From the NCBI GenBank assembly GCA_947629515.1, contig CANRDY010000008.1, positions 1 through 53,004 on the forward strand: a DNA stretch of 53,004 bases. The letters run 5' to 3'. The notes under the pieces are model-generated. The model made no database searches, was not told the origin of the DNA, and was given only the letters and a program-made list of their open reading frames with translations. Below, piece by piece: positions 1 to 53,004 of the stretch (position 1 is the first letter of the stretch; every line of letters starts with the position of its first letter). This stretch comes from an uncultured Clostridia bacterium (GTDB taxonomy: Bacteria > Bacillota > Clostridia > Christensenellales > Borkfalkiaceae). The position numbers were made by a program, and so were the translations under genes.

Positions 1-625
1 GCTCGCCGTCGTCTATCATGTCGCGCTCTATTTTGTCCTCGATAAACTTCATTCTGCGCGTTATGTAGCTTTCGGACCTGCCGATAATCTCTGCAATTTG
101 CTTTTGCTTTAAGTGCTTTTCTTTGGCGTAGAGATAGATGTCCAAGTCCCCGTCGGAAAGACTGTTCAGCACCCGCTCCAAGTCCATTGCGTTTATCCAA
201 AACTGCTCGTGATTGTGGTTGTCCCACTGCTGTAACATGAAGTCAAATACGTTGTAATACCTGTCGTTTCTGTGGACGTCGTACTCCGTTCCCTCTTACT
301 CGTCGCGCGCCGTTTCGTAATCTTTCAAATCAAAATAGTGCAACTGCTTCCATTGCTCGATGGGGACCTCAACAAACTTTTTGCGCGATCGGCAGACGGT
401 GATTTTTTGCTTTTTACCGCTGACAATACGCTCCTCCACGGTGTTGTAACTTTCCATATAGAAGTATTTACAATACCCTTCTCTGTCTGCGGGGACGGGC
501 TTTTTGTTTAAAAGATATGGTGAAAAATAGCCGTTTTCCGTCTTGAACATCGGCTTTAATTTTGCCTTTACGTTTGAAGGTCTTATTTTATAGACCGGCT
601 CGTCCCTATAATACTCGTCGTTCAT
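1..625 (-). pseudogene. Sigma-70-region-4/HTH-like protein, interrupted by in-frame TAA and cut by window edge
   Basis: Reading the minus strand from ATG 625, 109 codons run to a TAA at 298-296. The same frame then stays open for 98 more codons to base 1. The downstream part has a helix-turn-helix-like stretch (KQKQIAEIIGRSESYITRRM) like sigma-factor region 4 or ICE/phage-type regulators. The two parts share frame and character, and the second has no good start (its only early ATG, at FDFMLQQ, has no ribosome site), so this is best read as one gene with a nonsense mutation or a base-call error. Programmed readthrough is possible but less likely, since TAA is a normal stop elsewhere here. There is no Shine-Dalgarno before ATG 625; an extended -10 box lies six bases upstream. 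Exact function is not recognised. Confidence 0.6.
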
Positions 626-631
626 ATAAAC

Positions 632-640
632 GTTATAACA
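632..640 (-). promoter_or_regulatory. Extended -10 box, six bases from ATG 625
   Basis: The minus strand reads TG-T-TATAAC, then GTTTAT, then ATG at 625. Transcription would be expected to start on or next to the A of the ATG, giving a leaderless message. No ribosome site is present. Confidence 0.5.
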
Positions 641-804
641 GAGAAAACAGAACAAGTTTAGTCATAATTAAAAAATTTTTTTAAAAATTTATAAAATTTC
701 TGAAATTTTCGGCAAAAAAATTATCTGCTTATTTGAGGGGTGAAATTATTTCCCGAAACATTACGGGTATTTTATAATAAACAGATGAATTTGGCGCGTT
801 TTTG

Positions 805-813
805 TGCTATAAT
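805..813 (+). promoter_or_regulatory. Extended -10 box, six bases from ATG 820
   Basis: TG-C-TATAAT at 805-813 is followed by CTGTTT and ATG at 820. The -35 position (785-790) matches poorly, as is usual with extended -10 promoters. Another TATAAT at 773-778 could give a leadered transcript. Confidence 0.5.
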
Positions 814-819
814 CTGTTT

Positions 820-1611
820 ATGAGCGTAATCTACAAACCAACGGGCATGGCGCGGGAATACAGTCCGTACGCCCTCAATCTGTATATCGGTTGCAGCCAC
901 AGGTGCAAATATTGCTACGCGCCGCACACCCTTCAAAGAAAGGACGAGGACTACTTTGGCGTCCCCTCGCCGCGCAAAGATATACTGAAATATCTCGAAA
1001 AAGATTTACGTCAAAACGTCTACAAAGAGCAGATTTTGCTGTCTTTTGTGGGCGACGTCTACTGCAACAACGCCGACGACAGCCGCACGACGCGCGCCGC
1101 GCTTGAACTTCTGAACGAGTACAATGCGCCCGTCGCCGTACTTTCAAAGGGCGTGGGCAGAATGTTGAAAGATTTGGACGTCTTTAAGACTTTCGGCGAC
1201 CGCATAGCCGTGGGCACGACGCTGACTTTTATGGATGAGAGCAAAAGCCGCGAATGGGAACCGTTTGCAAGTCTGCCCGAAGAGCGGCTGGAAACATTGA
1301 AGATTTTGCACGACAACGGCATTAAGACGTTTGCCAGCTTCGAGCCGACGATTGAGCCTGCGGAAAGTTTGAAACTTATCGAAAGAACTCTTGCAGACGG
1401 CAGTGTAGATCACTACAAAATAGGCAAAATAAACCATTGCGGCAATGCAGACAAATGGCAGGATTGGCGGCAATATCTGATTGACTGCATCAATCTTTTG
1501 CGACCCGCAAATAAGCAGGTGTATTACAAGTTCTGTCTGCGCCGTCTTGCGCCCGACGTTCAATTGACCAAAGAAGAAAAGAACCCAGACGAGTATATCG
1601 TCAGGGCATAA
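820..1611 (+). CDS. Radical SAM protein, SplB-like family
   Basis: The 263-residue protein has the radical SAM cluster motif C25-x3-C29-x2-C32 (GCSHRCKYCYAPH) near the N-terminus, followed by a TIM-barrel-like pattern with strands such as LLSFVGDVY and AVLSKG. This matches the widespread Rv2578c/SplB-like radical SAM proteins of about 260-300 residues. These bind a 4Fe-4S cluster and cleave S-adenosylmethionine; most have no assigned substrate. The start is set at ATG 820 rather than the in-frame TTG 802, because 802 would put the -10 box inside the gene. No ribosome site precedes 820. A strong terminator follows directly, so it is probably monocistronic. Confidence 0.85.
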   Translation: MSVIYKPTGMAREYSPYALNLYIGCSHRCKYCYAPHTLQRKDEDYFGVPSPRKDILKYLEKDLRQNVYKEQILLSFVGDVYCNNADDSRTTRAALELLNEYNAPVAVLSKGVGRMLKDLDVFKTFGDRIAVGTTLTFMDESKSREWEPFASLPEERLETLKILHDNGIKTFASFEPTIEPAESLKLIERTLADGSVDHYKIGKINHCGNADKWQDWRQYLIDCINLLRPANKQVYYKFCLRRLAPDVQLTKEEKNPDEYIVRA

Positions 1612-1617
1612 AAAGCA

Positions 1618-1645
1618 AATAACCACCCGAAAGGTGGTTATTTTT

Positions 1646-1646
<1 letters not shown>
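1618..1646 (+). terminator. Rho-independent terminator after the radical SAM gene
   Basis: The arms AATAACCACC and GGTGGTTATT flank a CGAAA loop and are followed by T residues. It lies seven bases after the stop. It also separates this gene from the tRNA operon on the other strand. Confidence 0.85.
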
Positions 1647-1720
<74 letters not shown>

Positions 1721-1751
1721 TTGCAAAAAAACAGTGCGATACGAATTTTAA

Positions 1752-1826
1752 TGGAGCGGGAGACGAGATTCGAACCCGCGACATTCACCTTGGCAAGGTG
1801 ACGCTCTACCCCTGAGCCACTCCCGC
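1752..1826 (-). tRNA. tRNA-Gly (GCC)
   Basis: The acceptor GCGGGAG pairs with CTCCCGC, the anticodon loop is TTGCCAA (anticodon GCC), the T-loop is TTCGAAT and CCA is encoded. Middle gene of the tRNA cluster. Confidence 0.95.
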
Positions 1827-1850
1827 ATTTATCGACCGCACTGTTTTTAT

Positions 1851-1926
1851 TGGTGGGAGCTACAGGGCTCGAACCTGTGACCCACTGCTTGTAGGGCAGT
1901 TGCTCTCCCAACTGAGCTAAGCTCCC
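1851..1926 (-). tRNA. tRNA-Val (TAC)
   Basis: The acceptor GGGAGCT pairs with AGCTCCC, the anticodon loop is CCTACAA (anticodon TAC), the T-loop is TTCGAGC and CCA is encoded. First gene of the cluster, next to its promoter. Confidence 0.95.
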
Positions 1927-1950
1927 GAACGTTTTTGTAAACGCTTAATT

Positions 1951-1979
1951 AATATAACAAATTCACCCGATAATTGCAA
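1951..1979 (-). promoter_or_regulatory. Promoter of the tRNA Val-Gly-Cys operon
   Basis: On the minus strand, TTGCAA (1979-1974), a 17-base spacer and TATATT (1956-1951) lie about 25 bases before tRNA-Val. No other promoter is seen between the three tRNAs, so they are probably one transcript. Confidence 0.75.
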
Positions 1980-2036
1980 GCGATTTTGTCTTTTTTTTCG
2001 CAAATTTTAAAATTTTTTTGGCGAACGCCGCGGCGG

Positions 2037-2070
2037 GGCGGGTGCTATACAAAATAGCCGTTCACCCGCC
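2037..2070. repeat. GC-rich hairpin in the 1927-2271 intergenic region
   Basis: GGCGGGTG pairs with CACCCGCC, with an inner CTAT/ATAG pairing. The rest of this 345-base gap holds the tRNA promoter, two copies of CGCCTTTCAATGT (2107 and 2147) and the family A repeat at 2198. No gene was seen. Confidence 0.5.
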
Positions 2071-2197
2071 ACAATATATGGTATGAGCCTGTTATAAATC
2101 CCCGTTCGCCTTTCAATGTCCCCGTCCGTCTATCAATTTCGCCAAACGCCTTTCAATGTTCCTTCCGCAGAAGAGTGGGATAAAAACCCGCCCGCCG

Positions 2198-2270
2198 TTT
2201 AATGTTGAACAGCCTACACGCGCGTCTGCTTCCCCGCTGTTAAGACACAAGGTCAAGCGGAACGCTTGCG
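2198..2270 (+). repeat. Family A repeat
   Basis: The conserved blocks are GTTGAACAGCC, a variable stretch of about 30 bases, GTTAAGACACAAGGTC and a terminal AAGCG-GAA-CGCTT hairpin. AACAGC can also pair with GCTGTT. The copy ends one base before the stop codon of the XRE gene on the other strand. Confidence 0.8.
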
Positions 2271-2271
2271 G

Positions 2272-2478
2272 TCAGTTTTCTTTGCCCACGAGATAATCTA
2301 TGCTCACGCCGAAAAAATCAGCCAGCGCAATCAGGTTATACATACCCGGTTCGCGCAGACCGTTTTCCCAAAGACTTATTATTCCGCTGCTCACGCGTAT
2401 GTTCTTTGCGAGCTCCACCTGCCCGATCCCCTTTTCGAGCCGCAGCGTTTTCAGATTTTCGGCGAATGTGCACTTCAT
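2272..2478 (-). CDS. XRE/Cro-type repressor, small
   Basis: The 68-residue protein is almost entirely one Cro/C1-type helix-turn-helix domain: ERL-like N-terminus, QVELAKNIRVSSGIISLWENG as the HTH core, then a VSIDYLVGKEN tail. It is probably a dimeric DNA-binding repressor. It is divergent from the lipoprotein at 2571, and the gap holds two inverted-repeat operators 29 bp apart, one inside that gene's promoter; control of the lipoprotein and of itself is inferred. It is a paralogue of the XRE protein at 6013-6222. There is no clear ribosome site. It could be a phage-type repressor, but no phage genes are near. Confidence 0.85.
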   Translation of the reverse strand: MKCTFAENLKTLRLEKGIGQVELAKNIRVSSGIISLWENGLREPGMYNLIALADFFGVSIDYLVGKEN

Positions 2479-2490
2479 AATAATTATTTT

Positions 2491-2541
2491 CTCACATTTG
2501 TAAGATTTTTACTTGACTTCTTACTTTTGTAAGATTATAAT
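2491..2541 (+). promoter_or_regulatory. Lipoprotein promoter with two XRE operators
   Basis: The promoter is TTGACT (2513-2518), 17 bases, TATAAT (2536-2541). Operator 2, CTTAC-TTTT-GTAAG (2520-2533), is a perfect inverted repeat filling the spacer. Operator 1, CTCAC-ATTT-GTAAG (2491-2504), is a near copy exactly 29 bp upstream, on the repressor side. A repressor on operator 2 would block RNA polymerase. Confidence 0.75.
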
Positions 2542-2570
2542 TAAAATAATTTAACACAAAGGAGAATGAC

Positions 2571-3308
2571 ATGAAACTGTTTAAAAAAGTCGCTGTTTTC
2601 GGCATAGCCGCATGCTTTGCGATCGGCGTAGCCGCTTTGGCGGCTTGTGAAGACAAAGACACGGGAGAGGTGACCGATGCGCAATGGACGGAAAGATTGA
2701 CAATTAATTTGGATAGTGTCAAAAGCGGCACATTTACGACTAAGTCATACCCGACCTATTCCAAAGAGCAGGCGGCAGAATACGGGGAGTGGAGTACGCA
2801 TACGCAAACTGTTGCAATTGACCTTGTAAACAACATTTTGCATGAAGTTACCGAAGAGGAAAAATACGATTCGGGAGACGGTACCTTCACAACAGAAAAA
2901 AGCGAGGAATACTTATTCAGCTATAACAACGCCTATTATAGTTGGAGAAAAGGATATATAATTGAGAACGGTGAACCTCAAGTGGAGGTATCTGCAATTA
3001 CCAAAAGCTCTTTTATCAACAGAACGGAAGCGACTGCAAATGAATTTACTATATTTCAGATTTATTCACAGCCGCAATATAAATCGCAATTCACATATGA
3101 TGAAGCAACGAAAAGCTACATTCTTGCGCAGTATGGAACCGTGGCGGCTTCGTTACAATTTTTAGAAGACGGGGGAGTGCGTTACATTGCTTCGGGAACA
3201 TCACTTCTTAAGTCAGAAATAGAGTACTCACAAATCGATAAAACGGTAATAGGTGTGCCCGCATCGGTAAGGGCGGACGTAGACGCATACATTGCCGCAC
3301 AACAATAA
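2571..3308 (+). CDS. Lipoprotein of unknown function
   Basis: The 245-residue protein has a lipoprotein signal: MKLFKK, a hydrophobic stretch and the lipobox ALAAC with Cys26. The mature part is acidic, rich in Thr, Ser and Tyr, with beta-type alternation (for example SGTFTTKSYPTYSKEQ), suggesting an outer-surface beta protein. No family was recognised. GGAG lies seven bases before ATG 2571. It is expressed from the operator-controlled promoter at 2513-2541 and appears to be the target of the adjacent XRE repressor. No terminator follows; the next 900 bases are repeat mosaic. Confidence 0.8.
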   Translation: MKLFKKVAVFGIAACFAIGVAALAACEDKDTGEVTDAQWTERLTINLDSVKSGTFTTKSYPTYSKEQAAEYGEWSTHTQTVAIDLVNNILHEVTEEEKYDSGDGTFTTEKSEEYLFSYNNAYYSWRKGYIIENGEPQVEVSAITKSSFINRTEATANEFTIFQIYSQPQYKSQFTYDEATKSYILAQYGTVAASLQFLEDGGVRYIASGTSLLKSEIEYSQIDKTVIGVPASVRADVDAYIAAQQ

Positions 3309-3358
3309 CGTTCGGGAAACAACTTTTAATGCGCCCGCCGCAAATTTTAAATATTAAC

Positions 3359-3414
3359 TGTCACCCTGAGCAAGCAAAGCGCGTCGAACGTGTCTATTCC
3401 GCAGTATAGCGGAG
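3359..3414 (+). repeat. Family C repeat end
   Basis: Begins TGTCACCCTGAGCAAGC and includes the hairpin CCGC-AGTATA-GCGG. It is the left end of the composite C/D element whose right end is the D block ending near 3974. The gap 3309-4227 holds only repeats. Confidence 0.7.
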
Positions 3415-3438
3415 TTAATGAGGTGAAGATTATAGATG

Positions 3439-3505
3439 CCCCCTCCCTTGTATTCCCTCCCCCTGTTCTTTCTTCTATTCCCTCCCCTTCCGTTTCGGAG
3501 GGTCG
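3439..3505 (+). repeat. Family H pyrimidine-rich repeat
   Basis: Runs of CCCTCCC with TATTCCCTCCCC blocks. Similar tracts lie near 8206, 13545, 24528, 31197 and 48497, usually as CCCTCCCC/GGGGAGGG hairpins beside C/D elements. Confidence 0.5.
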
Positions 3506-3514
3506 AAGTGTGGA

Positions 3515-3837
3515 CTTCTCAAAACAGCACAGTGCGCTGTTTTGCCGCACGAGATGAGTTCGCGCAAATGCACGCGCGAACGGTGCCCGAGAACGGCGTT
3601 CTTCCTTGCGCCGTTCGAGAAAGGGCGAGGGTAGGGGTAGCGGGAGTGCGCAAGAGGCAACGAACGAGCGGTTTTTTGATTACTGTTTCAAAGAGCAAGC
3701 ACAGACCACGGTGGGTCGAGTGCGGGGTTTCTCAAAACAGCGGACACCCGCTGTTTTGCCGCACGAGATGAGCTTGCGCATAGAGCAAGGCGCAAGCGGT
3801 GCCCGAGCGCGGCGTTGCTCCTTACGCTGCGCGAGAA
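3515..3837 (+). repeat. Two family I triple-hairpin repeats
   Basis: Copies at 3515-3622 and 3728-3837 share a fixed frame: CAAAACAGC...GCTGTTTTG, then CACGAGATGAG, hairpin 2, CGGTGCCCGAG, hairpin 3, GAGAAA. The hairpins differ but stay paired: TTCGCGC/GCGCGAA against CTTGCGC/GCGCAAG, and AACGGCG/CGCCGTT against GCGCGGCG/CGCTGCGC. Further copies are at 13321-13430 (minus) and 24603-24710. Confidence 0.7.
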
Positions 3838-3974
3838 ATCTCACTTAATCTGCCGTTTCCCGCAAGCGGGAACTCTCGGCAGAGCGTCGGGCTACGCCCT
3901 CGCGCGAACCCGCTTCGCGGGCTTCTCATAGCGTTCGAAATGACAGTGCCATATGTCGCTCTGATATTATTTAG
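3838..3974 (+). repeat. Family D right end with nested hairpins
   Basis: The nested hairpin CTGCCG-TTTCCCG...CGGGAA-CTCT-CGGCAG is followed by CCCGC-TTC-GCGGG and the D end TCGAAATGACAGTGCC. Near-identical blocks lie at 8072-8180 and 31510-31622. Confidence 0.7.
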
Positions 3975-3980
3975 AAGTGC

Positions 3981-4035
3981 ACCCCCTCAGTCCGCGGAGC
4001 GGACAGCTCCCCCTCATAAGTGAAGGGGAGCGAAT
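3981..4035 (+). repeat. Family G double hairpin
   Basis: CCCCTCAGTCCG...CGGAC followed by GCTCCCCCTC...GGGGAGCGAATA. Copies are at 16571-16628 and, inverted, 31247-31309; the inner stem changes from GTCCG/CGGAC to GTCTG/CAGAC. Confidence 0.65.
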
Positions 4036-4092
4036 ATAAGGTTGTGTGTTCGAAATGACAGAGCCTTAATGTGCTCCGATATTATTTGGAAA

Positions 4093-4164
4093 TTTAAGTT
4101 GAACAGCCTACACGCATGTCTATTTCCCACGCTGTTAAGACACAAGGTCAAGCGGAACGCTTGC
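4093..4164 (+). repeat. Family A repeat
   Basis: Same block order as at 2198, with AACAGC/GCTGTT and the final AAGCG-GAA-CGCTT hairpin. A partial D end (TCGAAATGACAGAGCC) precedes it at 4050. It ends 63 bases before the next gene's start. Confidence 0.8.
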
Positions 4165-4227
4165 GCGCGCGGGCGGGCGAAAAATTACAAAACGTATACG
4201 AAAATCAAATACGCAAAGGAGAGAAAT

Positions 4228-4890
4228 ATGCTGTTGAAACTCGGCAAAGACGAACAGATACTCAGATCGTGGGATTATGCCTGCGAAAAAGAGGGCAAAG
4301 ACCAGAATCAGGCAAACCTCACTGTGACGAACAGACGGGTCATTACGACCATTCGCAACGCGCATAAATACGAATACAGCGAAGTGCCCATCGAATCTAT
4401 CCGCAGAATAGACGCCAGCCGCGACAAAAATTCGGGCTTCGGTTTGGTGTTTGTGATACTCGGCGCGATCCTTGCGATAGGCGGCGCGGTCTGGGCGATT
4501 ATTTCAAAGCCCTTCCAGCCGATGACCCTCCTTCCCGTTGCGATAGGCGCGGTGCTCATAATAGCGGGCATAATACAGATGACAAACCAGAACAAGGGTT
4601 CGTTCTATTTGTGCTTTACCCTTTCGGGAAGCGAGGCGGGCAAGCTCGACATAGGCGCGAACAGCTTATCGACAAGGAAGAAGAGCAGTCAGAACGTGAG
4701 CGTTAAAATCGACTTTAATTTGGTCGATGAAATGCTGACTTCGCTCGGAGCTATAATCTATAATTACAGGGCGATCGCAAAGAGCGAGGGCAGAACCATT
4801 GTCGTCGGAACTTCGGCAAAAGCCGCCGAGGGGACTTCGAACGGCTTGCAAAAAGCCGACGGCGGAGAGGAAGAGCAAGCCGACGGCTAA
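4228..4890 (+). CDS. Two-helix membrane protein with PH-like cytoplasmic parts
   Basis: The 220-residue protein has an N-terminal soluble part (1-68) with a bacterial PH-domain-like pattern (LTVTNRRVITTI, then SEVPIESIRRIDASRDKNSG), two membrane helices at about 72-92 and 100-117, and a second soluble part with a charged Gly/Glu/Ala-rich tail. ATG 4228 was chosen because AAGGAGAG precedes it; the longer frame starting at 4042 would be translated repeat A. Similar membrane-anchored PH-like proteins are common in Bacillota and mostly uncharacterised. It is followed by a strong terminator, so it is probably monocistronic. Confidence 0.75.
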   Translation: MLLKLGKDEQILRSWDYACEKEGKDQNQANLTVTNRRVITTIRNAHKYEYSEVPIESIRRIDASRDKNSGFGLVFVILGAILAIGGAVWAIISKPFQPMTLLPVAIGAVLIIAGIIQMTNQNKGSFYLCFTLSGSEAGKLDIGANSLSTRKKSSQNVSVKIDFNLVDEMLTSLGAIIYNYRAIAKSEGRTIVVGTSAKAAEGTSNGLQKADGGEEEQADG

Positions 4891-4971
4891 AAACCCGAAA
4901 TTATCGGAAGTTGATAAATTATCAAAAGCTCAAAAAAAATTAAAAGCCCCGCATATATGCGGCGGTGAGTT

Positions 4972-5006
4972 ATTCGCGGCGCGTTGTAAAAAGCCGCGAA
5001 TTTTTT
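4972..5006 (+). terminator. Rho-independent terminator
   Basis: ATTCGCGGC pairs with GCCGCGAAT around a 12-base loop, followed by six T. It is 81 bases after the stop of the membrane protein gene. A palindrome CCGCATATATGCGG lies just before it at 4949-4962. Confidence 0.75.
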
Positions 5007-5096
5007 ATAAAGCCGCGTAATGCAGAGCATAAAACAAATAAATATAAAAGGGTATCGGGAGATTTTTTATAAGAAAGAACGCCCGCGCGCGCGCGG

Positions 5097-5168
5097 CTTA
5101 ACGTTGAACAGCCCGCCCGCACGTCTGCCGAACCGCCGTTAAGACACAAGGTCAAGCGGAACGCTTGC
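5097..5168 (+). repeat. Family A repeat
   Basis: Has CTTAACGTTGAACAGCC and the AAGCG-GAA-CGCTT end. Alternating CG (5081-5095) precedes it. It sits directly downstream of the rubrerythrin gene on the other strand. The 306-base gap 4891-5196 contains only this and the terminator. Confidence 0.75.
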
Positions 5169-5196
5169 GCGCGCGGGCGGACGCGGTTCTTAAAAA

Positions 5197-5748
5197 TCAA
5201 TAGTTGGTCTTTTTGATTTCGAAGAAGCTCCGGGGGTGGTTGCAGACGGGGCAGACCTCGGGGGCGGAAGTGCCCACGACGACGTGTCCGCAGTTGCGAC
5301 ATTCCCAGATCTGGACGCCGCTCTTCTCAAAGACCTGCCGCGTTTGGACGTTCTTCAAAAGGGCGCGGTATCTTTCCTCGTGCTCCTTTTCGATGGCGGC
5401 AACGCCCCTGAACTGCGCGGCGAGAGCGGTAAAACCCTCTTCCTCGGCTTCGCGCGCCATGCGCTCGTACATATCCGTCCATTCGGCGTTTTCGCCCTCG
5501 GCTGCGGCAAGCAGGTTCTCTTCCGTCGTGCCAAGCTCGCCGAGCGCCTTGAACCACAGTTTTGCGTGCTCCTTTTCGTTTTCGGCGGTTTTAAGGAAGA
5601 GTTCGGCGATCTGCTCGTAGCCGGCTTTTTTGGCTACCGAGGCAAAGTAGGTGTATTTGTTGCGCGCCTGCGATTCGCCCGCAAACGCTTCCCAAAGGTT
5701 CTTTTCGGTCTTTGTTCCCGCATAGGGATTTTTCTTTTGTGCGCTCAT
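5197..5748 (-). CDS. rbr: Rubrerythrin
   Basis: The 183-residue protein reduces hydrogen peroxide in the cytoplasm of anaerobes, taking electrons from rubredoxin or NAD(P)H-dependent partners. The ferritin-like diiron domain covers about 14-135, with ligand motifs NEKEH (57-61) and EKEHEERY (120-127). The rubredoxin-like domain has C150-x2-C153 and C166-x2-C169. Length and layout are standard. ATG 5748 was chosen because GAGG precedes it and the family starts near this point; the longer frame to 5868 reads through a family A repeat. It stands alone, downstream of its own promoter. Confidence 0.95.
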
Positions 5749-5794
5749 AAAACGTACCTCGCGTGTTAAAATTGTCGGGTATCCCCGCGCCGAT

Positions 5795-5823
5795 ATTGTA
5801 CCACAACGCGGCGGGTAAAGCAA
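5795..5823 (-). promoter_or_regulatory. Rubrerythrin promoter
   Basis: On the minus strand, TTGCTT (5823-5818), 17 bases, TACAAT (5800-5795), about 47 bases before ATG 5748. No PerR-type box was recognised. Confidence 0.6.
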
Positions 5824-5845
5824 GACCCCCATTAAAAAAAATTTT

Positions 5846-6012
5846 GCGCAAGCGTTCCGCTTGACCATGTTTCTTAAAAGCGGTGCAATAATACAGCGTA
5901 TAGGCTTATCAACGCAAGTAAGCGTTCCGCTTAACGTTGAACAGCTTATACGTCCGTTTGCCCTATACGTCGTTAAGACGCTTGATCAAACGGAACGTTT
6001 GCGGAACGCTTG
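5846..6012. repeat. Two family A repeats in opposite orientation
   Basis: One copy is on the minus strand (5846-5914) and one on the plus strand (5929-6002), with a spare AGCGTTCCGCTT between them. The plus copy has AAACG-GAA-CGTTT in place of AAGCG-GAA-CGCTT, a compensated base-pair change. Confidence 0.75.
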
Positions 6013-6222
6013 CTAATAATCGGTTCTGCCTAAGAGGAAATCGAGCGAGACCTCGAAAAACGCGCTTATCGCCATAAGATCGCCGAGCGACGGCTCGGCC
6101 GCGCCCTTCTCCCAATACGATATCTTCCGCTGGGTCGCCCCCAACTTTATCGCCAGCTCCGCCTGCGTCAGCTCCCGCTCGAGCCTCAGCATGCGTAACC
6201 TCTCCTTAAACAGCACTTTCAC
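6013..6222 (-). CDS. XRE/Cro-type repressor, small (paralogue of 2272-2478)
   Basis: The 69-residue protein is a single Cro/C1 HTH domain (LTQAELAIKLGATQRKISYWEKG) with a VSLDFLLGRTDY tail. It aligns end to end with the XRE protein at 2272-2478, but the recognition helix differs, matching different operator sequences. The start is GTG 6222, which keeps the full first helix; ATG 6192 has a better ribosome site (AGGAGAGG) but would remove it. It is divergent from the zinc-ribbon membrane protein at 6417 and probably represses it and itself through two operators 29 bp apart. Confidence 0.85.
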   Translation of the reverse strand: MKVLFKERLRMLRLERELTQAELAIKLGATQRKISYWEKGAAEPSLGDLMAISAFFEVSLDFLLGRTDY

Positions 6223-6233
6223 TCTTCAATAAT

Positions 6234-6284
6234 AGATAATTTTTGTCTCAAATACTTGACTTAGTTAATTTTTGTCTATATAAT
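6234..6284 (+). promoter_or_regulatory. Zinc-ribbon gene promoter with two XRE operators
   Basis: The promoter is TTGACT (6256-6261), 17 bases, TATAAT (6279-6284). Operator 1 is AGATAATTTTTGTCT (6234-6248) and operator 2 AGTTAATTTTTGTCT (6263-6277). Both are imperfect inverted repeats (AGAYAA/TTGTCT), exactly 29 bp apart. Operator 2 starts 7 bp after the first base of the -35 box, as at 2513/2520. Confidence 0.75.
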
Positions 6285-6416
6285 CGAAATATATACGCGT
6301 AAACTTTAAGGCGCGGATCGCATATTTGCAGTGCGGTCGGTCGCAGGCGTAACGCGCAAAAATATCCGCGCGGTCGTAAAAAGGCGCGGCGCGCGGCAAT
6401 TTACGGAGGAGAAAAC

Positions 6417-7802
6417 ATGTTCTGTAAGTATTGCGGAGAGGAGAACTCCGACGATTCGCTCTTCTGCAAGAAGTGCGGCAAAAAACTCGAAACCGACCGC
6501 TGTCCCGCATGCGGCGCGGAAGTGCCGGCGGGCGCGCAGTTTTGCGTGAAGTGCGGGGCGAAGGTCGGGGAAAATGTCGCCGAACCCGAGGAAACCGAAG
6601 AGCAACTGTCTCCGCGGGCTAAGCTCTTTAACATTCTTTCGGCGGTCGCGGGGATAGCCGTTGCGGCGTTCGCGCTCGTGTTCGTGTTCTTCACGGGGTT
6701 TGCGGATTCTATGGGAACGGTGTACGTCGGCAATCGCAACGAAGCCCTGTTCGTGAGCGAAAACCGCGATATATATTACTATTTCGGCGACGTATACAAG
6801 ACGATAACCGAAACCATGTCGACCCTTGCCGAGGGTTCGTTTTCGCCCAAAGCCAACTACCATTCGTACGAGAGTTCGCTCTATTTCCCCGCGGTGTTCG
6901 GAACGGTGATCTCCGCCGCTCTGCTCGTTGCGGTAACGGCGTTTTCGATAATCGCGATAGTGGGGTGCGCAAAGCGGCTTTCGCACGGAAAGACCAAGGG
7001 CGGAACGGGTTTCGCGTTTGCGGCGTTCGGGGCGTACCTTGCGGGCGCGCTTGCGATATGCGCGCTCAATTCGTTCAGCTATACGAGCGTGGGAACGGCG
7101 AGTTACAGCACGGTCACATACACGCAGAACGTCACGCTGAACGGCGCGACCATATCGGGGCTTGTTATCTGCGGCGTGTTCGCGCTTGCGAGCGCGGGCT
7201 TTGCGGCGGCGGTAAAGGGCAAAAAGCTGTTTAACATGGGGAACTGCGCACAGCTCATTTTAAGCGCGGTAAAGTTTGCGGCGGTAATGGCGGCGATCGC
7301 TCTCTCGTGCGGAGCGGTAATAGTTATGAAAGAAGCCGCATCTTCGGCGAACGTCATCGCGGGCGGGGCTATGTATTACCAACGGCTGTTCGCAAGCAAT
7401 TTTTTGGGCAGTCTTACGCAGGATCGTTCGACCATGCTGAACACGGCTGTAATATGCGAAGAGCTGGCGTTCGTCGTTACAATTGCGGGGGCGGCTGTCG
7501 GCGCGGTGTATGCGGCGCGCGTGCTGGCGGCGTTCACCGACGGAAAAACCAAAAAGAATATGCTTGCTTACCCCATAATCGTAGCCGTGTGCAGTGCGCT
7601 CGCGCTTGCGCTGAGTATCGGCGGGGCAAAGAACTTCTGCGACCTTTACAACGACATGGGTATAAAGGACGTGCCCTCGTTTGCCTACGGCGGAATGATA
7701 GCCGCTTTGATTTTGAGCGCGATAACGCTCGGGGCGGAGATTGCCTTTGCGGCGGTCGCGAGCGCGAAACATGCGGCAAGCGGAACGCGGGACGGTGAGT
7801 AA
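6417..7802 (+). CDS. Membrane protein with two N-terminal zinc ribbons
   Basis: The 461-residue protein begins with two zinc ribbons: C3-x2-C6...C17-x2-C20 and C29-x2-C32...C43-x2-C46. A hydrophobic helix follows at about 74-97, then a polar segment and about seven or eight more membrane helices rich in Ala, Val and Gly. Zinc-ribbon-led membrane proteins are common in Bacillota and mostly of unknown function. GGAGGA precedes ATG 6417. It is the divergent partner of the XRE repressor at 6013 and is probably held off by it. The C-terminus is a short charged tail. No enzyme motif was seen. Confidence 0.8.
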   Translation: MFCKYCGEENSDDSLFCKKCGKKLETDRCPACGAEVPAGAQFCVKCGAKVGENVAEPEETEEQLSPRAKLFNILSAVAGIAVAAFALVFVFFTGFADSMGTVYVGNRNEALFVSENRDIYYYFGDVYKTITETMSTLAEGSFSPKANYHSYESSLYFPAVFGTVISAALLVAVTAFSIIAIVGCAKRLSHGKTKGGTGFAFAAFGAYLAGALAICALNSFSYTSVGTASYSTVTYTQNVTLNGATISGLVICGVFALASAGFAAAVKGKKLFNMGNCAQLILSAVKFAAVMAAIALSCGAVIVMKEAASSANVIAGGAMYYQRLFASNFLGSLTQDRSTMLNTAVICEELAFVVTIAGAAVGAVYAARVLAAFTDGKTKKNMLAYPIIVAVCSALALALSIGGAKNFCDLYNDMGIKDVPSFAYGGMIAALILSAITLGAEIAFAAVASAKHAASGTRDGE

Positions 7803-7838
7803 AATTTTTCACTGCGTGAAAGATGTGGTAAAGAGTAA

Positions 7839-7935
7839 GCGGCGGGCACTTTGAAAAGTGCCCGCCGCAAATTTTAAATATTAACGGAGCAACATATGGC
7901 GAATGTGCGCGCGGGCGTCTGGAACGCCCGCGCGC
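7839..7935. repeat. Two family F GC hairpins
   Basis: The hairpin 7839-7868 has the outer stem GCGGCGGGC/GCCCGCCGC with inner ACT/AGT; the one at 7907-7935 is GCGCGCGGGCGT/ACGCCCGCGCGC. They lie downstream of the zinc-ribbon gene but lack T-tracts. The gap 7803-8592 otherwise holds C/D, H and A repeats and the GH43 promoter. Confidence 0.65.
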
Positions 7936-7950
7936 TTTCTGAATAATAAA

Positions 7951-8204
7951 TGTCACCCTGAGCAAGCGAAGCGCGTCGAACGGGTCTATTCCGCAGTATA
8001 GCCGAGTAATTATTTCAGAACAGTGGGGGGTCGATTTCAAAGAGCAAGCATAGACCACGGGGGGATTCTCTCACTTAATCTGCCGTTTCCCTCAAGCGGG
8101 AACCCTCGGCAGAGCGTCGGGCTACGCCCTCGCGCGAATCCGCTTCGCGGGCTTCTCATAGCGTTCGAAATGACAGTGCCTTAATGCGCTCCGTTCTTAT
8201 TAGA
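7951..8204 (+). repeat. Composite C/D element
   Basis: Starts TGTCACCCTGAGCAAGCG and ends CGAAATGACAGTGCC plus a flank. Both ends read TGTCA inward, so it resembles a small element with imperfect terminal inverted repeats. The interior carries the nested CTGCCG...CGGCAG hairpin. There is no coding capacity. Confidence 0.7.
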
Positions 8205-8205
8205 A

Positions 8206-8245
8206 AAACCCCTACCCTACCCCTCCCCCTTGAAAAAGGGGAGGG
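8206..8245 (+). repeat. Family H CCCTCCCC/GGGGAGGG hairpin
   Basis: CCCCTACCCTACCCCTCCCC, then CCTTGAAAAAGGGG and GAGGGAATA. The same block occurs inverted at 13560-13617, next to another C/D element. Confidence 0.55.
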
Positions 8246-8310
8246 AATATGGGGCGGAGAAATTACAAGGGGGAGGAATGAAAGGAGGGGGTTTACCGCG
8301 GCGCCCGCCG

Positions 8311-8467
8311 CTTAATGTTGAACAGCCCAAACGCACGTCTACCGAAACGCCGTTAAGAAACTCGGCTGCGGCGACACGCCGCTCAAGCGGAACGCTTAAT
8401 GTTGAACAGCCCAAACGCACGTCTTACTTCCCCCGTCGTTAAGACACAAGGTCAAGCAGTATGCTTG
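8311..8467 (+). repeat. Two tandem family A repeats
   Basis: Copy one ends in ...GGAACGCTT, which is fused to the CTTAATGTTGAAC start of copy two. Copy one carries an inserted hairpin GCGGCG-ACAC-GCCGC, also seen at 48474. Copy two ends AAGCA-GTA-TGCTT, a compensated variant of AAGCG-GAA-CGCTT. Confidence 0.75.
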
Positions 8468-8492
8468 TTTTTAAAAAAATTGCGTGAAATTG

Positions 8493-8521
8493 TTGAAAAA
8501 CTCAACCGTAAGTGATAGAAT
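8493..8521 (+). promoter_or_regulatory. GH43 gene promoter
   Basis: TTGAAA (8493-8498), 17 bases, TAGAAT (8516-8521), 72 bases before ATG 8593. Confidence 0.55.
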
Positions 8522-8592
8522 AATAAGAGTAATTTCACGGCATCGCACGGGCGCAGGCGTTGCGCCTCGGACACCGCTTTTAAGGTCGCACT

Positions 8593-10083
8593 ATGAAATA
8601 CAGCAATCCCGTTCTTTTTTCAGACTACTCCGACCCCGACGCGATACGCGTCGGCGACGACTTCTACATGGTGGCGTCGAGCTTCAACCACGTCCCCGGC
8701 GTGCCCGTTCTGCACTCCAAAAACCTTGTGGAGTGGGAGCTTATAAACTACGTTCTGCCGACGCTCCCCTTCGGGAAGTTCAACGCCGTCCGCCATGGCG
8801 AGGGCGCGTGGGCGCCTTCTTTAAGATACCACGGCGGGAAGTTCTACTGCCTTATCCCCTTCCCCGACGAGGGGATATTCGTCTCCGAAGCCGACGACCC
8901 CCGCGGCAAGTGGTCGCTTCTGCGCCCGCTGCTTACGGGCAAGGGCTACGAAGATCCCTGCCCCCTCTGGGACAACGGCAAGTGTTATGTGGTGTTCGCC
9001 TTTGCGAAGAGCCGCGCGGGCTTCAACTCCCGCCTCGCCGTGTTCGAGACCGACGAATTTTTGAAAACCCCCGCGACCCGCTACGCCTTTGTGTACGACG
9101 GTCACATGCAAAATCCCAAAATAGAAGGACCTAAATTTTACAAAAAGGACGGAATGTATTACATTCTCGCCCCCGCGGGCGGCGTTTCTTCGGGCTGGCA
9201 GACCGCGCTCCGCTCCGAAAAAATTTACGGACCTTACGAGAGCCGCATAGTGCTTATGCAGGGGGGAACCGATATCAACGGACCGCATCAGGGCGCGCTC
9301 GTCGATCTGGACGACGATGGGCAAAAATGGGCGTTTTTGCACTTCACCGATATGGGCGCGTTCGGAAGGGTGGTCTGCCTCGAACCCGCGCGCTGGGAGA
9401 ACGGCTGGCCGCTGTTCGGCGAAATTTCAGAACCCGATCTCCCCGGCGAACCCGTAAAAGAGGGCGAATATCCCGTGGATATAAAGACGGGCGTAAAATT
9501 CGACCCCGACGACTCGTTCGACTCGCCCCGTCTTTCCCTCAAATGGCAGACCCCCGCCAACCCGCAGGAGGGGTGGTACTCCTTGAAACGGGGGCTTAAA
9601 CTCAACTGCGTATACCACGCCGAACAGTCCCTTTCCGACCTGCCCCAGCTCTTCATGCAGAAGATATGCTATCGATCCTTTTCGGCAAAGTGCCGCTGTA
9701 AACTCGCCTTAAAAGAGGACGGCGACGAGACGGGCTTTGTCGTTTTCGGCAAAAAATATTCATATATATGCGTGGTTCGGCAAGGCGGGAACAATTATCT
9801 TGAAATCCGCAAGGGTGAAATCGGCGGCAAAGAGGACGAAACGCTCTGCCGCAGTCAGCCGTACGCCGACGACTACGTCACCTTTCAGCTCTCCGCCGGG
9901 TTCGAAAACCCCAACCTGCTTTCGTACAGATTTACTTTCGGCGGCAGCGCGTTCACCCACAGGTTCTACGCCGCCCCCGGCGTGTGGACGGGCGCGAAGA
10001 TCGGCGTTTACGCAAGGTCGTCGAACGAGCGGAGTCCGGGGAGCGCGCTCTTCGGCTTTTTCCGCGTAACCGAAAAGCGATAA
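8593..10083 (+). CDS. Glycoside hydrolase family 43 (xylosidase/arabinofuranosidase type)
   Basis: The 496-residue enzyme hydrolyses beta-xylosidic or alpha-arabinofuranosidic links in hemicellulose or pectin side chains. The five-bladed propeller spans about 1-300: the catalytic base is D14 in YSDPDAIR, the pKa-modulating Asp is in the EDPCPLWD region (about 121-127), and the acid is E178 in KIEGPKFY. The C-terminal part (about 310-496) looks like the beta-sandwich common in GH43. There is no signal peptide, so it acts in the cytoplasm on imported oligosaccharides. The ribosome site is weak (AAGG). A MATE exporter and a NodB-like deacetylase follow. Exact substrate is not resolved. Confidence 0.9.
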   Translation: MKYSNPVLFSDYSDPDAIRVGDDFYMVASSFNHVPGVPVLHSKNLVEWELINYVLPTLPFGKFNAVRHGEGAWAPSLRYHGGKFYCLIPFPDEGIFVSEADDPRGKWSLLRPLLTGKGYEDPCPLWDNGKCYVVFAFAKSRAGFNSRLAVFETDEFLKTPATRYAFVYDGHMQNPKIEGPKFYKKDGMYYILAPAGGVSSGWQTALRSEKIYGPYESRIVLMQGGTDINGPHQGALVDLDDDGQKWAFLHFTDMGAFGRVVCLEPARWENGWPLFGEISEPDLPGEPVKEGEYPVDIKTGVKFDPDDSFDSPRLSLKWQTPANPQEGWYSLKRGLKLNCVYHAEQSLSDLPQLFMQKICYRSFSAKCRCKLALKEDGDETGFVVFGKKYSYICVVRQGGNNYLEIRKGEIGGKEDETLCRSQPYADDYVTFQLSAGFENPNLLSYRFTFGGSAFTHRFYAAPGVWTGAKIGVYARSSNERSPGSALFGFFRVTEKR

Positions 10084-10121
10084 AACTTTTTATTAAAATA
10101 CTTGAATTTTGCCGAACCGTT

Positions 10122-10150
10122 CCGCGGGCGATCCTTTCCGCGGGCTTTTT
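10122..10150 (+). terminator. Possible terminator after GH43
   Basis: Two CCGCGG blocks (10122-10127 and 10138-10143) can pair around a 10-base loop and are followed by GC and five T. The stem is short, so this is tentative. Confidence 0.4.
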
Positions 10151-10181
10151 ATAAGGTTCAAAGGCAAAATCGCGATATATA

Positions 10182-10209
10182 TTGATATTTTTGTAAATTT
10201 TTATATAAA
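10182..10209 (+). promoter_or_regulatory. Promoter of the MATE-deacetylase pair
   Basis: TTGATA (10182-10187), 16 bases, TATAAA (10204-10209), 37 bases before ATG 10247, in an AT-rich stretch. Confidence 0.55.
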
Positions 10210-10246
10210 TCCGCGCCCGTGCGGCGCGCTTTACCGAGGCTATGAG

Positions 10247-12013
10247 ATGAGCGAAGTCAAGACAAAAACCAAAAAGAAATATACGCTTTTCACGGGCAAA
10301 CAGCTCCTTTGGCTGATTCTGCCCATAGTGATAGAGCAGATCTTTTCGACCTCTTTGGGGCTGTTCGATTCTCTGCTCGCCTCAAACATGCCCATAGTAG
10401 GGGCGGCTACGGCGGAGGAGGCGGCGGCGATAAGGAGCAACGCAAGCCTTGCCGTCGACAACGTGGACAACATAAACAACTTAATAATTCAGCTCTTTTC
10501 GGCGTTCGCCACGGGCGGGGCGATAGTCACCTCGCAGTTCCTCGGCGCGGGCGATATCGACGGCGCGAACAGAAGCGCGAAGCAGATGCTCATGCTCGTC
10601 ATCTGCATTTCCACGGTAATAGGCGGGCTGTGCCTCGCCCTCAACTGGCCCTTACTTAAACTCTTTTACATGGAAGTGGACGAAACCACCTTTTCGTTCC
10701 AGCAGACATATTTCTATGTTACGGCGGCTTCGTTCCCGTTCATAGGTCTTTTCAACGCGTGCGCCGCGCTCCTCCGCGCCCAGCGCAAGAGCTTCGTCAC
10801 CATGGCGAGCGCGGCGATGAGCTGCGTTGTCAACGTGGGGCTTGACGCGCTCTTTTTGTTCGTGTTCAAAATGGGCGTGCTCGGAGCCGCGCTTGCAACT
10901 CTCTTCTGCCGCGCCGCTCCCGCAATATTCATGCTCGTATTGCTCGGAAGCCGTAAAAACACCGTCTGCGTGCGCGTATTCGAAAAGTTCAGCTTCGACG
11001 GCAAGCTCATAAAGAGGATACTCAAAATAGCCATACCGAGCGGCGTCGAGAGCGCGCTCTTTCAGCTGGGCAAACTTCTCACAAAGACCTTTCTGAACGT
11101 GGGCGTCTATTCCTCGGGCGCAAAGAGCGTGGTGCAGGTGACCGAAAAAGGCGAAACGGTGTACGTCAACGTCGAAGCCAACGGCAACACCATTGCCAAC
11201 CAGATAAACAACTTCGCCTCGGTCGCGGGCGGCGGCGTGGGCACTTCATGCCTCACCGTAATAGGTCAGGCGGTGGGCGCGGGCGACCCCGATCAGGTCA
11301 AGTACTACATGAAGCGCATGTTCCTGCTTTCGTACATAGTCAACGCCGTGTGCGTGGGAGTAATTCTCTCGCTCGTTCCATTTATAAGCCAGATGTACGG
11401 TTACAGACCCGAGGCAAAGACGATAGGCGAACAATGCCTTTACTTCTGCCTTGCGTTCCAGTTCGTTACCTACCCGCTATCGTTCACCACGCCCGGCATA
11501 TTAAAGGCGACGAGCGACGTTAAATACGTAATGTACTGCGCCGTAATTTCCATGTTCGTAATGCGCGTGGGGCTTGCATATATCCTCACCACCGACGATA
11601 TCCCCGGACTTCCGCAGATGGGAGCAATGGGCTATTGGATAGGCATGTGTTCGGATTGGGTGTTGCGCTCGCTGCTCTTCTTCTCGCGACTGCTTTCGGG
11701 CAGGTGGAAAAGGGCTTCGGGGCTTATCCGCGAAACGGCTCGGCCCTCGGGAAGCGGCGGAGACGGAAGTTCGGACGGCGCGGACGACCTTCCCACAGAA
11801 GAAGCCGATATGCTCAAAAGCGTTGAGACGGGGGAAGGATCGGATCTTAATGGTTCGCGGGAAATCAAAGCCGACGGAGATATTCCGCAGAGCGAAGAAT
11901 ACGGAGAAAACGGTCAGGACGACCAAAGTTTTGAAAGCGAAGAAAAAGACCGAAGCATAGAAAACGATAAAGACGCCGCAACCGACAAGAGCGCGGACGG
12001 CGAGGGGGAATGA
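10247..12013 (+). CDS. MATE-family multidrug/Na+ antiporter with long acidic tail
   Basis: The 588-residue inner-membrane protein has about 12 helices, starting with KQLLWLILPIVIEQIFSTSLGLFDS, the typical MATE opening. The family exports drugs or metabolites in exchange for Na+ or H+. Two features are unusual: a polar insertion in the middle (VVQVTEKGETVYVNVEANGN, after about residue 290) and a C-terminal hydrophilic tail of roughly 90 residues rich in Asp, Glu, Ser and Gly, about 100 residues beyond normal MATE length. ATG 10247 has CCGAGG before it; the longer frame from 10109 would cover the promoter. It is coupled to the deacetylase gene that starts one base after its stop. Confidence 0.85.
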   Translation: MSEVKTKTKKKYTLFTGKQLLWLILPIVIEQIFSTSLGLFDSLLASNMPIVGAATAEEAAAIRSNASLAVDNVDNINNLIIQLFSAFATGGAIVTSQFLGAGDIDGANRSAKQMLMLVICISTVIGGLCLALNWPLLKLFYMEVDETTFSFQQTYFYVTAASFPFIGLFNACAALLRAQRKSFVTMASAAMSCVVNVGLDALFLFVFKMGVLGAALATLFCRAAPAIFMLVLLGSRKNTVCVRVFEKFSFDGKLIKRILKIAIPSGVESALFQLGKLLTKTFLNVGVYSSGAKSVVQVTEKGETVYVNVEANGNTIANQINNFASVAGGGVGTSCLTVIGQAVGAGDPDQVKYYMKRMFLLSYIVNAVCVGVILSLVPFISQMYGYRPEAKTIGEQCLYFCLAFQFVTYPLSFTTPGILKATSDVKYVMYCAVISMFVMRVGLAYILTTDDIPGLPQMGAMGYWIGMCSDWVLRSLLFFSRLLSGRWKRASGLIRETARPSGSGGDGSSDGADDLPTEEADMLKSVETGEGSDLNGSREIKADGDIPQSEEYGENGQDDQSFESEEKDRSIENDKDAATDKSADGEGE

Positions 12014-12014
12014 G

Positions 12015-12872
12015 ATGTTCAGACAGATGTTCGAAGAGAAGTATATGCGCTTTCCGGGCGGCAGAGCCAAGGCGGCGACGTTCAGCTACGACGACGGCGT
12101 AAAAGCCGACAAACGGCTTGCGGAGATATTCGCGAAGTACGGCATAAAGGGGACGTTCAATCTGAACAGCCTCTTGTTCGACTGCGAACGCTGGCACGGC
12201 AGAATGGACGAGGAGCAGACCTTTCTGACCTTTTACAACCGCCCGCACGAGATAGCCATGCACGGCGCGAGGCACATATTTCTGAACAAAGTGCCCCTGC
12301 CCGAGGCTATGAACGAAATTTTGCAGAACAGAGTGTACCTCGAAAACAGGTTCGGGAGAATAGTGCGGGGGCTTGCTTACGCGTACAACGGGTATAACGC
12401 CGAAGTGCTTGCCGCCTTGCCCGCGCTGGGGGTGGCGTACGGGCGCACGACCGAGGATACGCGCACCTTCGCGCTCCCCGAGGATTTTTTGAGGTGGAAC
12501 CCCACCTGTCACCATACCGATCCCGCGCTGTTTGAAATTGCCGAAGAGTTTGTAAAGCGCGATCCCGCGGGGGAATTCAAACACCGCGAACCTTTGCTCT
12601 TTTTCGTGTGGGGGCACAGCTACGAGTTTGACGACGCCGACAATTGGCAGGTGTGCGAAAAGCTGTGCGCGCGCCTTGCGGAGAGCGAGGGGATATGGTA
12701 TGCGACGTGTATAGAGATCTGCGACTACGTAAAGGCGTATCGCTCGCTCATCTTCTCAGCCGACGGCGAAAGGGTGTATAACCCCTCGGCTATCCCCGTA
12801 TGGCTCGAGCTTCGCGGCAGGATATACGAGCTTCCCCCCGCAACCACCGTGCAATTCGCCAAAGAGCTGTGA
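12015..12872 (+). CDS. NodB-like polysaccharide deacetylase
   Basis: The 285-residue protein belongs to the carbohydrate esterase 4 / NodB-like superfamily, which removes N- or O-acetyl groups from glycans using a metal. Visible motif 1 is SYDDGVKAD with D26 and D27 (base and metal ligand); motif 2 is MHGARH with H83 and H87. It lacks a signal peptide, so it is probably cytoplasmic and may act on imported acetylated oligosaccharides. ATG 12015 follows the MATE stop by one base, and the GAGGGGGA ribosome site lies inside the upstream gene. A perfect 19-bp hairpin follows. Confidence 0.8.
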   Translation: MFRQMFEEKYMRFPGGRAKAATFSYDDGVKADKRLAEIFAKYGIKGTFNLNSLLFDCERWHGRMDEEQTFLTFYNRPHEIAMHGARHIFLNKVPLPEAMNEILQNRVYLENRFGRIVRGLAYAYNGYNAEVLAALPALGVAYGRTTEDTRTFALPEDFLRWNPTCHHTDPALFEIAEEFVKRDPAGEFKHREPLLFFVWGHSYEFDDADNWQVCEKLCARLAESEGIWYATCIEICDYVKAYRSLIFSADGERVYNPSAIPVWLELRGRIYELPPATTVQFAKEL

Positions 12873-12879
12873 ATAAATT

Positions 12880-12921
12880 AAGCGGCGGGCGCGCGATGAA
12901 AACATCGCGCGCCCGCCGCTT
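12880..12921. repeat. Family F hairpin, 19-bp perfect stem
   Basis: AAGCGGCGGGCGCGCGATG, loop AAAA, then its exact complement. It lies eight bases after the deacetylase stop. With no T-tract, it may stabilise a 3' end rather than terminate. Confidence 0.75.
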
Positions 12922-12924
12922 TGC

Positions 12925-13228
12925 TCCCGTTAAACTTCGTATATGCGTCGCAATACGGCGTTGAACATCGCTCCGCCTTGGTCGTGTACTTCATTGTACA
13001 CTCCCTGCGGTTGTCGCTCGTTCGCCTTGTCTTGCTCGCATCTCCGAAGTTTCTCACTTCGTACAGCTCCCGCAAAGCCCGAATAAGCTACGTTCTGCTG
13101 TGTCAAGCTGCGGCAACCCTCAGTCACTTACGTCATTGTAAGCTCCTTCGGGTTTTCCTCGCTTTCCTTGCATAACTTGCTTCTTCTACCTTTCTCACTT
13201 CGTAATTGCAATTTACTTCGTTCTTACT
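12925..13228 (-). repeat. Family B repeat (two hairpin units)
   Basis: Starts CCCGTTAAACTTCGTATATGCG and contains GTGTAC-TTCATT-GTACAC (12985-13002), CTTAC-GTCATT-GTAAG (13127-13142) and CGAAGT-TTCTC-ACTTCG. The minus strand is open for about 65 codons ending MRRIYEV-stop, but the pattern fits structured RNA better than protein. Confidence 0.7.
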
Positions 13229-13695
13229 TTTTAAATATTATCGGAGCGACATAAGGCACTGTCATTTCGAGGGATATGAGACTTCACGCACAAAGTGCGT
13301 GAAGCGATTGACCGAGAGAATTTCTCGCGCGGCGTAAGGAACGTCGCCGCGCTCGGTCACCGCTTGCGCCTTGCACTATGCGCAAGCTCATCTCGTGCGG
13401 CAAAACAGCGGGTATCCGCTGTTTTGAGAAACCCCGCACTCGACCCCGTGGTCCGTGCTTGCTCTTTGAAATAGTATAACAAAATAATCGATTGGGCGAG
13501 AGAATTTCTCGCGCCGCTTTTGTGCGGTCAACCCCCACCTTTAATTCCTCCCCCTTGTAATTTTTCCTCTCTATTCCCTCCCCTTTTTCAAGGGGGAGGG
13601 GTAGGGTAGGGGTTTTCAATAATAATCACCTTATAAAAACTCCGCTATACTGCGGAATAGACCCGTTCGACGCGCTTCGCTTGCTCAGGGTGACA
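13229..13695 (-). repeat. Composite C/D element containing a family I copy and family H
   Basis: From the D end (GGCACTGTCATTTCGAG, 13254) through CTTCACGCAC-AAA-GTGCGTGAAG, a family I copy (13321-13430), an H hairpin (13545-13617) and the C end (13639-13695). The whole gap 12873-13756 is repeats. Confidence 0.65.
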
Positions 13696-13711
13696 GTTAT
13701 TATTTAAAATT

Positions 13712-13749
13712 GCGGCGGGGCGGGCTGTGAAAACAGCCCGCCCCGCCGC
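13712..13749. repeat. Family F hairpin
   Basis: GCGGCGGGGCGGGCTGT, loop GAAA, then the exact complement. It lies just beyond the stop of the TIR-LRR gene, and nearly the same hairpin is at 16211-16248. Confidence 0.7.
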
Positions 13750-13756
13750 TTCCGTT

Positions 13757-15217
13757 TTAATATCTTACAACGTTTCCGTTTTTATGTATTTCCCCGTCCG
13801 TGCAGTAAACCACATAATCGGGCATATACATATCCCAGGTTGCCTCTTTTTTTATGGCTATCCATTCTTTGATTTTACCGTTATATTTTATTTCTTTGAG
13901 TTCATTACAGAACATAAATGCCGCAGTGCCTATTTCGGCAACGCTATGTCCGAGCGTTACGCCCGAAAGGGCTGAACACAGATAAAACGCCAAATCACCG
14001 ATTTTCTGTACGCCGTCGCCTATCGTCAGGTCTTCGAGCGACAAACAGCAACCAAACGCTTTTTTACCTATCTGCGATACACCGTGCGGTATAACTGCTT
14101 TTTTGAGCGATCTGCAATTGCCGAACGCGCCGTCGCCGATCGAAGAAACATCGCTCGGTATGTCTATATTTTCAAGCAAACGACAACCGTTAAACATATT
14201 ATCGCTTATTTTATCGGCATTGACGGGCAGGGTCGCTTTTTTAAGGGAACTGCACCCCGCAAAAATTCCGTCGGCTATATGGGTCTTGTTCGCCTTTCCC
14301 GAATAATGCATAATCGTAACCGAACCGCAATTCTTGAAAGCATACGCACCCAACAGACAAGAAGGGGGTATAACGATATTCAATAGCGACGAACAGTTCA
14401 AAAAGGCAAACTCGCCTATTTTTCTCACCGTATCGGGCAGAGTTATCGTCTCGAGAAAACAGCAGTTGGAAAAAGCGCAGTCGCCTATCGCTTTAACGGG
14501 CAATATATCGCCCTTTTCGTCACGGTAAATAAAATCTTCGGCATTGACGGCAATGGCGTTCAGATCGTTTATCCCCGTAACGGTTGCGTACGGCTTTTCA
14601 TATTGATATTCGCTCTCCGTAACTTCAAACTTCAACAGCGGAAGCGAGACGAGCGCGGATCTTATGCGCTGTGCGCGGGCGCGAGGTTCTTCCGAAAGTT
14701 TCAGATATGTAACGCCATTGCCGAAAGTTCGTTCAAGCGTTGTGAATTTTTCGCCGTCTTTTCCGACGGCGGGCTGTATGAGCCTTAAAATTTCAGCCGC
14801 GGAGAGATATTCCCCGTTCACGGGCAGATTTATCGAAAGATAACTCTTCCCGCTCCTCTTTACGAATTCTATCTCTTTGTGTATACTGCGCGAGGCGACC
14901 GAATTTTCGCTCACGTAAAATATCACGCCCTTGCACTTGAAGTCGTAAATGTGCGCGCGGGCTTCTATTTCCCAATCTTTGCCGGGACGAAGTTCCCTGT
15001 CGTACCAGACGTGCAGTCCCTCGCCCTGCAATTTGTAGATATCTTCGAATACTTCCTTATAATCCCTGTGCGAATAGCTCACAAAGTAATACTCGTCGGA
15101 GTGCGCGGGCGGAAACCAGTCCCACGCCATTTGTCTGTAATCGGCGCAACTGCGGATCTTTTCTATTTTTTGCTGAACCGTAAGTTCGGTAACGCTCTTA
15201 TCTTCGTCGGTTGACAT
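13757..15217 (-). CDS. TIR domain fused to BspA-type leucine-rich repeats
   Basis: The 486-residue protein has a TIR domain at about 42-160: FVSYSHRDYKEVFEDIYKLQ (box 1), VWYDRELRPGKDW, VIFYVSENSVASR, and SIHKEIEF with E115 as candidate NADase glutamate. A linker follows, then LRR_5/BspA-like repeats from about 260 to 460 of the form AFxNCxSLxxIxIPxxVxxIG. There is no signal peptide or membrane helix, so it is cytosolic. Bacterial TIR domains often degrade NAD+ or make cyclic nucleotide signals in antiviral defence; whether this one does is unknown. The start is ATG 15217 (GGAGAAAAAT before it); the longer frame from 15316 would read a hairpin repeat. It stands alone. Confidence 0.85.
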   Translation of the reverse strand: MSTDEDKSVTELTVQQKIEKIRSCADYRQMAWDWFPPAHSDEYYFVSYSHRDYKEVFEDIYKLQGEGLHVWYDRELRPGKDWEIEARAHIYDFKCKGVIFYVSENSVASRSIHKEIEFVKRSGKSYLSINLPVNGEYLSAAEILRLIQPAVGKDGEKFTTLERTFGNGVTYLKLSEEPRARAQRIRSALVSLPLLKFEVTESEYQYEKPYATVTGINDLNAIAVNAEDFIYRDEKGDILPVKAIGDCAFSNCCFLETITLPDTVRKIGEFAFLNCSSLLNIVIPPSCLLGAYAFKNCGSVTIMHYSGKANKTHIADGIFAGCSSLKKATLPVNADKISDNMFNGCRLLENIDIPSDVSSIGDGAFGNCRSLKKAVIPHGVSQIGKKAFGCCLSLEDLTIGDGVQKIGDLAFYLCSALSGVTLGHSVAEIGTAAFMFCNELKEIKYNGKIKEWIAIKKEATWDMYMPDYVVYCTDGEIHKNGNVVRY

Positions 15218-15271
15218 ATTTTTCTCCCGTATGCGATTGTTTAACCCTTTTTTATGACCGATTTTTGAAGT

Positions 15272-15303
15272 GCGGCGGGCGCGATTAAAATCGCGCCCGC
15301 CGC
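15272..15303. repeat. Family F hairpin
   Basis: GCGGCGGGCGCGAT, loop TAAA, exact complement. It lies between the kduD stop and the TIR-LRR start; no T-tract. Confidence 0.7.
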
Positions 15304-15331
15304 TTATTAACCGCAAATTTTACTTCGGCTG

Positions 15332-16084
15332 TTATCTGCCCAGCCAGCCGCCGTCGACGGCTATCGTAAAGCCGTTTACGTAGTCGCTCGCCGCCGAGGC
15401 GAGGAACACCGCCGCGCCCTCGATATCTTCGGGCGTTCCCCAACGTCCCGCGGGGATACGCGCAAGTATATCCGCGCTTCTCTCTTCGTCCTGCCTCAAA
15501 GCCTGAGTGTTGTTGGTCGCCATATATCCCGGCGCAATGCCGTTGACGTTCACGCCGTACTTCGCCCATTCGTTTGCGAGGGTCATGGTAATTCCGCGTA
15601 TCGCCGACTTCGAAGCCGTGTACGAGGGCACGCGTATGCCGCCCTGATACGAGAGCATAGAGGCGATGTTTATGATCTTGCCGCCCGAGTGTTGCTTTAT
15701 GAACTGTTTGCCGACCGCCTGTATAAGGAAGAACACCGTTTTTAAGTTTACGTTCATAACGGTATCCCAATTCTCTTCTGAAAAGTCGATGCTGTCCTGA
15801 CGTTTGATTATGCCCGCGTTGTTGACGAGGATATCGACTCTGCCGAATTCGGCGACGGTTTCGTCGATGACGCGGGGTATTACCTGAGTTGAACCGAGGT
15901 CGGCGATGACGTTATAAAAATTATCGCCGAGCATAGCCGCCGTTTCGTCGCTCGGACGGCGGGAGACGCCCGCAACTTTCGCGCCCGCTTCGACGTAGGC
16001 TCTGCAAATGCCCTGACCTAATCCCGTGTTACTGCCCGTGACTATCGCCACTTTGCCTTTTAAGCTGAATTTATCGAGTATCAT
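15332..16084 (-). CDS. kduD: KduD-like short-chain dehydrogenase
   Basis: The 250-residue protein probably reduces 2,5-diketo-3-deoxygluconate (from KduI) to 2-keto-3-deoxygluconate with NAD(P)H. SDR motifs are the TGSNTGLG cofactor loop (16-23), NNAG (88-91), and S142, Y155-x3-K159 (SYTASKSA). The sequence (ILDKFSLKGKVAIVTG start, VDGGWLGR end) is of KduD type, though gluconate 5-dehydrogenase-like SDRs are close. ATG 16084 has GGGGAGGAG before it; the frame to 16279 reads across the promoter and a repeat. It is transcribed alone from the promoter at 16130-16158, away from the rest of the uronate genes. Confidence 0.85.
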   Translation of the reverse strand: MILDKFSLKGKVAIVTGSNTGLGQGICRAYVEAGAKVAGVSRRPSDETAAMLGDNFYNVIADLGSTQVIPRVIDETVAEFGRVDILVNNAGIIKRQDSIDFSEENWDTVMNVNLKTVFFLIQAVGKQFIKQHSGGKIINIASMLSYQGGIRVPSYTASKSAIRGITMTLANEWAKYGVNVNGIAPGYMATNNTQALRQDEERSADILARIPAGRWGTPEDIEGAAVFLASAASDYVNGFTIAVDGGWLGR

Positions 16085-16129
16085 ATTTGCTCCTCCCCCG
16101 AAAAAATTTTTTTGTTTGACACGTAAACT

Positions 16130-16158
16130 ATAATATACCACTTTTTGACTTTTTGCAA
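16130..16158 (-). promoter_or_regulatory. kduD promoter
   Basis: On the minus strand, TTGCAA (16158-16153), 17 bases, TATTAT (16135-16130), 46 bases before ATG 16084. GTTT...AAAC arms flank the likely start region (16114-16128) and could bind a regulator. Confidence 0.6.
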
Positions 16159-16210
16159 GAGTTTTTAAAAAATAGAACGTAAAAAGTGTGCGGCGGCTGT
16201 TCAACGGGAA

Positions 16211-16344
16211 GCGGCGGGGCGGGCTGTTTTCACAGCCCGCCCCGCCGCAAGCGTTCCGCTTGACTATGTGTCTTAACAACGGGGAAGCGGGATGGTATAT
16301 AAGCTGTTCAACGGGAAGCGGCGGCGCAGGTACTGCGCCGCCGC
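16211..16344. repeat. F hairpin, inverted family A repeat, F hairpin
   Basis: F hairpin 16211-16248 (GCGGCGGGGCGGGCTGT arm), family A on the minus strand 16249-16317, and F hairpin 16318-16344 (GCGGCGGCGCAG/CTGCGCCGCCGC). A partial A end lies at 16194-16210. Confidence 0.7.
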
Positions 16345-16360
16345 GATTTTAAATAATAAC

Positions 16361-16563
16361 TGTCACCCTGAGCAAGCGAAGCGCGTCGAACGGGTCTATT
16401 CCGCAGTATAGCGGAGTAATTATTACAGAACGGTGGGGGTCGGTTTCAAAGTGCCCCGAGCAGACCACGTGGGGATTCTCTCGGTCAATCGCTTCACGCA
16501 CTTTGTGCGTGAAGTCTCATATCCCTCGAAATGACAGTGCCTTATGTTGCTCCGATGATATTT
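16361..16563 (+). repeat. Composite C/D element
   Basis: C end TGTCACCCTGAGCAAGCG; interior hairpin CTTCACGCAC-TTT-GTGCGTGAAG; D end CTCGAAATGACAGTGCC and flank. The interior differs from the copies at 7951 and 31393, showing module exchange. Confidence 0.7.
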
Positions 16564-16570
16564 GGGATAC

Positions 16571-16628
16571 ACCCCCTCAGTCTGTTACACAGACAGCTCC
16601 CCCTCGTCGCAGACGAGGGGGAGCGAAT
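16571..16628 (+). repeat. Family G double hairpin
   Basis: CCCCTCAGTCTG-TTACA-CAGAC, then GCTCCCCCTCGTC...GACGAGGGGGAGCG. Confidence 0.65.
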
Positions 16629-16664
16629 AGGGTTAAGCATTAATGCAAAAAGGGGAGCGAATAA

Positions 16665-16692
16665 GCGGCGGGGCGCAAATGCGCCCCGCCGC
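16665..16692. repeat. Family F hairpin
   Basis: GCGGCGGGGCGC, loop AAAT, exact complement; sits at the upstream end of the family E array. Confidence 0.7.
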
Positions 16693-16697
16693 ACGCT

Positions 16698-16822
16698 TTT
16701 CACCACAACTTTTGCCGTGAGGCAAAAATTTCACTTGCGGCGGAACGCCGCAAATTTCACTTTCGCGTAGCGAAAATTTAACTTTTTGCGACAGCAAAAA
16801 ATTTCACCGCGGCAACCGCCGC
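16698..16822 (+). repeat. Family E hairpin array
   Basis: Successive stems TTTGCC/GGCAAA, GCGGCG/CGCCGC, TCGC/GCGA, TTTGC/GCAAA and GCGG/CCGC, joined by the near-constant linker AAATTTCACTT (one AAATTTAACTT). Stem sequence changes completely from unit to unit while the linker is kept. Confidence 0.8.
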
Positions 16823-16824
16823 TT

Positions 16825-16917
16825 CCCGTTGAACAGCCGCATGCTTGTCTACCGTTCCGCCGTTAAGACACTTGGTCAAGCGGAACGCTTGCGAAGCATA
16901 TACGAAGTTTAACGGGA
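16825..16917 (+). repeat. Family A repeat joined to an inverted family B end
   Basis: The A copy (16825-16892) runs into GAAGCATATACGAAGTTTAA, the reverse complement of the B start. This repeat ends 22 bases beyond the stop of the P-type ATPase. Confidence 0.7.
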
Positions 16918-16939
16918 GCAAAGGGAGCGAATGTTTTAA

Positions 16940-19570
16940 TCATTCGCTCCCCATGCGCTTGCGCTGTATCATCCGCACTATTGCCTTCTGAAGCTCGACG
17001 AGGGGGATAATGGCGGCGGCGCAACTCAGGGATATCAGCCACTCAACGCCGCTTAAAGGACAAGTTCCGAAAAATGGATAAAGGGGCGGAATGAGCGCTG
17101 CGGCAAGGGTCAGGGCGCAACCCGCCAACGCCGAAAGGCAAAGTAGCCAATTTGAAAATATCCCCTTTTGAAAGACGCTCGCCGTGCGCGAACGCAGGTT
17201 AAAGGCGTGGAAGAGCTGTATAAAACACAGGCACACGAACGCCATCGTCATGGGCACGCCGCCGTTCATAACGCCGTCGGGCAAGGCGTATTCCCCTATG
17301 CAGAACGCCGTGAACACCAGCGCGGTCTGCAACGCGCCCTGTATGAGGATATCCCTGCCCGTATCCCCCGCAAACAGCGACGAAGCGCGCTTCCTCGGCG
17401 GCTTTTGCATCACGTCTTTTTCGGCCCTTTCCGCTCCGAGCGCGAGCGCGGGGAGCGAGTCGGTGACAAGGTTCACCCAGAGTATCATAACGGGCGTTAA
17501 AAACCTCACGCCGAGAATTACCGAAGCTATAAAAAGGCATAACGCCTCGGCAATGTTCGCCGAAAGCAAAAACTGAACGGCTTTTATGACGTTCGCATAG
17601 ATCTTTCTGCCCTCTTCGACGGCGTCGACTATGGTTGCGAAGTTGTCGTCGGCAAGCACCAGATCGCTCGCTTCCTTTGCGACTTCCGTGCCCGTAACGC
17701 CCATTCCCACGCCTATGTCCGCCTCTTTCAAAGAGGGGGCGTCGTTTACGCCGTCGCCCGTCATTGCCGTCACCTTGTTCAGGGCTTTGAACGCCTTTAC
17801 TATCCTCGTCTTGTGCTCGGGGCTTACCCTTGCGAACACGCAGTAATTCTGTATGTTGGAACCGAGATATTCGTCGGACATTCCGTCCAGCTCCGCTCCC
17901 GTGGCGCACAGTCCGCCGTCGGTCAGAATACCCAGCTCGCGGGCGATCGCCTCCGCCGTGCGCAGGTGATCGCCCGTAATCATAACGGGCTTCATTCCCG
18001 CCGTGCGGCACTTTTCGACGGCGGCTTTTACCTCTTCCCGCGGCGGGTCGTACATGCCCGCAAGCCCCGCGAATATAAGCCCTTGTTCTTCCGTCGAGCC
18101 GTCCTCGCGGTAAGCACCCGCAAGCACGCGCAGCGCGCCCTTCGCCATCTCATCGTTCTGCGCCGTTATTTGGGCTATATCCCCGTCCGAAATGGGGCGC
18201 ACGCCCCCTTTGTCGAGTATATAAGCGCACCTTTTTATAAGCTCGTCGGGCGCGCCCTTTGTGTATGCGCGCAGTGCGCCGTCGGTGGTCTTGTTGACCG
18301 TCGTCATCAGTTTTCTTACGCTGTCGAAGGGCGCTTCGTCCACCCGTTCGCGCAGGCGTGAAAATTCCCCGAAGCCCTCGCCCTTTTCGCCGAAGAAGCG
18401 GGCTATGAGAGCCGTCTCGGTGGGGTCGCCCTCAAGCCCGCCGTCCGCCGCCGCGCCGTCGTTGCAAAGGCAGAATATATCCCTTAAAACAGCCTCGTCG
18501 CCCGAGGGGGAGTACAGCCGTTTAACGGTCATTCTGTTTAAGGTCAAAGTGCCCGTCTTGTCGGTGCATATCACCTCGCAGCAGCCCAGCGTTTCGACGG
18601 CGGCAAGTTTTTTTACGACGGCGTTCTTTCTGCTCATCTTCTGCACGCCGAGGGCGAGCACCACCGTCACCGTCGCGGGAAGCCCCTCGGGTATAGCCGC
18701 AACGGCAATGGCGACTGCCGTCATAAAGGTCTCGGCAAAGCCGCCCTCTCCGCGCGCGAACGACACCGCGAATATTATCGCCGCCGTGACGAGCACGATT
18801 ATCGATAAAACTTTCGCCGTGCCCGCAAGCTGTTTTGTAAGGGGGGACGGCTCTTCTTTCGCCTCGTCGAGCATACCCGCGATTTTGCCTATCTCGGTGT
18901 CCATGCCCGTCGCGCACACCACGCCCGCGCCCCTGCCGTACACTATCTTCGATCCCGAATACGCCATATCCGTCCTGTCGGCGAGGGGGCTGTCGTCGCC
19001 GACGGGCAGGGGCTGTTTTTCGACGGGCGCGCTCTCGCCCGTCAGCGCGGACTCCTCGGCTTTGAGGGAGTGCGCGGTCAAAATTCTCATATCCGCGGGA
19101 ACGGCGCACCCCGCTTCGAGCAGTACTATATCCCCCCTGACCACCTCTCGCGCGGGCACCGTTTTTTGTGAACCGCCGCGCAGGACCTTTGCCTCGGGTC
19201 GGGTCTGCGCCCTCAAAGCGGCGAGCGCGTTCTCGGCGCGGTTCTCCTGCAAAAAGCCGATGAGGGCGTTCAGCACGACTATCGCAAGGATAATGCCCGC
19301 CTCGGCAAGCTCCGAAAGGTCGTCCCCGCCCGTCAAATGCCCGTACACCGCAAACCCCGCCGAAACGCCCGCGGCGGCAAGCAGTACGAGTATCATTCCG
19401 TCTTTGAACTGCGCCAGAAAGCGCAAAAAGGCGTTCTTTCTCTTCTTTTCCTTTAAGGCGTTCTCGCCGTCCGCGGCAAGCCGAAGCCGCGCTTCTTCTT
19501 CCGAAAGCCCCTGCGGGTCGGCGTTCAGTAATTTGAGAACGTCCTCTGCGTTTGCCGAATGAAAGTTCAT
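16940..19570 (-). CDS. P-type Ca2+-transporting ATPase
   Basis: The 876-residue P2A-type cation ATPase probably exports Ca2+ from the cytoplasm using ATP. It has an N-terminal cation-ATPase domain (LSEEEARLRLAADGENALKE), the TGES-type actuator motif (ALTGESAPVEK), a PEGLP membrane motif (VAAIPEGLPATV), DKTGTLT at about residue 336, MTGDGVNDAPSLKEADIGV, and a C-terminal membrane bundle with NLVTDSLPALALG. Length is normal for bacterial LMCA1/PacL-type pumps. AGGAG precedes ATG 19570. It is divergent from the KDPG aldolase gene and has no obvious functional link to the uronate genes. Confidence 0.92.
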   Translation of the reverse strand: MNFHSANAEDVLKLLNADPQGLSEEEARLRLAADGENALKEKKRKNAFLRFLAQFKDGMILVLLAAAGVSAGFAVYGHLTGGDDLSELAEAGIILAIVVLNALIGFLQENRAENALAALRAQTRPEAKVLRGGSQKTVPAREVVRGDIVLLEAGCAVPADMRILTAHSLKAEESALTGESAPVEKQPLPVGDDSPLADRTDMAYSGSKIVYGRGAGVVCATGMDTEIGKIAGMLDEAKEEPSPLTKQLAGTAKVLSIIVLVTAAIIFAVSFARGEGGFAETFMTAVAIAVAAIPEGLPATVTVVLALGVQKMSRKNAVVKKLAAVETLGCCEVICTDKTGTLTLNRMTVKRLYSPSGDEAVLRDIFCLCNDGAAADGGLEGDPTETALIARFFGEKGEGFGEFSRLRERVDEAPFDSVRKLMTTVNKTTDGALRAYTKGAPDELIKRCAYILDKGGVRPISDGDIAQITAQNDEMAKGALRVLAGAYREDGSTEEQGLIFAGLAGMYDPPREEVKAAVEKCRTAGMKPVMITGDHLRTAEAIARELGILTDGGLCATGAELDGMSDEYLGSNIQNYCVFARVSPEHKTRIVKAFKALNKVTAMTGDGVNDAPSLKEADIGVGMGVTGTEVAKEASDLVLADDNFATIVDAVEEGRKIYANVIKAVQFLLSANIAEALCLFIASVILGVRFLTPVMILWVNLVTDSLPALALGAERAEKDVMQKPPRKRASSLFAGDTGRDILIQGALQTALVFTAFCIGEYALPDGVMNGGVPMTMAFVCLCFIQLFHAFNLRSRTASVFQKGIFSNWLLCLSALAGCALTLAAALIPPLYPFFGTCPLSGVEWLISLSCAAAIIPLVELQKAIVRMIQRKRMGSE

Positions 19571-19730
19571 CTTTTTCTCCTTTTTTGGTTTAATTTCCCG
19601 CGGGGCGGTGAAGCAACTTGCGGGGGACGGAAGGATCGCACTGCGGGGTTCTTTACTATGTAAAGTATGCGCTATCTCCGCAAAAAAAATTTTATGTCAC
19701 AAAAATGTATAAAACAGTCCGAAAAGTGTA

Positions 19731-19759
19731 TTGAAGGTTGGGACGGGTGTATTTATAAT
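19731..19759 (+). promoter_or_regulatory. KDPG aldolase promoter
   Basis: TTGAAG (19731-19736), 17 bases, TATAAT (19754-19759). Direct repeats GTCACAAAAA lie on both sides (19696-19705 and 19791-19800) and might be regulator sites. Confidence 0.6.
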
Positions 19760-19810
19760 AGTGTTGTTAAATAATAAAAATTGTGCTTTTGTCACAAAAA
19801 AGAGGTAATT

Positions 19811-20794
19811 ATGACGGTCAAAGAGAAGATAGACGCGCTTGTGGAAGAACTCGGTAACGTGGGGATCGTGCCCGTTATCAAGCTCGACAAAGTAGAGAAC
19901 GCCGAACGCCTTGCGGAAGCCCTGAGAAAGGGCGGGATAAACTGTGCGGAAGTCACTTTCCGCGCGGCGGGAGCGGACGAGGTCATACGCCGTATGACAA
20001 AGGCTTTCCCCGACATGCTTGTGGGGGCGGGCACAGTTCTGACCTGCGAGCAGGCGGACGCGGCTGTTGCGGCGGGGGCTAAGTTCTGCGTTGCGCCGGG
20101 GCTTAATCCCAAGGTGGTAAAGCATTGCCTCGATAACGGCGTGCCTTTTGCGCCCGGTCTTTCTTCGGCGAGCGAGATAGAGCAGGCTCTCGAACTCGGG
20201 CTGGACTTCGCAAAGTTCTTCCCCGCGGAACAGGCGGGCGGGCTTGCCTACATAAAGTCGGTATGCGGACCGTACGCCACCATGCGCTTTATGCCGACGG
20301 GCGGGGTGACTGCGGACAACCTCAATTCATACCTTGCCTATGATAAAATAGTATGCTGCGGCGGAAGCTGGATAGTACCTTCCAAGCTCTTGCAGGCGGA
20401 GGATTGGGAGGGCATAACCGCCCTTTGCCGCGAGGCGATAGACAAGATGCTCGGCTTTACCATGGTTCACGTGGGAATAAACTGCGCGAACCCCGAAGAG
20501 GCGGAAAAGGTAGCCGACGAGTTCGACGCGGCGTTCGGCTTTGCCAAAAAGGTGGGCAACAGCTCGGTGTTCGCCTCGACGTATATGGAGATGATGAAAA
20601 AGCCCTTCAAGGGCACGAACGGGCACATAGCCGTTGCGACCAATTCGGTAAAGCGCGCCGTATATCAGCTTAAACTGCGCGGCTTCGACATAGACGAAAG
20701 TTCGATAAAGTACAACGCCGAGGGCGTTATGAACGTGGCGTATTTGAGGCATGAGTTTGGGGGGTTTGCGGTGCATTTGGTGTTGAAGAAATAA
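19811..20794 (+). CDS. eda: KDPG/KHG aldolase with C-terminal VOC-like domain
   Basis: The 327-residue protein cleaves 2-keto-3-deoxy-6-phosphogluconate to pyruvate and glyceraldehyde-3-phosphate, the last step of the uronate route. The aldolase domain is about 1-213, with E47 in CAEVTFRAA and the Schiff-base lysine K135 in DFAKFFPAE. About 114 further residues (from FTMVHVGINCANPEEAEKVA to FAVHLVLKK) look like one VOC/glyoxalase-type module, absent from the usual aldolase of about 210 residues. ATG 19811 has AGAGG upstream; the frame from 19781 starts within the promoter region. First gene of the plus-strand uronate locus. Confidence 0.88.
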   Translation: MTVKEKIDALVEELGNVGIVPVIKLDKVENAERLAEALRKGGINCAEVTFRAAGADEVIRRMTKAFPDMLVGAGTVLTCEQADAAVAAGAKFCVAPGLNPKVVKHCLDNGVPFAPGLSSASEIEQALELGLDFAKFFPAEQAGGLAYIKSVCGPYATMRFMPTGGVTADNLNSYLAYDKIVCCGGSWIVPSKLLQAEDWEGITALCREAIDKMLGFTMVHVGINCANPEEAEKVADEFDAAFGFAKKVGNSSVFASTYMEMMKKPFKGTNGHIAVATNSVKRAVYQLKLRGFDIDESSIKYNAEGVMNVAYLRHEFGGFAVHLVLKK

Positions 20795-21048
20795 CTCCCG
20801 TTAAACTTCGTATATGCTTCGCAAGCGTTCCGCTTGACCAAGTGTCTTAACGTCGTTGAGGTAATACGGCGGATAGGCTGTTCAACATAAAGCGGTGTCG
20901 CGCTTGCGTTTTTGCTCAGTAAGGCTAACGCCTTCGGTACGACACTTACGTCATTGTAAGCTCCTGTCGCAAAATCCGCGCGCTCCTTGCATAACTCGCA
21001 TCTCCGAAGTTTCTCACTTCGTAATTGCAATTTACTTCGTTCTTACAT
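20795..21048 (-). repeat. Family B repeat with an embedded family A copy
   Basis: The B start (CCCGTTAAACTTCGTATATG), an inverted A copy (20821-20885), then B hairpins CTTAC-GTCATT-GTAAG (20945-20960) and CGAAGT-TTCTC-ACTTCG. The gap 20795-21385 is repeats up to the ribosome site of kdgK. Confidence 0.7.
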
Positions 21049-21160
21049 TTTAAATAATATCGGAGCGCATTAAGGCACTGTCATTTCGAGGGATATGAGA
21101 CCCGCGCAAGCGGGCGATTGACCGAGAGAATCCCCCCGTGGTCCGTGCTTGCTCTTTGAA
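21049..21160 (-). repeat. Family D end
   Basis: GGAGCGCATTAAGGCACTGTCATTTCGAG and the short hairpin CCCGC-GCAA-GCGGG, then a stretch shared with C/D interiors (GACCGAGAGAATC, GTGGTCCGTGCTTGCTC). Confidence 0.6.
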
Positions 21161-21189
21161 ACTGACACCCAATTCCAAAATAATCTACA

Positions 21190-21346
21190 CCTTAACTTTT
21201 TTGCGACAGCAAAAAAATTTCACTTTTTACCGCAGGTAAAAAATTTCACTTTTTGCGACAGCAAAAAATTTCACTTGCACGCAGTGCAAATTTCACTTTT
21301 TTGCCGCAAGGCAAAAACCCCGCCGCGGGCACAGCCCGCTTCACAA
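21190..21346 (+). repeat. Family E hairpin array
   Basis: Six hairpins: TTTTTTGC/GCAAAAAA, TTTACC/GGTAAA, TTTGC/GCAAA, GCAC/GTGC, TTTTGCC/GGCAAAA and GCGGGC/GCCCGC, mostly linked by AAATTTCACTT. It ends 40 bases before the kdgK start, so it may be in that transcript's leader. Confidence 0.8.
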
Positions 21347-21385
21347 AATCAAAAAAATTAAAATCTTCATAAAAGGAGAAAAAAC

Positions 21386-22417
21386 ATGAAGAAAATAGTA
21401 ACCATGGGCGAGATAATGCTCCGTCTTTCCACCCCGAACAATGAAAAGTTCATTCAGGCCGACGAGTTCGACGTCAACTACGGCGGAGGCGAAGCCAACG
21501 TAGCCGTATCGTGCGCGAACTACGGACACAAGGCAGAGTTCGTCACCGCCGTTCCCGACAACGAGATAGGCGAGTGCGCGGTAGCCGCTTTGAGAAAGTA
21601 CGGCGTTGAAGTCGACCACATTGCAAAGTGCGGCGAAAGATTGGGTATTTATTACCTCGAAACGGGCGCGTCGATGAGACCTTCCAAAGTAGTTTACGAC
21701 AGGGCGCACAGCTCCATATCCACGGCTACGGCAAAGGACTTCGACTTTGACGCTATCTTTGCGGACGCGGATTGGTTCCACTTCACGGGCATCACTCCCG
21801 CCGTATCCGACAGCGCGGCGATCCTCACCGAAGAGGCGTTGAAAGCCGCCAAAAAGCACGGCGTAAAGGTATCGGTAGACCTCAACTTCCGCAAGAAACT
21901 GTGGTCGAGCGAAAAGGCGCAGAAGGTCATGACCAACCTCATGAAGTACGTCGACGTGTGCATCGGCAACGAAGAGGACGCAGAGCTTGTGCTCGGCTTC
22001 AAGCCCGGCAAGACCGACGTAAAGAGCGGCGAGCTGGAGCTTGCGGGCTACAAGTCGATATTCGAGCAGATGATCGAAAAGTTCAACTTCGAGTACGCCG
22101 TCTCCTCGCTCCGCGTATCGCACTCGGCTTCCGATAACGGTTGGTCGGCGTGCATTTACAGCAGAGACACCAAGGAATTCTACCACAGCAAGACCTATCG
22201 CATAAGCCCCATAGTCGACAGAGTCGGCGGCGGCGACAGCTTTGCGGGCGGCGTTATAACGGGCTTCCTCGACGGCAAGGACTTCAAGGCGGCTCTCGAG
22301 TTCGGCGTTGCGGCTTCGGCTTTGAAGCACACCATTCCCGGCGACTTCAACCTTGTATCGAGAAAGGAAGTTGAAACGCTTGCGGGCGGCGACGGTTCGG
22401 GCAGGGTTCAACGCTAA
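21386..22417 (+). CDS. kdgK: 2-keto-3-deoxygluconate kinase, PfkB family
   Basis: The 343-residue enzyme phosphorylates 2-keto-3-deoxygluconate with ATP to KDPG, the substrate of the aldolase upstream. It has the ribokinase-fold start (KIVTMGEIMLRLSTP), the substrate lid region YGGGEANVAVS (about 32-42), the DLNFRKKLW strand and the PfkB signature DRVGGGDSFAGGVITG near the C-terminus with its catalytic Asp. AAAAGGAG precedes the start. No sigma-A promoter was recognised between the E array and the gene; transcription may come from the aldolase promoter or from within the repeats. Confidence 0.9.
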   Translation: MKKIVTMGEIMLRLSTPNNEKFIQADEFDVNYGGGEANVAVSCANYGHKAEFVTAVPDNEIGECAVAALRKYGVEVDHIAKCGERLGIYYLETGASMRPSKVVYDRAHSSISTATAKDFDFDAIFADADWFHFTGITPAVSDSAAILTEEALKAAKKHGVKVSVDLNFRKKLWSSEKAQKVMTNLMKYVDVCIGNEEDAELVLGFKPGKTDVKSGELELAGYKSIFEQMIEKFNFEYAVSSLRVSHSASDNGWSACIYSRDTKEFYHSKTYRISPIVDRVGGGDSFAGGVITGFLDGKDFKAALEFGVAASALKHTIPGDFNLVSRKEVETLAGGDGSGRVQR

Positions 22418-22476
22418 AACGATCCTTCTCCACGGGCGCGTACAAAACACAACATATATAAATAAATAACGCGTGC

Positions 22477-22507
22477 GCGGCGACCCGCCTTGCGGGCGGG
22501 TCGCCGC
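22477..22507. repeat. GC hairpin between kdgK and the isomerase gene
   Basis: GCGGCGACCCGCC pairs with GGCGGGTCGCCGC around a 5-base loop. It is followed by GAAAAAAC rather than T, so it is more likely an mRNA-stabilising hairpin than a terminator. Confidence 0.6.
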
Positions 22508-22596
22508 CGCGAAAAAACAATATCAAACCGTAAATTTTTTGCAATAGATTGCAAAACAGCCTTTGCGGGTCGCCGCAAAAGCGGGGGGAAAGGTCG

Positions 22597-23439
22597 TTGA
22601 AAATAGCGTTCCGCACGCACGATTTGGGCGTAAAGGGGTTAGACCCCGCAATTGAAAAGATGAAAGAGTGCGGCATATCCGCCGTTCAGCTCGTCGCGTA
22701 CAAGTTTTTGGACGAAATAAAGTACGCCCCCGGCGGCATCGACGGGGAGAGCGCAAGGCGCATAGGCGAAGCCCTTTCGAAAAACGGCGTGGAAGTGCCC
22801 CTTATAGGCGCGTACTTCAACCCCGTGCACTCCGACAAGCAAAAGGTTGCGCGCTGCAAGCGGGTTTTCGAAGAATATCTCGAATTTTCTTCGCTTCTGG
22901 GCTGCAACATAGTCGGCTCCGAAACGGGCAGTTTCAACGACGACAAGTGGACGTACAACCCCCTCAACCGCACCGAAGAGGCGTTGGAAGTTGTAATAAA
23001 CACCTTCCGCGATCTTGCCGATACAGCCGCGAAATACGGGGCGTATATCGGAATGGAAGGCGCGGCGGGGCACGTGTGTTACGACGTAAAGACGCTCGCC
23101 CGCGCGGTCGAAGGCGTGGGCAGAAGCAACGTAAAGATAATCTTCGACATATATAACTACCTCGACGCGTCCAACTATAAAGATTATATGGAAATTCTCG
23201 AAGAGGGGTTAAAGACCTTTTCGGGGCGCATATGCGTATTCCACATAAAGGACTGCGTGTTCGAAGAGGGCAAATTAAAGCAGGTCGCACCCGGTAAAGG
23301 CATGTTCGATTTCGATAAGATATTGGGCGCGATAAAGGGTTACGACGACGGGGCGACCCTCGTTCTTGAGGGCACCACGGGCGGGGATATAGTTCCCTGC
23401 ATGAACTTCATAAAAAACAAATGGGAGGAAATTAAATAA
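22597..23439 (+). CDS. TIM-barrel sugar isomerase/epimerase (AP endonuclease 2 family)
   Basis: The 280-residue protein belongs to the xylose-isomerase-like TIM-barrel family, usually metal-dependent sugar or sugar-acid isomerases/epimerases. The pattern includes KIAFRTHDLG, IGMEGAAGHVC, VKIIFDIYNYLD, ICVFHIKDC and LVLEGTTGG. The most likely start is TTG 22597, with GGGGGGAAAGG 4-15 bases before it; the earlier in-frame ATG 22549 has no site and would add an atypical N-terminus. It overlaps kduI by one base (TAATG), so it is probably a working part of uronate or pectin-sugar breakdown. Its substrate cannot be told. Confidence 0.8.
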   Translation: MKIAFRTHDLGVKGLDPAIEKMKECGISAVQLVAYKFLDEIKYAPGGIDGESARRIGEALSKNGVEVPLIGAYFNPVHSDKQKVARCKRVFEEYLEFSSLLGCNIVGSETGSFNDDKWTYNPLNRTEEALEVVINTFRDLADTAAKYGAYIGMEGAAGHVCYDVKTLARAVEGVGRSNVKIIFDIYNYLDASNYKDYMEILEEGLKTFSGRICVFHIKDCVFEEGKLKQVAPGKGMFDFDKILGAIKGYDDGATLVLEGTTGGDIVPCMNFIKNKWEEIK

Positions 23440-24308
23440 TGCAATTCGACGTAAGGTATGCAAATCATCCCGACGATTCCAAAAATTACGACACCAAGAC
23501 GCTCCGCGAGAAGTATCTCATCGAAAAGCTCTTCGCGGCGGACGACATACTTTTGACCTATTCCCATCAGGACAGGATAATAGCCGGCGGCGCGATGCCC
23601 GTTAAAAAGGTACTTTCTTTGGGCACTTTCAAAGAGCTTGCCACGGCGTACTTCCTCGAAAGGCGCGAAATGGGCGTTATAAACATAGGCGGCGCGGGCG
23701 TTATAAAGCTCGACGGCAAGAAGTACGATATAGGCTTCAAAGAGGGAATATATATCGGCATGGGAACCAAGGAGATAGAGTTCTCCTCGAACGATCCTTC
23801 GAACCCCGCCAAGTTCTACATCAACTCTTCTCCCGCGCACAAGAGCTATCCCACGGTAAAGATAGTAAAGCCCGTGGAGGGCGTTGAGCCGCCCGAGGGG
23901 GTAAGGTACTGCGTTCAAAGGCATTTGGGCGACCTTGCTTCCATAAACAAGCGCACAATCAACCAATTCATAATAGGCGACGTATGCGAGAGCTGTCAGC
24001 TTGCCATGGGCATGACCGAGATCGCCGAGGGATCGGCGTGGAACACTCTGCCCAGCCACACGCACGAGAGGAGAATGGAAGTATATATGTACTTCGAACT
24101 TCCCGAATCGGAAGCCGTCATTCACCTTATGGGACAGCCGCAGGAAACGCGCCACATAATAATGCACAACGAGCAGGCGGTAATTTCGCCGAGCTGGTCC
24201 ATACACAGCGGCGTTGGCACGCACAACTACACCTTTATCTGGGGTATGTGCGGCGAGAACCAGACTTATGATGATATGGACAATATTGCCACCCGCGATT
24301 TGAAGTAA
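23439..24308 (+). CDS. kduI: 5-keto-4-deoxyuronate isomerase
   Basis: The 289-residue cytoplasmic cupin-fold enzyme converts 4-deoxy-L-threo-5-hexosulose uronate (from unsaturated oligogalacturonides) to 2,5-diketo-3-deoxygluconate. The zinc-site motif SHTHERRME gives H207, H209 and E214, with another His in SIHSGVGTHNY. Length and sequence are typical of KduI. Its start overlaps the stop of the preceding isomerase, and GGAGG lies inside that gene. Its product is the KduD substrate; kduD is at 15332-16084. Confidence 0.95.
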   Translation: MQFDVRYANHPDDSKNYDTKTLREKYLIEKLFAADDILLTYSHQDRIIAGGAMPVKKVLSLGTFKELATAYFLERREMGVINIGGAGVIKLDGKKYDIGFKEGIYIGMGTKEIEFSSNDPSNPAKFYINSSPAHKSYPTVKIVKPVEGVEPPEGVRYCVQRHLGDLASINKRTINQFIIGDVCESCQLAMGMTEIAEGSAWNTLPSHTHERRMEVYMYFELPESEAVIHLMGQPQETRHIIMHNEQAVISPSWSIHSGVGTHNYTFIWGMCGENQTYDDMDNIATRDLK

Positions 24309-24311
24309 GCT

Positions 24312-24484
24312 GCCGTTAAACTTCGTATATGCTTCGTTCTGCTGTGTCGCGCTCCGCTTTTGCTCAGTCACTTACTTCATTGTAAGCTCCTGTCGCAAAA
24401 TGCTCACGCTCCTTGCATAACTCGCATCTCCGAAGTTTCTCACTTCGTAATTGCAATTGTAATTGTACCTTTCTCACTTCGTAC
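24312..24484 (-). repeat. Family B repeat
   Basis: Starts three bases after the kduI stop. Contains CTTAC-TTCATT-GTAAG (24371-24386) and CGAAGT-TTCTC-ACTTCG. Confidence 0.7.
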
Positions 24485-24524
24485 GGGCAAGGTCGACCGA
24501 GCGTTCTAAACTCCCCATTCGCGC

Positions 24525-24805
24525 CTCGCTACCCCTACCCTCGCCCTCCCCCTCCGAGGCGGAAGGGGAGGGAATGGAAGAAAGAACAGGGTCGAGTGTG
24601 GACTTCTTAAAACAGCACAGTGCGCTGTTTTGCTACACGAGATGAGTTCGCGCAAATGTCCGCGCGAACGGTGCCCGAGGCGGTTGTTGCCCTTACAACC
24701 GACGAGAAAGGGAACACAAGGGAGGGGGTTTTCGCTTAATGTTGAACAGCCTCTCCGCCGTATTATCGCAACGCTGTTAAGACACATGGTCAAGCGGAAC
24801 GCTTG
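24525..24805 (+). repeat. Family H, I and A repeats in series
   Basis: H tract (CCCTCCCC...GGGGAGGG, 24528-24575), family I copy (24603-24710; third hairpin CGGTTGT/ACAACCG), family A copy (24735-24805). Confidence 0.65.
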
Positions 24806-24842
24806 CTCTTTGAAACGCGAACCCACTTCCAAATAATAATCA

Positions 24843-24990
24843 CCTTAACTTTTTTGCGGCAGCAAAAAAATTTCACTTTTGCCGCAAGGCAAAAATTTCA
24901 CTTGCACGAAGTGCAAATTTCACTTTTTTGCGGCAGCAAAAAAATTTCACCGCGGCGCAAGCCGCAAACCTTGCGGCGCAAGCCGCCCAC
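24843..24990 (+). repeat. Family E hairpin array
   Basis: Stems TTTTTTGC/GCAAAAAA, TTTTGCC/GGCAAAA, GCAC/GTGC, TTTTTTGC/GCAAAAAA and GCGGC/GCCGC, linked by AAATTTCAC(TT). It ends 66 bases before the ABC ATPase start. The gap 24309-25055 is otherwise B, H, I and A repeats. Confidence 0.8.
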
Positions 24991-25055
24991 TTCCACCGCA
25001 AACGGCTTTTACGCCGGGGAAAAATAAAAAAATTTTTATGAGGAAATAAATAAAA

Positions 25056-26153
25056 ATGGCACAACTTTCATTCAGAAACATCAACAAGGTGTATCCCAAC
25101 GGTTTCCACGCCGTGCACGATTTCAACCTCGAAATCAACGACGGCGAGTTCATCTGCCTCGTCGGTTCGTCCGGCTGCGGAAAGTCGACCACTCTCCGTA
25201 TGGTAGCGGGTCTTGAGGATATCACCGCAGGCGAATTCTACATCGACGGACAGCTCGCAAACCAGATGTCGTCCCGCGACAGGGGAATAGCGATGGTATT
25301 CCAGTCCTACGCGCTCTATCCCCACCTCACGGTGTACGAAAACCTCGCTTTCGGACTTACGCTCGAAGGCATCGACGCGGATATCATCGACGAAAAGGTG
25401 CAGGCGACCGCTAAGATACTCGGACTTACCGAGTATCTCGAAAGGTTCCCCCGCGCTCTCTCCGGCGGTCAGTGCCAGCGTGTTGCCGTAGGTCGTGCGC
25501 TCATAAGAAAGGTCAAGATCTTCCTTATGGACGAACCTCTTTCCAACCTCGACGCAAAACAGCGCGTTACGATGCGTTCCGAAATCAAGCAGATCCACCG
25601 CTCGGTAGGCGCAACGACCATCTACGTCACCCACGACCAGACCGAAGCTATGACGATGTCCGACAGGATAGTCGTTATGAACGCGGGCAGGATCCAGCAG
25701 ACGGGCACCCCCTACGAGCTGTATTTCTATCCCCAAAACCTCTTCGTGGCGGGCTTCATAGGCGAGCCTCCCATGAACTTCATTCGCGGAACGGTAGAGG
25801 GCGGCAAGCTCAAAACCGAAGCCCTCGAATTAGACCTCAAACCCATAGTCGACGACGTAGCGTCCATCGAGGGCAAAAAGGTCGTGTTCGCGTTCCGTCC
25901 CGAGGCTATCACCGTCGACACCAAGGGCAAGGATAAGTATGTGATCGACTCGCAGGTCGACTTGACAGAGCTTTTGGGCGACACCACCAACGTATACGCC
26001 AACGTCGGCGACGTCAACGTCATACTCAAGGTCAACCCTCACCACGCGCCCGAAATGGGCAGCGCGTTCAGCTTTGCCGTTCCCTACAACGCCGCTTACG
26101 TGTTCGACGCCGAAACCGAGCTTGTCGTTCCCAGCAGCCTCAAACGGCACTGA
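25056..26153 (+). CDS. Sugar ABC transporter ATPase, MsmX/UgpC type
   Basis: The 365-residue ATPase drives carbohydrate import from the cytoplasmic side. It has Walker A GSSGCGKST (37-45), a Q-loop (VFQSYALYPHLTV), signature LSGGQCQR (QRQ is usual, so QCQR is a variant), Walker B IFLMDEPLSNLD, switch His in VTHDQTEA, and a C-terminal MalK-like OB domain (about 240-365). It probably serves the permease pair at 33720-35762, 8 kb away. A second ATPase of the same family is at 39920. MsmX-type ATPases often serve several importers. The start ATG 25056 has GAGGAAATAAA upstream. Confidence 0.92.
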   Translation: MAQLSFRNINKVYPNGFHAVHDFNLEINDGEFICLVGSSGCGKSTTLRMVAGLEDITAGEFYIDGQLANQMSSRDRGIAMVFQSYALYPHLTVYENLAFGLTLEGIDADIIDEKVQATAKILGLTEYLERFPRALSGGQCQRVAVGRALIRKVKIFLMDEPLSNLDAKQRVTMRSEIKQIHRSVGATTIYVTHDQTEAMTMSDRIVVMNAGRIQQTGTPYELYFYPQNLFVAGFIGEPPMNFIRGTVEGGKLKTEALELDLKPIVDDVASIEGKKVVFAFRPEAITVDTKGKDKYVIDSQVDLTELLGDTTNVYANVGDVNVILKVNPHHAPEMGSAFSFAVPYNAAYVFDAETELVVPSSLKRH

Positions 26154-26232
26154 TCGTATATTGACCGTACACCCCACGGGCGGAAATTTTGCGGCGGGAT
26201 ATTCCTTGCCGCTCCGTCGCTGAGCCTCAAAA

Positions 26233-26298
26233 GCGCGATATATACGCCCGAAAAGCGCGATATATGTGCTTAAAAACAGCGATATATATGCTTAAAAA
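26233..26298 (+). repeat. Three tandem 22-bp repeats upstream of uxaB
   Basis: Units at 26233, 26255 and 26277, each about GCGCGATATATxxGCTTAAAAA (20-22 bases) with a conserved GCGATATAT core. The 22-bp spacing (two helix turns) puts each core on the same DNA face. They end 57 bases before the uxaB start and may be regulator sites; no sigma-A promoter was convincingly seen nearby. Confidence 0.7.
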
Positions 26299-26354
26299 GC
26301 GCGAAAGCGCGGGTAAAATTCGCCCACATAAAAATCAAATCGGAGATAAAAATT

Positions 26355-27806
26355 ATGGAACTTCTCGGTAGAAAGACGCAAAAGGGTATACCCGAAAGAA
26401 AGATAAAGATATTGCAGTTCGGCGAGGGCAACTTTTTGAGGGCGTTCGTCGAGTGGATAATACAGGACCTCAACGATAAGGGCGCGATAAACGCCAACGT
26501 CGCCGTCGTTCAGCCCATGCCCATGGGCAGAGTTGCCGATCTTGCCGCGCAGGACGGGCTTTACACCGTAAGGCTCGAGGGCATCGACGGGGGCAAACAG
26601 GTCAAAAAGAGCGAGATAATCAACGTTATAGGCGACTGCGTGAACCCCTTTACGCAGTATGAACACTTCCTCTCGTACGGCGAGAGCGAGGACTTGCAGA
26701 TAATAATTTCCAACACCACCGAGGCGGGCATAGCCGTCGATCCCACCGACACGGACTTTACCGTCTGCCCCAAGAGCTATCCCGGCAAACTCCTCGCGCT
26801 GTTGAAGCGCAGGTACGATAAATTCAACGGCGATCCCCAAAAAGGGCTTGCCATAATCCCGTGCGAGCTTATCGACAACAACGGCGACGAGCTGTACAGA
26901 TGCCTCACCGAGCTTGCCAAAATAAACAAGATGGACGAAAAGTTCATCAGGTGGATGCAGACGGCAAACCACTTCACCTCGACCCTCGTCGACAGAATAG
27001 TCCCCGGCTATCCGAGAAACGAGATAGAGCAGATACAAAAGGAGACGGGATATATCGACAACAACGTCGTAAAGGGCGAAATATTCCACCTTTGGGTGCT
27101 CAAAAAAGAGCCGTTCATTCAAAAGGTGTTCCCCGCCGATTCGACGGGTCTCAACGTCATATTCGCCGACGACATAAAGCCCTATAAGCAGAGAAAGGTC
27201 AAAATACTCAACGGTTCGCACACCGCCATGGTTCCCGTCGCATACCTTTGCGGCATCGACACCGTGGGCGAAGCCGTGAGCGATCCCGTAATAGGCAAGT
27301 ACGTGCGCGACTTCGTGTTCAACGAGGTAAACCCCACGATAGATCTGCCCGCAGACCAGATGACGGCTTTTGCCAACAGCGTTATAGAGAGGTATCAAAA
27401 CCCCTTTATCCGCCACGAGCTTATGTCGATAGCCCTCAACTCCACCACCAAGTTCAGAACGAGGATACTTCCCACCCTCGAAGACTACGTTCGCATAAAC
27501 AAGACTTTGCCCGAACACGTGCTGTTCAGCTTTGCGGCTATGGTCGTATTCCACAAGGGCAAGAGGGGCGAGGCGGACATAGAGCTTAAAGACGACCCCG
27601 CATACCTTGCAAAGTGGAAGGCTATGTGGGCGAACTTCAACGGCGACTACGCCGCCCTCGCAAAAGAGGCTCTCGGCTGGAAAGAGGCGTGGGAGACCGA
27701 TATGAACGCCATTCACCCCGAGATAACGGCAAAGGTCGCAAAGTACCTTGAAGCCATCGAAAAGAAGGGCATGAGAAAAGCTGTCGAGGAATTCGTAAAT
27801 GGTTAA
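26355..27806 (+). CDS. uxaB: Tagaturonate reductase (altronate oxidoreductase)
   Basis: The 483-residue mannitol-dehydrogenase-family enzyme reduces tagaturonate to altronate with NADH, the second step of galacturonate catabolism. The N-terminal nucleotide-binding region has KILQFGEGNFLRAFVEWIIQ; the C-terminal domain has the family pattern KILNGSHTAMVPVAYLCGID, containing the catalytic-lysine region. GGAG precedes ATG 26355. It overlaps uxaA by 8 bases, so the two are translationally coupled. Fructuronate reductase is an alternative from family alone, but the uxaA/uxaC neighbours favour UxaB. Confidence 0.92.
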   Translation: MELLGRKTQKGIPERKIKILQFGEGNFLRAFVEWIIQDLNDKGAINANVAVVQPMPMGRVADLAAQDGLYTVRLEGIDGGKQVKKSEIINVIGDCVNPFTQYEHFLSYGESEDLQIIISNTTEAGIAVDPTDTDFTVCPKSYPGKLLALLKRRYDKFNGDPQKGLAIIPCELIDNNGDELYRCLTELAKINKMDEKFIRWMQTANHFTSTLVDRIVPGYPRNEIEQIQKETGYIDNNVVKGEIFHLWVLKKEPFIQKVFPADSTGLNVIFADDIKPYKQRKVKILNGSHTAMVPVAYLCGIDTVGEAVSDPVIGKYVRDFVFNEVNPTIDLPADQMTAFANSVIERYQNPFIRHELMSIALNSTTKFRTRILPTLEDYVRINKTLPEHVLFSFAAMVVFHKGKRGEADIELKDDPAYLAKWKAMWANFNGDYAALAKEALGWKEAWETDMNAIHPEITAKVAKYLEAIEKKGMRKAVEEFVNG

Positions 27807-29271
27807 AAAGACGATAATAATAAACGCGCTCGACAACGTAGCCGTTGCCCTTACCGACCTTAAAAAGGGCGAAGCATACGAGGGCGTGACCCTTATCGAA
27901 GATATAACAAAGGGTCATAAGTTCGCGTTGAGGGCGATAAAGGCGGGGGAGAACGTCATTAAGTACGGCAATCCCATCGCCCACGCCACGCAGGACATAA
28001 AGGCGGGCGAGCACGTTCACACGCACAACGTAAAGACCAACTTAAAGGGCGAACTCGAATACACCTATCACAAGGTCGAAACGGGGCTTAAACCCGTAAA
28101 AAAGCGCACGGTAATGGTATATCCCCGCGCCAACGGCGACGTGGGCATAAGGAACGAGCTGTGGGTAATTCCCACCGTCGGCTGCGTCAACGGACAGGCT
28201 AAACTCATTGTCGAAACTTTCAGGCAGAAGTACGGCGAAGAGGGCTTCGACGGCGTGTTCACCTACACTCACCCCTACGGCTGTTCCCAGCTCGGCGAGG
28301 ACCACGAGCGCACAAAGCTCATCTTGCAGAAGATGGTTCGCCATCCCAACGCGGGCGGCGTGCTCGTTCTGGGACTTGGGTGCGAAAACAACCAGATGTC
28401 GGCATTTAAGGAAAGCCTCGGAAAGGTCGACGAAGCGAGGGTAAAATTCCTCGTATGTCAGGAGTCGGACGACGAAATTTCTGACGGCGTGGAGCTTTTG
28501 CGGCAGATAGCCCAAACGGTAAAGGGCGACAAGAGGGTCGAAAGGGATATCTCCTGTCTCAAAGTCGGGCTTAAATGCGGCGGAAGCGACGGGCTTTCGG
28601 GAATAACCGCAAATCCGCTCGTCGGCAGGTTCTCCGACTATATCGTTGCGGCGGGCGGCACGACCGTTCTTTCGGAAGTTCCCGAGATGTTCGGCGCGGA
28701 ACAGCTGCTCATGAACAGGGCAAAGGATCGAAAGACCTTCGAAAAGGTGGTAAAGCTCATCAACGAGTTCAAGGAATACTTCATTCGCAACGGGCAGGAA
28801 GTTTACGAGAACCCCTCGCCCGGCAACAAGGCGGGCGGCATAACCACCCTCGAGGACAAATCTCTCGGCTGCACGCAGAAATCGGGCTCGGGTCCCGTCG
28901 AGGACGTCGTGTTCGACGACGGCTTCGTCACGAGCAAGGGGCTTAACCTTTTGAACGGCCCCGGCAACGATATGTGCGCCGTTACCAATATAGCGGCGGC
29001 GGGCTGTCACCTCGTGCTGTTCACAACGGGCAGGGGCACGCCCTTCGGCGGCTTCGTTCCCACGGTCAAAATAGCCACCAATTCCGACCTTGCGGCAAAA
29101 AAAGCCAATTGGATAGACTTTAACGCGGGCGCGGTGCTCGAAAGCGATTTCGATACTCAGCTCGAAAAGCTCATCGACCTCGTCGTCGATATAGCGGGCG
29201 GCAAAAAGACCAAAAACGAACTCAACCACACCAAAGAAATTGCCATTTTCAAAACGGGGGTAACTTTATAA
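27799..29271 (+). CDS. uxaA: Altronate dehydratase
   Basis: The 490-residue cytoplasmic enzyme dehydrates altronate to 2-keto-3-deoxygluconate, using Fe2+ or another metal. The N-terminal SAF domain is about 1-90 (LKKGEAYEGVTLIEDITKGHKFALR, HVHTHNVKT); the C-terminal UxaA/GarD domain includes THPYGCSQLGEDHERT, LGLGCENNQ, KCGGSDGLSGITANP and TTGRGTPFGGFVPTVKI. It starts inside uxaB and its stop overlaps the uxaC ATG, so it is the middle of a tightly coupled operon. Confidence 0.94.
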   Translation: MVKKTIIINALDNVAVALTDLKKGEAYEGVTLIEDITKGHKFALRAIKAGENVIKYGNPIAHATQDIKAGEHVHTHNVKTNLKGELEYTYHKVETGLKPVKKRTVMVYPRANGDVGIRNELWVIPTVGCVNGQAKLIVETFRQKYGEEGFDGVFTYTHPYGCSQLGEDHERTKLILQKMVRHPNAGGVLVLGLGCENNQMSAFKESLGKVDEARVKFLVCQESDDEISDGVELLRQIAQTVKGDKRVERDISCLKVGLKCGGSDGLSGITANPLVGRFSDYIVAAGGTTVLSEVPEMFGAEQLLMNRAKDRKTFEKVVKLINEFKEYFIRNGQEVYENPSPGNKAGGITTLEDKSLGCTQKSGSGPVEDVVFDDGFVTSKGLNLLNGPGNDMCAVTNIAAAGCHLVLFTTGRGTPFGGFVPTVKIATNSDLAAKKANWIDFNAGAVLESDFDTQLEKLIDLVVDIAGGKKTKNELNHTKEIAIFKTGVTL

Positions 29272-30683
29272 TGAAAGAATTTATGGATAAAGATTTCCTT
29301 TTGGACACTCAGACGGCTCAGAAGCTCTATCACGAGCACGCCGAAAAGATGCCCATAATAGACTATCACTGCCACCTGCAGCCCAAGGAGATATACGAGG
29401 ACAAGAAGTTCCGCAATCTCGCCGAGGTATGGCTGGGCGCGGGCGACAGGTACGGCGACCACTACAAGTGGCGCGCGCTCCGCGCACGCGGGTATGAAGA
29501 GGATTCCATATCGGGTCCCGACGACGACTACAAGAAGTTTTTGCAGTTCGCCGAGTCCATGCCCTACTTCGTGGGCAACCCGCTCTATCACTGGTCGCAC
29601 CTCGAAATGCGCAGATACTTCGGCATCGACGACATAATCAACGCCGAAAACGCCGAAAAGATCTGGAAGAAAGCCAACAAAGTGCTCGAAACGCTCACCG
29701 CGCGCGAGATGATGTACAAGTTCAACGTAAAGACGGTGTGCACTACCGACGACCCCGTCGACAGCCTCGAATGGCACGCAAAGATGAACGCCGACAAGAC
29801 GTTGAAAGTTCGCGTCCGTCCCGCGTTCCGCCCCGACAAGGCGATAAACGTCGAACTTTCGTGGTTCGCAAGCTGGGTAAATCAGCTCGCGGGGGTAGTG
29901 GGCAGACCCATAAACGACCTCGACGGACTGCTTTCCGCCCTTGCGGACAGAATTAAGTTCTTCGACGGTATGGGGTCGAAACTGTCCGATCACGCGCTCG
30001 ACGTCGTGTGCTACGCGCCCGCGACCTATGCCGAGGCGAACGCCGTGTTCCGGAAGGGAATGAAGGGCGAAAAGATAAGCGCGGAAGAGCAGGATAAGTA
30101 CAAGGGCTTTGTGCTCGTCGCGCTCGCAAAGGAATACGCCAAGTACGGCTGGGTACAGCAGTATCATATCGGCGCGCTCCGCAACAATTCCAAGAGCATG
30201 CTCGAAAAGATAGGTCCCGACACGGGCTTCGACGCCATCGAGGACGCGGTGTATATGGAGAAGCTGTCTGCGCTGTTGGGCGAACTCGACAAGGACGGCA
30301 ACATGCCCAAGACCATACTTTACTGTCTGAACCCGCGCGACAACTACGCGTTGACGGTGCTTGCGGGCTGCTTCCAGAAAGAGGGCGTAAAGGGCAGAGT
30401 GCAGGTCGGCACGGCGTGGTGGTTCCTCGATCAGCTCGACGGAATGAGGCAGAACCTCGAAACGCTCATGCAGGTGGGGCTTGTGTCGCAGTCGGTTGGA
30501 ATGTTGACCGACAGCCGTTCCTTCCTTGCGTATCCCCGCCACGAGTATTACAGGCGTTTGCTCTGCCAGATGTTCGGCAGGCTTGTCGAAAGCGGACAAT
30601 ATCCCGCCTCTGAGCTTGACCGTCTCGGCAAGATAGTGGAGGATATTTGTTATAACAACGCGGCGGAGTACTTCGGCTTCTGA
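29271..30683 (+). CDS. uxaC: Uronate isomerase
   Basis: The 470-residue amidohydrolase-superfamily isomerase converts D-galacturonate to tagaturonate (and glucuronate to fructuronate), the first step of the pathway. The metal-site motif is IDYHCHLQPKEI near residue 30, with GAGDRYGDHYKWRALRARG after it and the C-terminal LTDSRSFLAYPRHEYYRR. Length is standard. It overlaps uxaA by one base (TAATG). About 280 bases after its stop, past a family B repeat, is a strong terminator that probably ends the uxaBAC transcript. Confidence 0.95.
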   Translation: MKEFMDKDFLLDTQTAQKLYHEHAEKMPIIDYHCHLQPKEIYEDKKFRNLAEVWLGAGDRYGDHYKWRALRARGYEEDSISGPDDDYKKFLQFAESMPYFVGNPLYHWSHLEMRRYFGIDDIINAENAEKIWKKANKVLETLTAREMMYKFNVKTVCTTDDPVDSLEWHAKMNADKTLKVRVRPAFRPDKAINVELSWFASWVNQLAGVVGRPINDLDGLLSALADRIKFFDGMGSKLSDHALDVVCYAPATYAEANAVFRKGMKGEKISAEEQDKYKGFVLVALAKEYAKYGWVQQYHIGALRNNSKSMLEKIGPDTGFDAIEDAVYMEKLSALLGELDKDGNMPKTILYCLNPRDNYALTVLAGCFQKEGVKGRVQVGTAWWFLDQLDGMRQNLETLMQVGLVSQSVGMLTDSRSFLAYPRHEYYRRLLCQMFGRLVESGQYPASELDRLGKIVEDICYNNAAEYFGF

Positions 30684-30968
30684 CTGCCGTAAACTTCGTA
30701 TATGCTTCGTTCTGCGGTGTCGCGCTTGCGTTTTTGCTCAGTCACTTACGTCATTGTAAGCTCCTTTCGCAAAATCCGCGCGCTCCTTGCATAACTCGCA
30801 TCTCCGAAGTTTCTCACTTCGTACAGCTGCCGCAAAGCTCGAATAAGCTACGCAATACTGTGTTGAACATCGCTCCGCCTTGTTCGTGTACTTCATTGTA
30901 CACTCGCTTCGGTCGTCGCTCGTTCGCCTTGTCTTGCTTGCTTCTTCGAACTTTCCAACTTCGTACAT
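30684..30968 (-). repeat. Family B repeat (two units), in the uxaC 3' region
   Basis: Has CTTAC-GTCATT-GTAAG (30745-30760), CGAAGT-TTCTC-ACTTCG and GTGTAC-TTCATT-GTACAC. The minus strand shows a 101-codon frame, judged to be a repeat shadow. Confidence 0.7.
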
Positions 30969-30998
30969 AATCCCGCGCCTGCGTGCGCGGGATTTTTT
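30969..30998 (+). terminator. Rho-independent terminator of the uxaBAC operon
   Basis: AATCCCGCGC pairs with GCGCGGGATT around CTGCGT, with a run of six T at the 3' side. The strongest terminator in this part of the window. Confidence 0.85.
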
Positions 30999-31392
30999 CG
31001 ATGTTTCGGAGGCTCTGCCTCCCTCGGCGCCTTTTAAGGGCACTCATATTATATAGCGGCGCCGATTCCCACCGCCGAGGCGCAGGTATGCGCAAATTGG
31101 GTCGCGCGGCGCAAAAGCGCGGTTTTGCTTGCGCCGTTATAATATTTGAAAAAATGGTATGTATCTCCGAAGTTTCTCACTTCGTACAAGCAACCCCCAC
31201 CTTCAATTCCTCCCCCTTACCAAGGGGGAGGGAATAAGGAAAAAATATTCGCTCCCCTTCGTCACCGACGAAGGGGAGCTGTCTGTGTAACAGACTGAGG
31301 GGATGTTTTCAAAATATTATCGTCGTACAATATGGCACTGTTTGTGTGCGGCGGGCGGCATTTTGCCGCCCGCCGCAAATTCTAATAATAAC
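30999..31392. repeat. Intergenic mosaic: GC hairpins, H, G and F modules
   Basis: GC-rich hairpin-forming stretch (31040-31135, with GGCGCC and GCGCGGC blocks), a family B fragment (CGAAGTTTCTCACTTCGTAC, 31167), H tract (31197-31235), inverted G (31247-31309), F hairpin (31348-31376). No gene seen. Confidence 0.5.
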
Positions 31393-31679
31393 TGTCACCC
31401 TGAGCAAGCGAAGCGCGTCGAACGGGTCTATTTCGCAGTATAGCGGGGTAATTATTACAGAAAAGTGGGGGTCGGTTTCAAATTGCCCCGAGCAGACCAC
31501 GGGGGGATTTTCTCACTTAATCTGCCGTTTCCCGCGAGCGGGAACCCTCGGCAGAGCGTCGGGCTTACGCCCTCGCGCGAACCCGTTGCATGTCTTCTCA
31601 ATCGACTCGAAATGACAGTGCCTTATGTTGCTCCGATAATATTTAGAAATGCGGCGGGCACTTGCAAAGTGCCCGCCGC
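31393..31679 (+). repeat. Composite C/D element followed by an F hairpin
   Basis: C end TGTCACCCTGAGCAAGCG, nested CTGCCG...CGGCAG hairpin, D end CTCGAAATGACAGTGCC, then F hairpin 31651-31679 (GCGGCGGGCACT/AGTGCCCGCCGC), 15 bases from the pectinesterase stop. Confidence 0.7.
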
Positions 31680-31694
31680 CATTCTACCGCATTT

Positions 31695-32633
31695 TTATAC
31701 ATTAATAGCCGCGATTCGCGCGTTTGCGTATTCTATAATTTTATTCGCTTCGGGGCGGGTCAGCTCTCTCCCCCAGCCAACGGGGGTCAGCTTGCGCTCG
31801 CTTTTAAGCCCAATGTGGGCAAACCTCGCCGTCTCGTTGCGGTTCGTGTCGTTCCACTTGTCGTAAAGTTCGCCCGCAATGTGCGCGCCCGTGCGGCAGT
31901 CGATAAAGTCGCACTTGCCGAAGTCCCGCCACGGTCTTGCAAGGTACACGCTTCCCTCCGCCGCGCCGCCAGATACAAAGTCGCAGTTTATAAAGGTGAA
32001 TCCCCGCGCCTGCTTCAACGAATGTGCGGGTGCGGCAACGTACCCGTATTCCCTGCCGTCGGAAAGCGAGACGAGCCGGCAATTCTTAAAATACCCCTCG
32101 CCGCAACCGAATATGAAGTCGACCGTGCCGCAGATCTCGCAGTCCTCGAATACCTGCGCCAAAGTGCCCTCGGCGTAAAGCTCGTTTTCGGGTATGAACC
32201 CCCTGTACCGCGTGACGAGATCGTCGGGGAAGGGGGAGAGGAAGAGGGTATCCTGCGTTGACGAAAGTTTTACGTTCCTCGCCGAAAATTCCCCCGCGTT
32301 TACCGACAGCGCAACGCACTGCCCCATGGTTTTGGGATCGGGGGTAGAGTTCTCGACGGTCAGGTTCTCAAGTTTCACGTGCGGGGCGGCGACGCACAGG
32401 GTGTAAGTGCGGAAGGTGTTGTATTCCCTGCCGTCCGCGTGTATCTTGCGGGCGTAGTCTCCGCCCGTCAAAATCGTTGTTTCACGCCCCTCGCCCACAA
32501 GGGTCACCTCGCTCTGTTTGATTACCGATTTTATGGGGTAAACGCCCCCCTTCAAGTATATGGTGGCGGGGCGGTTCAAACAATTCAATATGTTCTGTAA
32601 ATCGTCCGACGGACCCAAATGCAACTCTTCCAT
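31695..32633 (-). CDS. Pectin methylesterase, carbohydrate esterase family 8, no signal peptide
   Basis: The 312-residue beta-helix enzyme removes methyl esters from galacturonan. The family residues are present: Q105 (MGQCVAL), Q127-D128 (STQDTLF, acid), D172 in GTVDFIFG (nucleophile) and R233 in LARPW. Most pectinesterases are secreted; this one begins directly with MEELHLGPSDDLQNIL and has no signal peptide, so it probably demethylates imported oligomers in the cytoplasm. ATG 32633 has AAAGGAG before it; the frame from 32687 would include the promoter. It is divergent from the membrane protein at 32791. Confidence 0.92.
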   Translation of the reverse strand: MEELHLGPSDDLQNILNCLNRPATIYLKGGVYPIKSVIKQSEVTLVGEGRETTILTGGDYARKIHADGREYNTFRTYTLCVAAPHVKLENLTVENSTPDPKTMGQCVALSVNAGEFSARNVKLSSTQDTLFLSPFPDDLVTRYRGFIPENELYAEGTLAQVFEDCEICGTVDFIFGCGEGYFKNCRLVSLSDGREYGYVAAPAHSLKQARGFTFINCDFVSGGAAEGSVYLARPWRDFGKCDFIDCRTGAHIAGELYDKWNDTNRNETARFAHIGLKSERKLTPVGWGRELTRPEANKIIEYANARIAAINV

Positions 32634-32658
32634 AAAAAATCTCCTTTGAATTAACTCA

Positions 32659-32687
32659 ATTATAGCACATTTTTTTTCGTGAAACAA
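32659..32687 (-). promoter_or_regulatory. Pectinesterase promoter
   Basis: On the minus strand, TTGTTT (32687-32682), 17 bases, TATAAT (32664-32659), 25 bases before ATG 32633. The -10 has an extended TG (TG-C-TATAAT). Confidence 0.65.
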
Positions 32688-32698
32688 TAAAAAAAGTA

Positions 32699-32727
32699 TT
32701 GATTTTTGAAAAAGCCTATGTTATAAT
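32699..32727 (+). promoter_or_regulatory. Promoter of the 32791 membrane protein
   Basis: TTGATT (32699-32704), 17 bases, TATAAT (32722-32727). The leader has a small hairpin AGAATG-TAA-CATTCT. It lies back to back with the pectinesterase promoter, 11 bp between the -35 boxes, so one regulator could control both. Confidence 0.65.
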
Positions 32728-32790
32728 GATTAAGCTAAGTGTAAGAATGTAACATTCTGCGGGCACAAAAATTGTCCGATTAAACAATAA

Positions 32791-33480
32791 ATGCGAAAAA
32801 ACGGTTCAAGATTAATTTCCATACAGCAGTACAGGCTTACCGATTTATTTCTCTTCGCCCTGATACTCGTTGCGTTCGACCTGCTGTCGTACTACGCGTT
32901 AAACGCATTCGGGGCAAGCGCGACTTTCACTTTCACCTTGACCGTTCCCCTGGTTCTGCTCGTGATGATGCGTTGGGGCTGGCCGTGCGTGCTGTTTGCC
33001 GTCCTCGACGGAACGCTGTTCGTGGCGTTGCGGTTTCCCGCATCATGGGCGATGTACCTCAGTTATATCACAGGTTATGCAAGCGTCGCACTGCTTTTGA
33101 TACCCTTAAAGTTCATAATCAAGCGCAAAATTGCGGAAAAGTGGTACTTTTCTGCGCCGTTTGTTGTTTTGGCATGGGGGATAATGAACCTCGTGATTTC
33201 GGCGGTTGAAAGCATATGCGGGCTGACGGCGTTCGCGGGCGCACTGGCGGCGAACTTCGGAATGGGCTACACGGGCTTAATGAGTCTTGCGGCGGCGTTG
33301 GCGGTAATTCTGGTAATGAGGCGGCTCGACGGCATGTTCGAGGACCAGCGGGCGTACTTAAAGCGGCTCGACGACGAGCGGAAAGAGCGGATGCGTGTCG
33401 ACGAATTCGGCGAAACCCCCGTAGAGATCGACGAGGATCTCCTTAAAGCCCTCAAAAAGAAAGACGACGAGTTGGAGTAG
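32791..33480 (+). CDS. Polytopic membrane protein, possibly ECF S-component-like
   Basis: The 229-residue protein has about six hydrophobic segments between residues 15 and 180, then a charged cytoplasmic tail (RRLDGMFEDQRAYLKRLDDERKERM...KKKDDELE). Size and layout recall substrate-binding S-components of ECF transporters or related small membrane proteins, but no diagnostic motif was seen. There is no clear ribosome site before ATG 32791, so the start is less sure. It is divergent from the pectinesterase and 240 bases upstream of the ABC permeases. A role in uptake or sensing of pectin fragments is an inference from position. Confidence 0.65.
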   Translation: MRKNGSRLISIQQYRLTDLFLFALILVAFDLLSYYALNAFGASATFTFTLTVPLVLLVMMRWGWPCVLFAVLDGTLFVALRFPASWAMYLSYITGYASVALLLIPLKFIIKRKIAEKWYFSAPFVVLAWGIMNLVISAVESICGLTAFAGALAANFGMGYTGLMSLAAALAVILVMRRLDGMFEDQRAYLKRLDDERKERMRVDEFGETPVEIDEDLLKALKKKDDELE

Positions 33481-33684
33481 GGGGAACCGTTAAAGCGGTA
33501 ACTTCCCACGGGCGGACAAGGTCAAAACAAAACGCGGCAACAAATCGCGGTTCGCCGCAAAGCGGTTCGCCGCTCCCGCGCACACCCGCCCGCACGCGTA
33601 TATATTAATATGGTAAAAAGCGGAACTGCCGCAAGGCAGGCGGAAAATTCGGAAAAGAGTTACCGCACCGCATTACAAATAATT

Positions 33685-33700
33685 ACTTAACTATTTAAGT
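33685..33700. promoter_or_regulatory. Perfect palindrome upstream of the permease operon
   Basis: ACTTAA-CTAT-TTAAGT, 20 bases before the permease ATG and just before the GGAGG site. It could be an operator or a translation-controlling hairpin. No convincing sigma-A promoter was found in 33481-33719; TATATTAATAT at 33599-33609 is the other notable AT palindrome. Confidence 0.45.
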
Positions 33701-33719
33701 GATATGGAGGAAAGTTTCA

Positions 33720-34796
33720 ATGTTCAAACTCAAATGTGACGACTTCCTTATCTACGACGAGGCGACGGGGACTTATTCCATGTCTGCCGAGCAGCAGGTA
33801 AGGGACGAAACTGAGAGGAACAGATGGAAGACCACGGGACTTACGATCCTGAAGGACTGGCGTTTGTACTTAATGCTCGTGCCGATGCTGTTGGTCTACC
33901 TGTTGTGGCGTTACATGCCCATGACGGAACTTTTGGCGGCGTTCAAGGATCCCAACTCGGCGCTCCTTGTCGAAGATCAGCAGTGGTTCGGTCTTACGAA
34001 TTTCCAAGCGCTTTTCTTCGGTTCGCAGAGCTTTTGGTTCTGGCAGGCGTTCCGCAACACGTTCATCATTGCGTTCTACGGACTGTTGTTCGGGTTCCCG
34101 TTCCCCATCATACTCGCCCTGTTCTTCAACGAGGTAAAGTCGAACATAACCCGCTCGATATTGCAGGTGTGCGTATATCTGCCCAAGTTCATGTCGACGG
34201 TTATCATAACCACCTTGGCGATCGTCCTCTTCCGCGGACCTCGCGAAGGCGATACCTCGCTTGAATCGGTCGGCATCATCTCTAAGTTCCTTATGATGAT
34301 CTCGCCCTCCGCAGAACTCGACGCAACGGTTGCGAATACCTCGAAAGGTCTTGTATTCTCCACGCGTTACTTCCGTGCGATCTATCAGGTAACGGGTATT
34401 TGGGAACACGGCGGCTACGACTCGATAGTGTTCTTTGCGGCGGTAATAGCCGTATCCCCCACCTCGTACGAGGCGGCGCAGATCGACGGCGCGGGCAAGA
34501 TGGCGCAGATGCGCTACGTTGTAATACCCAGCATACTTTCCACCGTTGTAATAATGCTTATCATGAAGATAGGCTCGCTCCTTTCCGTAGGCTTCGAAAA
34601 GGTTTACTTAATGGAGAGCAGCTCCAACTACGAGGCGGCAGATATAGTTGCCACCCTTTCGAACCGCTGGCAGGAAGGCGGCGGCGGAACCACTCTCGGT
34701 ATAGCCGCGGAAATGGTCAATAACCTTATAGGTATGATACTCGTAATAGGCGCGAACGCGGTAGCCAAAAAGGCTTCGAACGTATCGCTTTACTAA
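33720..34796 (+). CDS. Carbohydrate ABC transporter permease, LplB/YtcP-like (first subunit)
   Basis: The 358-residue inner-membrane permease has about six helices, first at about 47-65 (YLMLVPMLLVYLLWRYMPM). The EAA loop for ATPase docking reads SPTSYEAAQIDGAGKMAQMRYVVIP. It is longer than the usual 300-320 because of a hydrophilic N-terminus of about 40 residues and a periplasmic insertion (REGDTSLESVGII...TVANTSKGLVFSTRY). ATG 33720 has GGAGG nine bases before it; the in-frame ATG at 33699 lies inside the palindrome. It pairs with the permease 18 bases downstream. Likely cargo is oligogalacturonides, from neighbours. Confidence 0.9.
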   Translation: MFKLKCDDFLIYDEATGTYSMSAEQQVRDETERNRWKTTGLTILKDWRLYLMLVPMLLVYLLWRYMPMTELLAAFKDPNSALLVEDQQWFGLTNFQALFFGSQSFWFWQAFRNTFIIAFYGLLFGFPFPIILALFFNEVKSNITRSILQVCVYLPKFMSTVIITTLAIVLFRGPREGDTSLESVGIISKFLMMISPSAELDATVANTSKGLVFSTRYFRAIYQVTGIWEHGGYDSIVFFAAVIAVSPTSYEAAQIDGAGKMAQMRYVVIPSILSTVVIMLIMKIGSLLSVGFEKVYLMESSSNYEAADIVATLSNRWQEGGGGTTLGIAAEMVNNLIGMILVIGANAVAKKASNVSLY

Positions 34797-34814
34797 GGGG
34801 AGGAGGAAAGTGCT

Positions 34815-35762
34815 ATGAAAAGAAAAATGGAAGTCAGCGAGCTGATCTTCAAGATAGTCGCCTATGTACTCCTGATAGCTTTCGCGCTCATGTGCGTATA
34901 TCCCTTCTTGTATGCGGTAGGTTCGTCGTTTTCGACGACGCCCAACGTCGACGGAGGCAAGGTAGTCCTTTGGCCCGTGGGCTTTCAGGCAGACGCATAC
35001 CGCTATGTGTTCACCCGTAACGAGTTCTGGATATCCTATGCGAACACTCTGTTTATGGCGTTCATAGGCACTATATGGTGTATGATCTACACCATCATGG
35101 GTGCGTACGCCCTCTCCAAAAAGAGGTTGCTCGGCAGAAAGGGCTTCAACTTCTTCCTTGTGTTCACAATGTGGTTCTCCGCAGGTATAGTTCCCCAGTT
35201 CCTCAACTATCAGACCACGGGCGACATCCTTGCGGGACTTGCGGGCACCGAATACGCAAATATCGACCAGAAATGGCTCATCATAATCGCCATGGGTATG
35301 AACGCGACCAACGTAATACTTCTTCGTAACGCGTTCGAGGGCGTTCCCTCCGAAATAGAGGAAGCGGCGAGGATCGACGGAGCTACCGAGCTTCAGATAC
35401 TTACCAAAGTATATATCCCCATGAGCAAGGCTACGATCGCCACCGTCGCGCTCTTCTTCGGAATCTCGCGCTGGAACGGCTACTTCTGGGCGCAGAAGAT
35501 GATGACCAACCAGTCGTACAGCTGGCCCGTGCAGGTTTACATAAGGGACTTCATCGATAAGCATACTTACCTTGTTAAGATGCCTGTCGACGGCGACGAC
35601 TGGGCTTCTTACGCTCCGTTGGGCTACGACGTAAATGTAGTTTCGGATATGTCGGTAGTATACGCAATGGTCATCTGCGCCGTAATTCCCATACTTGCGA
35701 TTTACCCCTTCATTCAAAAGTACTTTGCAAAGGGCGTAAACATGGGCGGCGTAAAGGAATAA
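34815..35762 (+). CDS. Carbohydrate ABC transporter permease (second subunit)
   Basis: The 315-residue MalG-family permease has an N-terminal helix at about 12-36 (IAFALMCVYPFLYAVGSSF), the conserved PNVDGGKVVLWPVGF region, and the EAA loop EIEEAARIDGATELQILTKVYIP. It has six helices. GGGGAGGAGG precedes ATG 34815. With the first permease it forms the importer channel, powered by the ATPase at 25056 or 39920. Family members of this kind (LplC/YtcP) import complex plant oligosaccharides. Confidence 0.92.
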   Translation: MKRKMEVSELIFKIVAYVLLIAFALMCVYPFLYAVGSSFSTTPNVDGGKVVLWPVGFQADAYRYVFTRNEFWISYANTLFMAFIGTIWCMIYTIMGAYALSKKRLLGRKGFNFFLVFTMWFSAGIVPQFLNYQTTGDILAGLAGTEYANIDQKWLIIIAMGMNATNVILLRNAFEGVPSEIEEAARIDGATELQILTKVYIPMSKATIATVALFFGISRWNGYFWAQKMMTNQSYSWPVQVYIRDFIDKHTYLVKMPVDGDDWASYAPLGYDVNVVSDMSVVYAMVICAVIPILAIYPFIQKYFAKGVNMGGVKE

Positions 35763-35848
35763 TAAGAGGTATCGTAACTTTTAACCCGGCAAGGTATGCG
35801 CAAAAGCGCGTATTGGCATAAATTCAAAAATTTTTTAAGGAGAAAAAT

Positions 35849-38455
35849 ATGAACAAGTACAAAAAAATTGCCACAGCGGTAGTAGCTACCGTAATGGCAG
35901 GTACGATGGTGGCGTCCCTTGCGGCGTGCGCTCCCAAGGAAGCGCACAGACCCTCCGGTCCCAACACCGAGCAGAAAGAGCTTGACGCCGACTTGACTCC
36001 CCAGACCGACGAAAACGGCAAGCTCACCTATACCGAGGGCACCACTCTCAACATGAACGTCGGTAACGGTTCGAACGACGGCAGACAGTCGATCGCGTTC
36101 GGCACCGCCGAAATTTCCGGTACCGTAACCCTTCCCGACGGCAAGCAGTACTCGCAGGGCGACCTCAAACCCGCCTGGGCTGAGATGGGCAGAAAGTTAA
36201 AGGTTACTTTCGTTGATAAGTACCAACGTCTCGGCGGTACCGATCAGCTCAAGACCCCTCATGATCAGCATACTACTGCGCAGTACGACGTAGTTACCGC
36301 AGGTCTTTCGGCGATAGTTACCTATTCGAGCGACCTTTTGAATCTTTCGAACTATCTGTCGTACATGCCCAACTACGCTAAGTTCCTCGAAGATAACCCC
36401 GTATCTTATCTCTCGCTTGCCGCAGACGGCACCACGGGCGATATGTACGCCGCTCCTTACTTCGACGGTATGAACGATATCGAAAAGTACGAGCTGGTAA
36501 GAAAGGACTGGGTAAGGCTTCTCCTCGATACCGAGGCGACGGCTGCAACCAGCACTTTCGCGGCTTCCAGCGCAAACAAACCCAACACCGTCGTCACCAA
36601 CGACACGGCTGTTAAACCCTATATGGGTACTACGGGCAAGTGGTCGGTAGACGCGGCTCAGGCAGACGGCACCGTAACCACGGTTGTTGTAAACTACGAC
36701 GCCGTTAAGGGTCAGCTCGCAGACGCCACCAGCGCCCTTTACAAGGCAGTAGCTCTCGATGGCGTTACCGTTCAAACCGAATCGGGCAACATCGTCGACA
36801 TAATGAACAACATGATCCACGATAAGGCGGGCGCGGTAACCGGACAGCAGCTTGCAAAAGTTCTTCAGGCTTACATCGACGTAGCTTATCAAAAGACGGA
36901 CGGCACCAAGTTCTACACCAAGCGTTCCGATGTATTCAACGGCGTAAACGCCGCATGGGACGTCGACCTGTACGTAGCTATGATGCGTACCGTAGTTGCC
37001 TCCAAGGCTGCTTTCGAAGCCGAGATCTCGGGCAACACTTCTTTGGCTCTCTATGGCGTAATGGGTCGTGAAGCTACCAACCAGAGGCGTTCGGATCTGA
37101 CCGCTCTCGCAGGCGAGCTTTACGGTATCCGCGGTCTCGAATCCAGATTTGAAAATACCTATATCGACGCCAATGGCGAAATAAAGGACGCTCGTCTCGA
37201 CGCGAAGACCTTTGAATTGCTCAACAATATGAACGCTATGGCTAAGGAAGGCCTCCTCTATATAGGCGACACCTCGAGAAAGGGCACCACGTCCTATGCT
37301 TCGAGCGCGTCCGACGTGGGTCCCGTTGCGTTCTCCATGCACGACTATACGCAGACTCAGACCGCAGGTCAGATACAGGGCAAAGTAGGCGTTACGGGCA
37401 AGAACGAGAGCTGGGATTTCGCTCCCGTGGTTACTCCCGTATCCACTTGGGACGTTGACGGTGACGGCAACCGCACCGATATAATGAGGTTCACCGAAAG
37501 CTGGCGTTCCACCAAGAATACCGGATTTGCCGTATTCGCCGACGCAGTAAGGGGCGACGCCAACAAGCTCTCCGCAGTGCTTGCGTTCATCGACTATCTG
37601 TTCTCCAACGACGGACAGCTCCTCATGACTTACGCATTCCCTTCGTCGAGCAAGGACGCTCAGGACGGCTGGTGGAAGGGCGACGTCGTAGCCGACAAAA
37701 CTCCCGCCGACGTTGCGGACGTATATGTAGCGGCTACCAACTACGCTCCCGCGCAGTACAAGATGAAGTCCGAGTACATGGACAAATACTTCATCTATGA
37801 CGGCAAGGTTTACAACGGTCTCGAATACACCACTTCGTACACCAAGCGCATCCCCGAAGTTACCACCAACAACAAGAACTTCTACGAAGGTAACGAAGTA
37901 AACGGCTACACGCAGGGCGCGGGCGGCACCAAGAGAGGCGACGCAGGTAACTACACCGACTACGCGCGTGAGTATATCGGCTCGACCCTTCCCGTAGGTA
38001 ACAAGGATCAGGGCTACGAGTATCAGGCTACCGCAAAGGCGGCGTTGAACGGCTCCAAGATAGTCGGCGCGGCTATCAAGGCGGGCGTTATCAAGCACGT
38101 CGTTCCCGTTTTGGAATCGGCAAGCCAGAGCACCTGGTATCTCATCGCTCCCACCGCGCTTCCCATGTCCAAGGCTGACCAGGATACATGGTCGGGCGAC
38201 ACGCAGTCCGAACTCTCCGGAACGCTCTTCCGTACCGAGTCGAAAGCTCCTATAACCAACATATTTGTTGATATCATGTTCTACGGTCTCGGCAACACAA
38301 GTCGTCACTACTCCGATAACAACTCCGGTTATCCTACGATCCACGCGACCGGCGCCGAGGTAGTAAGCTACATCACGACCAAGGGTATGGACGTTCGTTT
38401 CAGGATAATGGAAGACGGCTGGTACATGCTCAATCAGCTCTACCATGTAGTTTAA
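35849..38455 (+). CDS. Large sugar-binding lipoprotein of the ABC importer
   Basis: The 868-residue protein has a lipoprotein signal (MNKYKK, hydrophobic stretch, lipobox SLAAC with Cys27) and is anchored outside the membrane. The mature part has extracellular solute-binding features (YDVVTAGLSAIVTYSSDLLNLSNYL, GDMYAAPYFDGMNDIEKYELVRKDWV, FAVFADAVRGDANKLSAVLAFIDYLFSNDGQLL). Typical LplA-type binding proteins are 450-570 residues, so it has about 300 extra, partly in the middle (about 240-400) and at the C-terminus. Codons GGT, CGT and GTT are common compared with neighbours, suggesting high expression. AAGGAG precedes the start. A small hairpin (35797-35810) in the gap may protect its mRNA. 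Confidence 0.88.
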   Translation: MNKYKKIATAVVATVMAGTMVASLAACAPKEAHRPSGPNTEQKELDADLTPQTDENGKLTYTEGTTLNMNVGNGSNDGRQSIAFGTAEISGTVTLPDGKQYSQGDLKPAWAEMGRKLKVTFVDKYQRLGGTDQLKTPHDQHTTAQYDVVTAGLSAIVTYSSDLLNLSNYLSYMPNYAKFLEDNPVSYLSLAADGTTGDMYAAPYFDGMNDIEKYELVRKDWVRLLLDTEATAATSTFAASSANKPNTVVTNDTAVKPYMGTTGKWSVDAAQADGTVTTVVVNYDAVKGQLADATSALYKAVALDGVTVQTESGNIVDIMNNMIHDKAGAVTGQQLAKVLQAYIDVAYQKTDGTKFYTKRSDVFNGVNAAWDVDLYVAMMRTVVASKAAFEAEISGNTSLALYGVMGREATNQRRSDLTALAGELYGIRGLESRFENTYIDANGEIKDARLDAKTFELLNNMNAMAKEGLLYIGDTSRKGTTSYASSASDVGPVAFSMHDYTQTQTAGQIQGKVGVTGKNESWDFAPVVTPVSTWDVDGDGNRTDIMRFTESWRSTKNTGFAVFADAVRGDANKLSAVLAFIDYLFSNDGQLLMTYAFPSSSKDAQDGWWKGDVVADKTPADVADVYVAATNYAPAQYKMKSEYMDKYFIYDGKVYNGLEYTTSYTKRIPEVTTNNKNFYEGNEVNGYTQGAGGTKRGDAGNYTDYAREYIGSTLPVGNKDQGYEYQATAKAALNGSKIVGAAIKAGVIKHVVPVLESASQSTWYLIAPTALPMSKADQDTWSGDTQSELSGTLFRTESKAPITNIFVDIMFYGLGNTSRHYSDNNSGYPTIHATGAEVVSYITTKGMDVRFRIMEDGWYMLNQLYHVV

Positions 38456-38492
38456 TAGCAAACTCTTTGAAGTAACGTAACAAACAAGGCTG

Positions 38493-38524
38493 ATCGGCCG
38501 CCCGCTCCCGGGCGGGCGGCCGAT
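38493..38524. repeat. GC hairpin after the binding-protein gene
   Basis: ATCGGCCGCCCG pairs with CGGGCGGCCGAT; no T-tract follows. Such a hairpin after a binding-protein gene commonly gives a stable, abundant upstream message with reduced readthrough. Confidence 0.65.
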
Positions 38525-38548
38525 AAAACTTAAACGGGGAATTTTGAT

Positions 38549-39169
38549 ATGAAATCTCAGATGAAATTTCAGAAGATATTGACGCTCGTCACTTTGATAG
38601 TGTCGGTACTTCCCATAGTATTCGCGTTGATATTTTTTACCGGCAATCTTTCCGATATGCTCAACTATCAGGACAGCAAACTTGCCGGCGGCAGATATGC
38701 AAGTTATACTGGCATAGTCACGGGCTTTATAAACGCCGGTCAGACGTTCGTCGGGGTTTTTCTGGTAATAGGCATAGTATTCCTTCTTTCGGTAGTGCTC
38801 AATTACCTTATGGCTTCCAATACAAGGCGTAAATATTACATAACCAACTACGTGGCGATAGGCGTGCTTTTGGCGGCGGGACTCGTTGTTGTCATCTACG
38901 GAATAGTGGGACTTTCAACAACGCTTGCCGAGTTCGAAGGCGTCGACTGGGAATCTTTCCGCGAGCTTATCGAAGCTATGCAGAAACGCGGCGATACCAC
39001 GGCTAAATTGCCCGGCGAAGAGGTTACGATGTTCATTATCGGCTATGCCGTTTTGGCTATCGTTATCGTAGATCTTGCCGCGTGGGTGCTTAACCTCGTA
39101 TGGAAGGTAAAACTTATGCAAGGCGAAAAGGCTCTGCTCGAACAGGGCGTCGCAAAGGAGGTTGCATAA
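38549..39169 (+). CDS. Four-helix membrane protein of unknown function
   Basis: The 206-residue protein has hydrophobic segments at about 10-30, 65-90, 100-125 and 160-182, with a polar loop (LAEFEGVDWESFRELIEAMQKRGDT) between the third and fourth. No family was recognised. AACGGGGAATTTTGATATG gives a modest ribosome site. It is one base from the next gene and is co-oriented with the transporter genes. Role in the importer complex or in sensing is unknown. Confidence 0.75.
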   Translation: MKSQMKFQKILTLVTLIVSVLPIVFALIFFTGNLSDMLNYQDSKLAGGRYASYTGIVTGFINAGQTFVGVFLVIGIVFLLSVVLNYLMASNTRRKYYITNYVAIGVLLAAGLVVVIYGIVGLSTTLAEFEGVDWESFRELIEAMQKRGDTTAKLPGEEVTMFIIGYAVLAIVIVDLAAWVLNLVWKVKLMQGEKALLEQGVAKEVA

Positions 39170-39170
39170 C

Positions 39171-39920
39171 ATGACGCAAAAAACTCCTGAACAAAAAGTC
39201 ATTCAAAGCGATATTTTCCGCTATAAAACAAACAAACTTGCGGCAAATTTAGCCCTTTTGGGTATCGTTTTCAACTGCCTTTACCTTATGCTTTTGTACG
39301 GTATCAAGGCTTCCACTTTCAGCGACGGCGAAACTTCAACGCGGTTCGCGCAAATGGAAATGGGCTTTTCGGTCATATTAAATCTGTTGGTTCTTCTCGT
39401 AGGCTTCCTCTCGTCCGAGGGCGTTAAGGGCTATAACAAGAAGTTCGGCATAGTGCTCATCGTGCTTGCCGCGTTCCAGATATTCAGAATTTTCGGCTAT
39501 CCCCTTTACGGGTTGAAGAACAATCTGTTGACTGTCAACTACTTCTGGCTCAACCCCACCACGAGCGAGCTTGAGTTTACGATATTATTGATATATCTCA
39601 TCGCTTCCGCCGCTTGCTTTGTTGCGGCAGCCGTTATAGGCTACCTGCGCGCGGTTCAGCTCGAGAAATTCCAAAAACAAATCGATTCGGGCGAGATCTC
39701 CATCGACGAAACGCTTAAACAGCTCGACGAGGAAGACGCAAAGGCTGCTTCAGAGGCGCAGGAAGAGGCGCAGGAAGCGGGCGATGCTTCCGAAGAGGTC
39801 ACCAAAGAGGCTTCCGACGACATTGCCGCAGAGATCGCCGATACAGCCGCCGCGCCCGCAGAAAAGGCGGAAACCCCGTCGGACGCTTCGGCAAATAACG
39901 CCGACGAGGAGGTGCAATAA
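39171..39920 (+). CDS. Four-helix membrane protein with acidic Ala/Glu-rich tail
   Basis: The 249-residue protein has hydrophobic segments at about 25-46, 66-85, 95-115 and 140-165. The C-terminus from about 168 is a low-complexity Ala, Glu and Asp-rich tail of about 80 residues, probably cytoplasmic and disordered. ATG 39171 follows AAAGGAGG at the end of the previous gene. Its stop overlaps the ATPase ATG by one base (TAATG), so it is translationally coupled to the second ABC ATPase. No family was recognised. Confidence 0.75.
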   Translation: MTQKTPEQKVIQSDIFRYKTNKLAANLALLGIVFNCLYLMLLYGIKASTFSDGETSTRFAQMEMGFSVILNLLVLLVGFLSSEGVKGYNKKFGIVLIVLAAFQIFRIFGYPLYGLKNNLLTVNYFWLNPTTSELEFTILLIYLIASAACFVAAAVIGYLRAVQLEKFQKQIDSGEISIDETLKQLDEEDAKAASEAQEEAQEAGDASEEVTKEASDDIAAEIADTAAAPAEKAETPSDASANNADEEVQ

Positions 39921-41017
39921 TGCCCGAAGTTAACATTCAGCATCTTGATAAAATATACGACGGCGGGGTTCAGGCGGTTTACGACTTCAACCTCGACATC
40001 GCAGACGGCGAATTTATAGTGCTTGTAGGACCTTCGGGTTGCGGCAAGTCGACCACCCTTCGCATGGTTGCGGGACTTGAAGATATTTCGGCGGGAACGC
40101 TCATTATCGACGGCAAGGACTGCACGCGTATGCCCCCCAAAGACAGAGACATAGCGATGGTTTTCCAGAACTACGCGCTCTACGGGCACATGACCATTTA
40201 CGAAAACATGGCGTTCTCGCTCACTCTTCGCAAGGAGCGCAAGGACATCATTCACAGAAAGGTAATGGCGGCGGCGGAGATCCTCGACCTTAAGACTCAG
40301 CTCAACAAAAAGCCCCGTCAGCTGTCGGGCGGTCAACGTCAGCGTGTTGCCATGGGGCGCGCGATAGTGCGTAACCCCAAGGTGTTCCTCTTCGACGAAC
40401 CCCTTTCCAACCTCGACGCAAAGCTCCGCGGTTCGATGAGGCGCGAGATACTTCTTCTCCACAAAAAGCTCAACGCGACGATGATGTACGTCACCCACGA
40501 CCAGACCGAGGCGTTGACCCTCGCCGACAGGATCGTGTGCATGTCCATGGGACACGTTCAGCAGATAGGCAAGCCCATCGACTTATACGAACACCCCGCC
40601 AACACCTTCGTTGCGACGTTCATAGGGCTTCCCCCCATGAATATGTTTGAGGGCAAGATAGAGGACGGCGAGTTCAAGTGCGACCTGTTCACCTATCCTT
40701 TGACGGCGGCGCAGAAGTCCGCGCTTGCCGATTACGAGGGCAAAGAGGTCATTTTAGGCGCACGTCCCGAGAACGTCACGCGCGACGGGCATATAAAACT
40801 TAATGTAACCAATAACGAAAATCTCGGCATGAACACCCTTGTTCACGGCAAGGTTGAGGGCGTTAAGACCATAGTGTGCAAATTCGCCGAGTGGTGTAAC
40901 TACAAGAACGGCGACGTTATCACTATAGGTTTCGACCCCGAGATGATGCACTTCTTCGAAAAGCCCGTGCTCGACGAGAAAGGCAACGTCGTTGAATACG
41001 GTAAGGCGATACTGTAA
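39920..41017 (+). CDS. Second sugar ABC transporter ATPase, MsmX/UgpC type
   Basis: The 365-residue paralogue of the ATPase at 25056 has Walker A GPSGCGKST, Q-loop VFQNYALYGHMTI, signature LSGGQRQR, Walker B VFLFDEPLSNLD and switch motif VTHDQTEA, with a C-terminal MalK-like regulatory domain (about 240-365). It sits between genes for uncharacterised membrane proteins rather than beside the permeases, although on the same strand. Both ATPases could serve the one permease pair, or this one could work with the membrane proteins around it. Confidence 0.92.
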   Translation: MPEVNIQHLDKIYDGGVQAVYDFNLDIADGEFIVLVGPSGCGKSTTLRMVAGLEDISAGTLIIDGKDCTRMPPKDRDIAMVFQNYALYGHMTIYENMAFSLTLRKERKDIIHRKVMAAAEILDLKTQLNKKPRQLSGGQRQRVAMGRAIVRNPKVFLFDEPLSNLDAKLRGSMRREILLLHKKLNATMMYVTHDQTEALTLADRIVCMSMGHVQQIGKPIDLYEHPANTFVATFIGLPPMNMFEGKIEDGEFKCDLFTYPLTAAQKSALADYEGKEVILGARPENVTRDGHIKLNVTNNENLGMNTLVHGKVEGVKTIVCKFAEWCNYKNGDVITIGFDPEMMHFFEKPVLDEKGNVVEYGKAIL

Positions 41018-41028
41018 GGAGGGAAATT

Positions 41029-41691
41029 ATGGCAGAAAATGAAAACGCAGTAGTTGAAGAAACTTCCGTTCAGCCCGAGACCCAACCCGAAAACCAATCG
41101 GCTCAGCCCGAGGGCGGCGAAGCTCCCAAAAAGGAGGGCTTCGGCGCAAAGTGCAAGGAGTGGTTCCGCAAGCAGATAGTTTCGCTCAAACGCGCACCCC
41201 AGCGCATACCTCTCGTATGGCAGGTTATAGTATCTTTCCTTTGGCTCATATGGCTGTTCACTTTCTCGCGTACGCTTACCAAGATAAACGCGGTTGAATG
41301 GGCGGGGTTGGTCGTGTTCATCAACACACTGCTTTCGATACTTATCCTCGCGCTCTTCTTGAACGCGTTTCCCAAGCGTAAGCCGGCAAATAAGGTATTC
41401 ATCGGATTGCTGTTTGCGTTTATGGCGGTAATAATCGTGTGCGACGTAATTTATTACATTCAGGTCAATGACTACATTGCCGGACACGTTAACGCCGACA
41501 TGCTCAACACCAACCCGTTCATGCAGGAGTCGCTTACCCTTTCGATCGTTCATATCGTGCTCATCGGTATAAGCGCCGTACTGTTGGCAACATTGCCTCT
41601 GTACAGCAAACTTATCAACAAGATCAACACGAGAAAAGAGATCGAATCGACCGAAATGAAAGAGGCGATCGATACCAGCGAAGACGACTGA
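41029..41691 (+). CDS. Four-helix membrane protein with Glu/Gln/Pro-rich N-terminus
   Basis: The 220-residue protein has a disordered acidic N-terminus (1-45, with ETQPENQSAQPEGGEAPKK), four hydrophobic segments between about 62 and 200, and a short charged tail. GGAGGG precedes ATG 41029, 11 bases after the ATPase stop. A strong terminator follows, so the run from the binding protein or from 38549 probably ends here with partial readthrough to the next gene. No family recognised. Confidence 0.72.
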   Translation: MAENENAVVEETSVQPETQPENQSAQPEGGEAPKKEGFGAKCKEWFRKQIVSLKRAPQRIPLVWQVIVSFLWLIWLFTFSRTLTKINAVEWAGLVVFINTLLSILILALFLNAFPKRKPANKVFIGLLFAFMAVIIVCDVIYYIQVNDYIAGHVNADMLNTNPFMQESLTLSIVHIVLIGISAVLLATLPLYSKLINKINTRKEIESTEMKEAIDTSEDD

Positions 41692-41713
41692 GTGTAAATC
41701 TGTTTAACAAGCT

Positions 41714-41747
41714 ATAGCCGGCAAATTAAATTTGTCGGCTATTTTTT
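41714..41747 (+). terminator. Rho-independent terminator/attenuator inside the locus
   Basis: The arms ATAGCCGGCAAAT and ATTTGTCGGCTAT (13 bp, one G-U) flank a 3-base loop and are followed by five T. It lies 22 bases after one gene and 13 bases before the next, co-oriented one, so it would reduce expression of 41761-45311. Confidence 0.85.
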
Positions 41748-41760
41748 AAGAGGACGCGCA

Positions 41761-42474
41761 ATGTCAAAGAAGAAAAAGCAATTCAAAGAGACCACGATCG
41801 AGGACTACTACGATCTTAAAATCGACAAAGTGGACGAGCTTGTCGCCGCCTTAAAGGACGGAGGCGACCAGCCCGAGACAGAAGTAAACTACGAGATGAA
41901 CGCCAACATGGGCGTAGACGATCCCAAGAACGTCACCCGCAGGGGCAAACAGCGCAAGTTCAACCCTTACAGCCGCGACAAACTTTCTGCCATTCCCACA
42001 TGGATAAAGGCGATTTTCGTCAAGTGGTGGTTCGCGGGCGTGGTCTGCTATTTTATAATGTGGGGGCTTTCGATAAGGGACCCCCTCGACCTCGTTGTGA
42101 TAGTCGGCGTGGTGTTGGGGTTGATAGTCGACATAATGGTCAATCCCGCGTTCAACTATATGCAGTCCGACGAGCGGGAGTACGATCCATACATCATGTT
42201 TCCCTTCCCGTTCAAGGCGTTCTGGACGCTCTTTGCAAACATACTTTATTATCTTTTGGTGATCTACATCGTCAGTCAATTGTACTTTGGCTTAAATACG
42301 ATGATCAATGTCGCAAACGGCACCGAGCAACTCATCCACGTGGGCGTAGAGCCACTGCTCTTCGGCACGTTCACGGTGATAGTGGACATGGCGTTCATCG
42401 GCATAAAAGACGGCATAGTCGCGCTTGTACGCCGTCAAAAAAACAAAAAGAAGGAGGGCGCAGTCAATGTTTAA
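41761..42474 (+). CDS. Membrane protein of unknown function upstream of GH28
   Basis: The 237-residue protein has a hydrophilic N-terminus (1-75, with MSKKKKQFKETTIEDYYDLK), then four hydrophobic segments at about 90-105, 112-130, 155-178 and 200-222, and a basic C-terminus (RRQKNKKKEG). AAGAGG lies 9 bases before the start. It overlaps the GH28 start by 8 bases, so the two are coupled. No family was recognised. Confidence 0.72.
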   Translation: MSKKKKQFKETTIEDYYDLKIDKVDELVAALKDGGDQPETEVNYEMNANMGVDDPKNVTRRGKQRKFNPYSRDKLSAIPTWIKAIFVKWWFAGVVCYFIMWGLSIRDPLDLVVIVGVVLGLIVDIMVNPAFNYMQSDEREYDPYIMFPFPFKAFWTLFANILYYLLVIYIVSQLYFGLNTMINVANGTEQLIHVGVEPLLFGTFTVIVDMAFIGIKDGIVALVRRQKNKKKEGAVNV

Positions 42475-44008
42475 GCGGCTTTACGTATCCGCCGTGTCGG
42501 CGTGTTTCGAGTTCCGCAATAAAAACCCCTATTACAGTCCGAGAAAGTACAAGGTCTTTCTGAACGGTCAGCCGGTCGGGGGCGAACGCGACGCCAACGT
42601 GTTTTCCCTTTTCGATCTTGAACCGGACACGGAGTATACCGTTACCACCACGGCCGATCATACTACGGTCGTTTTCCGCACCCTTGCCGAGACGGCGGTC
42701 ATCGACGTCAAGGCGTTGGGAGCCAAGGGCGACGGCGTTTCTGACGACACCTACTTCGTGCAAATGGCGATCGACAGCTGTCCCAAGGGCGGCAGAGTGT
42801 TGTTAAGTGGCGGAAGTTTCCTCGTGCGCCCCATAGTTCTCAAAAGCGATATAACGTTGGAAATAAAAAAAGACGCCGAGCTGTTGGGCGACATAAAGGA
42901 AGAAAATTACCCCTACGTCCCCGCGCGCACATACATAAACGGCAAAGAGGAAGTGCTTGCGACGTGGGAGGGCGAACCCTTCGACTGCCATCAGTCGTTC
43001 GTCTCGGCGTACAGGCAGAGCAACATAAGAATAGTGGGCGAGGGCGCGATCAACGGCAACGCCGACAAGTCCACGTGGTGGGCAACGCCCAAGGGCAGAA
43101 AGGTCGCCCGTCCGCGCCTTGTTTTTCTGAATAAATGCCAGAACGTCTCGTTCCACGGCGTGACCTGCAAAAACTCGGCTTCGTGGAACCTTCACCCCTT
43201 CTTTTCGAAGAACCTCGCCTTTTACGACCTGAGGATACAGAACCCCTACACGGGTCCCAATACCGACGGGCTCGATCCCGAAAGTTGCGACAAGGTAGAC
43301 ATAGTGGGCTGCGTGTTCAGCGTGGGCGACGACTGCTGCGCCATCAAGAGCGGCAAGCTGTATATGGGAAGAACTTACAAAACCCCCGCAAACCGTCACA
43401 CCTTGCGCAACAACCTCTTTCAGGACGGTCACGGCGCGATAGTGCTCGGCTCGGAGATGAGCGGCGGCGTGCGTAACCTCACCGTTTGTCAATGCGTGTT
43501 CAAACACACCGACAGGGGGCTTAGGATAAAGTCCCGCCGCGGCAGGGGCAAAGACGGCATAATCGACGGCGTTGTGTTCGAAAACATAAAGATGGACAAC
43601 GTAATGACCCCGCTCGTCATCAACATGTACTATTTCTGCGATCCCGACGGTCATACCGAAAAGGTGTGGTCGCGCGATCCTTCGACCCCCGTCGACGAGG
43701 GCACGCCCTATTTGGGTAAATTCCTCTTTCGCGATATCGAGTGCGTCAACTGCGAGTGCATGGCGGGCTACTTCGACGGTCTTGTCGAACGCCCCATAAA
43801 GGAAGTTACGATAGAAAACGTCAGCTTCTCGTTCAAGCCCGACGCAAAGCCCTCGCGTCCCGCAATGCTCGAATACGTGCGCGAATACTGCAAGGCGGGG
43901 CTGTACGTCGACAATGTAGAGTGCCTCAACCTCAAAAACGTCACGTTCGAGGGCGTCGAGGGCGAAAAGATAATAAAGCACAACTGCGCGAAAGTCACCG
44001 AAAGTTAA
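42467..44008 (+). CDS. Polygalacturonase-type glycoside hydrolase family 28, cytosolic
   Basis: The 513-residue parallel beta-helix enzyme hydrolyses alpha-1,4-galacturonan or rhamnogalacturonan. Catalytic motifs: NTDGLD (about 266), GDDCCAIKSG (about 285), GHGAIVLGSE (about 321) and RIKS (about 353). An N-terminal fibronectin-III-like part (about 20-80: KVFLNGQPVG...TEYTVTTTADHTTVVFRTL) resembles that of exo-acting members. No signal peptide, so it is probably an exo-enzyme on imported oligogalacturonides. ATG 42467 has GGAGGG upstream; the frame from 42425 overlaps the previous gene further. Confidence 0.93.
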   Translation: MFKRLYVSAVSACFEFRNKNPYYSPRKYKVFLNGQPVGGERDANVFSLFDLEPDTEYTVTTTADHTTVVFRTLAETAVIDVKALGAKGDGVSDDTYFVQMAIDSCPKGGRVLLSGGSFLVRPIVLKSDITLEIKKDAELLGDIKEENYPYVPARTYINGKEEVLATWEGEPFDCHQSFVSAYRQSNIRIVGEGAINGNADKSTWWATPKGRKVARPRLVFLNKCQNVSFHGVTCKNSASWNLHPFFSKNLAFYDLRIQNPYTGPNTDGLDPESCDKVDIVGCVFSVGDDCCAIKSGKLYMGRTYKTPANRHTLRNNLFQDGHGAIVLGSEMSGGVRNLTVCQCVFKHTDRGLRIKSRRGRGKDGIIDGVVFENIKMDNVMTPLVINMYYFCDPDGHTEKVWSRDPSTPVDEGTPYLGKFLFRDIECVNCECMAGYFDGLVERPIKEVTIENVSFSFKPDAKPSRPAMLEYVREYCKAGLYVDNVECLNLKNVTFEGVEGEKIIKHNCAKVTES

Positions 44009-44026
44009 GCGGTTTTTAAGGTGAAG

Positions 44027-44106
44027 GATCGCACGCCGCAATCGTTGTCGGGGCAAACGCGATCGCACCGCACAAGCCGTTCTCAATTAAAAGCGATCGC
44101 ACGCCG
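44027..44106 (+). repeat. Three GATCGCAC repeats with 34-bp spacing, upstream of GH105
   Basis: GATCGCACGCCG at 44027 and 44095 and GATCGCACCG at 44061, each exactly 34 bp apart (about three helix turns). They lie 62-142 bases before ATG 44169. May be operator sites; a related GATCGCACTGCGG lies at 19627-19639. Confidence 0.6.
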
Positions 44107-44168
44107 TTTTAGCACAAAAAATCGGCAAACCGAAAATCAAATCAATGTAAAAGTAAAAGGAGACAGAA

Positions 44169-45311
44169 ATGGACTACTCTCTCATCGACAGATACGTACA
44201 GCGGCTCATCGACGACACCACGCCCGATCTTCCGGTGTGGAACATCGAGAGCATAAAGCAGGGCAAAAAGCCCGCGTGGAATTACATCGACGGCTGCATA
44301 ATGACCTCGATGTACACCGAATACCGCCGTACGGGCGAGAGAAAACTGCTTGAATTTATCGACAACTTCGTCGATTACTATGTCTTTGAGGACGGAACCA
44401 TACGGGGCTACGAGCTTGAGACCTACAACCTCGACAACCTCAACGAGGGACGGATACTCTTCGACCTCTACCGCGAGACGGGCAAGGAGAAGTACAAAAA
44501 GGGCATAGAACTTTTACACAGACAGATAGAAAACCAGCCGCGCACGGGCACGGGCAATTTTTGGCACAAGCTCATCTACCCCGATCAGGTGTGGCTCGAC
44601 GGTCTTTACATGGCGCAGGTGTTCTACACCCGCTACGAGACCGAGTTCAACGGCGGCAAAAATTACCCCGACATAGCCCGCCAGTTCCGCGGCGTCTACG
44701 AAAACATGTACGACAAGCAGAAGAGGCTCTACTATCACGGTTGGGACTACTCCAAAAAGGCGTTCTGGGCGGACAAGCAGACGGGGCTTTCAAAGTCGTT
44801 CTGGTTGCGCTCGGTGGGTTGGTACACCGTGGGGCTGGTCGACGCGATAAGCTACATAGACGAGAGCCTTAAAGGCGGAAAGGAGTGCAAAGAGGAACTT
44901 GTCGCCATCTTCAAAGAGACCATAGAAGGGCTTGAACGGTACGTCGATCCCGAGGGCAAGATGTTCTGGCAGGTGCCCGACCGCGGAGGGGAGAAGGGCA
45001 ATTACCTCGAAACTTCGGGTTCGGCTATGATCTCCTACGCCATGCTCAAAGGCGCAAGGCTGGGGATAATAGACGCAAGATTCTCCGCACTCGGCAAAGA
45101 GGTGTTCGACGGCATCTGCGCCAAATATCTCACCGAGCGCGACGGCAAGCTCAACCTGGGCGGCATATGCCTTGTTGCGGGCTTGGGACCCGAAACCAAC
45201 CGCCGCCGCGACGGCTCTTACGAGTACTATATCTCCGAACCCGTCGTCGAGAACGACGCAAAGGGCGCGGGACCGTTCGTAATGGCGTACACCGAGGTCA
45301 AAGCCATATAA
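44169..45311 (+). CDS. Unsaturated galacturonyl/rhamnogalacturonyl hydrolase, GH105
   Basis: The 380-residue alpha/alpha-barrel enzyme removes the unsaturated uronyl residue left by pectate or rhamnogalacturonan lyases, giving the KduI substrate. Motifs include WNYIDGCIMTSMYTEY, YPDQVWLDGLYMAQVFYTRY (Asp near residue 142 is the likely catalytic acid), FWLRSVGWYTVGLVDAI and LETSGSAMISYAMLKGARLG. No signal peptide; length is normal for YteR/YesR-type enzymes. AAAAGGAG precedes the start. A 160-base gap with three 34-bp-spaced repeats separates it from GH28, so it may have separate control. Last gene of the pectin locus. Confidence 0.94.
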   Translation: MDYSLIDRYVQRLIDDTTPDLPVWNIESIKQGKKPAWNYIDGCIMTSMYTEYRRTGERKLLEFIDNFVDYYVFEDGTIRGYELETYNLDNLNEGRILFDLYRETGKEKYKKGIELLHRQIENQPRTGTGNFWHKLIYPDQVWLDGLYMAQVFYTRYETEFNGGKNYPDIARQFRGVYENMYDKQKRLYYHGWDYSKKAFWADKQTGLSKSFWLRSVGWYTVGLVDAISYIDESLKGGKECKEELVAIFKETIEGLERYVDPEGKMFWQVPDRGGEKGNYLETSGSAMISYAMLKGARLGIIDARFSALGKEVFDGICAKYLTERDGKLNLGGICLVAGLGPETNRRRDGSYEYYISEPVVENDAKGAGPFVMAYTEVKAI

Positions 45312-45333
45312 TAAATAGCGGAATTTGTATTTA

Positions 45334-45562
45334 CTCCCGTTAAACTTCGTATATGCGTCGCATAACTTTGTTGCGCGCGGATTGCCCTTGGTCACTTACG
45401 TCATTGTAAGCTCCCTGCGGGCGATCCGCGCGCGCCTCGTTCTGCTCGCATCTCCGAAGTTTCTCACTTCGTAATTGCATTTTTAAATAATATCGGAGTG
45501 CATTAAGGCACTGTCATTTCGAGGGATATGAGAAGCCCGCCGCGGCAAAAGCCGCGGCGGGC
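45334..45562. repeat. Family B, family D and F hairpin in series
   Basis: B (45334-45480; hairpin CTTAC-GTCATT-GTAAG), D end (45481-45532; GGCACTGTCATTTCGAG), F hairpin 45535-45562 (GCCCGCCGCGGC/GCCGCGGCGGGC, loop AAAA). Then AAGTATGAACCGA (45579), which recurs near 51611. The gap 45312-45682 holds no gene. Confidence 0.7.
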
Positions 45563-45682
45563 GTTCCTCATAATCAAAATAAGTATGAACCGATCTGAAT
45601 AAGTACTAACTCACGGTTGCAAAACCTAAAAACGCAAAACCGCACAAATCAAATTACGGGGTCACGATTTTCGGTCAAAACC

Positions 45683-46549
45683 TTACGCCTTAGCCGTATA
45701 TTCGGTGACGTTCAGAATGGTCTCGCCGTCTATCTGCAGCGCGCAGGGTGAGGAGAAGCGCACGCAGATCTCCTTGCCCGATATTATCTGCACGGCTTTT
45801 TTGTTCTTTACGTGTTCGCCCTTGAAGATCTTGGGGAAGAGCATCAGCGTTTTCAGCTTGCCCTTGCCGTACATAACGCAGCAGCTCAGACTGCCGCTCC
45901 CGCGCTTTTGGTCGGGCGTGGGCATCATTCCGCCGCCGTAGAACGAGCCGTTCATGGTGGGGGCTATCCACACCTTTTTGAAGTTGTAGGTCTTGCCGTC
46001 GCAGATGACCTCGGCGAACCTCGGCTTAAAGTGGAACAAAAGCCCCTTTATGGCTATCGAGGTGTAGTTGACCTTTTTGCCCTTTGCCTTTAAGGCGTCG
46101 CCCACTTCGCAGCAGTAGCCGTCGATGCCGTAGCCCACGCCGTTTACAAATTTATAGGTCTTGCCGTTTACGGTCACCGTGGGCAGGTTCTTCACGTAGT
46201 CGTTTACGAGAATGGGTAAATTTTCGGCGTTCTTTTCGGGGTCGGGGGCTTTGGGCTGGTATCTGTCGACGTCGTGCCTGAAATCGTTGCCGCTCCCCGA
46301 GGGGAAGAGGTACAGCCTGTTTTTAAGCTCGTCGCAGTTTACGGCGTTGACAAATCTGTTGAGCGTGCCGTCGCCGCCCGCAAGCACTATATCCGCGTCC
46401 TCGCCCAAATCTTCGACAAATTGTTTAAGGTCGACGATCGCCGTAACGTCCTCGAAAGAGGCTTCGCCGAAGTGCTTTTCGATCCTCTGTTTCATCTCGT
46501 CGTTAAGACCGCTCCCCGCAAGGGGATTCATAAGTACGATTGTTTTCAT
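45683..46549 (-). CDS. Diacylglycerol-kinase-family lipid kinase
   Basis: The 288-residue DagK/YegS-family protein probably phosphorylates diacylglycerol or a related lipid at the inner membrane face. The nucleotide motif is GGDGTLN (58-64), preceded by MNPLAGSG at 7-14; FPSGSGNDFRHDV marks the second conserved block. The C-terminal half has the beta-sandwich pattern (VWIAPTMNGSFYGGGMMPTPDQKRGSGSL). GAGGAG precedes ATG 46549. It follows the AraC gene on the same strand, 90 bases downstream; no functional link to pectin use is evident. Confidence 0.92.
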   Translation of the reverse strand: MKTIVLMNPLAGSGLNDEMKQRIEKHFGEASFEDVTAIVDLKQFVEDLGEDADIVLAGGDGTLNRFVNAVNCDELKNRLYLFPSGSGNDFRHDVDRYQPKAPDPEKNAENLPILVNDYVKNLPTVTVNGKTYKFVNGVGYGIDGYCCEVGDALKAKGKKVNYTSIAIKGLLFHFKPRFAEVICDGKTYNFKKVWIAPTMNGSFYGGGMMPTPDQKRGSGSLSCCVMYGKGKLKTLMLFPKIFKGEHVKNKKAVQIISGKEICVRFSSPCALQIDGETILNVTEYTAKA

Positions 46550-46639
46550 GTTTTCTCCTCTTTTGTAACTTAATTGCCTCCCGCCGCCCGCAATTTTTAT
46601 GGCGGTTTTATGGGGAATGAACGCGGTTCGACCGCTCTT

Positions 46640-47368
46640 TTACACGTTCGCGCCCTTTTCGCCCGAACGCCTGAATTTCATAAACTCCGAGGGCGGCTTG
46701 CCGTAATACGCCGTGAACACCCGCGTAAAGTAGAGGGGTTCGGGGTAGCCGCACGCCTCGGCGATCTGCGATACCGAGTAGTTGCTGTATTGGTTCTGAA
46801 CGCCGCTCCCTATAAGCGCGAGGGCGAGTTTCATTCTCTCGTCCAAAAGGTATTCCCGCGGGGTACAGCCCGTCTCCTTTTTGAACAGCTTGCGCACGTA
46901 GTCGTAGTTCAGCGGCATGCGTTTGAGGGCGTCCCGAAGGGAGAACGCGGGGTCGGATATCCCCTTTTCGATGGTGGCGATTATCTGCGCCGTCACGGGC
47001 GAATATTCCCCGCCCGAAGCCTCTGCGGCGTAGCACGCGATAAGCTCGCCGTATGCGCGTTTGAGCCTCTCGCCCGCCTTTATAAAGCCCGCCGCCGCCT
47101 GCCTTGCCGCCTCTTTCAGCTCCGGGTTTTCCGGGAAAAGGCGCGCTTCTTTGTACGGCAAAAGCGCCTGTTCGAGCCTTATACATATCCCCTCGCCCTT
47201 TATGGCGTGCCTTATATTCGGCGGAAAGGATATAAACCCCGAGCAAAAGCTCTGCCTTTTTTCGGCATATATTACCTCGCACTCGCCTTCGGCTATGAAG
47301 ATCTCGGTGAACCTTCCAAAAACCTCTTCGTCGAAATATCGCCTTTCGGCAAACACAAGTCGGTTCAT
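46640..47368 (-). CDS. AraC-family transcription regulator
   Basis: The 242-residue protein has an N-terminal cupin-like sensor part (1-90: FTEIFIAEGECEVIYAEKRQ, GFISFPPNIRHAIKGEG), a helical linker, and two helix-turn-helix motifs in the C-terminal 95 residues (NYDYVRKLFKKETGCTPREY and VSQIAEACGYPEPLYFTRVF, then YYGKPPSEFMKFRR). It is the only family-typical sugar regulator in the window and the nearest candidate for the pectin genes, though it could control unrelated targets. It has no ribosome site and its -10 box lies six bases before ATG 47368. GGACAAAA repeats in the promoter could be its own sites. Confidence 0.88.
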   Translation of the reverse strand: MNRLVFAERRYFDEEVFGRFTEIFIAEGECEVIYAEKRQSFCSGFISFPPNIRHAIKGEGICIRLEQALLPYKEARLFPENPELKEAARQAAAGFIKAGERLKRAYGELIACYAAEASGGEYSPVTAQIIATIEKGISDPAFSLRDALKRMPLNYDYVRKLFKKETGCTPREYLLDERMKLALALIGSGVQNQYSNYSVSQIAEACGYPEPLYFTRVFTAYYGKPPSEFMKFRRSGEKGANV

Positions 47369-47374
47369 ATCATA

Positions 47375-47403
47375 ATTTTATCACATTTTGTCCGTTTTGT
47401 CCA
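47375..47403 (-). promoter_or_regulatory. AraC-gene promoter, -10 six bases from ATG
   Basis: On the minus strand, TGGACA (47403-47398), 17 bases, TG-A-TAAAAT (-10 at 47380-47375), TATGAT, ATG 47368. Two GGACAAAA copies 9 bp apart (47386-47402) overlap the -35 and spacer. Confidence 0.6.
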
Positions 47404-47516
47404 TATTTTTGAGGGTATTTTTACGACAAATCGGGGGAATATTTCGTAAAAGGGTGTAAAATAAATAACGGCGCGGATAAATAAAGGGACGGGGCGGGGG
47501 AAATTCCCGCCTGGCG

Positions 47517-47545
47517 TTGACAAACGCGCCCCGAAAGGTTATAAT
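47517..47545 (+). promoter_or_regulatory. Consensus sigma-A promoter of the SecB-like gene
   Basis: TTGACA (47517-47522), exactly 17 bases, TATAAT (47540-47545), 29 bases before ATG 47575; every base of both boxes matches consensus. Confidence 0.85.
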
Positions 47546-47574
47546 AAATAAAGATACAAAAAAAGGAGAAATAT

Positions 47575-47997
47575 ATGAAATTCGATCTTAAAGGAATAAC
47601 CGCGGAGGAACTGACGTTCAAACTCAACCGCGTTCGCCTCGCGCCCGACGCCAAGCTCGACATAAAGCCGCAGTTTGCAAGGCAGGTGCGCAAGTCGGCG
47701 GCGGGGGACGACATTTTGTTCGTTTCGCTTTCGGTAAAGGTTGAGAGCACCGAGGAAGAGCCCAAGCCCTTCGATATTTTCGTCACGCTTGTGGGGATTT
47801 TCGGGACCGAACTTTCCGCCGAAGAGGAACGCCCCTTTGTCGTTGAGGCAACGCGCATACTCTATCCCTATCTTCGCGCGGCGGTCACGAACCTCACTTC
47901 GAGCGCGTTCATCGCGCCTTTGAACCTGCCCGTCATCGACGGACCTATTTTCCCGGAGGACAGGGAGCAGTTTGTGTTCAAAACCGACGTAAATTAA
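47575..47997 (+). CDS. SecB-like chaperone fold protein
   Basis: The 140-residue protein resembles SecB: beta strands (ILFVSLSVKVEST, PFDIFVTLVGIFGTE) and the characteristic helix-turn ILYPYLRAAVTNLTSSAF followed by APLNLPVIDG, compared with LFPYAREC...LNLAPVNFD in E. coli SecB. SecB tetramers hold unfolded proteins for SecA. Classical SecB is proteobacterial; SecB-like proteins in Gram-positives are less studied and some belong to toxin-antitoxin-chaperone systems, but no toxin or antitoxin is adjacent here. AAAAGGAG precedes ATG 47575, and the promoter matches the consensus exactly. Similarity is moderate. Confidence 0.65.
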   Translation: MKFDLKGITAEELTFKLNRVRLAPDAKLDIKPQFARQVRKSAAGDDILFVSLSVKVESTEEEPKPFDIFVTLVGIFGTELSAEEERPFVVEATRILYPYLRAAVTNLTSSAFIAPLNLPVIDGPIFPEDREQFVFKTDVN

Positions 47998-48000
47998 TGC

Positions 48001-48300
48001 TGCCGTTAAACTTCGTATATGCGTCGCATAACATTGTCGCGCTCCGCTTTTGCTCGGTCACGTACTTCATTGTACGCTCCCTCGCAAACTGCTCGCGCTC
48101 CTCGTTCTGCTCGCATCTCCGAAGTTTCTAACTTCGTACAGCTGCCGAAAAGCTCGAATAAGCTACGTTCTGCTGTGTCAAGCTGCGGCAACCCTCGGTC
48201 ATTTACTTCATTGTAAACTCCTTCGGGTTTTCCTCGCTTTCCTTGCATAACTTGCTTCTTCGAACTTTCTCACTTCGTAATTGCAATTTACTTCGTTCTT
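48001..48300 (-). repeat. Family B repeat (two units)
   Basis: Hairpins CGTAC-TTCATT-GTACG (48062-48077) and TTTAC-TTCATT-GTAAA (48208-48223), with CGAAGT...ACTTCG hairpins. The minus strand has an 80-codon open frame, judged a repeat shadow. Confidence 0.7.
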
Positions 48301-48323
48301 ACTTTTTAAATATGAACGGAGCT

Positions 48324-48416
48324 TATTATGGCACTGTCATATCGCTCGAAATGACAGTGCCATAATATACACCGATATTATTTAGAAAGCGGCGGGCGCA
48401 CATATGCGCCCGCCGC
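48324..48416. repeat. Minimal D-D hairpin and an F hairpin
   Basis: 48324-48367 is a 17-bp perfect stem made of two D ends facing each other (TATTATGGCACTGTCAT and its complement). 48389-48416 is an F hairpin (GCGGCGGGCGCA/TGCGCCCGCCGC). Confidence 0.75.
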
Positions 48417-48419
48417 CTC

Positions 48420-48539
48420 GCGTTGAACAGCTTACACTCTGTTTTAGCTCAATGTTATTAAGACACCCGTCCGCGGCGACACGCCGCAAATTTCACTCCC
48501 CTCTTTCCCGACCCTTGAAAAGGGTAAAGAAAGAGGGGA
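48420..48539. repeat. Truncated family A, single E unit, H hairpin
   Basis: A copy lacking its usual end (48420-48466) runs into GCGGCG-ACAC-GCCGC and AAATTTCAC, an E unit, then a TCCCCTCTTT...AAAGAGGGGA hairpin (48497-48540) just beyond the stop of the clostripain gene. The gap 47998-48548 holds no gene. Confidence 0.65.
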
Positions 48540-48548
48540 AAATCATCC

Positions 48549-50624
48549 TCACAAAATCGATTTGTCGGACATTCCGTAAATGCCGTATATGTAGCCCGCG
48601 CTCTCGCCGTCGGGCATGGGGTTGGCTTTCAGCTCGTCGTAGGAATAATTCATGAAGAACACCGCCGCGTCCGAGTAGTGTTCGTTGCCGAAGATATCCG
48701 TCACGACAAACTGATATATATACGCGCGGTTCTCCTTGGGCGCGCCGCTTTCGCCCAAAGGCTCTTCGCTTATCTTATAGCCGTCCTCGCCCTTGGGCAC
48801 AAGCTCTTCGAGCATTTCCTCTTTGGAACCTTTCACGGTCCCGTCGGGTTGCATCGTGTATTGACAGGAGGGGTAAATGACCTCTATCCTGTCGTCGGGC
48901 GAAATCGATTTTATTTCCTTGTTCGACATTCCCGTAAATTCGTCGATTCCTTCCCACGCGCCGAGTATTTTATAATACCCCCCGCCGCTGTAACCGTCAT
49001 CCCAAATAAATTCGAATTTCAGGTTGGTAACCGCGCCGTTCAGCCTTATGGGCGCGGTAAAAATTATGTGTTCCTCGGTGTCCTCGACGGGCGTTACGTA
49101 CAGCTTACAGCCGTTCAAAGTCAGCCATATCCCCCTGAAATTGCTGGTGTACGTCAGCTCGGCTTGGTCGCTCAGTCTGTCGTTGTCCCGCCCGAGGTGG
49201 CACAGCGTAAAGTTCGACGCGCCCTGCCCGTCGCTCTGCCCGTCGTCCGAATACGTAATTTCGAGCAGATCGAAATCGACCGAAAGAATGTAGTTTCGGG
49301 AACTTTCGGAGAGTTTTATGCGGAACGAACCGTCGTCGGCTTTGTCTCCGTCGTCGGCTTTGCTTCCGCAGTCGATAAATTTTATCGGGTCGTCGGGAAT
49401 AGAGCCGTACACGGCGTTCAGGTACTTTTTATAGTTATCCGACGGACAAATACCGTTATAATACTTTTCATACTGCGCGCCGTCAAAGTGAAGGGGGTAG
49501 AAGAACGAGACCCCGCCCGATCGGCTTTTCGACTTTCCGTAAACGTTGTAAATTACGGCTTCGCCTATCGCCGCGGAGAGCTGTGAAGAACCGCCCACGT
49601 CGACGGCGTTGTCGGCAAAATCCTTCATATCGACAAGGTTGCTGTAACCCTCGTAGTCGGAGTTGCCGCCGAACTTCTGCGCCTCGTTCGCGCCCTGCGC
49701 AACGGCGTGTATTCCCGCCGCCTCTTCGACCGATCGGAACATTCCCGCAGTCATATCCTCGAACGCCGATTTAACTGTTTTAAACTTTTCCGTATCGGTC
49801 ACCGCCAGAGTAGCCGTCGACTGCTTGTTGTCGTCGGCGCATTTTTGGAAATACCCGTCGCAGATCTCTTTGCCTAAAGTTTCGCCGTTACCCTCTTTTG
49901 TGAGACCGCCGATTAGCGCGTTGTAATTCCACCCGCCCGAGGGTTCTATCTCCTCCGAACCGACGACGTAGCGGGCGTAGGGGGAGAGCATGTCGATGGT
50001 TTCGTAGTTCGACATAAGGCAGGCGTCGAAGCCGACCATTTCGAACTTATCGGTCATTATTTTTTTGACGGAGGCGAACGCCTTGTTTATTTCGTCGAGC
50101 GTCAGCGCGTCGTAGCCGAAGTTCTCGTCGTTGGCAACGCCCTCTAAACTTCCGCCGCCGTGATCCCACAAAATCACGCACATTCTGGAGGCGGGGTAGT
50201 TCCGAACGCAGAAGGTCAAAAAACTTTCGAAGGTCTCTTCGGAACCCATGTTGTCGAGCGGGAGCGTGCTCAAAGTCGTAAGGTTTCCCTTTTGGGCTTT
50301 GAAGCGGGTGAGGACGGAAGAGTCGATACCGTGCGAACGCCACTTTGCCGCGCCGCCCGTTTCTACTATAAAGTTTACGTTGTCGGGGATATCTTCGGAA
50401 ATTATCTCGTCAAGGTTCTTCCCCGCCGCCCCGAATTTGGTCTCGAGGTTAGAACCGCACATATAGAGGTAAACTCCCCACGTGCCGTCGTCGCCCATTT
50501 TTGTGTAATGGTCGGTATCGGGTGGGCCGCCGTTCGGAGCGCACCCGAAAAGGCAGACGGCGAAAAGAAGCAGCACAGAAAGCGCGATCGCTCCCCACGC
50601 CTTAAAACTCTTTTTCCGTTTCAT
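48549..50624 (-). CDS. Clostripain-family (C11) cysteine peptidase lipoprotein
   Basis: The 691-residue surface lipoprotein has a signal with lipobox LFGC (Cys28). The C11 catalytic His is in ILWDHGGGS (about residue 154) and the nucleophile Cys in VGFDACLMSNYE (about 199). Family members cleave after Arg or Lys. After the peptidase domain (about 45-400) is a C-terminal half of about 290 residues rich in beta structure, of unknown role. It has no ribosome site; TG-G-TATAAT lies six bases before ATG 50624. A pyrimidine/purine hairpin is just past its stop. Confidence 0.9.
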   Translation of the reverse strand: MKRKKSFKAWGAIALSVLLLFAVCLFGCAPNGGPPDTDHYTKMGDDGTWGVYLYMCGSNLETKFGAAGKNLDEIISEDIPDNVNFIVETGGAAKWRSHGIDSSVLTRFKAQKGNLTTLSTLPLDNMGSEETFESFLTFCVRNYPASRMCVILWDHGGGSLEGVANDENFGYDALTLDEINKAFASVKKIMTDKFEMVGFDACLMSNYETIDMLSPYARYVVGSEEIEPSGGWNYNALIGGLTKEGNGETLGKEICDGYFQKCADDNKQSTATLAVTDTEKFKTVKSAFEDMTAGMFRSVEEAAGIHAVAQGANEAQKFGGNSDYEGYSNLVDMKDFADNAVDVGGSSQLSAAIGEAVIYNVYGKSKSRSGGVSFFYPLHFDGAQYEKYYNGICPSDNYKKYLNAVYGSIPDDPIKFIDCGSKADDGDKADDGSFRIKLSESSRNYILSVDFDLLEITYSDDGQSDGQGASNFTLCHLGRDNDRLSDQAELTYTSNFRGIWLTLNGCKLYVTPVEDTEEHIIFTAPIRLNGAVTNLKFEFIWDDGYSGGGYYKILGAWEGIDEFTGMSNKEIKSISPDDRIEVIYPSCQYTMQPDGTVKGSKEEMLEELVPKGEDGYKISEEPLGESGAPKENRAYIYQFVVTDIFGNEHYSDAAVFFMNYSYDELKANPMPDGESAGYIYGIYGMSDKSIL

Positions 50625-50630
50625 ACGATT

Positions 50631-50639
50631 ATTATACCA
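50631..50639 (-). promoter_or_regulatory. Extended -10 box, six bases from the clostripain ATG
   Basis: The minus strand reads TG-G-TATAAT, AATCGT, ATG at 50624. A leaderless message is expected; no ribosome site exists upstream. Confidence 0.6.
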
Positions 50640-50719
50640 TATGTTGAATATTGTTGCAATAAAAATTTTATTTTATATCGCGCTCTGCCTTAAAATACGC
50701 GTTTATTATTCAAAGATCA

Positions 50720-50748
50720 TTGCAAAATGCTCATATGTATGTTATAAT
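50720..50748 (+). promoter_or_regulatory. Promoter of the YugP-like gene
   Basis: TTGCAA (50720-50725), 17 bases, TATAAT (50743-50748), 22 bases before ATG 50771, with GGAGGT between. Confidence 0.75.
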
Positions 50749-50770
50749 CAAGGCGACGGAGGTAAAAAAT

Positions 50771-51601
50771 ATGAACATGAATATTCTTCTCGCGCAGTCG
50801 TCGGGCGCGGAACCGACGACCGCGACCACCGCGCTCATAATAGCATTTTTCGTGGTGGTGATACTTCTCGGCGTTGCAACGGTCGTGGCGGGGATACTGA
50901 GGATAATAATCTTCTTCAACTATTGGGTAACCGACAGGAGCAAGACCGAGGCGGGTTTTACGGGCGAGACGGCGGCAAGGCATATGCTCGAAAAACTCGG
51001 ATACGACGATATAGAAGTCAAAAAGGCGGGGTTTTTCCGCGCGCTCGTTTACAGCAATCACTACAACCCCAAAAAGAAGACTATCTATCTCCGCGCTTCG
51101 ACGCTTAAAAGGGACAACATAACCTCGGTGGGGCTTGCCCTGCAAAAGGTGGGCATAGCCGTTCAGGACAAAAAGGGCGGAAGCGTTAAGTCATATTGGC
51201 GGTTGAAGCAGATCGCCGTATTCGGCCCTATCATGTTTATTCCTATCGTTATTGTGGGGATAATAATCGACCTGGTAACTCTTTTAATGATCGGCGGGAA
51301 CTTTTCGGGCGTAGGCACGCTTGTGTGCGCGATCCTCGGCATAGCGTACTTTATAGCGTCGTTCGTGCTTACCATTTACACTATAAAAGTCGAAAAGAGG
51401 GCAAACGGCGAGGCGTTGGAAATAATGCAGAAGTATGAGCTGTTCACCGACGACGAATATGACAAAATAAAAAGGGTGTTCAGAGTTTACATTTTAACTT
51501 ACATCACCGACTTTATCATCAACCTGTTGCAGATATTGAAGCTGATATTGAGGATCGCGATAGAGGTGCTTGCCGCCTCGCAGGATTCCGGCGGGAATTG
51601 A
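50771..51601 (+). CDS. YugP-like membrane protein lacking the zinc-protease motif
   Basis: The 276-residue protein follows the layout of YugP-family membrane zinc peptidases: N-terminal helix (about 20-48), TGETAARHMLEKLGYDDIEVKKA, SNHYNPKKKTIYLRAST, then three more hydrophobic regions and a C-terminal YELFTDDEYDKIKRVFRVYILTYI segment. Where active members have VAAHEAGHAIQ, this one reads LALQKVGIAVQ (122-132): the HExxH residues are Q125, K126 and I129, and the later acidic ligand region reads EKRANGEA. It should therefore not bind the catalytic zinc. The frame is intact with a good ribosome site and promoter, so it looks like a maintained pseudoenzyme, not decay. Confidence 0.75.
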   Translation: MNMNILLAQSSGAEPTTATTALIIAFFVVVILLGVATVVAGILRIIIFFNYWVTDRSKTEAGFTGETAARHMLEKLGYDDIEVKKAGFFRALVYSNHYNPKKKTIYLRASTLKRDNITSVGLALQKVGIAVQDKKGGSVKSYWRLKQIAVFGPIMFIPIVIVGIIIDLVTLLMIGGNFSGVGTLVCAILGIAYFIASFVLTIYTIKVEKRANGEALEIMQKYELFTDDEYDKIKRVFRVYILTYITDFIINLLQILKLILRIAIEVLAASQDSGGN

Positions 51602-51632
51602 TTGAAATTAAGTATGAACCGACAGGCGTTTG

Positions 51633-51805
51633 CGGCGGTGCAGATACTGCGCCGCCGCGGTGAAATTTTTGCCTTGCGGCAAAAGTGAAATTTGCACTGC
51701 GTGCAAGTGAAATTTGCGGCGTTCCGCCGCAAGTGAAATTTTTTTGCTAACGCAAAAAAGTTGTTGTGGAGAATGTGCGGCGGGCGCGTTGCAACGCGCC
51801 CGCCG
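51633..51805 (-). repeat. Family E hairpin array on the minus strand, then an F palindrome
   Basis: On the minus strand, stems TTTTTTGC/GCAAAAAA-like, GCGGCG/CGCCGC, GCAC/GTGC and TTTTGCC/GGCAAAA, linked by AAATTTCACTT. 51778-51805 is a perfect 28-bp palindrome (CGGCGGGCGCGTTG and complement). The array lies between the YugP-like gene and the next promoter. Confidence 0.75.
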
Positions 51806-51819
51806 TCTCCCGTTACTCC

Positions 51820-51848
51820 TTGACAATTTTCTTCCGTCATGGTATATT
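51820..51848 (+). promoter_or_regulatory. Promoter of the terminal LRR lipoprotein
   Basis: TTGACA (51820-51825), 17 bases, TATATT (51843-51848), 28 bases before ATG 51877. Confidence 0.75.
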
Positions 51849-51876
51849 TTAGTTACCGAACAAAGGAGACGTCTTT

Positions 51877-53004
51877 ATGAAAAAGCGGCTTTTGGTAATT
51901 TTGCTCGCCCTTGCGGCAACACTTTGCCTCGCTTTCGCACTCTCGGCTTGCGCCCCCGCCCCGAACGATAACGCGGGCGACAACGGCGCACAAAACGAAA
52001 ACACTGAAGAAATAAAGTCCACCGCGGGGCTTGAATACAAGCCGAACGACGGCAACGAAACTTACACTTGCACGGGCTTAGGTACGGCAACTTCAACCGA
52101 TATAATCATCGCTTCCAAAGTAAACGGAAAACCCGTAACGGCTATCGGCGACGGCGCGTTCGAAAATTGCACGACCCTTACAAGCGTAACGATACCCGAC
52201 AGCGTGACCTCTGTCGGCTATGACGCATTTTTGGGTTGCGTTAAATTAATACAAACACAGGACGGAGCGGACTATGTCGATAAATGGGTCGTGGATTGCG
52301 GAGGCGGCGTAACCGCGGTGACTTTGAAAGACGATACGAGAGGTATTGCAGACCTTGCGTTTTTGGGTTGCAGAAGCCTTACCGAAATAACTATACCCGA
52401 CGGCGTAGTTTCTGTCGGCAATTCGGCTTTTATGAACTGCACAAGCCTTACGAGCGTAAATTTCGGCAACGGCGGCAAACTCAAAACTATCGGCAAAAAT
52501 GCGTTCGACAGTTGCTTGGACCTTACAAGTATAACCATACCCGACGGCGTTACCTCTATATGCGACGGTGCGTTCAAGGATTGTCTGAACCTAACGGAAA
52601 TAACCATACCCGACGGTATAACTTCTATCGGCTGTCAGACGTTCTGTCATTGCGAAAACCTTGACAACATAACCATACCCGCAAGCGTAACTTCGATAGG
52701 CAAGCTCGCGTTCGAATTATGCTCGGGTCTTATGGGAGTTTACATAACCGATCTGACGGCTTGGTGCAATATCGAGTTTGACCTTTCCAACCCTTTGGAA
52801 TATGCCGGCGAACTTTATCTTAACGGCGAACCCGTAAACGAAATTACAGCCGACATGTTGCGGGGAGTGACGGTAATAAAAGATTATGCGTTCTACTGTT
52901 GCATAGGTCTTGAAAGCGTGACTATCCCCGACAGCGTAACTTCGATAGGATACAGCGCGTTCGCCGATTGCGATAACCTTTCAAGCGTGACGTTTGAGAA
53001 CAAG
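51877..53004 (+). CDS. BspA-type leucine-rich-repeat lipoprotein, 3' end beyond window
   Basis: The open frame starts at ATG 51877 (AAAGGAG before it) and runs 376 codons to the window edge without a stop. It has a lipoprotein signal with lipobox ALSAC (Cys25), an Asn/Asp-rich spacer, then at least eight LRR_5 repeats of the form AFxNCxxLTSVTIPDSVTSIG, each about 23 residues, with one larger insertion (YITDLTAWCNIEFDLSNPL). Surface BspA-like proteins are linked to adhesion. The repeat type is the same as in the TIR-LRR protein at 13757-15217, but here it is exported. Its role is unknown. Confidence 0.85.
   Translation, partial: MKKRLLVILLALAATLCLAFALSACAPAPNDNAGDNGAQNENTEEIKSTAGLEYKPNDGNETYTCTGLGTATSTDIIIASKVNGKPVTAIGDGAFENCTTLTSVTIPDSVTSVGYDAFLGCVKLIQTQDGADYVDKWVVDCGGGVTAVTLKDDTRGIADLAFLGCRSLTEITIPDGVVSVGNSAFMNCTSLTSVNFGNGGKLKTIGKNAFDSCLDLTSITIPDGVTSICDGAFKDCLNLTEITIPDGITSIGCQTFCHCENLDNITIPASVTSIGKLAFELCSGLMGVYITDLTAWCNIEFDLSNPLEYAGELYLNGEPVNEITADMLRGVTVIKDYAFYCCIGLESVTIPDSVTSIGYSAFADCDNLSSVTFENK

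Follow-up and report, generated by a model that had tools for sequence, protein, structure and literature searches.

The closest described counterpart of the repeats analyzed here is Gut-1, for which the table of the original description lists the human gut only and which the text of that description counts among likely noncoding RNAs (Weinberg et al. 2010, PMC2864571). This was the only paper among the matches listed in a literature search on the linker letters, on Gut-1, and on hairpin repeats of Clostridia. In Rfam (RF01706), the family is modeled as a fixed 77-nt RNA and typed as an sRNA. The tagged REPs and BIMEs of the GTAG and CGTC superfamilies, as described in PMC3733652, share with our arrays that they are high-copy short palindromes with a conserved unpaired tag at one end and variable stems, that they lie between co-directional or convergent genes, and that they are often paired in opposite orientation; the main text of that paper contains no occurrence of "Clostrid" or "firmicutes". 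The ends of IS200/IS605 elements and the REPs processed by Y1 enzymes, as described in PMC6006769, likewise resemble the arrays in being strand-specific single-stranded DNA (ssDNA) hairpins that have a short guide on the 5' side of their foot and a link to replication.

The window, i.e., the whole stretch of 53,004 nucleotides that was analyzed, belongs to the 1.70-Mb genome of an uncultured Clostridia bacterium, labeled G000 below. Reading of the sequence placed four arrays and one solo unit where an earlier note on this DNA had reported them:

Array 1: 16698..16809, plus strand; leader CACCACAAC; linkers at 16726, 16752, 16774 (one mismatch) and 16799; Gut-1 match at 16723-16809, minus strand, 51.0 bits.
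Hairpins of array 1, plus strand: TTTTGCC-GTGA-GGCAAAA, TTGCGGCG-GAA-CGCCGCAA, TTTCGC-GTA-GCGAAA and TTTTTGC-GACA-GCAAAAA, each then followed by ATTTCAC or ATTTAAC.
Array 2: 21190..21317, plus strand; leader CCTTAAC; five hairpins and four ATTTCAC linkers (21215, 21241, 21266 and 21288); upstream of a pfkB-family sugar kinase gene (ATG at 21386); Gut-1 match at 21212-21298, minus strand, 53.5 bits.
Array 3: 24843..24952, plus strand; leader CCTTAAC; four hairpins and four ATTTCAC linkers (24868, 24893, 24915 and 24942); upstream of an ABC transporter ATPase gene (ATG at 25056); Gut-1 match at 24865-24952, minus strand, 53.2 bits.
Array 4: 51658..51770, minus strand; leader CACAACAAC; four hairpins and four ATTTCAC linkers (51731, 51705, 51683 and 51658); points at a zinc metallopeptidase open reading frame (50720-51601, plus strand) that ends 57 bp away; Gut-1 match at 51658-51744, plus strand, 55.6 bits.
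Solo unit: 48473..48496, plus strand; a GCGGCG-ACA-CGCCGC hairpin, then one ATTTCAC at 48488.

The arrays of the window are built from a leader ending in AAC and a series of perfect or near-perfect hairpins, each with ATTTCAC after it; the exceptions are one ATTTAAC linker in array 1 and the last hairpin of array 2, which has no linker. The linker proved as constant as had been claimed, but it is shorter: the invariant part is the 7-nt ATTTCAC, and the flanking AA and TT are the outer T-A pairs of the hairpins. Matches to the linker with at most two mismatches number 34 in the window, against 19.3 (SD 4.7, largest 31) in 100 shuffles. From the array ends given in the earlier note, it is indeed 40 bases to the ATG at 21386 and 66 to that at 25056. 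Folding separates all four arrays from shuffled sequence on both strands, with z scores of −3.1 to −6.2 as DNA (0 to 2 of 200 shuffles each as good) and −3.1 to −5.7 as RNA (0 to 1 of 200), array 2 being trimmed to 21190-21330 for these comparisons. When the linker strand is folded as ssDNA, the minimum-energy structure consists of separate beads with unpaired linkers in all four arrays, and the centroid does so in three; folded as RNA, it forms beads in one array, and elsewhere arms of different units pair with each other.

All four arrays exceed the Gut-1 covariance-model cut-off of 50 bits, at 51.0 to 55.6 bits and on the strand opposite to the linker, so that a named class does exist for a pattern that had been thought to have none. 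The two are one sequence family, agreeing in linkers, spacing and hairpins. They differ in that Rfam describes an RNA of fixed length on the other strand, whereas the arrays vary in length, occur in many copies per genome and in many families of one order, and carry evidence for the linker strand; of 15 array-bearing loci of relatives, the Gut-1 model picks up 7 at its cut-off, with the highest score, 75.8 bits, at L383 of genome G367. Other known hairpin systems fit less well. A CRISPR array was rejected as a candidate because it joins a constant long repeat to unique nonpalindromic spacers, while here the spacers are palindromes and the repeat has 7 nt. Integron attC sites carry RYYYAAC and GTTRRRY boxes in inverted order around one hairpin, and they were also discarded, since our linkers flank each hairpin as direct repeats. 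The promoters of the phage N4 virion RNA polymerase are small GNA-type DNA hairpins recognized on one strand; they are single promoters of a phage, unlike the dispersed arrays described here.

Confinement to one contig, which the earlier note had named as an outcome that would count against it, is not what we see; the arrays were found across the window's own genome, in relatives of the genus, and in other families. The pattern AAATTTCACTT occurs 119 times in G000 (62 + 57) and its reversed form 0 times, and about 41 arrays of this genome were retrieved and read. Across the genus, Gut-1 matches at E ≤ 0.001 are present in 8 of 93 genomes, five of them over the family cut-off (32 matches in G000, 31 in G029, 29 in G038, 27 in G059, 14 in G006, 8 in G056, 2 in G034 and 1 in G060). 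A looser linker pattern that matched 25 of the 93 genomes was set aside, as its counts beyond G000, G029, G038, G059 and G056 were at the level of the reversed control. We furthermore searched genomes of the order and the phylum with R1, a model of one unit. At E ≤ 0.01, R1 has matches in 29 of the 396 genomes from the order, 25 of which remain at 0.005 (19 of 142 genera), and at 0.005 it has none in 397 other genomes sampled from the phylum; these counts are lower bounds, because few candidates were scored per genome and the filters were strict (17 units were found in G000).

Each of the 27 loci read outside G000 and G056, which come from twelve families including that of the window, has linker runs with hairpins between them; the linkers are ATTTCAC or ACTTCAC and the leader is often CCNNAAC-like. 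Linker variants in relatives are ACTTCAC, ATTTAAC and ATTTCAT, and the leader is CCNNAAC in the genus, similar in many relatives, and TCAC-like in another family, f4. Arrays hold about two to five hairpins, with spacers of 9 to 22 nt. Many linker-pattern matches in Flavobacterium and others, among the matches listed, have no hairpin and were dismissed as chance. A phage origin was likewise discarded: five loci from viral_contigs fit the linker-pair pattern, and none of the five has hairpin spacers.

The claim that pairing is kept is confirmed by 399 linker-to-linker spacers from six species of the genus, in which 88 to 98% of pairable positions form Watson-Crick pairs. The paired cells number 814 of 834 in G000, 411 of 454 in G029, 429 of 467 in G038, 380 of 412 in G059, 121 of 138 in G006 and 180 of 205 in G056, compared with 82, 58, 61, 53, 66 and 52%, respectively, after arms were swapped among units of the same length; the high control value of G000 comes from the repeated use of a small menu of hairpins in that genome. 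Thus, the free choice of stem sequence that had been proposed is seen across relatives but not within the window's genome, whose 119 spacers comprise 47 distinct sequences in 13 similarity clusters. In relatives, 70 of 76 (G029), 69 of 78 (G038) and 66 of 68 (G059) spacers are distinct, none of the 47 of G000 occurs in any of the other five species, and the largest overlap between any two species, G029 and G038, is 6 (of 70 and 69). At the arrays between rpsJ and rplC, comparison of G038 with G029 reveals one stem pair that changed on both sides, from T-A to G-C, as well as an A-T that became G-T and a G-T that became an unpaired G-A. In loci from outside the genus, pairing reaches 70% or more in 264 of 339 spacers, compared with 1 of 33 when the linker is reversed and 0 of 10 when it is permuted, so that hairpins do separate the linkers more often than in controls; these loci were found by linker pair or by R1, the first group thus being selected for linkers and not for pairing, and the second for both. 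Pair counts from alignment A1 are excluded as evidence because its 38 rows were chosen for full pairing. As far as the sequences go, the repeat keeps its pairing, its loop and its 7-nt tag, while the stem sequence is almost wholly replaced between species.

Which strand folds is indicated above all by the loops. On the linker strand, 142 of 272 units of the genus have GNA or GNNA loops, 6 have the complementary TNC or TNNC, and 124 have others; outside the genus, the counts are 152, 3 and 95 (n = 250). Arms that follow gene direction (69:2) show the same asymmetry as arms that oppose it (43:1), and other intergenic perfect hairpins of the same loci, counted on the plus strand, give 62:70. A read-through mRNA was therefore rejected as the folding strand, since arms against genes keep the 43:1 asymmetry, although their wobble bias alone is not significant. 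In the genus, mismatches on the linker strand outside the innermost pairs are G·T in 37 cases and A·C in 5 (P = 4e-7); with one vote per cluster they are 31 and 5 (P = 1.3e-5), and with the innermost pairs included, 44 and 9. By genome, the ratio is 2:1 in G000, which is uninformative for the strand, 7:2 in G029, 12:2 in G038, 6:0 in G059, 3:0 in G006 and 7:0 in G056; by arm, at all positions, it is 17:1 with genes, 13:5 against genes (P = 0.096) and 13:3 where gene direction is mixed. Outside the genus, the bias is not significant (18:12, P = 0.36; 19:13 on a second count), and the mismatch signal is thus unconfirmed there.

The identity of the loops also bears on the nature of the folded molecule. 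RNA would prefer GNRA tetraloops. Among loops closed by C-G, GNA accounts for 159 of 272 triloops and GNNA for 80 of 120 tetraloops, with no preference for GNRA (43) over GNYA (37) in the tetraloops. For DNA mini-hairpins, the published rule is that extraordinary stability goes with loops of the form GNA or GNNA, whatever the N (PMC4686876). RNA tetraloop energies likewise favor the linker strand, and so the loop argument leans to DNA while leaving room for an RNA made from that strand; the DNA energy table has one value for all C-G-closed triloops, which makes the triloop energy test uninformative. Taken as a whole, the evidence probably points more to folded ssDNA than to RNA. Moreover, the strand of Gut-1 in Rfam, which would make GUGAAAU the functional sequence, is probably wrong and the linker strand the functional one; this call rests on the loops above all, with wobble pairs adding to it in the genus only, and favors AUUUCAC while leaving the homology unaffected.

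The arrays are mostly intergenic, 12 of 167 overlapping a gene, as called by simple ORF scoring, by more than 20 bp. Gaps that hold arrays are co-directional in 88 cases, convergent in 15 and divergent in 3, compared with 86, 17 and 33 among array-free gaps of at least 100 bp (P = 1e-6). Both orientations relative to genes occur among the about 41 arrays of the window's genome, contrary to the idea that the linker strand might follow gene direction. In G029, G038 and G059, many arrays consist of two arms diverging from a short AT-rich center, and among 45 arrays that face the 3' end of a gene, the distance to that end is at most 26 bp in 32 and at most 10 bp in 17. Some arrays end at −3 or −4 from the facing gene end; there, the neighboring gene may take its stop codon from the outermost linker, whose complement includes a TGA.

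Presence and absence at the same sites differ between species. At the window's two upstream sites (sugar kinase and ABC transporter), where the flanking genes are about 77 to 83% identical to those of the window, G038 and G029 have arrays with quite different stems, G059 has another linker at the first site and no array at the second, and arrays are absent from both sites in G006 and from the first in G056. The gap between rpsJ and rplC holds an array with its partner arm inside a leader hairpin in G038, G059 and G029, a plain 54-nt hairpin without an array in G006, G053 and G124, a 140-nt version of the latter in G000, and no such motif in the other five genomes compared. This hairpin-like leader, GATACTC...GGTATC, is seen between the two genes in several species of the genus (L307, L361, L362, L371, L366, L364 and L370) and may be a site of ribosomal-protein autoregulation. 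When arrays were compared with their paralogues, including 250 bp on each side and excluding the 100% matches of L214 and L344, which come from overlapping windows, the best match of 24 of the 87 arrays (G006, G000 and G038) broke off no more than 1 bp from the last linker, and matches often extended 100 to 250 bp upstream. Because the arrays were delimited by linkers, the stop is partly definitional, and these alignments do no more than suggest that the repeated unit has the linker at one end.

In two closed genomes from one genus of f4, G367 and G463, array orientation follows replication. The array strand switches where the GC skew changes sign, and the linker lies on the negative-skew strand in 48 of 53 and 32 of 34 arrays, respectively, or 80 of 87 together; a hairpin spacer is missing from the array at 1541123, which is among the 34, and leaving it out gives 31 of 33. 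To place origin and terminus, 20 stretches of 15 kb were sampled per genome, one of which in each genome was opposite in sign to its arc. Gene direction does not explain this sorting, since the flanking genes of 34 f4 arrays (G367, G463 and G188) are mixed: opposite/opposite in 14, same/opposite in 8, same/same in 7 and opposite/same in 5. The linker strand in both genomes is not the lagging-strand template, which is the opposite of the simplest IS200-like picture; the choice of strand would fit insertion of the complement or the loss of arrays whose stronger hairpin strand is exposed. No replichore sorting was seen in the window's genome, where neighboring arrays have the same orientation in 11 cases and different ones in 9. 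In both closed genomes, the GC-skew terminus is flanked by dense groups of arrays, at about 368-581 kb and 1028-1392 kb of contig C1 in G367 and about 564-700 kb and 1193-1322 kb of contig C1 in G463.

We propose, with a probability of roughly 0.55, that the arrays are a dispersed, REP/BIME-like DNA hairpin repeat that acts through its linker strand. The architecture, the strand asymmetry of the loops, the placement, the differing presence at the same sites, and the replication-sorted orientation in one lineage can be read from the sequences; from them we infer a single-stranded DNA state, a factor that acts on it, and movement as the cause of gain and loss. In this scenario, the linker strand would fold as ssDNA so that hairpins of the form C(GNA)G or C(GNNA)G are strung like beads between unpaired linkers, and an ssDNA-processing factor would recognize the linker tag at the hairpin foot together with the loop and would copy arrays, or move them, to intergenic positions that mostly lie past the ends of genes. 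Because the tag, the loop and the pairing would matter and the letters of the stem would not, stems could drift or be replaced, leaving each species with its own dialect. Gut-1 is thus a known name that probably calls for a new reading, as a tagged, REP-like, strand-specific hairpin array acting as folded DNA. Among the guesses of the earlier note, a mobile hairpin family comes closest, with movement being the part that we infer; a protein-binding array, another of these guesses, may also apply.

The annotation in Rfam offers another reading, in which a string of hairpins is transcribed and its unpaired linkers bind a protein, the strand being more likely AUUUCAC than GUGAAAU. The match to RF01706 above the cut-off speaks for such a noncoding RNA, the strand-specific wobble and loop asymmetry would also fit an RNA from the linker strand, and the arms that often diverge from an AT-rich center in G029, G038 and G059 leave room for two promoters. 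We nevertheless consider it rather unlikely, given the approximately 41 arrays that a single genome carries, pointing with genes as well as against them, the lack of a preference for GNRA over GNYA, an orientation that tracks replication in two genomes, and the sequences just before the leader in G000, which are several different modules, some with a GC-rich hairpin at the −10 position when inspected by eye. As these upstream modules differ from each other, a promoter of the array's own right before the leader was rejected. The suggestion of a structured RNA leader also found no support, because array orientation to genes is mixed and the loop asymmetry is independent of gene direction. An element of replication polarity, with arrays acting at the fork in pausing, strand marking or terminus organization, would make the strand sorting functional and would be in line with the 80 of 87 sorted arrays, the dense groups that flank the terminus, and the mixed orientation to genes in f4. 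It appears improbable to us, since G367 and G463 come from one genus and their sorting may be one history, the window's genome is unsorted, arms in G029, G038 and G059 often form divergent pairs, and sorting could also arise if arrays were lost wherever the lagging-strand template is their stronger hairpin strand.

The linker is much better conserved than the stems, which would suit a protein that binds ATTTCAC as double-stranded DNA, with the hairpins as mere spacers; stem pairing and loop identity would then be needless, yet they are kept, and the spacers vary from 9 to 22 nt, so that we give this view little credence. Template switching at forks could make and perfect palindromes with no trans-acting factor and would account for ever-changing, near-perfect palindromes and for the replication sorting, but it would reduce the linker to a passive relic and leave its conservation in twelve families of the order, including that of the window, unexplained, which renders it very improbable.

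With regard to the proposed REP/BIME-like repeat, the class to which it belongs depends on tag and enzyme. The arrays are high-copy, mostly intergenic palindromes that rarely occupy divergent gaps, as REPs are. They depart from the superfamilies described in PMC3733652 in their tag, which is ATTTCAC, ACTTCAC, ATTTAAC or CCNNAAC and not GTAG or CGTC, and in their head-to-tail units with a fixed 7-nt linker and GNA/GNNA loops; furthermore, the cognate RAYT (Y1) of GTAG-type REPs was not found in the window's genome. Because of the tag and the dedicated transposase, we do not file them under either superfamily. Of the six array-rich congeners, five (G000, G029, G038, G006 and G056) lack the Y1 transposase (PF01797) and G059 has one copy, which, together with a linker strand in f4 that is not the lagging-strand template, sets the arrays apart from the IS200/IS605 ends and REPs described in PMC6006769. 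Mobilization by RAYT or IS200 was rejected for the genus, as PF01797 occurs in 28 of 93 genomes without tracking the arrays and is present in the array-poor G034 and G060. Across the order, Y1 genes are found in 6 of 12 array-bearing genomes. No array lies within about 1.5 kb of the Y1 genes at the four loci read (two in f4 and two IS200-like ones of other families), and one of these, L494, has a lone ATTTCAT at its edge. The Y1 genes of f4 have open frames of about 250 to 335 amino acids, a length that we take to be RAYT-like. A reverse transcriptase (PF00078) was also dismissed, being present in 5 of 18 genomes (G038, G059, G056, G168 and the array-poor G045) and absent from G000, G029, G006 and f4.

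More tentatively, the arrays could represent a new superfamily of tagged ssDNA hairpin arrays, so far of one order of gut bacteria, served by a non-Y1 enzyme and replication oriented in at least one lineage. If so, all of what is now called Gut-1 "RNA" would be a DNA element, and its annotation would lie on the wrong strand. For an orphan RNA family that received its name in 2010, this is a concrete and testable new reading, and the arrays offer a natural system of DNA hairpins apparently sorted by replication, suited to testing hairpin strand, fork direction and the survival of repeats against one another.

Several minor features accompany the arrays. In the window, other repeated modules (GTTAAGACAC..., GCTTGCTCTTTGAAAC... 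and GC-rich long hairpins) adjoin them at 16840-16920, 20795-20850, 24740-24800 and 48440-48490, which gives the intergenic DNA of this genome the look of a mosaic made up of several repeat families. The stretch upstream of the solo unit resembles, by eye, the module that precedes whole arrays at L211 and L226, and the unit may be the remnant of a deleted array. At L341 (G006), about 1200-1900, three similar array copies with their flanks stand in tandem, 84 to 91% identical over several hundred base pairs, which suggests local amplification. In the divergent pairs at L282, L308, L311, L312, L315 and L325, one arm carries a second hairpin, its loop about 30 nt long (e.g., GCGCC...GGCGC), at the spot where the partner arm has a mini-hairpin. 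Finally, at L403, L395, L398 and L391, from other families, two opposed arrays interlock, and a longer outer stem is possible (at L403, AAGTTTGCCC with GGGCAAACTT).
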